A stretch of DNA of 33,634 nucleotides from an uncultured Croceitalea sp. (lineage in GTDB: Bacteria > Bacteroidota > Bacteroidia > Flavobacteriales > Flavobacteriaceae). Both the position numbers and the translations under genes were made by a program. The stretch is from NCBI GenBank assembly GCA_937969515.1, contig CALBVX010000001.1, forward strand, positions 1-33,634. Direction: 5' to 3'. Under the pieces are notes generated by a model, which saw nothing but the letters and a program-made list of their open reading frames with translations, did not search any database and had not been told where the DNA came from. Positions 1 through 33,634 of the stretch are shown here, one piece after another (position 1 is the first letter of the stretch; every line of letters begins with the position of its first letter).

Positions 1-116
1 TGAAGGTTAGAGCATCAGTAAAGAAAAGAAGTGCCGACTGCAAGATTGTTCGCAGAAAAGGCAGATTATACGTAATCAACAAAAAGAATCCTAGATTTAA
101 ACAAAGACAAGGGTAG
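1..116 (+). CDS. rpmJ: 50S ribosomal protein L36, lacking only the A of its ATG
   Basis: The window opens on the second base of the start codon, so all 38 codons but one base are present. The product begins [10 protein letters not shown] and ends NPRFKQRQG, the typical L36 pattern. L36 is a small protein of the large ribosomal subunit. The zinc-binding form has ligands near positions 11, 14, 27 and 32/33. Here only Cys14 remains (Ser11, Asn27, Phe33), so this is the zinc-free form that is usual in Bacteroidota. The stop is 2 bases before rpsM, so the two are co-transcribed. Confidence 0.95.
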
Positions 117-118
117 TT

Positions 119-493
119 ATGGCAAGAATTGCAGGGGTAGATATCCCAAAACAAAAGCGAGGCGTAATTGCACTTACCTATATCTTCGGAGTTGGTAGGA
201 GCCGTGCTAAAGAAATTTTAGCAAAAGCTGGTGTTAGTGAAGACACAAAAGTTTCTGATTGGAACGATGATGAAATCGGGAAAATTCGTGACGCTGTTGG
301 TTCTTACACAATTGAAGGTGAGCTTCGTTCAGAAACGCAGTTGAATATTAAACGTTTGATGGATATTGGATGTTACAGAGGTATTCGACACAGATCTGGT
401 TTGCCATTAAGAGGTCAGCGTACAAAGAACAACTCTAGGACAAGAAAAGGAAAGCGTAAAACAGTTGCTAATAAGAAAAAAGCGACTAAATAA
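119..493 (+). CDS. rpsM: 30S ribosomal protein S13
   Basis: The 124-residue product starts [10 protein letters not shown] and carries the S13 signature [19 protein letters not shown] near residues 82-100, followed by a strongly basic tail. S13 sits in the head of the small subunit and contacts the P-site tRNA and the A-site finger of 23S rRNA. The length matches the family. It lies 2 bases after rpmJ and 12 bases before rpsK, in the usual bacterial order. Confidence 0.98.
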
Positions 494-505
494 TAGTTAG
501 GTATT

Positions 506-898
506 ATGGCAAAAGCAAATACTAAAACAACCAAGAAACGTAAAGTTATTGTTGATTCTAATGGGGAGGCCCATATCACAGCATCTTTCAATAACATTAT
601 CATTTCTTTGACCAACAAAAAGGGAGATGTAATCTCATGGTCTTCTGCAGGTAAATTAGGATTTAGAGGTTCTAAAAAGAATACACCATATGCTGCTCAA
701 GTAGCTGCTGAAGATTGTTCTAAGGTGGCTCATGAAGCTGGTTTAAGAAAGGTAAAAGTTTTCGTAAAGGGACCAGGGAATGGTAGAGAGTCAGCTATAC
801 GCTCTATACACAATGCGGGAATTGAGGTAACAGAGATTATCGATGTTACTCCAATGCCACATAATGGATGTAGACCTCCAAAAAGAAGAAGAGTATAA
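506..898 (+). CDS. rpsK: 30S ribosomal protein S11
   Basis: The product is 130 residues and ends with the S11 signature [15 protein letters not shown]. The internal stretch [11 protein letters not shown] (about residues 90-100) is also typical. S11 is part of the small-subunit platform near the mRNA exit. The N-terminus is Lys-rich ([13 protein letters not shown]), which is normal for the protein. It is followed by a 103-base spacer before rpsD, unusually long for this operon and apparently structured. Confidence 0.98.
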
Positions 899-910
899 TT
901 AATCAATATG

Positions 911-970
911 GTTCGCCTTAGGCGGATTTTCACCGAAGGTGTACAAAAGATTATCGAAGGATAAGCCTTA
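911..970 (+). promoter_or_regulatory. candidate structured leader of rpsD (three consecutive hairpins)
   Basis: Seen: three short hairpins follow each other in the rpsK-rpsD spacer. They are 912-926 (TTCGCC/GGCGGA, loop TTA, with one G-U pair), 931-941 (CACC/GGTG, loop GAA) and 951-964 (TTATC/GATAA, loop GAAG). GCCTTA at 965-970 can partly pair with the 3' half of the first hairpin, which would make a pseudoknot. Known: S4 autoregulates through structured leaders in several phyla, and an S4 leader motif has been proposed for Bacteroidia. Inference: this is that type of element. No poly-T terminator is present, so translational control is more likely than attenuation. Confidence 0.5.
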
Positions 971-1001
971 ATTCATAATCACACTTTCATAAACTTAGAA
1001 G

Positions 1002-1607
1002 ATGGCAAGATATACAGGACCAAAATCAAAAATCGCACGTAAGTTTGGCGAAGCGATATTCGGAGACGACAAAGCCTTCGAAAAAAAGAATTACCCTCCG
1101 GGACAACACGGTAACAACCGTCGCCGTGGAAAAAAATCAGAATATGCAATCCAGTTAATGGAAAAGCAAAAAGCTAAATACACATATGGTATTTTGGAAA
1201 AACAGTTTAGAAATTTATTCGCTACTGCCAAAAGAAAAGAAGGTGTAACTGGTGAAGTGCTTTTACAATTGTGTGAATCTCGTTTAGACAATGTTGTTTA
1301 CAGAATGGGTCTTTCTTCATCAAGAAGAGGGGCGAGACAATTGGTATCACACAGGCATATTACAGTAAATGGAGAGTTAGTAAACATTCCATCATATTCA
1401 TTAAAACCCGGCGATGTTGTTGGTGTTCGTGAAAAATCAAAATCTGTTCAAGCTATAAATGATTCCTTGGCGAATAATAGTAGCGTTTACGAATGGATTA
1501 CATGGAACAGTGAGAAGAAAGAAGGTGCTTTTGTGAGCATTCCTGAAAGACTTCAAATTCCAGAGAACATCAAAGAGCAGTTAATCGTCGAGTTATATTC
1601 TAAATAA
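1002..1607 (+). CDS. rpsD: 30S ribosomal protein S4
   Basis: The 201-residue product begins [16 protein letters not shown]. The S4 RNA-binding domain is visible at about residues 92-155, with [21 protein letters not shown] and the following [17 protein letters not shown] turn. S4 is a primary 16S rRNA binder that nucleates small-subunit assembly and often represses its own operon. No zinc-binding cysteines are seen in the N-terminal domain, so this is the zinc-free form. The gene lies 18 bases before rpoA. Confidence 0.98.
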
Positions 1608-1625
1608 AAACAACACTAATCCAAT

Positions 1626-2618
1626 ATGGCACTACTTAATTTTCAGAAGCCCGATAAAGTTATAATGATAGACTCGACAGATTTCGAGGGGAAATTCGAA
1701 TTTCGCCCTTTGGAGCCTGGCTATGGATTAACTGTTGGGAACGCATTACGAAGAGTACTACTTTCTTCTCTAGAAGGTTTTGCAATAACTGCAGTACGAA
1801 TCGATGGAGTTGAGCATGAGTTTTCGGTTATCCCGGGCGTTGTTGAAGATGTGACGGAGATAATCTTAAATTTAAAACAAGTTCGTTTTAAAAGACAGAT
1901 TGATGATGTTGAAAGTGAGACAGTTTCTGTTTCGTTGAGCGGAAAAGATAAATTGACCGCTGGTGACTTTCAAAAATTTATTTCAGGGTATCAGGTTTTA
2001 AATCCAGACTTGGTTATCTGTAATATGGATGCTAAGGTTTCAATAAACCTAGAAGTAATTATTGAAAAAGGACGTGGTTACGTTCCTGCGGAAGAGAATA
2101 AAAAATCTAATGCTCCAATAGGAAGTATTGCGGTTGACTCGGTTTACACACCGGTCAAAAACGTAAAATATAGTATTGAAAACTTTAGGGTAGAGCAAAA
2201 GACCGATTATGAAAAGTTGGTTTTTGAAATCTCTACTGATGGTTCTATCCATCCTAAAGACGCTTTAACAGAGGCGGCTAAGGTTTTAATACACCACTTC
2301 ATGTTGTTTTCAGATGAGCGTATCACGTTAGAAGCTGATGAGATAGCGCAGACCGAGACTTATGATGAAGAATCATTGCACATGCGTCAACTATTGAAAA
2401 CCAAATTGGTCGATATGGATTTGTCAGTTCGTGCGCTAAATTGTTTGAAAGCTGCGGAAGTGGATACTTTAGGAGATTTGGTTTCTTTCAATAAGAACGA
2501 CTTAATGAAATTTAGAAACTTTGGAAAAAAATCATTGACCGAATTAGAAGAACTAGTGATTAACAAAGGACTTCAGTTTGGAATGGATTTGGCAAAGTAT
2601 AAATTAGATAAAGATTAA
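1626..2618 (+). CDS. rpoA: DNA-directed RNA polymerase subunit alpha
   Basis: The 330-residue length is normal for alpha. The N-terminal domain (about residues 1-230) contains [20 protein letters not shown], the dimerisation and assembly segment. An acidic linker leads to the C-terminal domain (about 250-320), with [20 protein letters not shown] and [11 protein letters not shown] helices that bind UP elements and activators. It is co-transcribed with the ribosomal protein genes on both sides, linking polymerase and ribosome supply. Confidence 0.98.
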
Positions 2619-2677
2619 ATAATCATATTTTGCTCTCCGCAATAACGGATTTGGTAGCAAGATGATAATATAGAAAA

Positions 2678-3178
2678 ATGAGACACGGAAAGAAATTTAA
2701 CCACTTAGGTAGAACAGCAGCCCATAGAAAGGCAATGCTTGCTAATATGGCATGTTCTTTAATTGAGCACAAAAGAATAAACACGACCGTTGCAAAAGCA
2801 AAAGCTTTAAAGCAGTTTATTGAGCCATTGATTACAAAATCAAAAGCTGAAAATAATCAGACTATTGAAAAAGGAACTCACAATCGTAGAGTTGTTTTTA
2901 GTAATCTGAGAGATAAGCATGCTGTAACCGAATTGTTTGGCGATGTTGCTGAGAAAATTGGTGATAGACCAGGTGGTTACACTAGAATCATTAAGTTGGG
3001 TAACCGACTAGGTGATAATGCAGATATGGCAATGATAGAGTTGGTTGATTACAATGAAATCTATAACGCAGATAAACCTGCTAAGAAAACTACGAGAAGA
3101 AGCAGAAGAGGTGGTGGAGCCAAAAAGGCAACCCCAGCACCAGTTGAAACAACAGCAACTGATGACTCAGAAGAATAG
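2678..3178 (+). CDS. rplQ: 50S ribosomal protein L17 with extended basic/low-complexity tail
   Basis: The first 115 or so residues are a standard L17, starting [21 protein letters not shown] and including [11 protein letters not shown]17 lies near the peptide exit tunnel of the large subunit. At 166 residues the protein is about 40 longer than the E. coli form. The extra C-terminus is a Lys/Arg stretch ([15 protein letters not shown]) followed by Ala/Pro/Thr-rich and acidic residues, an extension common in Bacteroidota and probably disordered. It is the last gene of the operon, followed by a clear terminator. Confidence 0.97.
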
Positions 3179-3206
3179 TATGTTAATTACTAGTTTAAAA
3201 TACATT

Positions 3207-3236
3207 AAAGGATACGCTAAAACGTATCCTTTTTTT
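3207..3236 (+). terminator. intrinsic terminator of the ribosomal protein/rpoA operon
   Basis: A perfect 10-bp stem (AAAGGATACG / CGTATCCTTT) with a 6-base loop is followed by a T run. It lies 28 bases after the rplQ stop. It also argues against a TTG start for carA at 3245, which would sit almost on the T run. Confidence 0.9.
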
Positions 3237-3265
3237 ATGTTTTTTTGTTAAATTTTATTTACGAT

Positions 3266-4378
3266 ATGAAATATCACACAAGAAAAAAAGCACTTATATT
3301 ATTACAGGACGGGACTATTTTTTATGGGAAAGCCGTAGGAGATAGAGAAGGAACTGCATTTGGTGAAGTTTGTTTCAATACTGGTATGACAGGTTATCAA
3401 GAGATTTTTACAGATCCTTCATATTATGGACAGCTTATGGTGGCAACTAATGCGCATATTGGCAATTATGGAACACATGAAGATGAAATTGAATCAGATT
3501 CTATAAAAATTGCTGGTTTGATTGTCAAGAACTTCAGCTATAACTACTCTAGACCAAGCGCAAATGCTAGTTTGTTGGAATTTCTTGAAAAAAACGATTT
3601 ACTGGCAATCTCTGATGTTGACACTCGGGCCTTGGTGAGTTACATTAGAGACAACGGTGCGATGAATGCGGTTATTTCTACAAGGGTTGACGATATTGAA
3701 GCTTTAAAAGCAGAATTAAAAGAAGTGCCAAGTATGAAAGGTTTAGAGCTGGCCTCTAAAGTTTCAACTAAAGAACCTTACATCTATGGTGATGAGAATG
3801 CAAAGTATAAGATTTCTGCTTTGGATATTGGTATCAAGAAGAATATTCTTCGAAACCTGGCAAAACGCGGTGCATGTGTGAAAGTTTTTCCATTCGATAC
3901 TTCTAAAGAAGAAATGACTGCTTGGAACCCCGATGCATACTTTATCTCGAACGGACCAGGTGATCCTGAGCCTTTAACTGAAGCTATTGAAACTACCAAG
4001 GCCCTGTTGGAATTGGATAAGCCTTTATTTGGTATTTGTCTAGGGCATCAGGTATTGGCACTTGCAAACGGAGTTTCTACCTATAAAATGCATAATGGAC
4101 ATAGAGGTATAAACCACCCTATTTTAAATCTGATGACGGGTAAAGGTGAAATTACATCTCAGAACCATGGCTTTGCTATTAATAGAGAAGAGGCTGAAGC
4201 AAATGGTGATCTAGAGATTACACATACCCATCTAAATGATTACACGGTAGCCGGACTAAAGTTGAAGGGTAAAAATGTATTTTCTGTTCAGTACCATCCA
4301 GAAGCAAGTCCTGGGCCGCATGATGCAGATTATCTTTTTGATCAATTTTTCGATGCCATAAAAACAAGTGCTAACTAA
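3266..4378 (+). CDS. carA: carbamoyl-phosphate synthase small (glutaminase) subunit
   Basis: CarA hydrolyses glutamine and passes ammonia to CarB to make carbamoyl phosphate for pyrimidines and arginine. The N-terminal domain has the typical LLQDGTIFYGKAVG and FNTGMTGYQEI. The C-terminal class I amidotransferase domain has the nucleophile in GICLGHQ (Cys258) and the His/Glu pair in YHPEAS (His344, Glu346). I chose ATG 3266 (370 residues); an in-frame TTG at 3245 would add seven unconserved residues and lies against the rplQ terminator. No carB is in the window, so the two subunits are encoded apart. Confidence 0.96.
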   Translation: MKYHTRKKALILLQDGTIFYGKAVGDREGTAFGEVCFNTGMTGYQEIFTDPSYYGQLMVATNAHIGNYGTHEDEIESDSIKIAGLIVKNFSYNYSRPSANASLLEFLEKNDLLAISDVDTRALVSYIRDNGAMNAVISTRVDDIEALKAELKEVPSMKGLELASKVSTKEPYIYGDENAKYKISALDIGIKKNILRNLAKRGACVKVFPFDTSKEEMTAWNPDAYFISNGPGDPEPLTEAIETTKALLELDKPLFGICLGHQVLALANGVSTYKMHNGHRGINHPILNLMTGKGEITSQNHGFAINREEAEANGDLEITHTHLNDYTVAGLKLKGKNVFSVQYHPEASPGPHDADYLFDQFFDAIKTSAN

Positions 4379-4471
4379 AACGTTGTAGTTTATTTTTAGG
4401 TTATTATCAGGTAGTTATGTAGTTTTCTTTAAGGCTAAAAGAGCGTCCTTTCGTATCTTCGTTCTTCTTAA

Positions 4472-5788
<1,317 letters not shown>

Positions 5789-5820
5789 AATTATTTCTAT
5801 AGTGTAAAAATTGAATCATA

Positions 5821-5850
5821 GCCTTTCTTCTTTTAGAAAGGCTTTTTTTT
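5821..5850 (+). terminator. intrinsic terminator after eno
   Basis: The stem GCCTTTCT / AGAAAGGC (8 bp, perfect) with loop TCTTTT is followed by eight T. It separates eno from the glycogen-synthase-like gene. Confidence 0.9.
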
Positions 5851-5903
5851 GAACTATAGATAATGTATATTATGCTTCGAGACCAACTAATTATAGAAAG
5901 GAT

Positions 5904-7439
5904 ATGAATAGTTTTCTTTTTGCAGCAGCTGAGAACGATGGTATAGCCAATTGCAAAGCTGGCGGAATGGGAGATGTAGTAAGAGATGTTCCCAGACAAA
6001 TCTCTGAAAAAGGAGATAAGGCCCATGTGGTTGTTCCTTCTTATGGTAGGTTACACCAACAAGGGGTCTTAAAGACCAAGTTGAACTTTTCGCTTCGCGG
6101 GATGGTTTATACTGCTGATTTGTATGAGGTTAAACCGAAAAAAGAGTATCCAAATGTCTATCATTATGTTGTTCACCATCCCGAAATAGAGGCGGGGGGT
6201 ATTGCACATATTTATCATGATGACCCCGAAGAGCCTTTTTATACAGATGCTATTAAATATTTTATTTTTTGTACTGCGGTAGCCGAAGCTATAAAAAAAG
6301 GGGCCTTCGGTAAATTAGATATTGTTCACCTTCACGATTGGCATTCTAGTTTATTGCTTTTTCTTAGAGAATATCATAGAGGTTATGAGAATCTTAGAAA
6401 AATAAGATTTGTCTATAGTATTCATAACCTAGCGATACAAGGTATCCGCCCTTTTGAAGATAATTATTCTTCTTTACGAAATTGGTTTCCTGATATTCCT
6501 TTTGATGAAAAAGGCCTTATTGATTACAGGTATCAAGATTGTATTAATTTAATGGCAGTAGGCATCCGTTTGGCAGATGCCGTTCATACAGTGTCTCCCT
6601 CCTACAAAGAAGATGTAATGAAGCCAAGTTCACCACCAGAATTTATCGGAGGTGAGGGCTTAGAGAAAGATTTGCAACAGGCCGATAAAGAAAATAGACT
6701 TTTTGGTATTCTTAACGGCTGTAATTACAAGAATATTAATGTCGAAGAAAAAGGCCAAATCTATCGAAATACGGTTAAGGCCCTTTTTAGCTGGCTTCAA
6801 GAAGAGTCAAAAAAATATAAAGCTGATTTTTTGGCCCATACCGGGGAGAAAATTATGCAATATGTAGATAACGAACCAAAGTTTATTGTTTCGAGTGTAG
6901 CTCGATTAACGGAACAAAAATTCTATTTTTTTAAACGTTCTCCGGAGGCTTTCGTTGCTATCTTAAAAAAGCTAGAGAAAATAGATGGTATTTTTATCCT
7001 TCTTGGAACTGGAGCCCCAGAATATGAAGAACTATTTAGGGATATCAGTTACAAGCACAAGAACTTCATTTTCACAAACGGACAATCGGAGAATTTGATT
7101 GATTCTATGTATTTAGAATCTAATCTCTACTTTATGCCAAGCCTTTTTGAGCCATGCGGAATCAGTCAAATGCTCTCCATGCGAAACGGAAATCCCTGTT
7201 TGGTTCACCATACGGGCGGACTTATAGATACCGTTAAGCATATGAAAACAGGTTTTGGTTTTGATGGGGACTCTTATGACCAAAAGATTAAAAATATGCT
7301 TTCCACTTTTGATATTGCGTTGGATATTTTTGTAAACGATAAACCAACATGGAAAAAGATTCAAACTAACGCTAAGAAAGCACGATTCACGTGGCAAAAA
7401 TCAGTAGATGAATATTATAAGGTTCTTTATAAAATGTAA
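5904..7439 (+). CDS. glgA: glycogen/starch synthase-like GT5 glycosyltransferase
   Basis: Seen: a 511-residue protein with the N-terminal nucleotide-sugar motif KAGGMGD (Lys18-), HLHDWHSSL, IHNLAIQG, a C-terminal Rossmann segment with ARLTEQK (Arg334, Lys339), the acceptor/donor motif SLFEPCG (Glu416) and HTGGLIDTV. These fit family GT5, which adds ADP- or UDP-glucose to an alpha-1,4-glucan. Odd points: the usual TxQKG reads TEQKF, and no glgC, glgB or glgP is nearby. The gene is alone between two terminator-bounded core genes. The synthase call is fair; the substrate is uncertain, so the gene symbol is provisional. Confidence 0.75.
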   Translation: MNSFLFAAAENDGIANCKAGGMGDVVRDVPRQISEKGDKAHVVVPSYGRLHQQGVLKTKLNFSLRGMVYTADLYEVKPKKEYPNVYHYVVHHPEIEAGGIAHIYHDDPEEPFYTDAIKYFIFCTAVAEAIKKGAFGKLDIVHLHDWHSSLLLFLREYHRGYENLRKIRFVYSIHNLAIQGIRPFEDNYSSLRNWFPDIPFDEKGLIDYRYQDCINLMAVGIRLADAVHTVSPSYKEDVMKPSSPPEFIGGEGLEKDLQQADKENRLFGILNGCNYKNINVEEKGQIYRNTVKALFSWLQEESKKYKADFLAHTGEKIMQYVDNEPKFIVSSVARLTEQKFYFFKRSPEAFVAILKKLEKIDGIFILLGTGAPEYEELFRDISYKHKNFIFTNGQSENLIDSMYLESNLYFMPSLFEPCGISQMLSMRNGNPCLVHHTGGLIDTVKHMKTGFGFDGDSYDQKIKNMLSTFDIALDIFVNDKPTWKKIQTNAKKARFTWQKSVDEYYKVLYKM

Positions 7440-7492
7440 ACCTATTTTCTTACTTCAAGTATTGTTAAGAATTCTCCAAAATTGAAGGGCAT

Positions 7493-7525
7493 TATTGTTA
7501 AAACCTTTCCTTTTTCGTAATTTTA
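7493..7525 (+). promoter_or_regulatory. candidate Bacteroidota-type promoter for gltA
   Basis: TATTG at 7493-7497 and TAATTTTA at 7518-7525 are 20 bases apart, close to the Bacteroidota -33/-7 pattern (TTG, 19-21 bases, TAnnTTTG). The last G of the -7 box is replaced by A. The distance to the gltA ATG is 32 bases. Confidence 0.35.
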
Positions 7526-7557
7526 ACAGCTTATCATAATAACTATAAATCATTTAA

Positions 7558-8841
7558 ATGTCGGACAAAGCAACACTTGAATTTGAAGGAAAAAAGTATG
7601 AATTCCCGGTTATAAAGGGAACGGAAGATGAGTTGGCAATCGATATTAAAACTTTGAGGGGAACTAGCGGAATCGTTACCATTGACCCAGGTTACAAAAA
7701 CACAGGCTCTTGTGAAAGTGCAATTACTTTTTTAGATGGTGAAAAAGGAATTTTACGTTACCGCGGGTACTCAATTGAAGAACTTGCCGAAAAGGCTGAT
7801 TTTCTTGAGGTGGCCTACCTTTTGATTTTTGGAGAGCTGCCAAACAAAGAGCAGTTGGCTGCCTTTCATTTAGATATTAAGAACGAATCTCATGTAGATG
7901 AGGAAATGAAAAAGATTTTGGACGGTTTTCCAAAGTCTGCTCATCCAATGGGTGTATTATCTTCACTTACGAGTGCCTTAGTGGCATTTAACCCTGGTTC
8001 GGTCGATGTGGCTTCCAGCGATGCTATGTACAATTCCATTGTGCGTATTCTGGCCAAGTTTCCGGTATTGGTTGCTTGGGCTATGCGCAAGAAAATGGGA
8101 CTCCCTTTAGATTATGGGGACGATTCTTTAGGTTACGTTGAGAACATTCATAAAATGATGTTCAAAAGACCGAATCAAGAATATAAAAGAAATAGAGTGG
8201 TTATTGATGCGTTGGATAAGTTACTTATTCTACATGCTGACCACGAACAAAACTGTTCTACATCGACCGTGCGAATAGTTGGTTCTTCTCATGCGGGATT
8301 ATTTGCTTCCCTTTCTGCCGGTATTTCGGCATTGTGGGGCCCATTGCATGGTGGTGCAAACCAAGCCGTATTAGAAATGTTAGAAGCTATTGAGGCCGAT
8401 GGCGGTGATACCAAAAAATATATGGCCAAAGCCAAGGATAAATCAGATTCTTTTAGGTTAATGGGCTTTGGGCATAGGGTCTACAAAAATTTTGACCCAA
8501 GGGCAAAGATTATCAAGAAGGCCGCTGATGAAGTTTTAGGGGATTTGGGCATTAACGACCCTATTTTAGATATCGCCAAAGGACTAGAGAAAGAGGCGCT
8601 TGAAGACGAGTACTTTGTAAAAAGAAAGCTTTATCCAAATGTAGATTTTTATTCGGGCATTATTTATCGTTCGCTGGGCATACCTACGGATATGTTCACG
8701 GTAATGTTCGCTTTAGGAAGATTGCCGGGGTGGATAGCACAATGGAGAGAGATGCGTCTGCGTAATGAGCCTATTGGTAGACCAAGGCAAATTTATGTAG
8801 GTGAAAACTACCGCCCTTTTGTTGGCGTTGACAAGAGGTAG
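7558..8841 (+). CDS. gltA: citrate synthase (type I)
   Basis: Citrate synthase condenses acetyl-CoA with oxaloacetate at the entry of the TCA cycle. The 427 residues match the hexameric type I enzymes. The catalytic residues line up almost exactly with E. coli: His264 in GPLHGGANQ, His306 in GFGHRVYK and Asp363 in NVDFYSG. His229 lies in HADHEQNCSTST. The N-terminal extension (about 1-40) found in NADH-regulated type I enzymes is present. It has its own likely promoter and a downstream terminator, so it is a single transcription unit. Confidence 0.98.
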   Translation: MSDKATLEFEGKKYEFPVIKGTEDELAIDIKTLRGTSGIVTIDPGYKNTGSCESAITFLDGEKGILRYRGYSIEELAEKADFLEVAYLLIFGELPNKEQLAAFHLDIKNESHVDEEMKKILDGFPKSAHPMGVLSSLTSALVAFNPGSVDVASSDAMYNSIVRILAKFPVLVAWAMRKKMGLPLDYGDDSLGYVENIHKMMFKRPNQEYKRNRVVIDALDKLLILHADHEQNCSTSTVRIVGSSHAGLFASLSAGISALWGPLHGGANQAVLEMLEAIEADGGDTKKYMAKAKDKSDSFRLMGFGHRVYKNFDPRAKIIKKAADEVLGDLGINDPILDIAKGLEKEALEDEYFVKRKLYPNVDFYSGIIYRSLGIPTDMFTVMFALGRLPGWIAQWREMRLRNEPIGRPRQIYVGENYRPFVGVDKR

Positions 8842-8866
8842 ATTGCTACCTTAATAAAAACAATAA

Positions 8867-8897
8867 AGCTCTTTTATCTAATAAAAGGGCTTTTTTT
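8867..8897 (+). terminator. intrinsic terminator after gltA
   Basis: An 11-bp stem (AGCTCTTTTAT / ATAAAAGGGCT, one G-U pair) closes a 3-base loop and runs into seven T. It lies 25 bases after the gltA stop. Confidence 0.88.
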
Positions 8898-8935
8898 ATA
8901 CCAAAAAACGAGTTTATTTTATAAAAATTTTTCAA

Positions 8936-9850
8936 ATGCTTCAGTTGAACATTAACAATGAAACTTCGCCTTTAAAAGCTGTGGTGCTTGGTACTGCTGA
9001 AAGTTGTGGCCCAACACCAATACCTGAGGAAGCCTATGACCCTAAGTCTTTAGAGCATATTCTCGCTGGAACTTATCCTACAGAAGCTGATATGATTGAA
9101 GAAATGGAAGCCTTTGCGAAAGTATTTGAGAAGTATGGTGTAAAGGTTTATAGGCCATCTGTTTTACACGATTGTAATCAGATATTCTCTAGAGACATCG
9201 CTTTTGTAATTGGTGATAAATTGGTGCATGCCAATATTCTGCCCGATAGGGAAAAAGAGTTTCAAGCGATACAGCATGTAATAAGTGAAATAAAGCCAGA
9301 AAATATCATATATCCTCCTGAAGAAGTGCATATAGAGGGAGGGGATGTGATGCCTTGGAACGATTATATCTTTGTAGGCACGTATACCGGTTCAGATTAT
9401 CCTGATTATATAACGGCCCGAACAAATAAAGAAGCAATAGAATTTTTAAAAAAACAATTCCCAAACAAAACTGTAAAGTCTTTTGAACTAAGAAAATCCA
9501 ATACGAATGCCAAAGAAAACGCTTTGCATTTAGACTGTTGTTTTCAGCCTATCGGAAAAGATAAGGCCATTCTTCATAAAAATGGATTTTTGGTTGAAGA
9601 AGAGTATCAATGGCTTGTAAATTATTTTGGAACAGAAAATATATTTGAAATAACGGCTGAAGAAATGTATCAAATGTTTAGCAATGTATTTTCAATATCA
9701 CCTGAAGTTGTAGTTTCCGAACGTAACTTTACTAGACTAAACAACTGGCTTAGAGGTCAAGGTTTTACCGTAGAGGAAATCCCCTATGCTGAGATTGCCA
9801 AACAAGAGGGGCTTTTACGATGCAGTACCTTGCCCTTAATTCGCGAATAA
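8936..9850 (+). CDS. arginine deiminase-superfamily (dimethylargininase/amidinotransferase-like) protein
   Basis: The 304-residue protein has the landmarks of the pentein-fold guanidine-modifying enzymes: FSRDIAFV (Asp87), HIEGGDVMPW (Glu134, Asp137), ALHLDCC (His198) and a C-terminal catalytic cysteine in LRCSTLP (Cys296). Members hydrolyse or transfer the guanidino group of arginine, methylarginine, citrulline or agmatine. No signal peptide is seen, so it is cytosolic. The exact substrate cannot be read from sequence; dimethylarginine dimethylaminohydrolase-like is the usual label. It is 15 bases before ctlX and almost certainly co-transcribed. Its position after gltA fits my memory of other flavobacterial genomes. 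Confidence 0.8.
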   Translation: MLQLNINNETSPLKAVVLGTAESCGPTPIPEEAYDPKSLEHILAGTYPTEADMIEEMEAFAKVFEKYGVKVYRPSVLHDCNQIFSRDIAFVIGDKLVHANILPDREKEFQAIQHVISEIKPENIIYPPEEVHIEGGDVMPWNDYIFVGTYTGSDYPDYITARTNKEAIEFLKKQFPNKTVKSFELRKSNTNAKENALHLDCCFQPIGKDKAILHKNGFLVEEEYQWLVNYFGTENIFEITAEEMYQMFSNVFSISPEVVVSERNFTRLNNWLRGQGFTVEEIPYAEIAKQEGLLRCSTLPLIRE

Positions 9851-9865
9851 AGAAAAAGTATTTAA

Positions 9866-10795
9866 ATGCAGATTACCAATACCATCCTAATGATTCGCCC
9901 TGTGGCTTTTCGTATGAACGAGCAGACGGCCGTAAATAATTATTTTCAAGAAGAAATAGACATAAAGAATCAAACGATCAACACAAGAGCTCAAAAAGAG
10001 TTTGACGACTTTGTAAGTGTTTTGCGCGATAGAGGAGTAAATGTAATCGTTGTTGATGATCGAAAAGAAACCGATACCCCAGATTCTATTTTTCCGAACA
10101 ATTGGGTTTCATTTCATGCTAACGGTACGGTAGTGGTTTACCCCATGTTTGCTGAAAATCGCAGAAAAGAAAGACGCGAAGATGTTTTTGACATTCTTGA
10201 AGAAAAAGGCTTTCGAATAGACAATATAGTCGATTATACTTCAGCCGAGAAAGAAGGCGTTTTTCTAGAAGGTACCGGCAGTATTTTAAAGGATAGGGTT
10301 AATCAAAAGGCCTACTGTGCACTTTCAGAAAGGGCACATGAAGAATTGTTCATCGAGTTTTGCGAAGATTTTGATTGTTTTCCGGTCATATTTACTGCCA
10401 ATCAAACTGTAGATGGTCAGCGATTGCCAATTTACCACACCAATGTAATGATGGCAATGGCAGAGACTTTCGCCGTTATTTGTTTGGATACCATAGATGA
10501 TAAAAAGGAACGTAAAAACGTTACCGAACATCTAAAAAAAGATGGTAAAGAGATTATTACTATTACGGAAAAACAAATGCACCATTTCGCTGGCAATATG
10601 CTGCAGGTATATGGTGCGAAAGACAAACGCTTTATGGTCATGAGCTCAGCGGCATACCACAGTTTGCGCGAAGATCAAATAAGTGCTATTAAAAAGCATT
10701 GCGATATCATACACAGTTCTTTAGAAACTATAGAAACCTGTGGGGGTGGTTCGGCGCGCTGTATGATGGCTGAGGTGTTTTTGCCTAAAGCTTAG
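9866..10795 (+). CDS. ctlX: CtlX-type citrulline utilization hydrolase
   Basis: The 309-residue protein opens with the CtlX-like stretch NTILMIRPVAFRMNEQTAVN. Further conserved features are IFPNNWVSFH (75-84), FLEGTGS (133-139), IYHTNVMM (His191) and the C-terminal GGGSARCMMAE with the presumed nucleophile Cys299. CtlX proteins are pentein-fold enzymes, annotated from a role in citrulline use in another bacterium; their biochemistry here is inferred. It is cytosolic and follows a second enzyme of the same fold. Its stop overlaps the stop of the convergent gene by 4 bases and no terminator is visible between them. Confidence 0.85.
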   Translation: MQITNTILMIRPVAFRMNEQTAVNNYFQEEIDIKNQTINTRAQKEFDDFVSVLRDRGVNVIVVDDRKETDTPDSIFPNNWVSFHANGTVVVYPMFAENRRKERREDVFDILEEKGFRIDNIVDYTSAEKEGVFLEGTGSILKDRVNQKAYCALSERAHEELFIEFCEDFDCFPVIFTANQTVDGQRLPIYHTNVMMAMAETFAVICLDTIDDKKERKNVTEHLKKDGKEIITITEKQMHHFAGNMLQVYGAKDKRFMVMSSAAYHSLREDQISAIKKHCDIIHSSLETIETCGGGSARCMMAEVFLPKA

Positions 10796-12291
10796 TCTGA
10801 TTCTGTAACTGTAAACTCTCTAATGGCCTGGTTGGGTTCCATAATGTTGTAACCTTTCCAAAATTCAGGGTCATACTTTGCCATATAGGTCGCCTTGATA
10901 CTTTTATCTTCTTTAAAACTATCAAACTGGTTTTGGTCGATAATGGTATTGTCAAAAATTACGAGTTCCCATTTATTGGTATTGGTCATTCTAAAATCAA
11001 TATTTAAACGTAGTTCATTTTGTTTGTTTCTACCTTTAACATGCTTGTTTTTTTCTATGACATCTAGCGGTCTATCAAATCTAAACCAACGTCCAAAACT
11101 AAAATCCACAAATTTCAAGTCATACTTGTTATTGGAGAGTTTCGTAAAGTGCATTGAACCTTTATATAGTATTTCCCTATAAAAAATACCTAATAACCTG
11201 AAGTTTCTTAGGTTCTTAAGATTTTCAAAGTCAATTCGCATGATGGCAAAATCTTCAATATTAACAAAGATTCTTCCTTTAAAGTCTGCACCGCCCTTTG
11301 GTTTAAAATCGATTACATAAACTCCAGCGTTGTCAATATCGGCATATCCGGCAAGTTCGAATTCATACTTCCTACTTTTGTTTATGACATTTAGTTTGGT
11401 ATCTTCTTCGTAAAAGACCTCACCTAAGAGTTCGTCAAAAATGTGTTTTTGTCCATCTACAAAGCCTGAGACGGTGTCTTTCTTCATTTCTTTTTCGAGT
11501 TCTTTGGCCTCTTCGGCTTCTAAATCACTCATAATAGAATCTACCTGTATTTTTTCACTGAAGATTCCTGATTTTATTTTTAAATAGGAATCAGGCTTAA
11601 CGTTTTGTTTGAAGATATTCTCCATACGCTTACCCAATTCATCAAAAGAGCCGATATCTTTTTTATCATAAAGATTGGCTGCTTTTAAGACATTCACTTT
11701 ATAGTCTTTTGTAGTCTTGTAGAAATCACCGAGAGCTTCCGTGTAGTGATATGAATTTCTAGGGATTATACTTGCAAGGCTATCGATAAACTCCTTGTCT
11801 AGCTCTTCAATAGAGGATTTTTCAAATCCGAAATCAACTTTTTGGATGTTCCCAAAAACCGACTGTCTCAAGAAATAACGTTGTTTTATGGGGTCATTAT
11901 TTGTGTTCTGAGGTAAACGCTCTTTCATTTTGTCAATAATCTCATCAACCTCTAATTCTTTATCGAATAGGTATACTCCGCTAAGTTCAATAGCTTTTGG
12001 TTGTATGTAAATAACACTATCTAATAGGCTTTCATAGGTAAAACCCAATTTTTCATAGCCCATACTAGAGATATAGATAGAATCAAGTTTTTGCGTGGTA
12101 GCATCTAATACAAAACTAAATCTGCCTTCTTCATTAGAAATTACACCTTGGTTTTCGCCATACTGAATGGTTACATATGGAATAGGGTTTTTGGTTTTAC
12201 CATCGACTACTTTTGATGAAATAGTTTGTGCTAGGCTAGATGAAACAACAGATAGGCAAAGTAATAGTGTAAGCGTGTAATATGATTTCAT
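10792..12291 (-). CDS. secreted CarboxypepD_reg-like domain protein
   Basis: From ATG 12291 the 499-residue protein starts with a clear signal peptide (MKSYYTLTLLLCLSVVSSSLAQ). An in-frame ATG at 12321 would add ten residues ahead of it and is less likely. Residues about 23-100 form a CarboxypepD_reg-like beta-sandwich (VDGKTKNPIPYVTIQ ... SNEEGRFSF), the module also found at the N-terminus of TonB receptors. The rest has no motif I can name; it is beta-rich with an acidic/helical middle (around 230-280). It is probably periplasmic or attached to the outer membrane. It lies 84 bases after the SDR gene and may be the last gene of that operon. Function unknown. Confidence 0.7.
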   Translation of the reverse strand: MKSYYTLTLLLCLSVVSSSLAQTISSKVVDGKTKNPIPYVTIQYGENQGVISNEEGRFSFVLDATTQKLDSIYISSMGYEKLGFTYESLLDSVIYIQPKAIELSGVYLFDKELEVDEIIDKMKERLPQNTNNDPIKQRYFLRQSVFGNIQKVDFGFEKSSIEELDKEFIDSLASIIPRNSYHYTEALGDFYKTTKDYKVNVLKAANLYDKKDIGSFDELGKRMENIFKQNVKPDSYLKIKSGIFSEKIQVDSIMSDLEAEEAKELEKEMKKDTVSGFVDGQKHIFDELLGEVFYEEDTKLNVINKSRKYEFELAGYADIDNAGVYVIDFKPKGGADFKGRIFVNIEDFAIMRIDFENLKNLRNFRLLGIFYREILYKGSMHFTKLSNNKYDLKFVDFSFGRWFRFDRPLDVIEKNKHVKGRNKQNELRLNIDFRMTNTNKWELVIFDNTIIDQNQFDSFKEDKSIKATYMAKYDPEFWKGYNIMEPNQAIREFTVTESD

Positions 12292-12375
12292 GTAAATTGG
12301 TTTTTTGATAAAGTGATGCATATAGATAAAGACGTTTTTTGATTGGGAATGGTTGCTTCAAAAGTCGAGCCAAGA

Positions 12376-13800
12376 TTATTTTTTGGCAATATTTCTGATC
12401 ATACCGCCAAAAATAAAATAATGCAAAGGCACTATACTATACCAGTATAACCTACCTTTTAGGCCACGTGGACGAAAAGTGGCAGTTTGATGCAACACAT
12501 TGTCTTCGTCAATTTTAAATTCTAGCCAAGCTTCGCCAGGTAGTCTCATCTCGGCAAAAAGCAATAAACGTTTTCCTTTTTTGTCAGCTAAAAGAACACG
12601 CCAGAAGTCAAGGGCATCTCCAGCAAAAATTTTATCAGGATGTGTTCTTCCCCTTCTAAGTCCAACACCACCGAAAAGTTTATCTAAAAACCCTCGAATT
12701 TTCCAGAGCCAGTTGCCATAATACCAACCTGTTTTGCCTCCTATCTTCCAAATTCTTTTTAACACCCTTTTTGGGTCGTCTACTTTTAGTTTTTGTTCAT
12801 CCCTAAGCACCCCAAACTTGGGAACCTGAACATACTTTTCAAGATTCTTATTAAAACGACCGCTGACCATGCTGTCTTTCCAACTACTCATAACAAGATT
12901 CTGCTCAATTTTTTTAAAGGCCATGTCAATAGCTTCTATGTAGGAATGTGGCGTAATATCTAACAGCTCAGAAAGTCTATTGTCGTTTGCAATGACCTCA
13001 ATTTTCATGCTATCGACTAGGTTTAGCGCCAATTTATATGAGGTTGAGGTAACAAAATATAACCAGTATGAGGATAGTTTTGGTGTCATTACCGGTACGG
13101 TGACTATCCAATTTTTGAAACCTCTTGCCTTGGCGTATTGATGGAGCATTTCTTTGTAAGTAAGCACATCTGGCCCCGCAATGTCAAATGATTCATTATA
13201 GGTCTCTGAATTCCCTAGTACTCCCGTTAAAAACGCAATGACATCGCGAATAGCTATAGGCTGCGTTTTGGTCAAAACCCATTTTGGGGTAATCATAAAC
13301 GGAAGTTTTTCGCATAGATCTCGTATAATTTCAAACGAAGAACTACCAGAACCCACAATAATTCCGGCACGTAAAACGGTAAGGCTAAAATTGCCTTTGT
13401 ATAAAATCTCTTCTACATTTTTTCGAGACCAAAGATGTTTAGAAAGATTTTTGTCATTGACAATGCCACTTAAATAAATAACCTGTTTAATGTTGGTGTC
13501 TTTTACCAGGGCATTGAAATTTTTAGCGGTAATAGCCTCCATCTCATCAAAATCTTTGGTTGATGAGGTCATGGAGTGTATTAGGAAATAGGCAGCATCA
13601 ATATCCTTCGGAATTTTTCCTTCCGAAACATCATCTAAAAAATCAATTTCTAAAACCTTGATCTTAGCCAGGGTTTCTTGGTCTACCGATAAACGTGAGG
13701 CGTCTCTAACGGTGCAGACAACATCGTGGCCAGCATCAAGCAATTGCGGAAGCAATCGCATACCGATATAACCATTGGCACCTGTAAGCAGAATCTTCAT
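12376..13800 (-). CDS. SDR-type NAD(P)-binding protein with DUF2867-like C-terminal domain
   Basis: The 474-residue protein begins with a Rossmann glycine motif (LLTGANGYIGMRLLPQLL, residues 4-21) of an atypical short-chain dehydrogenase/epimerase, with YFLIHSM near residue 71 and VIYLSG near 126. The C-terminal third (about 330-470), with GGKTGWYYGNWLW and DALDFWRV, resembles DUF2867. Such two-domain proteins are common in Bacteroidota and actinobacteria; their substrate is unknown. There is no signal peptide. The ATG overlaps the stop of the DUF1648 gene (ATGA), so they are translationally coupled. Confidence 0.8.
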   Translation of the reverse strand: MKILLTGANGYIGMRLLPQLLDAGHDVVCTVRDASRLSVDQETLAKIKVLEIDFLDDVSEGKIPKDIDAAYFLIHSMTSSTKDFDEMEAITAKNFNALVKDTNIKQVIYLSGIVNDKNLSKHLWSRKNVEEILYKGNFSLTVLRAGIIVGSGSSSFEIIRDLCEKLPFMITPKWVLTKTQPIAIRDVIAFLTGVLGNSETYNESFDIAGPDVLTYKEMLHQYAKARGFKNWIVTVPVMTPKLSSYWLYFVTSTSYKLALNLVDSMKIEVIANDNRLSELLDITPHSYIEAIDMAFKKIEQNLVMSSWKDSMVSGRFNKNLEKYVQVPKFGVLRDEQKLKVDDPKRVLKRIWKIGGKTGWYYGNWLWKIRGFLDKLFGGVGLRRGRTHPDKIFAGDALDFWRVLLADKKGKRLLLFAEMRLPGEAWLEFKIDEDNVLHQTATFRPRGLKGRLYWYSIVPLHYFIFGGMIRNIAKK

Positions 13801-14309
13801 GATTTGGGAACTTTGAACATTTTAAAAATGGATATAAAGGGGCCTAAGGTTATTGCCAATAACAAAACAATTATGACCCAGCCAATGCTAAAATGATTTA
13901 CTTCTTTTGCCATTAGTATAGCATTAAGTGAAATCACCAGAAAAATTAATGCAATGCCAAGATTGAGCCAGGTTAACATTCGAATACTTATTGCATAGAT
14001 CTTTGACGCGTTTTTCTCGGTTACCTTGGTGGGGTAATTAAAGTTCCATGGCTTCATTTTAGTAGCGAGCATAGTCATTCCAAAATACATTACTAGATTT
14101 AGAATGGGCAGTACCCAAAGTGTTGATTTATTTCCAAACCCGTCAGCTTCACCTTTTATATTAAAATGGGTAGGAATAACCTCTGGCAAGCTAGAATAAA
14201 AAGAAAAAACCAAAATAAAATTGAGCGCGACCAGAAGCCAACCTGCTAAAATTAGTTTTCGGTCAAAATCATTAGGTTCTACATCAATTTTTGGATGGTT
14301 CTTAAACAT
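13797..14309 (-). CDS. DUF1648 membrane protein
   Basis: The 170-residue protein has about four hydrophobic helices (near residues 24-42, 68-85, 105-127 and 140-162). Between the first two is LPEVIPTHFNIKGEADGFG, the hallmark of DUF1648, a domain shared with SdpI-type immunity and signalling membrane proteins. A role in toxin resistance cannot be claimed from this alone; the single-domain form is widespread and uncharacterised. It is coupled by 1-base and 4-base overlaps to its neighbours on both sides. Confidence 0.8.
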   Translation of the reverse strand: MFKNHPKIDVEPNDFDRKLILAGWLLVALNFILVFSFYSSLPEVIPTHFNIKGEADGFGNKSTLWVLPILNLVMYFGMTMLATKMKPWNFNYPTKVTEKNASKIYAISIRMLTWLNLGIALIFLVISLNAILMAKEVNHFSIGWVIIVLLLAITLGPFISIFKMFKVPKS

Positions 14310-14734
14310 TATAAATCTTCAATTGAAGTGGGGGCATTGTCTGCCTTATAGTCCAATAATTTTCTAAAATATTTTTGAATGGCCTTGGTATCTGATTGTA
14401 CCTTGATAAAATAATGATCTCGATAAATAGAATATACGGCAAAATCACCTTTATAGATGGTTAATTTATAATACGGAATTACCAATGCATACGTTTCAAG
14501 TAATGATCTAAAACGAACGATAATACCCTTAGGTCGCATTTCTACATTACATGAGTTTCTGTTGTTATCTAGTATCAAAAGGTTCTGTATTTCAACACTG
14601 GTTTCTTTAATGAAAAGCTTTGGAGAACCAATTCCTCCTAGTTTTAGACGTTCTTTTAGGTTAAAGGGTTTGCCCACTTCATCATCAACCTTTTTGGTTA
14701 TTTTCTTATCGTTGTATGAAACATTTAGTAACAT
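14309..14734 (-). CDS. small cytosolic protein of unknown function
   Basis: I do not recognise this 141-residue protein. It has no signal peptide or membrane helix. The middle (about residues 60-110) alternates hydrophobic and polar residues in a beta pattern (GIIVRFRSLLETYALVIPYYKL, IYRDHYFIKV), and the C-terminus is a short amphipathic helix (TKAIQKYFRKLLDYK). It may be a PH-like or sensor-type small beta-barrel, but that is only an impression. It is first in the minus-strand operon; its stop shares one base with the ATG of the DUF1648 gene. It diverges from argS. Confidence 0.65.
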   Translation of the reverse strand: MLLNVSYNDKKITKKVDDEVGKPFNLKERLKLGGIGSPKLFIKETSVEIQNLLILDNNRNSCNVEMRPKGIIVRFRSLLETYALVIPYYKLTIYKGDFAVYSIYRDHYFIKVQSDTKAIQKYFRKLLDYKADNAPTSIEDL

Positions 14735-14810
14735 ATCTTAAAATTAGTGAAATACAGGGTTTCATGACTTTTGAATAGTCTTAATCTTATCTAAAAAGGT
14801 TAAAAAAACG

Positions 14811-14818
14811 TAGTTTTG
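14811..14818 (+). promoter_or_regulatory. -7 promoter box of argS
   Basis: TAGTTTTG fits the Bacteroidota -7 consensus TAnnTTTG exactly. Transcription would start near 14825, leaving a leader of about 15 bases before ATG 14840. No good TTTG lies 19-21 bases upstream. The box overlaps the alternative TTG codon at 14816, ruling that start out if the promoter is real. Confidence 0.6.
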
Positions 14819-14839
14819 CAGCTTGAAAAGGCAATTTTG

Positions 14840-16633
14840 ATGGAGCTACAAAAGGTTTTAGAGCAAAAAGTACAACAAGCGGTCAAAGATTTATTCGAAG
14901 CTGATTTATCCTCAGTAGAATTTCAACCCACCCGTAAGGATTTTGAGGGAGATATCACCGTTGTAGTTTTTCCAATGTTACGCGTTGTAAAGGGCAATCC
15001 AGTTCAGATCGGAACACAAATAGGGGAGTATCTTGTCGCTAAAGTAACTGAGGTTTCTAAATTTAATGTAGTCAAAGGTTTTTTAAATTTGGTGATAGCG
15101 GATTCGTATTACCTAGATTTCTTCAGAACTATTTCCACAGATGCCAGCTATGGCTATGCAAAAGTAGCTTCTAAAGATGCGATTATGGTCGAGTATTCTT
15201 CACCGAACACAAACAAACCACTGCATCTGGGACATATTAGAAACAATCTTTTAGGTTATTCGGTTGCTGAGATATTAAAAGCGGCCGGACATAAAGTATA
15301 CAAAACCCAAATCATCAACGATCGTGGCATACATATTTGCAAAAGTATGTTGGCGTGGCAAAAGTTTGGTGAAGATGAAACACCTGAATCTTCGGGATTA
15401 AAAGGAGATCATTTGGTCGGGAAATACTATGTAGCTTTTGACAAGGCCTATAAGTCTGAGATTCAAGAATTGGTTTCTGATGGAAAGGATAAAGAAATTG
15501 CAGAGAAAGAAGCTCCGATCCTTGTTGAAGCCCAAGAAATGCTTCGTAAATGGGAAGCAGGAGATAAGGATGTAGTTTCTCTTTGGAAAAAGATGAATGG
15601 TTGGGTATATGAAGGTTTTGATACCACCTATAAAAATATGGGAGTTGACTTTGACAAACTCTATTATGAAAGTGACACCTATCTTTTAGGACGGGATGTG
15701 GTTAAAGAAGGGCTTGAAAAAGGGGTTTTCTTTAAAAAGACCGATGGTAGTGTTTGGATAGACCTCACCGATGAAGGTTTAGATGAGAAAATCGTACTAA
15801 GATCAGACGGTACTGCGGTTTACATGACCCAAGATATTGGTACGGCAATTCAAAGGGTGACCGATTTTCCGGACATTAACGGGATGGTATATACCGTAGG
15901 TAATGAGCAAGATTATCATTTTAAAGTATTGTTCTTAATTCTAAAGAAGCTAGGCTATTCTTGGGCTGAAAAGTTATACCATTTAAGTTATGGCATGGTG
16001 GACTTACCATCTGGAAAAATGAAGAGCCGAGAAGGTACTGTAGTAGATGCCGATGATTTAATGGAGAATATGACTAGCACAGCAGCGACTATTTCTGAAG
16101 ATTTGGGCAAATTGGAAGGTTATACGAAAGAAGAAAAGCAAGACCTCTATAAAATTATTGGTCTTGGTGCATTAAAATATTACATACTTAAAGTAGATCC
16201 TAAAAAACGAATTTTATTCAATCCTGAAGAGTCTGTTGATTTTCAAGGAAATACAGGCCCTTTTATTCAATACACCTACGCTCGAATTCAATCTATTTTA
16301 CGAAAGGCAAATGATCTTGGTATTGCTGATTCGGTAAAAGACTTAGATGCTAGTGACTTAGCACTTCATGAAAAAGAAAAGGAGTTGTTAAAGCAGTTAC
16401 AGCTTTATCCCGAAACGGTGCAATTGGCAGCTGAGAATTATAGTCCGGCACTTATCGCGAATTATACGTATGATTTGGTAAAAGGATTTAATTCTTTTTA
16501 CCAACAAGTATCTATTTTGGGCGAAGCTGATGAGCAGAAACGACTTTTGCGGGTTTCCCTTTCTAGAAAAGTTGGGGAAGTTGTCCAATCCTCATTTAGA
16601 TTATTGGGGGTGGCGGTTCCAGAACGGATGTGA
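14840..16633 (+). CDS. argS: arginyl-tRNA synthetase
   Basis: ArgRS charges tRNA-Arg. The class I HIGH motif reads HLGH (129-132) within SPNTNKPLHLGHIRNN, and the KMSKS loop is the usual reduced ArgRS form KMKSREG (about 393-399). The N-terminal Add-1 domain is visible in FEGDITVVVFP, and the C-terminal anticodon-binding helices contain FNSFYQQ and the terminal RLLGVAVPERM. From ATG 14840 the length is 597, normal for the family. A TTG at 14816 would add eight residues but overlaps the promoter box. The stop overlaps the next gene in TGATG. Confidence 0.97.
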   Translation: MELQKVLEQKVQQAVKDLFEADLSSVEFQPTRKDFEGDITVVVFPMLRVVKGNPVQIGTQIGEYLVAKVTEVSKFNVVKGFLNLVIADSYYLDFFRTISTDASYGYAKVASKDAIMVEYSSPNTNKPLHLGHIRNNLLGYSVAEILKAAGHKVYKTQIINDRGIHICKSMLAWQKFGEDETPESSGLKGDHLVGKYYVAFDKAYKSEIQELVSDGKDKEIAEKEAPILVEAQEMLRKWEAGDKDVVSLWKKMNGWVYEGFDTTYKNMGVDFDKLYYESDTYLLGRDVVKEGLEKGVFFKKTDGSVWIDLTDEGLDEKIVLRSDGTAVYMTQDIGTAIQRVTDFPDINGMVYTVGNEQDYHFKVLFLILKKLGYSWAEKLYHLSYGMVDLPSGKMKSREGTVVDADDLMENMTSTAATISEDLGKLEGYTKEEKQDLYKIIGLGALKYYILKVDPKKRILFNPEESVDFQGNTGPFIQYTYARIQSILRKANDLGIADSVKDLDASDLALHEKEKELLKQLQLYPETVQLAAENYSPALIANYTYDLVKGFNSFYQQVSILGEADEQKRLLRVSLSRKVGEVVQSSFRLLGVAVPERM

Positions 16634-17448
16634 TGGAAGATTTAACAGAGATGCAAAAACAAATAGCGGCAATAACACTAGTAGTAGGTTTACTGCTTGT
16701 TTTTGTAAAGGCGCTCTATGAACGTTTTGCGCATGAACGGTTTACGTTCTTTAATCTTTTTCACCCTGTAAAGCATATAAACGCTAAAGAACGTCGCTTT
16801 ATAAGTAGCTTTCTTGTTCCTTTTGAATCCTTTAGCGCAGCACAACGAAAACTTTTTTTAAAGCGTTTTACTTGGTTTAAATCAAAGAAACCTTTTGTTT
16901 TTTATGGTGATATTAAAAACAAAGAAGAAATAAAAGCCTATGTTTCCGCTTCGGCGATTTTGATGACCATGGGGCTCAAAAACTTTCGTTTTGAGAATTC
17001 TATCAATAGAATTATTATTTATCCTTCACGATATTATTCCAATATTGGGAAACGCCATCATATAGGGGAATATAATCCTCGAATGAAAATTTTGGTCTTT
17101 TCTGCCGAAGACTTAAAACAAGGATTTAAAATTCCGAATGACAATAAAAACTTAGGGCTACATGAAGTAGCTCACGCCTGGTTGTTTGAAAATAGAAGAA
17201 AGTCAACTTGGGAGGCTAGAAGGTTTAAAGTAGGTTTGATGAAATTAAGAACGGTGTTTGATTCTACCGGCTTTGAACAAAAGATGCGTGAATCTGATTA
17301 TTTAAGAGATTATGCCAAAACCAATTTTATAGAATTTTTTGCGGTATTGATTGAAAGTTTTTTTGAAAGCCCTGAGCGTTTAAAAAAAGAATTTCCTGAA
17401 TTGTATTTCTATGTAAAAAAAATGTTGAATTTCGCTATTGGGGATTAA
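16633..17448 (+). CDS. membrane-anchored MtfA/M90-like zinc peptidase
   Basis: The 271-residue protein has one N-terminal membrane helix (about residues 10-28) followed by a soluble domain. The zincin motif HEVAH is at 177-181, and a third ligand is likely Glu234 in FIEFFAVLIESFFESP. This arrangement, with PERLKKEFPELYFYVKKML after it, matches the MtfA (M90) family, known in E. coli for binding the repressor Mlc and for aminopeptidase activity. The E. coli protein has no membrane anchor, so the role may differ. It is translationally coupled to argS by TGATG; a GTG at 16630 is an alternative start. Confidence 0.8.
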   Translation: MEDLTEMQKQIAAITLVVGLLLVFVKALYERFAHERFTFFNLFHPVKHINAKERRFISSFLVPFESFSAAQRKLFLKRFTWFKSKKPFVFYGDIKNKEEIKAYVSASAILMTMGLKNFRFENSINRIIIYPSRYYSNIGKRHHIGEYNPRMKILVFSAEDLKQGFKIPNDNKNLGLHEVAHAWLFENRRKSTWEARRFKVGLMKLRTVFDSTGFEQKMRESDYLRDYAKTNFIEFFAVLIESFFESPERLKKEFPELYFYVKKMLNFAIGD

Positions 17449-17450
17449 TT

Positions 17451-20021
17451 TTAAAAACTAAGCCTAAAACTCACATTAGGTGTAATGCCCAACGAGCTAT
17501 TTATAACCGTTTCAATTTCGTTGTTTTCCGAAACACGGTAATATTGATTTAATATATTTTTTCGATTGGTCAGGTTCAAGACTGAAATACTTGCGCTGCC
17601 TTTTAATCTTCTGGTAATATTGAAGCCATAGTTGGCAGAGGCATCAACCCTCAAGTATTCGGGTAGTCTACTGCTATTGGGCTCTTCGTAATTGATTCTA
17701 TTGGGGAATGAGGTAGTATCTAAAGCTGCATCTCCTTCTTGCGGTGCAGTAAATGGCTTACCTGTTCTATAATTAATCCCTAAGCCTAACTTGAGTTTTT
17801 TTATGTTGTAGGTGCCGGCTAAGGTTATCGCATGGCGCACATCCAAATTGTTTGGAAAAAGGTTTGGAGGAATGCTGTCAAAATTATAGTCATTCTTATT
17901 GTAGGTATAACTAAGCCAAGTACTATAATTACTACCTCTTTTATTGATTAAAAATTCAAGGCCTTTGACATCGTATTCGCCTATTTCTCCACTAAATTGA
18001 TTTTGATTTTGAAAACCTTGGGTTCTGGTGCTAATACCTTGAACCTTTTTATAGAATGCTTCCAATCCGACATAAAAAGAATTTTTCTCGTAGTTAAGTC
18101 CAATAGAACCTTGCTTACTTCGTGTGATAGGTAATTCATTTTCATCTGAAAGAATCCAACGCCTTTTTTCAACACCTAAAAAGTTCTGTTCTAAGTCTAT
18201 TACTTGATTGGTGGACTGACTTTTGAATTCCCCTAAGAGTTGCGCCCGTAGGTTTTTAGCTAACCTAAAATTCAAATTTAATCTAGGTTCTAACAACCAT
18301 TTAGAAAAAGTATCAAGATTTTCGATGTAGTTGACACGTAGTCCGCCACTCGCAATAAGCCTATTTTCAAAAGAAGTATAGTTGATTTGTGAGTAGGGAG
18401 CGTGTATTCGAATTACACCTCTAATATTTGAGTCGAAAGGAGGTTGTGTGACATCGGTAATATTTGTTATGCCCGTTTCAATATATTGGTAGCCATTACC
18501 CCAAGATAACCAGTCAGAAATGGCGTAGGTAGAATCAAATTTCAGGGCATTTTCGATAACTGTATTTTCTTGAATGAGCAGCTGATTATTATTAAAAAAG
18601 TTTTCTGCACCTAGGTCATATCTGGACACATATACGTTTAAATGTGATGAGAATTTAGAATTCCATTGACTTTGAAGTTGTAAGCCAAGCGAAACATTGG
18701 CCTGTTCTAAAAAACTTTGTGTGGTTTCACTGGTGTTCGTATTTGTTTGTATATACCGTAAATCATTGGTCATGCCGATAAAATTGAGACGCAACTTTTG
18801 ATTTTCATTAATGTCATAAAGGAGTTTTGCAGTAAAATCATAGAAAAGAAAAGTAACATCCCTATCAATATTTTCATCAATGGTTTGATTCTGCTGATTC
18901 TGTATTTCTGAATCTTGAAAAGCGCGTTCTGTAAAACTGTTATAGGTCGGTGTGTTTAAAAAATCGGTGGTCGAACGACGTGCAGAGAATTGAAAAGCTA
19001 CTTTATCATTTATTGGAAATTGACCATATACATCTCCGCTAATGAGGTTTATACCTGCCCCGCCGAGAAACGAACCCTCAATATCATCTTTGGTTTGCAT
19101 GCTAATAACACTACTGACGCCATCTCCATATTGTGTTGGTGTGCCATTTTTGTACAGCGTTACCTTATCGGTTAGATAAGGGTTAAAAGCAGAAATTAAT
19201 CCAAAAAAATGACCAGATTGATACATTTTAATTCCGTTCCATAGTATAAGGTTCTGATCATTTGTACCCCCTCGGACATTGATATCGGAAACAGTTTCAT
19301 CAATACTCTTAACACCGGGTAATGCCTGAACCGATTGTAGTACGTCAGGTTCAATGAGGCCCGGTAATATTCCTAACTCCGCAGTATTCAATGTAATGCT
19401 AGCGTCGGCTTGTTTTACAAGACCCGAAGTCAGAAATTCATAAACCACGACCTCTTCGAGCCTTTCTAAATTTTCATCAAGTAAGATGTTCGTACACTCA
19501 GTGGTATCCGCTAGGTCGTCGATGGCAATGTACCTTGTTATATAGCCTAGGTATCGAACTTTGAGCGATGCGTTTCTTGGGATATCATTAAGTGAAAAAT
19601 TACCGTTTGAATCGGTCACAATAGCTATTTCGCTTCCTAAAACTTCTACAGTAGCCCCAGGTATGGTATTTTGGGCATAATTGTCTAATACGTTTGCACA
19701 TATCGAGACCAAAGAACTTTTTGTTAAGGTGTAATAGCGCTGGTTTAATTTTTCAATCTTTAACTTCGTCTGGGTTTCAAGCGCTGTGATAATGGAGTTT
19801 AAATTATTGAAGTTCGGAACAGTTATTTTCACTCCGAAAAGATCTTCGTCAACAAACGAGAATTTAATAGCATACTTACTTTCGAGTTCCGTTAAATAAG
19901 ATTTAAGGGATACCTCGTTTTCTTCTTGTGCCAAAATAGATGGTATTGACAATAAGAAAAATAACGAAAAAAGAATTTTGACTAAAGTGCTACGGAGTGT
20001 TCTCGCCATAGAAAAGCACAT
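17451..20021 (-). CDS. TonB-dependent outer-membrane transducer (STN + CarboxypepD_reg + plug + barrel)
   Basis: The 856-residue protein has a signal peptide (1-32), an STN domain (about 33-100, SLKSYLTELESKYAIKFSF), a CarboxypepD_reg-like domain (104-182, PGATVEVLG ... GNFSLNDIP), a linker with a TonB-box-like EEVVV (189-193), a plug (about 200-315, INVRGGTNDQNLILWNG) and a beta-barrel ending SFRLSF. STN-bearing receptors pass ligand binding to a FecR protein. It imports something large or scarce with TonB energy; the ligand is not readable. No SusD partner is nearby. The first ATG overlaps the end of fecR by 32 bases; ATG 20009 is an alternative start. Confidence 0.92.
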   Translation of the reverse strand: MCFSMARTLRSTLVKILFSLFFLLSIPSILAQEENEVSLKSYLTELESKYAIKFSFVDEDLFGVKITVPNFNNLNSIITALETQTKLKIEKLNQRYYTLTKSSLVSICANVLDNYAQNTIPGATVEVLGSEIAIVTDSNGNFSLNDIPRNASLKVRYLGYITRYIAIDDLADTTECTNILLDENLERLEEVVVYEFLTSGLVKQADASITLNTAELGILPGLIEPDVLQSVQALPGVKSIDETVSDINVRGGTNDQNLILWNGIKMYQSGHFFGLISAFNPYLTDKVTLYKNGTPTQYGDGVSSVISMQTKDDIEGSFLGGAGINLISGDVYGQFPINDKVAFQFSARRSTTDFLNTPTYNSFTERAFQDSEIQNQQNQTIDENIDRDVTFLFYDFTAKLLYDINENQKLRLNFIGMTNDLRYIQTNTNTSETTQSFLEQANVSLGLQLQSQWNSKFSSHLNVYVSRYDLGAENFFNNNQLLIQENTVIENALKFDSTYAISDWLSWGNGYQYIETGITNITDVTQPPFDSNIRGVIRIHAPYSQINYTSFENRLIASGGLRVNYIENLDTFSKWLLEPRLNLNFRLAKNLRAQLLGEFKSQSTNQVIDLEQNFLGVEKRRWILSDENELPITRSKQGSIGLNYEKNSFYVGLEAFYKKVQGISTRTQGFQNQNQFSGEIGEYDVKGLEFLINKRGSNYSTWLSYTYNKNDYNFDSIPPNLFPNNLDVRHAITLAGTYNIKKLKLGLGINYRTGKPFTAPQEGDAALDTTSFPNRINYEEPNSSRLPEYLRVDASANYGFNITRRLKGSASISVLNLTNRKNILNQYYRVSENNEIETVINSSLGITPNVSFRLSF

Positions 20022-20901
20022 TATTACCCTCTAATTTATAATTAATCTTTGAAGGAGTACTTATACTTTCTAACGCAATTTTTATGGCTGTGTTGCTAAA
20101 GCTTCCAGTAAATAATTGATTATCATTAATATTTTCTGTTTCAACTTTAACATTGAACTGCCTTTCGAACTCTGCCAAAACATATTTCAAGGGTATGCTT
20201 TTAAAAGAACTCTCATTGTTTACCCATGATGGTTGACCATTTTTTATGGCAGTATCATCCATTACTTTTCCATTGACTACGAGAAAAGAAGTTCCTGCCG
20301 GTAATTTCCGTTCTTTGTTGTTATATAGAACACTTACCAAACCTTCGTAACAAGTAACTTCAAAAAAATCAGTTCTATTCTCAACATTAAACTGGGTTCC
20401 TAAAACGGATACAGTACCTGATGCGGTCGAAACCGTGAATTTTTTTCCTTTGGCTACCTTAAAGAATGCTTCGCCATCTAGTTCAACATTTCTTTCTTTA
20501 GTCCATTTCTTTTCGCTGAAAGAAATTTGAGAGTCTGCATTTAATATTACCTGAGAATTATCTGGTAATTGCACTTCCGTTCTTTCGGCAAGCTGCGTGC
20601 TGTATGATTGGTCAAGCGTATTCAAAAAGAAGTAAGAGCCCGCTAGTAATATGGCAATAGCTGCTGCAACCCTTAAAAATGATTTAAAGGGACGCAATTG
20701 AACTACTTTGGTTTCGAGAAAATCTTGAGCATTTTTAAAGTTCTCATAAGCATTGTCCGCATCAAAATCAGGTGCTTTCAATTGCTTTGAAACCTCAGAG
20801 ATTCTTATATATGAGGCATACTCATCAGATTTTTTAAATTCTGAGAGCTCTGCTTCGGTAAGCTCGTTATTGAGCCATTTTGCTAAATAATTTTCTTGCA
20901 T
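19990..20901 (-). CDS. FecR-family anti-sigma factor
   Basis: The 303-residue protein has a cytoplasmic N-terminal part (1-75) expected to bind the sigma factor, one membrane helix (about 76-94), a periplasmic FecR domain (about 102-205, with VQLPDNSQVILNADSQISF and GEAFFKVAKGKKFTV) and a C-terminal DUF4974-type domain (about 227-300), which resembles an STN fold. It should relay the state of the receptor to the sigma factor. It overlaps the receptor gene and lies 118 bases after the sigma gene. Confidence 0.92.
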   Translation of the reverse strand: MQENYLAKWLNNELTEAELSEFKKSDEYASYIRISEVSKQLKAPDFDADNAYENFKNAQDFLETKVVQLRPFKSFLRVAAAIAILLAGSYFFLNTLDQSYSTQLAERTEVQLPDNSQVILNADSQISFSEKKWTKERNVELDGEAFFKVAKGKKFTVSTASGTVSVLGTQFNVENRTDFFEVTCYEGLVSVLYNNKERKLPAGTSFLVVNGKVMDDTAIKNGQPSWVNNESSFKSIPLKYVLAEFERQFNVKVETENINDNQLFTGSFSNTAIKIALESISTPSKINYKLEGNNVLFYGENTP

Positions 20902-21019
20902 AACACTATGCTTTATGTCTTTATAACAATCTAGTAATCAAAAACCCTACTTTTTTTTTCGTAATCAGTAATCAGTTGTCACTTATCTTATCGCTTATCA
21001 CTTTCAATTTTCAACCAAA

Positions 21020-21520
21020 TCATATCCCATCAATCTTTTCCCTTAGCGTTTTTAATGCCAAATGCATTCTTTTTTCAATCGCCTTAATACTTACTCCTTC
21101 CATTTCTGCTATTTCTGCATATTTTTTTCCATCAATACGATTCAAAAGAAAAGTGGTGCGTTGGTTTTCTGGTAAAGTATTTAAGGCCTTATCTAATTTC
21201 TGTTTAAATTGTTTTTCTTCCAAAACGAATTCAGGAGACTCGTTGGAGATCGAATTGGAATACATATCTGCATATTTTAGGCGAACCTTTTCTGCCTTTA
21301 TAACATTTAAATATAAATTGTTGGCAACGGTATATAAATAAGACTTTGCTTTCTCTGGAGTTACCTTGGCACAATTCTCCCAGAGTTTTACAAATGCTTC
21401 CTGTACGGCATCATTTGCTTTTTCTTCATTTCCGAACTTATAATATATATAGTTGAAAATCGTTTTAGAATTAGCTTTAAACACGGAGCTAAAGATTTGC
21501 TCCTCACATACGTTGCTCAT
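21020..21520 (-). CDS. ECF RNA polymerase sigma-70 factor (Bacteroidetes family 1)
   Basis: The 166-residue protein has region 2 (DAVQEAFVKLWEN, about 37-49) and region 4 (LPENQRTTFLLNRIDGKKYAEIAE followed by the recognition helix VSIKAIEKRMHLALKTLR, about 115-160). There is no region 1 or 3, as in ECF factors. It is expected to be held by the adjacent FecR protein and released when the receptor binds its ligand, then drive the receptor operon and possibly the divergent lipoprotein. Its own -7 box appears to be 21553-21546. Confidence 0.93.
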   Translation of the reverse strand: MSNVCEEQIFSSVFKANSKTIFNYIYYKFGNEEKANDAVQEAFVKLWENCAKVTPEKAKSYLYTVANNLYLNVIKAEKVRLKYADMYSNSISNESPEFVLEEKQFKQKLDKALNTLPENQRTTFLLNRIDGKKYAEIAEMEGVSIKAIEKRMHLALKTLREKIDGI

Positions 21521-21545
21521 TTAGAAAGGTATCGCTTGGCTTGCT

Positions 21546-21553
21546 CAAAGATA
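21546..21553 (-). promoter_or_regulatory. -7 promoter box of the ECF sigma gene
   Basis: Read on the minus strand this is TATCTTTG, an exact TAnnTTTG. Transcription would start near 21539, about 18 bases before the sigma-factor ATG. No TTTG is seen 19-21 bases upstream. For the divergent lipoprotein, TATTTTTA at 21583-21590 is the only weak plus-strand candidate. Confidence 0.5.
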
Positions 21554-21639
21554 TTTTAAAAAAAATTAAAAAAGAGGTAGGGTATTTTTAAGCTATGTTG
21601 TTTTACTAGCAAATAAGCAATGAATAAATCCAAATCATT

Positions 21640-23406
21640 ATGAAAAAGATAATCAAAAACTTAATGTATCTAGGGCTTTTTAGCATGGCTCTAATTTTTA
21701 ACTCTTGTCAAGAAGAGTTCGAAGAAGTAAATGGCGGCAGCGACCAAGAAACTATAACAGCAAGTTCTACGACAGCAAGCTTGATAAAGAACACTTCTAC
21801 AAAAGATGGTTCTTTTGATAACATTGTTGATGGCGCAAGTTGTTTTGCAATCAACTTTCCATATACCGTTGAGGTAGCAGGAATTCAAATAACTATTGAT
21901 TCCATTGAAGACCTTCATTTAATCGAAGAAATCTTTGATGAATTCGATGATGATGAAGATATTTTAGAAATAATCTTCCCTATTACGATTACACTAGGTG
22001 ATTTTACAGAAATCACTATTGAAAATAAAGAAGCGCTCCGTGAGCTAATTGCCGAATGTACAGAAGGCGAGGATGATGATATTGAGTGTATCGATTTTGT
22101 TTACCCTATTACTCTTTTCACTTTTGATGTTAACGAACAGCAGACAGGTTCAGTTATCATTAACAGTGATAAAGAGTTAAGAAGATTCTTTGAAGGTCTT
22201 GAAGATGATGACCTGGTAAGTATTGATTTCCCCATCACATTAAAAAAGTTTGATGGTACCGAGGTTATGGTAAGTAACAATGCTGAACTGGCTGCGGCTT
22301 TAGATGCAGCTAAAGACGAATGCGATGAAGATGATGACAATGATTATAATGATGACGACTTTAGTGAAGAAAGATTAGACGCTTACTTGGTAGAATGTCC
22401 TTGGTTGGTTCGTGAACTAAAAAGAGATGGTACAGATCAAACAGATCAATATTTCGAGTACCTAATGAACTTTACCGAAGATGGAGCGGTGACTGTTAGA
22501 GATAGAGAAGGTAATATGCTAACTGGCGAGTGGGAAACAAGTATTTCTGACCATGGAGTTGTATTGGATTTAGAGTTTGAAGTTCTTGTTGACTTTAACT
22601 TACAGTGGTTGGTTTATGAGGTAGGCGAAGGTAGAATAAAACTTTTTGGAGATGATAACAACAAAATCATTCTTAAGCAATATTGTGAAAATGACACCAA
22701 TGGCGAGGATCCAAACACCCTTAGAGAGATTTTAAAGGAGTGTGAGTGGATTATTAAAAGAGTGAAGAATGAAGGTGTAGAAATTGATAGACTTTTAGGT
22801 TACGAATTTAAATTTATGGCTGAAGGTGTTGTAACCTTAAGTAATGGAATAATGGTTTCAGAGGGTACTTGGGAAGTTGGTCTGAATGCCGAGATGAAAC
22901 TTGCCTTACTGATAAGCTTTGGTGACGAGCAAGCCGTTAATTTCAACTGGCCGTTACGAGAACTTACCAATGAAAGATTAAAGTTCGAAGTTGATGGTAC
23001 TGATTACGAATTGGTCTTGCAACGTGTTTGTGATGACAATGCTGGTGATGCCGATGTTTCTGAAATTAGAAATATCATGTTGGGTGGTCAATGGAATGTG
23101 GCACTATATAGCGAAGGCGCAGTTGATATGACCGCAGCATATAACGGAGTTGATTTTAGCTTCTCTAACATGCACCAAGTGGAATTATCTGTAAATGATG
23201 ATCCTTTCTTGACAGGGCTTTGGCGAGTTATAAGGAACAAAGACCAAGAGTTGAAGTTTTACTTGAATTTTGATGAAGATGGTATCTATGGCGACCTTAC
23301 AGATGATTGGGATATTATTGAAGTATCGTCTGATAGAATAGAACTTATGAGCGTGAGTGGTGGAGATGGTTCTGAAGACTTTTTAGTATTCGAAAAAAGA
23401 GTTTAA
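21640..23406 (+). CDS. acidic multi-repeat lipoprotein, probably surface-exposed
   Basis: I do not recognise this 588-residue protein as a named family. It has a lipoprotein signal with lipobox IFNSC (Cys23), followed by QEEFEE. That acidic run resembles the lipoprotein export signal that sends Bacteroidota lipoproteins to the cell surface. Residues about 68-228 hold four related beta repeats built on I-x-FP-ITL and a following acidic helix. A highly acidic linker (DECDEDDDNDYNDDD, 226-240) leads to three lipocalin-like repeats (245-349, 359-464, 474-588), each opening with a W and containing a later G-x-W strand. It diverges from the sigma/FecR/receptor unit and may be a ligand-capture or reporter protein for it. 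Confidence 0.7.
   Translation: MKKIIKNLMYLGLFSMALIFNSCQEEFEEVNGGSDQETITASSTTASLIKNTSTKDGSFDNIVDGASCFAINFPYTVEVAGIQITIDSIEDLHLIEEIFDEFDDDEDILEIIFPITITLGDFTEITIENKEALRELIAECTEGEDDDIECIDFVYPITLFTFDVNEQQTGSVIINSDKELRRFFEGLEDDDLVSIDFPITLKKFDGTEVMVSNNAELAAALDAAKDECDEDDDNDYNDDDFSEERLDAYLVECPWLVRELKRDGTDQTDQYFEYLMNFTEDGAVTVRDREGNMLTGEWETSISDHGVVLDLEFEVLVDFNLQWLVYEVGEGRIKLFGDDNNKIILKQYCENDTNGEDPNTLREILKECEWIIKRVKNEGVEIDRLLGYEFKFMAEGVVTLSNGIMVSEGTWEVGLNAEMKLALLISFGDEQAVNFNWPLRELTNERLKFEVDGTDYELVLQRVCDDNAGDADVSEIRNIMLGGQWNVALYSEGAVDMTAAYNGVDFSFSNMHQVELSVNDDPFLTGLWRVIRNKDQELKFYLNFDEDGIYGDLTDDWDIIEVSSDRIELMSVSGGDGSEDFLVFEKRV
21841..22323 (+). repeat. four diverged protein-level beta repeats
   Basis: Repeat cores begin INFPYTVEV (residue 71), IIFPITITL (111), IDFVYPITLF (151) and IDFPITLKKF (195). 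Each continues with a beta strand (such as TEITIENKEALREL) and an acidic or helical end. Spacing is about 40 residues. DNA identity is low, so the duplications are old. Confidence 0.7.
22372..23403 (+). repeat. three lipocalin-like protein repeats
   Basis: Units at residues 245-349, 359-464 and 474-588 open with CPWLVRELKRDG, CEWIIKRVKNEG and GQWNVALYSEG. Each has a YxFxF-type strand and then GEW, GTW or GLW. The first two units end in a cysteine (QYC, RVC); the third ends VFEKRV. The spacing suggests tandem eight-strand barrels of about 105-115 residues. Confidence 0.6.
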
Positions 23407-23427
23407 GTTTTTGCCCCACATCAATTT

Positions 23428-23465
23428 AAAAAGGACGACTTGAAAAAGTCGTCCTTTTTCTTTTT
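23428..23465 (+). terminator. strong intrinsic terminator after the repeat lipoprotein
   Basis: A perfect 14-bp stem (AAAAAGGACGACTT / AAGTCGTCCTTTTT) is capped by a GAAA tetraloop. A further T run follows. It isolates the lipoprotein gene from ffh. Confidence 0.93.
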
Positions 23466-23484
23466 GCAAAAATTCAACCTAGAC

Positions 23485-23522
23485 TTTGGCTATCAGTAAT
23501 CCAAGAGTTATTCTTAAATTTG
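23485..23522 (+). promoter_or_regulatory. candidate ffh promoter
   Basis: TAAATTTG at 23515-23522 is an exact -7 match (TAnnTTTG). TTTG at 23485-23488 is the nearest -33 candidate, but the 26-base gap exceeds the usual 19-21. The distance from the -7 box to the ffh ATG is 28 bases. Confidence 0.45.
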
Positions 23523-23550
23523 TGCTTCTTCAAAAAAATGATGTAAGCGC

Positions 23551-24879
23551 ATGTTCGATAATTTAAGCGAGAAACTAGATAAGGCATTACACGTACTTAA
23601 AGGACGTGGTCAAATCACTGAAATTAACGTGGCGGAGACCATGAAAGAAGTCCGCAGGGCTTTATTGGATGCCGATGTTAATTTTAAGATTGCAAAAGAA
23701 TTTACAAATACCGTAAAAGAAAAAGCCTTAGGTCAAAATGTTTTGACCAATCTACAGCCTGGCCAGCTAATGGTTAAAATCGTTAAAGATGAATTAACCA
23801 CCTTAATGGGTGGTGACGCTGAAGAGTTAAATTTAACGGGTAGCCCTTCGGTGATTCTAATGTCTGGTTTGCAAGGTTCGGGTAAAACCACTTTTTCTGG
23901 TAAACTGGCCAATTATCTTAAGAATAAGAAGACTAAAAAACCGCTTTTGGTAGCTTGTGACGTGTATCGTCCTGCGGCAATTGATCAGTTACATGTTGTT
24001 GGCGAGCAAATAGGTGTAGAAGTATTCTCTGACCGTGATAATAATGACCCTATTGCCATTGCAAAAGCGGGTGTTAAACATGCCAAAGAAAACGGTTGTA
24101 ATGTTGTTATCATAGATACCGCAGGTCGTTTGGCCGTTGATGAAGCAATGATGGATGAGATTTCAAACATCCATAAGGCCATCAACCCTCAAGAAACCCT
24201 TTTTGTTGTAGACTCCATGACGGGGCAAGATGCTGTTAATACAGCAAAAGCGTTTAATGATATATTGAATTTTGATGGTGTTATTTTAACCAAATTAGAT
24301 GGTGATACTAGAGGTGGTGCTGCAATATCCATAAAATCTGTAGTCGACAAGCCTATAAAGTTTATCGGTACCGGTGAAAAAATGGAAGCGATAGACGTTT
24401 TCTATCCTTCACGAATGGCCGACCGTATTTTAGGTATGGGTGATGTGGTATCACTGGTTGAACGTGCACAAGAACAGTTCGATGAAGAACAGGCACGTAA
24501 GATCCAAAAGAAAATCGCTAAGAACCGTTTTGGTTTTGACGATTTTTTAAGCCAGATCCAGCAAATCAAGAAAATGGGGAACATGAAGGACCTTATGGGA
24601 ATGATTCCTGGTGCTGGAAAAGCGCTAAAAGGCCTTGATATCGATGATGATGCATTTAAACATATCGAAGCTATAATACACTCAATGACCCCAGATGAGC
24701 GTTCAAATCCCTCAAAATTAAATTCAAGTAGAAAGAAACGTATAGCTGCGGGCAGTGGTAGAACCATACAAGATGTAAATCAGCTTTTGAAACAATTTGA
24801 GCAGATGAGTAAAATGATGAAGATGATGCAAGGTGGTGGCGGTAAAAAAATGATGCAAATGATGCAGAATATGCGTTGA
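23551..24879 (+). CDS. ffh: signal recognition particle protein Ffh (SRP54)
   Basis: Ffh binds 4.5S RNA and signal sequences of nascent inner-membrane and exported proteins. The N-domain helices (1-90) are followed by the GTPase domain with GLQGSGKTT (106-114), DTAGR (189-193) and TKLDGD (247-252). The Met-rich M domain (about 300-442) ends with KMMKMMQGGGGKKMMQMM. The 442 residues are normal. A strong terminator precedes it, so it has its own promoter; folD follows after 42 bases. Confidence 0.98.
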   Translation: MFDNLSEKLDKALHVLKGRGQITEINVAETMKEVRRALLDADVNFKIAKEFTNTVKEKALGQNVLTNLQPGQLMVKIVKDELTTLMGGDAEELNLTGSPSVILMSGLQGSGKTTFSGKLANYLKNKKTKKPLLVACDVYRPAAIDQLHVVGEQIGVEVFSDRDNNDPIAIAKAGVKHAKENGCNVVIIDTAGRLAVDEAMMDEISNIHKAINPQETLFVVDSMTGQDAVNTAKAFNDILNFDGVILTKLDGDTRGGAAISIKSVVDKPIKFIGTGEKMEAIDVFYPSRMADRILGMGDVVSLVERAQEQFDEEQARKIQKKIAKNRFGFDDFLSQIQQIKKMGNMKDLMGMIPGAGKALKGLDIDDDAFKHIEAIIHSMTPDERSNPSKLNSSRKKRIAAGSGRTIQDVNQLLKQFEQMSKMMKMMQGGGGKKMMQMMQNMR

Positions 24880-24921
24880 TTTGTTAGTAGTTAGTAGTAA
24901 GGAAAAACTATAAAAATTAAA

Positions 24922-25806
24922 ATGGAGATTCTTGACGGTAAAAAAGTATCGAACGATATCAAAAATGAAATTGCGGCCGAGGTTGCAAAAATGAAGGCGA
25001 ATGGTGAAAAAGTACCACATTTGGCCGCGATAATAGTGGGTAATGATGGGGCTAGCTTAACCTATGTCGGCAGCAAAGTAAGGTCGTGCGAGCGTATCGG
25101 GTTTGAATCTACGTTGATTAAGATGCCCAGCACTACTTCAGAGCAAGAATTATTGAAAAAAATCGATGAGCTTAATAAGGATGAAAACATAGACGGTTTT
25201 ATTGTTCAGCTTCCTTTACCAGAGCAAATAGATACGCAAGAAGTAATAATGGCCATTCATCCTGATAAAGATGTAGATGGATTTCACCCTGCCAATTTTG
25301 GAAAAATGGCATTGGATATGAGCACCTTTATCCCTGCGACCCCATTTGGTATTTTAGAACTTTTAGAGCGTTATAATGTTGATACCAAAGGAAAGCATAC
25401 CGTTGTTATCGGTAGAAGTCATATTGTAGGTCGACCTATGAGTATTTTGATGGGGCGTAAGGGTTGGCCCGGTAATTCTACGGTTACCTTAACTCACAGC
25501 CATACGAAAAACATTACACAAATTATATCACAAGCGGACATTGTTATTTCTGCGTTGGGAGTGCCTAATTTCTTAAAGGCAGAAATGGTTAAGGACGATG
25601 CGGTTGTTATAGATGTAGGTATTACCCGCGTGCCTGATGAGACCCGTGAACGAGGATACTACATTACAGGTGATGTTGATTTTGAAAATGTGAGCAAGAA
25701 AGCTTCTTATATTACTCCAGTTCCTGGCGGCGTTGGACCAATGACCATTGCCATGTTGCTTAAAAACACCTTGTTGGCCAGAGAGCGCCATAGAATGCGT
25801 AGGTAA
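24922..25806 (+). CDS. folD: bifunctional methylenetetrahydrofolate dehydrogenase/cyclohydrolase
   Basis: FolD converts 5,10-methylene-THF to 10-formyl-THF through the methenyl form, supplying purine and formyl-Met synthesis. The catalytic YxxxK is Tyr48-Lys52 in LTYVGSKVR. FIVQLPLP, the NADP-binding VIGRSHIVGRPMSILM and the signature TPVPGGVGPMT are all present. The 294 residues match the family. It follows ffh by 42 bases in a spacer with short GTTAGTA repeats and no terminator, so the two may be co-transcribed. Confidence 0.98.
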   Translation: MEILDGKKVSNDIKNEIAAEVAKMKANGEKVPHLAAIIVGNDGASLTYVGSKVRSCERIGFESTLIKMPSTTSEQELLKKIDELNKDENIDGFIVQLPLPEQIDTQEVIMAIHPDKDVDGFHPANFGKMALDMSTFIPATPFGILELLERYNVDTKGKHTVVIGRSHIVGRPMSILMGRKGWPGNSTVTLTHSHTKNITQIISQADIVISALGVPNFLKAEMVKDDAVVIDVGITRVPDETRERGYYITGDVDFENVSKKASYITPVPGGVGPMTIAMLLKNTLLARERHRMRR

Positions 25807-25877
25807 GTCAATTGATTTGGTTTGGTGGTAGAAACAGTATTATAATTAGTATCTTTTAGTACTAATTTCAACCAGCC

Positions 25878-27608
25878 ATGAAAACCCGTTTTTTACTCGT
25901 ATTTCTCTGTATAGCGTTATTAAGTTCTTGTAATACCGCCGAGATAAATAATAATCTTATAAATGTTTCTTTTGCTGAAAGTGCAAGTGATAAGGCCTTA
26001 GATGGCCGTCTTTTATTGATGCTTTCCACAAATAATGAGAAAGAACCTCGTTTTCAGATAAATTCAGGGTTAACAACACAACTCATTTTTGGGGTTGATG
26101 TCGAAAATATGAAAGCAGGTGATGAAATCAGTTTCGATGATTCCGTATTCGGATTTCCGTATGCTAGTTTAAGAGATGTCCCGCAAGGCGAATACTACGT
26201 TCAGGCTTTATTGCATACCTATGAAACTTTTAATCTTGAAACCGGGCACACGGTAAAATTACCCATGGATAACGGTGAAGGCCAACAATGGAACCGCTCT
26301 CCAGGAAACGTGTACAATGAACCATTTAAAATTACGATTGGTGATAATGGAATTCAAGACTTAAAGATATCCATGGATAAGGTAATTCCGCCTATTGAAG
26401 AGGCAGAGGATACCAAGTGGATTAAGCACATTAAAATAAAATCTGAAAAGCTTTCGAAGTTTTGGGGTCGAGATATGTATTTAGGGGCGCATATTTTATT
26501 ACCAAAAGGTTTTGATGAACATCCTGAGGCGAAATACCCGCTAATGGTTTTTCAGGGTCATTTTCCTTCCGATTTTGGAGGATTTAGAACTACTTCGCCA
26601 GATCCTGACACAAAACCTGAATTTTCGGCCCGTTTCAATGTAGAGGGCTATAATATTGTTCAGCAACAAGAAGCCTATGACTTTTATAAGCGGTGGAACG
26701 AACCTGATTTTCCGCGTTTTTTGATTATTGAGATTCAGCATCCGACCCCTTATTATGATGATTCATATGCGGTCAATTCTGCCAGTCAGGGGCCTTACGG
26801 AGATGCAATCACTTACGAGCTTATTCCGCATATAGAAAAAGAATTTCGAGGCATGGGCGAAGGTTGGTCACGATTTTTGTATGGTGGTTCTACGGGCGGA
26901 TGGGAAGCCTTGGCGGTACAGGTAAAATATCCTGAAGAATACAATGGCTGTTTTGCGGCTTGCCCTGACCCAATTGATTTTAGGGCCTATTGTTTAACCA
27001 ATATCTATGAGGATAAAAACGCATACTACTATGAGAGCGACCATAAAAAATTGGAAGTGCCGGCCCATCGTGATTACCTAGGTCAAATAAGTTCCACCAT
27101 AAAAGATGAAAACCATTTAGAATTGGTTTTAGGGACAAAATCAAGATCAGGACAACAATGGGATATTTGGGAGGCTACCTATTCTCCGCAGAATAACGAA
27201 GGATATCCAGAACGGATATGGGATAAAAAAACCGGTGATATCAACCCGGAAGTTGCAGCATACTGGAAAGAGAATTTTGACCTGCGACATATTTTAGAAC
27301 GGGATTGGGATAAGCTTGGAGATAATTTAAAAGGCAAAATTCATATCTATTGCGGAGATATGGATAATTATTACCTGAACAATGCCGTGTATCTCATGGA
27401 AGATTTTTTAGAGCAGACTACAGATCCTTATTACGATGGCGAGGTTTTATACGGAGATAGGGCCGAACATTGTTGGAATGGTGACCCAGAACTGCCCAAC
27501 CATATCACGAGAATGCGGTACAACTCTATGTACGTACCAAAAATCATGAATCGTATTGCCGAAAGTGCCCCGGCAGGTGCAGACCTAACAAGCTGGAGGT
27601 ATCAATAA
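25878..27608 (+). CDS. exported lipoprotein with alpha/beta-hydrolase (esterase-like) domain
   Basis: The 576-residue protein has a lipoprotein signal (lipobox LLSSC). The N-terminal part (about 25-170) is beta-rich and may be an accessory sandwich. The hydrolase domain has a GxSxG nucleophile in YGGSTGGWEAL (Ser338), a likely acid in YCGDMDNYY (Asp494 or Asp496) and His531 in AEHCWNG, in the correct order for an alpha/beta-hydrolase. It resembles EstD/feruloyl-esterase-like proteins, but the substrate is unknown. It is the first gene of a three-gene operon, 18 bases before the DUF1080 gene. A partial promoter match, TATCTTTT, is at 25850-25857. Confidence 0.75.
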   Translation: MKTRFLLVFLCIALLSSCNTAEINNNLINVSFAESASDKALDGRLLLMLSTNNEKEPRFQINSGLTTQLIFGVDVENMKAGDEISFDDSVFGFPYASLRDVPQGEYYVQALLHTYETFNLETGHTVKLPMDNGEGQQWNRSPGNVYNEPFKITIGDNGIQDLKISMDKVIPPIEEAEDTKWIKHIKIKSEKLSKFWGRDMYLGAHILLPKGFDEHPEAKYPLMVFQGHFPSDFGGFRTTSPDPDTKPEFSARFNVEGYNIVQQQEAYDFYKRWNEPDFPRFLIIEIQHPTPYYDDSYAVNSASQGPYGDAITYELIPHIEKEFRGMGEGWSRFLYGGSTGGWEALAVQVKYPEEYNGCFAACPDPIDFRAYCLTNIYEDKNAYYYESDHKKLEVPAHRDYLGQISSTIKDENHLELVLGTKSRSGQQWDIWEATYSPQNNEGYPERIWDKKTGDINPEVAAYWKENFDLRHILERDWDKLGDNLKGKIHIYCGDMDNYYLNNAVYLMEDFLEQTTDPYYDGEVLYGDRAEHCWNGDPELPNHITRMRYNSMYVPKIMNRIAESAPAGADLTSWRYQ

Positions 27609-27626
27609 ACATAAATAAACAAGCAA

Positions 27627-28418
27627 ATGAAAGAAATGAAGTTTTCGCTCTATTTACTTATAGTAGCTATGTTAGTGGTTTCCTGTAAAGAAGAAAAGAA
27701 AGAAACAAAAAAGGTTGAAAAGCAAGAGGTTGCTGGGAATGATTGGGTGTATCTTTTTGATGGCACCAGTACCGATGGTTGGCGTGGTTACAATGGAAAG
27801 ACCTTGCCACCGGGATGGGTTGTGGAAGATAGTACGCTTACCTTTAAAATAGATTTAGGACTTGAGCAGGATTATGAGGGTGGAAAAGACATTATTTATG
27901 CCGCCGAGGAATTCGACAATTTTGAGCTGTATCTAGAGTGGAAATTGCCCGAGGGCGGTAACAGTGGAATCTTTTACCATGTAAAGGAAGGTTATGACGG
28001 CCCACCTGTGGTCTCGCCAGAATATCAATTGATAGATGATGAAAACTATGCCAATATTCATGACTTAACGGGGTATAATTCCCAGTTTGATTCTGAAAAT
28101 CCAGAATTGCTACAAGACTGGCAAAAGACTGGGGCGGATTATGCCATGCATGTGGCCGATGAATCTCAAAAAAAGCTAAACCCTGTTGGGGAGTGGAATT
28201 CTTCAAAGATTGTTTTTACGCCAGAGAAAGTGGAGCATTGGCTCAATGGTAAAAAGTTATTGGAATTTGAACCATGGTCCGAAGATTGGCACAAAAAGAA
28301 AAACTCTGGAAAATGGGACAACGCTCCTGATTATGCAAAATTTAAAACTGGTTTTATAGGATTGCAGGATCACGCAAGCCCTATTTGGTTCAAAAACATA
28401 AAAATTAAAAGACTATAA
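27627..28418 (+). CDS. DUF1080 (3-keto-disaccharide hydrolase/lyase-like) lipoprotein
   Basis: The 263-residue protein has a lipobox (LVVSC, Cys20) followed by KEEKKE, which resembles the lipoprotein export signal for surface display. The mature part is one concanavalin-like jelly roll with WVYLFDGTSTDGWRGY, the DUF1080 hallmark, then EWKLPEGGNSGIFYHV and a terminal GFIGLQDHASPIWFKNIKIK. DUF1080 proteins act on 3-keto-glycosides, releasing the aglycone, and usually sit beside Gfo/Idh/MocA oxidoreductases. That is the case here: the next gene starts 14 bases downstream. An in-frame ATG at codon 4 is an alternative start. Confidence 0.87.
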   Translation: MKEMKFSLYLLIVAMLVVSCKEEKKETKKVEKQEVAGNDWVYLFDGTSTDGWRGYNGKTLPPGWVVEDSTLTFKIDLGLEQDYEGGKDIIYAAEEFDNFELYLEWKLPEGGNSGIFYHVKEGYDGPPVVSPEYQLIDDENYANIHDLTGYNSQFDSENPELLQDWQKTGADYAMHVADESQKKLNPVGEWNSSKIVFTPEKVEHWLNGKKLLEFEPWSEDWHKKKNSGKWDNAPDYAKFKTGFIGLQDHASPIWFKNIKIKRL

Positions 28419-28432
28419 AAAACCAACTAAAG

Positions 28433-29887
28433 ATGAAAAAAAGAGAATTCTTAAAAAAGTCCGGTTTATTTGCAGCTTCTACTGCCGTTATTCCTGCAGT
28501 GACGTTTTCTTGCAAAGAAAAAGAAAAGAAAACCATTTTAAAAGCGAAAGAACGCATACGTACTGCCCATATTGGCGTCGGAAATATGGGTGCTGAGGAT
28601 TTACGGGATATTTCATCGCATGCTAAAGTTGATGTGGTCGCCTTGTGCGATGTTGATTCCAATAAACTGAAAGAAGCCGCAGAAAAGCATCCTAATGCTA
28701 AGTTATATGCCGATTACCGAAAAATGCTTAGTGAAATGGCCGATGAGATTGATGCGGTCATTATTTCTACCCCAGACCATACCCATGCACCCGCTTCTTT
28801 AATGGCAATGAATTTAGACAAACCTGTGTATTGCCAAAAACCCTTAACGCACCACGTTTCCGAGGCTAGACAAATGCGAAAATTGGCCAAAGAGAAGAAT
28901 TTGGTGACGCAGATGGGGATACAGGTACATTCGTTTTACGATTATAAGTTGGCAACACTATTGATCCAGTCTGGAATTATTGGTAAAGTGCATACCGTTC
29001 ATGCCTGGTCGCCTAAAAATTGGGGATATGATGGCCCCGCTCCAGAAGGGAATGACCCTGTTCCAGAAAATCTGGATTGGAACCTTTGGTTAGGCACTTC
29101 GGCAGAACGTCCGTATAAGAATGATATTTACCACCCTGGTAATTGGCGAAAATTAGTGGACTATGGTTGTGGTACTTTAGGGGATATGGGGGTTCATATT
29201 TTTGACACGCCCTACAATGCCTTGGCATTGGATGTACCTAAGACCATAACCAATAATTGTAGGGAACCCAATGGATTTGGTTTCCCCGAAAATAATGTGG
29301 TAACATACCAATTTCCGGGCACCAAATATACCACGGATGAATTTAAATGGATTTGGTATGATGGCCCTGGGGCGCCAGAAAACCATGAAGATTTGGTGTT
29401 GCCCAATGCGGTCGCAAGTGCAGAAAGTAGCCCCCAAGAAGATGAATCCATGGAAGATAAAATAGCCTTGAACGCTAAAGTTGCAGAAGAAGGAAAATTG
29501 CCCGATCAAGGCGCCATGTTTGTGGGTGAAAAAGGGCGCTTGTTATTGCCCCATTTTATGCAATTACCTATGAAAATTGTTGATGGAGAATATGTGGATA
29601 TCTCAGCAGAAATCGCAGCTGTTGAAAAGGCTAATAATATGGGGGCACCTATCCGTGATTATGCATCTGAAGGGCCGAAACATTACCACCAATTTATAGA
29701 TGCCTGTTTAGGAAAAGATGAGGTTACCGCTCCTTTTTCGTATGCCGCTCGGTTAACAGAAACCATACTCTTAGGGGTCATTGCAGGGCGTTTCCCTAAC
29801 AAAACCTTGCATTGGAATAACGAAACAGCAAAGTTTGATGAAGAGGAGGCAAACCAATATTTAGATTCCCCGTATCGTGAGTTTTAA
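28433..29887 (+). CDS. exported Gfo/Idh/MocA-family oxidoreductase
   Basis: The 484-residue protein has a Rossmann NAD(P) motif (HIGVGNMGAEDL, about residues 46-57), DVVALCDVD, STPDHTHA and the family lysine in YCQKPLTH, where the more common EKP reads QKP, as in many Bacteroidota and Planctomycetota members. The N-terminus is export-like: MKKREFLKKSGLFAAS is a Tat-like motif with KR instead of RR, followed by a possible lipobox VTFSC (Cys27). A Tat route would carry the folded, cofactor-loaded enzyme to the periplasm. It probably oxidises glycosides at C3 for the DUF1080 enzyme. The cofactor and substrate are inferred. Confidence 0.87.
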   Translation: MKKREFLKKSGLFAASTAVIPAVTFSCKEKEKKTILKAKERIRTAHIGVGNMGAEDLRDISSHAKVDVVALCDVDSNKLKEAAEKHPNAKLYADYRKMLSEMADEIDAVIISTPDHTHAPASLMAMNLDKPVYCQKPLTHHVSEARQMRKLAKEKNLVTQMGIQVHSFYDYKLATLLIQSGIIGKVHTVHAWSPKNWGYDGPAPEGNDPVPENLDWNLWLGTSAERPYKNDIYHPGNWRKLVDYGCGTLGDMGVHIFDTPYNALALDVPKTITNNCREPNGFGFPENNVVTYQFPGTKYTTDEFKWIWYDGPGAPENHEDLVLPNAVASAESSPQEDESMEDKIALNAKVAEEGKLPDQGAMFVGEKGRLLLPHFMQLPMKIVDGEYVDISAEIAAVEKANNMGAPIRDYASEGPKHYHQFIDACLGKDEVTAPFSYAARLTETILLGVIAGRFPNKTLHWNNETAKFDEEEANQYLDSPYREF

Positions 29888-29892
29888 TTTTT

Positions 29893-29916
29893 GTCATTCT
29901 TGCGAAGGAAGGAATC
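29893..29916. repeat. degenerate REP-like palindrome
   Basis: GTCATTCTTGCGAAGGAAGG and the following AATC resemble the widespread REP-type element GTCATTCCTGCGAAAGCAGG. ATTCTTGC and GAAGGAAT pair around GAAG with one mismatch and one G-U. A single copy is visible, 5 bases after the Gfo/Idh/MocA stop. Confidence 0.5.
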
Positions 29917-30017
29917 TATATGCTAAAGCTTAATTAAATTAGTTACTCATATAAAATATATATGATCAATAATCATATTCGCTTGTTGTGCTTCATTAAG
30001 ACAAACCAAAATAAACA

Positions 30018-30791
30018 ATGATAAAATTCTTTCGAAAAATCAGGCAAACGCTACTCTCCGAAAACAAATTCAGTAAATATCTAATTTATGCAATTGGAGA
30101 AATTATTCTAGTGGTTGTTGGAATTTTAATTGCTCTTCAGATAAACAACAGTAACCAAAATCGTATCAATACAATTGCCGAAAAGGACACCTTAGCAAGT
30201 TTAAAACAAGACTTGAATTCAGCGTTGTTCCAATTAGAATCTAAAATTGAGCAAAATAATTTACACAGGACTTCAGATTCCTTAGCCCTAGAGACTATAC
30301 ACAGGAAAACTATTCCAACTGATAGTATTCCAAAATTGCTGCTTACACATATTTACACACCAACATTTGATCCAGAATTAGGAACCTTGAAAGAAATTTT
30401 GAATACTGGTAAAATGGCAATTATAAAGAGTGAACAACTTAGAAATCATATTTCTTCTTGGAACAAGTATATGGATGAACTAGATGAAGTAGATAATCGA
30501 TTAATTTATCTAGATGATAATATTAAAACTCCTTTATATTCCAAGCATTTACCTTATCGTAATTCATTAAGTATTGTTATTAATCCAAGTACGAATGACC
30601 TTTTGAAAAGTAGATTTGAGAAATCCAATTTTGAAATAGACATAGAATCCTTTTTTTATACCTTAGAATTTGAGAATATGCTTAGTAATTACTATTTCTA
30701 TGGAACTCTCCAAAATACTAGATTGAATGATGTTAAAAATAAAATGTTAGAAATGATTACTATAATTGACAAGGTTCTAACTAATGATTGA
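30018..30791 (+). CDS. DUF6090 family protein
   Basis: The 257-residue protein starts with the DUF6090 hallmark: MIKFFRKIRQTLLSENK, then KYLIYAIGEIILVVVGILIALQINN, one membrane helix at about residues 22-42. The remaining 210 residues are helical, probably periplasmic, with possible coiled-coil segments. The family is found almost only in Bacteroidota, often in several copies, and has no known function. It is flanked by the REP-like element upstream and an attC-like element downstream. It is a single gene with no clear promoter. Confidence 0.85.
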   Translation: MIKFFRKIRQTLLSENKFSKYLIYAIGEIILVVVGILIALQINNSNQNRINTIAEKDTLASLKQDLNSALFQLESKIEQNNLHRTSDSLALETIHRKTIPTDSIPKLLLTHIYTPTFDPELGTLKEILNTGKMAIIKSEQLRNHISSWNKYMDELDEVDNRLIYLDDNIKTPLYSKHLPYRNSLSIVINPSTNDLLKSRFEKSNFEIDIESFFYTLEFENMLSNYYFYGTLQNTRLNDVKNKMLEMITIIDKVLTND

Positions 30792-30909
30792 ATCCTTAAT
30801 ACTTGTTTATAAATCCTTAAAATAAAATATAATTGAGATTTTTTAAATGGAAAAAGAGGCAAGGGGAATTGCTGGACGTTTTAAAGATGAATTATAAAAT
30901 TAACGAAAG

Positions 30910-30971
30910 CACAACAATGTACATGACGATCATGCTCCTAACGTCGCACGCCGCATGTACTCAACGTTGTG
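30910..30971. repeat. attC-like imperfect palindrome
   Basis: Outer arms CACAAC (30910-30915) and GTTGTG (30966-30971) pair perfectly. Inner arms GTACATG (30919-30925) and CATGTAC (30954-30960) also pair perfectly. They are separated by an asymmetric 3 x 5 internal loop, around a 28-base top. Two paired boxes per side with an asymmetric spacer is how an integron attC folds, but the outer right arm GTTGTGT departs from GTTRRRY. It ends 20 bases before the next gene. No integrase is in the window. Confidence 0.55.
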
Positions 30972-30991
30972 TTTAATTATCAAAAACAAAA

Positions 30992-31891
30992 GTGCTTAAA
31001 CTTAATCACAAGCTAAATCAGGGAAAAAATCAGCTTTTTGGGCAATTCAAACTCCCATATTCACTCAATGGCCATTCGCACAATCGACCAAAATTAGTTG
31101 ACGAAAATGATACTAAAAAGGTTGAACATCTAATTGGGCATATTTTTATCGGATATCTCCGTCAAATTGAAAAAAAACAGATTTCGCACTTCTTCCCAAA
31201 CGACGATGATGGACATAAAAACCCTGACTTATTTCTAAGTACTGAGGGAAAACATATTGGAGTTCAGGTTACACAATTTGTGATTCGGGATTATCTAGCC
31301 AGATTTAATCAAGCAAAAAATATTTGTGAAAAGCTATCTGACTTTATAACTGAAAATTATAATCCTCCAATAAAAATTAACATTCAAATATGTACCCCAT
31401 GGGATAGTGATGCAATTCCACAAGGAAATATTAAAACCTATAAAAAACTAGCAAAGGTCATTGCAGAGAGCATTGAAAAAAATATTGAGCATTTAAAGTC
31501 AAAGAACGAATATTTGAATTTTGATTTAAACAAAAATGATTTTAAGAATATAGCTGAAAGCTACAATCTATATCCAGTACCAGAACGGTACAAATCAAAT
31601 TATTTTGGGAGAAATAATATTTTTATTGACTATGGGTTTGACTATGTATTAATTCATGAAGAGGACATAAAAGAAACTGCTGAAAAAATATATCAAAGCA
31701 AGAATGGAGGTAACTCGGAAATTCTAGTAATATGGGGAGATGAACTACATTTTCATAATACAACACCTAACATTATCACTGAATTAAAAAAAGTTTTTAA
31801 CGACACCAGCTTTAAATCAGTCTACTTTCTCGGACGCTATAACCTGAAAGACATTAAAGAAAAAAGATACAACTATCACAAAATAAAATAA
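30992..31891 (+). CDS. orphan accessory protein with PD-(D/E)xK-like core
   Basis: I do not recognise a named family. The 299-residue product starts with GTG at 30992; there is no early ATG. After a helix (VEHLIGHIFIGYLRQIE, about 44-60) comes KNPDLFLSTEGKHIGVQVTQF, which looks like the beta hairpin of PD-(D/E)xK nucleases with an E-x-T variant. The Asp would be residue 79, and the usual Glu is Gln92. The rest alternates helices and strands (CTPWDSD, IFIDYGFDYVLIHEED, EILVIWGDELHF). There is no signal or membrane helix, so it is cytosolic. It is visibly more AT-rich than its neighbours and lies between two related palindromes, like a mobile cassette. Confidence 0.6.
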   Translation: MLKLNHKLNQGKNQLFGQFKLPYSLNGHSHNRPKLVDENDTKKVEHLIGHIFIGYLRQIEKKQISHFFPNDDDGHKNPDLFLSTEGKHIGVQVTQFVIRDYLARFNQAKNICEKLSDFITENYNPPIKINIQICTPWDSDAIPQGNIKTYKKLAKVIAESIEKNIEHLKSKNEYLNFDLNKNDFKNIAESYNLYPVPERYKSNYFGRNNIFIDYGFDYVLIHEEDIKETAEKIYQSKNGGNSEILVIWGDELHFHNTTPNIITELKKVFNDTSFKSVYFLGRYNLKDIKEKRYNYHKIK

Positions 31892-31896
31892 CTACA

Positions 31897-31950
31897 CACA
31901 ACAACGGCTATAATTCATCAAGCCAGAGGCGTGACGAAATCACGGCCTGG
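31897..31950. repeat. half copy of the attC-like palindromic element
   Basis: CACAACAA at 31897-31904 repeats the left arm of the 30910 element and starts 5 bases after the stop of the orphan gene. It continues ACGGCTATAATTCAT and then an imperfect hairpin (31923-31950, CCAG...GTGA / TCAC...CTGG with CGAAA loop). No matching GTTGTG arm follows, so the element seems truncated next to the VOC remnant. Confidence 0.4.
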
Positions 31951-31979
31951 ATCGTTAAAAATCTAAATAGCTGAAGTAT

Positions 31980-32194
31980 TTATTTTACAAAAAGCTGGTT
32001 CATGTCCTTAAAAGCCTTAAACTCCAAGGCATTACCCGCTGGGTCTAAAAAGAACATAGTGGCTTGCTCTCCTACCTCCCTTTAAAACAAACATAAGGTT
32101 CAATAACGAATTTTACCCCTTTGGAAGTAAGTTCTTTTGATAAAGAAACAACAAATTTAAACTCCAACGCCGCGGCGCTCATACCTTTCAGAAA
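31980..32194 (-). pseudogene. frameshifted, N-terminally truncated VOC (glyoxalase-fold) gene
   Basis: Read on the minus strand, 32194 down to about 32080 gives [20 protein letters not shown], then a stop. The next frame continues [10 protein letters not shown] and [17 protein letters not shown], ending QLFVK and TAA at 31980. Joined by a single-base correction (deletion near 32077-32081), the two parts form the C-terminal half of a small VOC-superfamily protein, whose members carry [20 protein letters not shown]-like sequence. The expected N-terminal half is absent: an in-frame stop lies at 32195-32197. It is a dead remnant, probably left when the cassette region rearranged. Confidence 0.8.
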
Positions 32195-32398
32195 TTAGTA
32201 GCTATACTATAAACAGGTCATTTATCGGTCAATATTTGCATTTTCCTTTCGTCTGGTTTAGGCATCTTTAAATACTAAAAATCAATATACTACGTTTTAT
32301 ACTTCCTTGTCGTAAAGACATTAGAGCGGCAATTAAAAAGCTGCAGATTAAACCTTTTAAGGTAGGTTTAGTCTAACTTTAAAAATACCCAAATCAAT
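32195..32398. promoter_or_regulatory. upstream region of the cytochrome c peroxidase gene with inverted repeat
   Basis: With the pseudogene and half element this completes the 507-base stretch between 31891 and 32399. TAAACCT (32349-32355) and AGGTTTA (32364-32370) form a perfect 7-bp inverted repeat around 8 bases. TAACTTTA (32374-32381) is a near match to the -7 consensus, 18 bases before the ATG. The repeat would overlap the -33 region, so it could be an operator. I see nothing in 32195-32348. Confidence 0.35.
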
Positions 32399-33583
32399 AT
32401 GACTAAGCCGATTTATTTTTCAATTCTATTTTTATGTGCCTTTTTATTCTTTTCCTGTAGTTCAGATGGAGAGCGAGATGAATTTGAAGTAATCGAGGAA
32501 GCTGCATTAAATTTACCGGCAGATTCATTTGATTATGTAAGTTTAAATCTACCAGCTCATTTTACAACAAATGTAGCTGGGCAGCCTTTGCCAACCTCTA
32601 TTTCTGGTTTAGATAATACGCCAACCGATAACCCAATTACTAATGAAGGTGCCACCCTTGGGAGAGTACTTTTTTATGATAAAAAATTAAGTGCTAATGG
32701 TACTATTGCCTGTGCTTCTTGCCATATACAGGATAAAGGTTTTTCAGATGATGAAATATTAAGTATTGGTTTCGATGAAGGATTAACAGGCAGGCATTCT
32801 ATGACGCTAATTAATTCAAGGTTTTACCAAAGGGGTCGTTTCTTTTGGGATGAAAGAGCCAGTACGCTAGAAGAACAGGTGCTAATGCCTTTTCAGGATC
32901 CTGTGGAGATGGGAATGACTTTGGAGGAGGTCGTAAGCACTGTAGCGGCACAAGAATATTATCCTGAGCTATTTGAAAGTGCGTTTGGCTCACAAGAAGT
33001 GAGTAGTGAAAACATATCGAAAGCATTGGCTCAATTTGTAAGGAGTATTGTTAGCTATTCAAGTAAATATGATGAAGGCCGAGCATCGGCAGCCTCGCCA
33101 GGTGCCAATTTCACCAATTTCACGGATGAGGAAAATTTAGGCAAAAATTTGTTCTTTCAAACCATTCCTAATGGTGGTGGTGCTTGTTTTGGCTGCCATA
33201 CAACAGAAGCTTTTGTTAGTGCCAACCCAGGGCCACAAAATAATGGACTTGATATAGCTTCCGTTACGGATTTGGGTGCAGGTGATGTATTCACGAATTC
33301 TATTTTTGTTGGTCGCTTTAAGACCACAAGTTTGAGAAATATTGAATTAACGGCGCCGTATATGCACGACGGTAGATTTGGCAGTTTAGAAGAAGTAGTT
33401 GAGCATTATAATAGTGGTATTCAAAACCACCCAACGCTTTCACCAGCTTTAATAGATGATAACGGCAATCCTGTGCGGTTAAATTTTACGGAAGCGGAAA
33501 AAGCCGCTTTAGTGGCATTCTTAAAAACACTAACAGACGATAGTGTTAGCAGTGAGGCTAAATGGAGCGACCCTTTTAATTAA
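32399..33583 (+). CDS. di-haem cytochrome c peroxidase (MauG/CcpA-like) lipoprotein
   Basis: The 394-residue protein has a lipobox (LFFSC, Cys20) followed by SSDGERDE. Two haem c sites are visible: CASCH (105-109) and CFGCH (263-267). The segment TAPYMHDGRFGSLEEVVEHYN (about 318-338) holds Met322, a likely distal ligand, as in bacterial cytochrome c peroxidases. The sequence DKKLSANGTIACASCH is typical of the family. It reduces H2O2 in the periplasm or at the surface using cytochrome electrons, or has another MauG-type oxidation role. No MauG partner is nearby; the remaining 51 bases of the window hold no gene. Confidence 0.93.
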   Translation: MTKPIYFSILFLCAFLFFSCSSDGERDEFEVIEEAALNLPADSFDYVSLNLPAHFTTNVAGQPLPTSISGLDNTPTDNPITNEGATLGRVLFYDKKLSANGTIACASCHIQDKGFSDDEILSIGFDEGLTGRHSMTLINSRFYQRGRFFWDERASTLEEQVLMPFQDPVEMGMTLEEVVSTVAAQEYYPELFESAFGSQEVSSENISKALAQFVRSIVSYSSKYDEGRASAASPGANFTNFTDEENLGKNLFFQTIPNGGGACFGCHTTEAFVSANPGPQNNGLDIASVTDLGAGDVFTNSIFVGRFKTTSLRNIELTAPYMHDGRFGSLEEVVEHYNSGIQNHPTLSPALIDDNGNPVRLNFTEAEKAALVAFLKTLTDDSVSSEAKWSDPFN

Positions 33584-33634
33584 CCTGAGGTCGATATAAA
33601 ACCTTAACCTTTGTGCTCGAAATAACAACGAAAA

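Follow-up and report, generated by a model that had tools for sequence, protein, structure and literature searches.

Positions 29985–31960 of the DNA analysed here (the window: 33,634 nucleotides, positions 1–33,634 of contig CALBVX010000001.1 in assembly GCA_937969515.1, from an uncultured Croceitalea sp., genome label G000) most probably form a short integron-type cassette array, with an attI-like site, two cassettes and no adjacent recombinase, that would work like an integron; the probability of this reading is put at about 0.87. At the level of sequence, comparison across genomes establishes the anatomy of the sites, the complementarity of the cassette ends, the preference for one strand in folding, the arrays themselves, the adjacency and orientation of the recombinase genes, and the presence of sister genomes without the cassettes. 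Each cassette consists of one gene and one attC-type site. A XerA-like tyrosine recombinase of about 375 residues presumably cuts at G^TT in the R' box, cassettes would leave as circles, and insertion, always in one orientation, may take place either at another attC or at a palindromic attI located next to the recombinase gene. The array in the window could have been moved by the recombinase encoded on contig C157 of the same genome or by one that has been lost. The predicted features are as follows.

28433–29887, + strand: GFO/IDH/MocA oxidoreductase gene (Pfam), left chromosomal flank; orthologues 89% (G003) and 86% (G001) identical
29960–29985, + strand: attI-like site, a near-palindrome (29960–29978), six bases and then the G of GTT (29985)
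29986–30966, + strand: cassette 1, crossover to crossover; R' box GTTGTGC (29985–29991) is the complement of R'' GCACAAC at 30909
30018–30791, + strand: DUF6090 gene, cargo of cassette 1 (Pfam PF19578, 27.5 bits, cut-off 23.5)
30909–30972, + strand: attC1, with R'' (30909–30915), L'' GTACATG, L' CATGTAC and R' (30966–30972), from its fold and covariance model R1 (24.6 bits)
30967–31954, + strand: cassette 2, crossover to crossover; start R' GTTGTGT (30966), whose exact complement is R'' ACACAAC at 31896
30992–31891, + strand: orphan gene P0001, 299 aa, cargo of cassette 2; GTG start at 30992, stop at 31891
31896–31960, + strand: attC2, partly decayed, with R'' (31896–31902), L'' GGCTAT, a degraded L' and R' GTTAAAA (31954–31960); R1 16.8 bits, E 0.036
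31980–32113 (about), − strand: remnant of a VOC-family gene, right chromosomal flank, from blastn matches to VOC genes of two plasmids and to the MocA-adjoining stretch in G003 and G001

In array order, the DUF6090 gene is followed by attC1 and the orphan gene by attC2. The preliminary description had recognised a single cassette, formed by the orphan gene between two palindromes, and no integrase. The orphan gene is indeed a cassette gene, but the DUF6090 cassette had been missed and the array starts at an attI-like site; likewise, the window contains no recombinase gene, none beside the attI-like site, but the genome does encode a recombinase, on C157, with its own attI and cassette. The tight placement of the orphan gene between the elements was confirmed, its start codon lying 19 bases past attC1 and its stop 4 bases before attC2, and the layout of a mobile gene cassette proposed for it is supported by the cassette-end rule, the recurrence of the sites and the cassette-less sister genomes, all described below. 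The attI-like site shares 30 of 33 bases with the attI that follows the recombinase gene in Arenibacter hampyeongensis (L268), the distance to the GTT being, by eye, equal; the assumption that the left end of the array was a random chromosomal site was dropped when this comparison revealed the palindrome there. The start of cassette 1, GTTGTGCTTCATTAAGAC, resembles the starts of many cassettes elsewhere, and homologues of the DUF6090 gene are found in many of the fetched array loci. At one locus (L117, G004:C9:605000-624900), 14 rows of DUF6090 matches fall within about 11 kb (3378–14472) on one strand, which looks like a series of paralogous cassette genes. In the window, a short open frame was seen by eye in the interval from the DUF6090 gene to attC1 (30847–30897, MEKEARGIAGRFKDEL), perhaps the tail of an older cassette gene.

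The orphan gene P0001 has, besides itself, one relative in 395 genomes of the order, which is 61% identical and also a cassette gene in an array; no relative was found on viral contigs, and no family scored above cut-off in Pfam and NCBIfam. Its best PADLOC match (PDC-M02B, 14.8 bits, E 0.0027) was taken as chance, and a single-sequence structure model of the protein (mean pLDDT 34) was useless.

The genome itself is 54% complete. As read by eye, contig C157 (L188) carries the recombinase gene together with an attI-like site in divergent arrangement and a cassette gene; it also has an attC that runs into the contig end, so that only its first part is present, and the R'' of this attC (AGCTAAC) is complementary to the GTTAGCT with which the cassette begins; five further sites lie on other contigs. 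In another genome of the same genus (G007), the attI of a recombinase is occupied by a DUF6090 cassette that begins almost like the one in the window, the protein being 97% identical over the 32 residues to the contig end. The preliminary description proposed to look for empty sites in sister strains, and two sister genomes lack the cassettes at this place. The MocA gene is present in five other genomes of the genus, and in two of them (G003 and G001) it adjoins the VOC stretch with no cassettes between, the exact pre-insertion bases not being alignable; in G005, G004 and G002 the neighbour of MocA differs, and no match to the right flank of the window follows it. In the same-genus loci L124 (G003) and L043 (G001), sites stop at an identical GTTCGAGTCAATTCACCTGCG, perhaps a common array end.

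As to the present state of the array, the chances are slightly better than even that it is a passive relic, its recombinase having been deleted or the array having been carried by homologous recombination, which is compatible with the origin proposed above. The attI-like site without a neighbouring recombinase, the decayed attC2 and the right-flank VOC gene, a remnant in which no open frame of 80 aa is listed, would all agree with such a relic, whereas attC1 looks intact and the only recombinase gene of the genome matched here is an open frame of 378 aa without stops.

With regard to an integron-type origin, the AAC…GTT core, the R''/R' and L''/L' boxes and the asymmetric spacers of attC sites are present in the window, in attC2 only partly because of its degraded L'. 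The arms of attC1 read GCACAAC / AAT / GTACATG … CATGTAC / TCAAC / GTTGTGT; the attC-like element with two paired boxes per arm and an asymmetric spacer, noticed earlier at 30910, is thus seen at 30909–30972, with spacers of 3 and 5 bases. As also noticed, the second element begins like the first, with ACACAACAA at 31896 and the R'' ACACAAC. In its 5' half this element looks like a typical member of the family, but the right L box is degraded, with CACGGCC in place of the CATAGCC of the family, and R and L therefore pair poorly. Integron attC sites have the consensus R boxes RYYYAAC and GTTRRRY. The boxes GCACAAC and GTTGTGT of the window, already described as departing from the attC consensus, each do so at one position, and among 166 sites (those covered by the 25 commonest R', out of 175) GTTRRRY fits 11 (GTTGGGC 5, GTTAGGC 3, GTTGGGT 2, GTTGAGT 1).

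Taken by itself, the window gives weak evidence for the two hairpins. Within it, CACAACAACG at one mismatch has 2 matches against 1.27 expected; the fold of attC1 has a z of about −1.4 on either strand, which by itself is not unusual, and the z values of the attC2 stretch (−2.95 and −2.43) are due to an inner hairpin rather than to R and L. The pattern check suggested earlier, run as CACAAC-N(40–70)-GTTGTG, gave 5 places per strand against 4 in the reversed control and was uninformative because the two boxes of a site, R'' and R', are parts of different cassettes. The exact pattern CACAACAA-N(30–60)-TTGTTGTG was not found in the whole genome, ACAACAACGGCTAT at two mismatches gave 32 matches against 54 in the control, and Rfam gave no match. 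It is the site family, known from sequence comparison, that makes the observation real.

Covariance model R1 was built from 17 sites of other genomes, with the window sites excluded; its E-values are rough. In a scan of the window it ranked exactly 30909–30972 first (E 3.6e-4) and 31896–31960 second, the third match scoring 11.1 bits, and the two palindromes around the gene are indeed related. The palindromes recur elsewhere: at E ≤ 0.01, R1 sites are present in 67 of 98 genomes, the own genome counted, and at E ≤ 1e-5 in 60 of 296 genomes drawn over the phylum, some of them outside the class. These counts are lower bounds because the first look of the genome search loses weak sites; in the own genome, it missed the window sites that the full window scan recovered. 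One relative (L066–L069) contains 70 R1 sites in 70.5 kb, all on the same strand. The 19-mer TAACGAAAGCACAACAATG with up to two mismatches had 57 matches in 28 of the 98 genomes, several of them on one strand of one contig, against 9 matches for the reversed pattern.

Since the site scanner needs an exact L stem, this stem was tested separately on sites picked by their 5' sequence alone. An exact complementary L' followed by GTT was present in 34 of 52 sites, compared with a mean of 1.1 and a maximum of 6 in 200 rounds with shuffled boxes, and with 4 of 784 when boxes of other sites were used. An exact L' is lacking in the remaining 18, among them G000:C133:1686; this own-genome site (L121, about 1686), located behind a DUF6090 gene, has a typical left half and no matching L' box. 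Of 188 sites, 174 have the more stable fold on the bottom strand and 13 on the top strand, whereas the corresponding numbers for random stretches, which were drawn from the same loci and may overlap sites, were 69 and 108 of 188. The window sites divide in this respect: attC1 folds better on the bottom strand (−12.5 versus −10.0), and attC2, contrary to the family bias, on the top strand (−10.3 versus −8.1). On inspection by eye, two mismatches recur, one behind L'' (A opposite C) and the other of the form CAT/ACG, and single unpaired bases differ between sites; also by eye, where the top strand has recurrent A.C mismatches the bottom strand has G.T pairs, and the observed bias would follow from this.

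In integrons, crossover falls between the G and the TT of R'. The bases that follow the G are therefore part of the cassette that comes next, and the expected partner of R'' is the beginning of its own cassette, not the R' of its own site. In cassettes of other genomes, R'' fully matched the start of the same cassette in 136 of 161 cases and the own site in 11 of 161 (shuffles: mean 12.9, maximum 24 in 1000); the rule was broken by 25 cassettes, and an earlier, overlapping set gave 104 of 131. Both cassettes of the window obey it, the start GTTGTGC corresponding to the R'' GCACAAC and the start GTTGTGT to ACACAAC. Among the 136 cassettes, complementarity extends beyond the 7-base R box, with fractions of 0.99, 0.97 and 0.71 for the first three positions past it, 0.00 for the fourth (none of the 136) and 0.85, 0.90 and 0.70 thereafter. 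The sequences of the cassette ends thus agree with crossover at G^TT and with a circular intermediate.

A profile made from seven recombinases gave, at E ≤ 1e-60, 64 matches in 56 of the 98 genomes, one of them in the own genome (G000:C157); some genomes carry two recombinases of this profile. Adjacency was tested for 58 of the 64, with up to 5 kb on each side (one in G055, three in G057 and those of G025 and G050, with partial or broken frames, were omitted), and for 107 of 110 sites (three with E 0.022 to 0.046 in L216, L209 and L196 were omitted). Sites were found beside the recombinase in 37 of the 58 loci, 31 times downstream on the same strand, six times upstream in divergent arrangement and never in the other two arrangements. 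No site was found at the other 21; in 16 of these, the contig stops on one side at a distance of up to about 1.1 kb. In L197, L145, L206, L210, L211, L214, L241, L207, L237, L239, L243 and others, the recombinase gene is at most a few hundred bases away from the end of its contig; with so many genes in such positions, arrays seem to break assemblies and are probably undercounted.

The same arrangement is seen in a second collection of at least 80 listed loci from named taxa (Winogradskyella, Aquimarina, Maribacter, Arenibacter, Gillisia, Salegentibacter, Aequorivita and others), some of which overlap with the earlier set. All 165 sites in 80 of the loci listed lie on the strand of the recombinase, 160 downstream and five upstream (three in L256, two in L271), and among those listed with at least 800 nt downstream, 45 of 52 have sites. 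Recombinases of Prolixibacteraceae (L301), Ekhidna (L305) and Flammeovirgaceae (L315) had no site in those three stretches. The layouts follow the recombinase tree with 2 changes, a number as low being reached in 0 of 500 shuffles; the divergent layout occurs in two clades, one with the own-genome recombinase, which was labelled divergent from the reading of contig C157 and not from a model match. A palindrome followed by GTT is present within 80 nt of the recombinase stop in 41 of the 72 named loci listed with 80 nt there, and in 0 of 231 random stretches, drawn from the same loci with possible overlap as in the folding control. In the divergent clades, similar attI-like sites were seen by eye before the recombinase start. 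From these palindromes, the predicted attI adjoins the recombinase gene.

The best NCBIfam match of the recombinases is NF040815 (recomb_XerA_Arch), the cut-off of which (220) was passed by all four tested (223.5, 226, 229.8 and 230.5 bits); three of these adjoin arrays and the fourth (L151) does not. Sequence comparison with the PDB gives XerC/A-like proteins and VchIntIA as their best relatives. The residues that we take to be catalytic are invariant in 14 aligned recombinases, 13 of which possess an N-terminal region about 105 residues long, though several proteins in the set of 58 are shorter. The array-side recombinases lack the insertion of about 43 residues found in integron integrases. 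The spacing from KGxKxR to HxLRH is 64–65 in 53 of the 58 (four are without the motif and in one it was found elsewhere) and about 107 in VchIntIA (2a3v, counted on the alignment), and the gap region of the profile alignment spans 61 residues of 2a3v (180–240) against 18 in these recombinases. With TIGR02249 (IntI), no protein scored over the cut-off in 98 genomes, large-array genomes among them; at E ≤ 1e-30 the profile matched in 34 of the 98, the best stretch extending only to about position 180 of 315, and gave no match in the own genome. Judged by the IntI-specific domain, the defining feature of IntI, the predicted system is not a member of the IntI family, and the insertion-less recombinases beside arrays, together with the lack of an IntI over cut-off, bear out the earlier suspicion that another recombination system may be at work.

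It is accordingly improbable that the array is a fragment of an ordinary integron, the cassettes of which were moved by a canonical IntI-type integrase and the attC sites of which have merely diverged. Such a fragment would share the R''/R' logic, the hairpin on the bottom strand and the boundary at G^TT; published papers list integrons or intI for Bacteroidota/Bacteroidetes, and the model of the Winogradskyella aurantiaca recombinase (mean pLDDT 83) superimposes on VchIntIA with a Z of 21.9 and an rmsd of 2.9 over 267 of 317 residues (XerA: Z 24.3, rmsd 14.6, 261 aligned). The results with TIGR02249 and the missing insertion argue against it, as do the attC models. The first classical model (R2) had only 3 base pairs, so R3 was built with hand-set pairs from 11 class 1 attC sites and is narrower than the model of IntegronFinder. 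R3 found 18 sites, its 11 training sites included, on six plasmid stretches; up to E 10, neither R2 nor R3 found anything in the window or in L066–L069 with its 70 R1 sites, and R1, up to E 1, found nothing in the six plasmid stretches. At the sensitivity of these small models, the two classes of sites do not see each other. Less credible still is an origin of the palindromes as dispersed repeats of a MITE-like, REP-like or terminator-hairpin kind that spread between genes by copying, without cassette recombination: hairpins at gene ends in many copies would suit this, and a strong hairpin might also end transcription, but the variable bases of R'' match the far cassette end and not the own hairpin arm (136 versus 11 of 161), which a copied hairpin would not produce, and the sites keep one orientation away from the recombinase.

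A section of PMC2426708 selects integrases by the additional domain, which would leave out insertion-less recombinases, and lists intI for the Bacteroidetes/Chlorobi group. An excerpt of PMC9024848 refers to an earlier study with Bacteroidetes integrases only without cassettes, and to one complete integron in Salinibacter ruber; the passage of PMC8352920 on attC models names 11 taxa, Bacteroidetes not among them. The literature search, with subscription papers and preprints outside its scope, found no description of such arrays in Flavobacteriaceae. On balance, we lean slightly towards a second integron lineage in the Bacteroidota, in which a Xer-like recombinase without the IntI-specific helix would recognise folded single-stranded attC in another way (longer R arm, G.T/A.C mismatches, N-terminal region) and insert at a palindromic attI, and which may have been missed since surveys select by the absent domain and with attC models trained on other sites. 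Messier and Roy are said to have described the IntI insertion in 2001 as essential for integron function. A passage of PMC8138268 likewise calls it essential, and this claim becomes testable with insertion-less recombinases beside arrays of attC-like hairpins. A large cassette pool (70 sites in one stretch) is moreover invisible to a class 1-type attC model, and its cargo can be rare and uncharacterised, like P0001.

Among known systems, XerA-like recombinases (NF040815) share the above-cut-off match and the lack of the insertion. The housekeeping role of Xer is the resolution of chromosome dimers; unlike such a resolver, the genes described here adjoin attI and cassette arrays, and some genomes have two. 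In Treponema integrons, according to the part of PMC3607928 on gene direction, the integrase is transcribed towards attI and in the same direction as the cassettes, as in 31 of the loci above; the enzyme is reported there as intI, whereas none of the recombinases described here scores over the IntI cut-off. Compared with integrons in general, the recombinase is without the IntI insertion and in most cases longer by about 105 residues at the N-terminus, the R' boxes are mostly not GTTRRRY, complementarity of the ends extends past the R box of 7 bases, the positions where extrahelical bases are expected show, by eye, A.C mismatches (G.T on the bottom strand), and attI is a palindrome. A CALIN is defined by at least two attC within 4 kb and no integrase nearby, which is what the window contains, with two sites 923 nt apart, one of them degraded, and the sole recombinase match of the genome on C157. 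Shared with chromosomal integrons and CALINs are the one-gene cassettes in one orientation, the G^TT boundary, arrays of tens of cassettes, integrase-less clusters, attC hairpins with R and L boxes, an unpaired spacer and a variable tip (compare the relevant part of PMC2727003), the better folding of the bottom strand and the location of attI beside a tyrosine recombinase.
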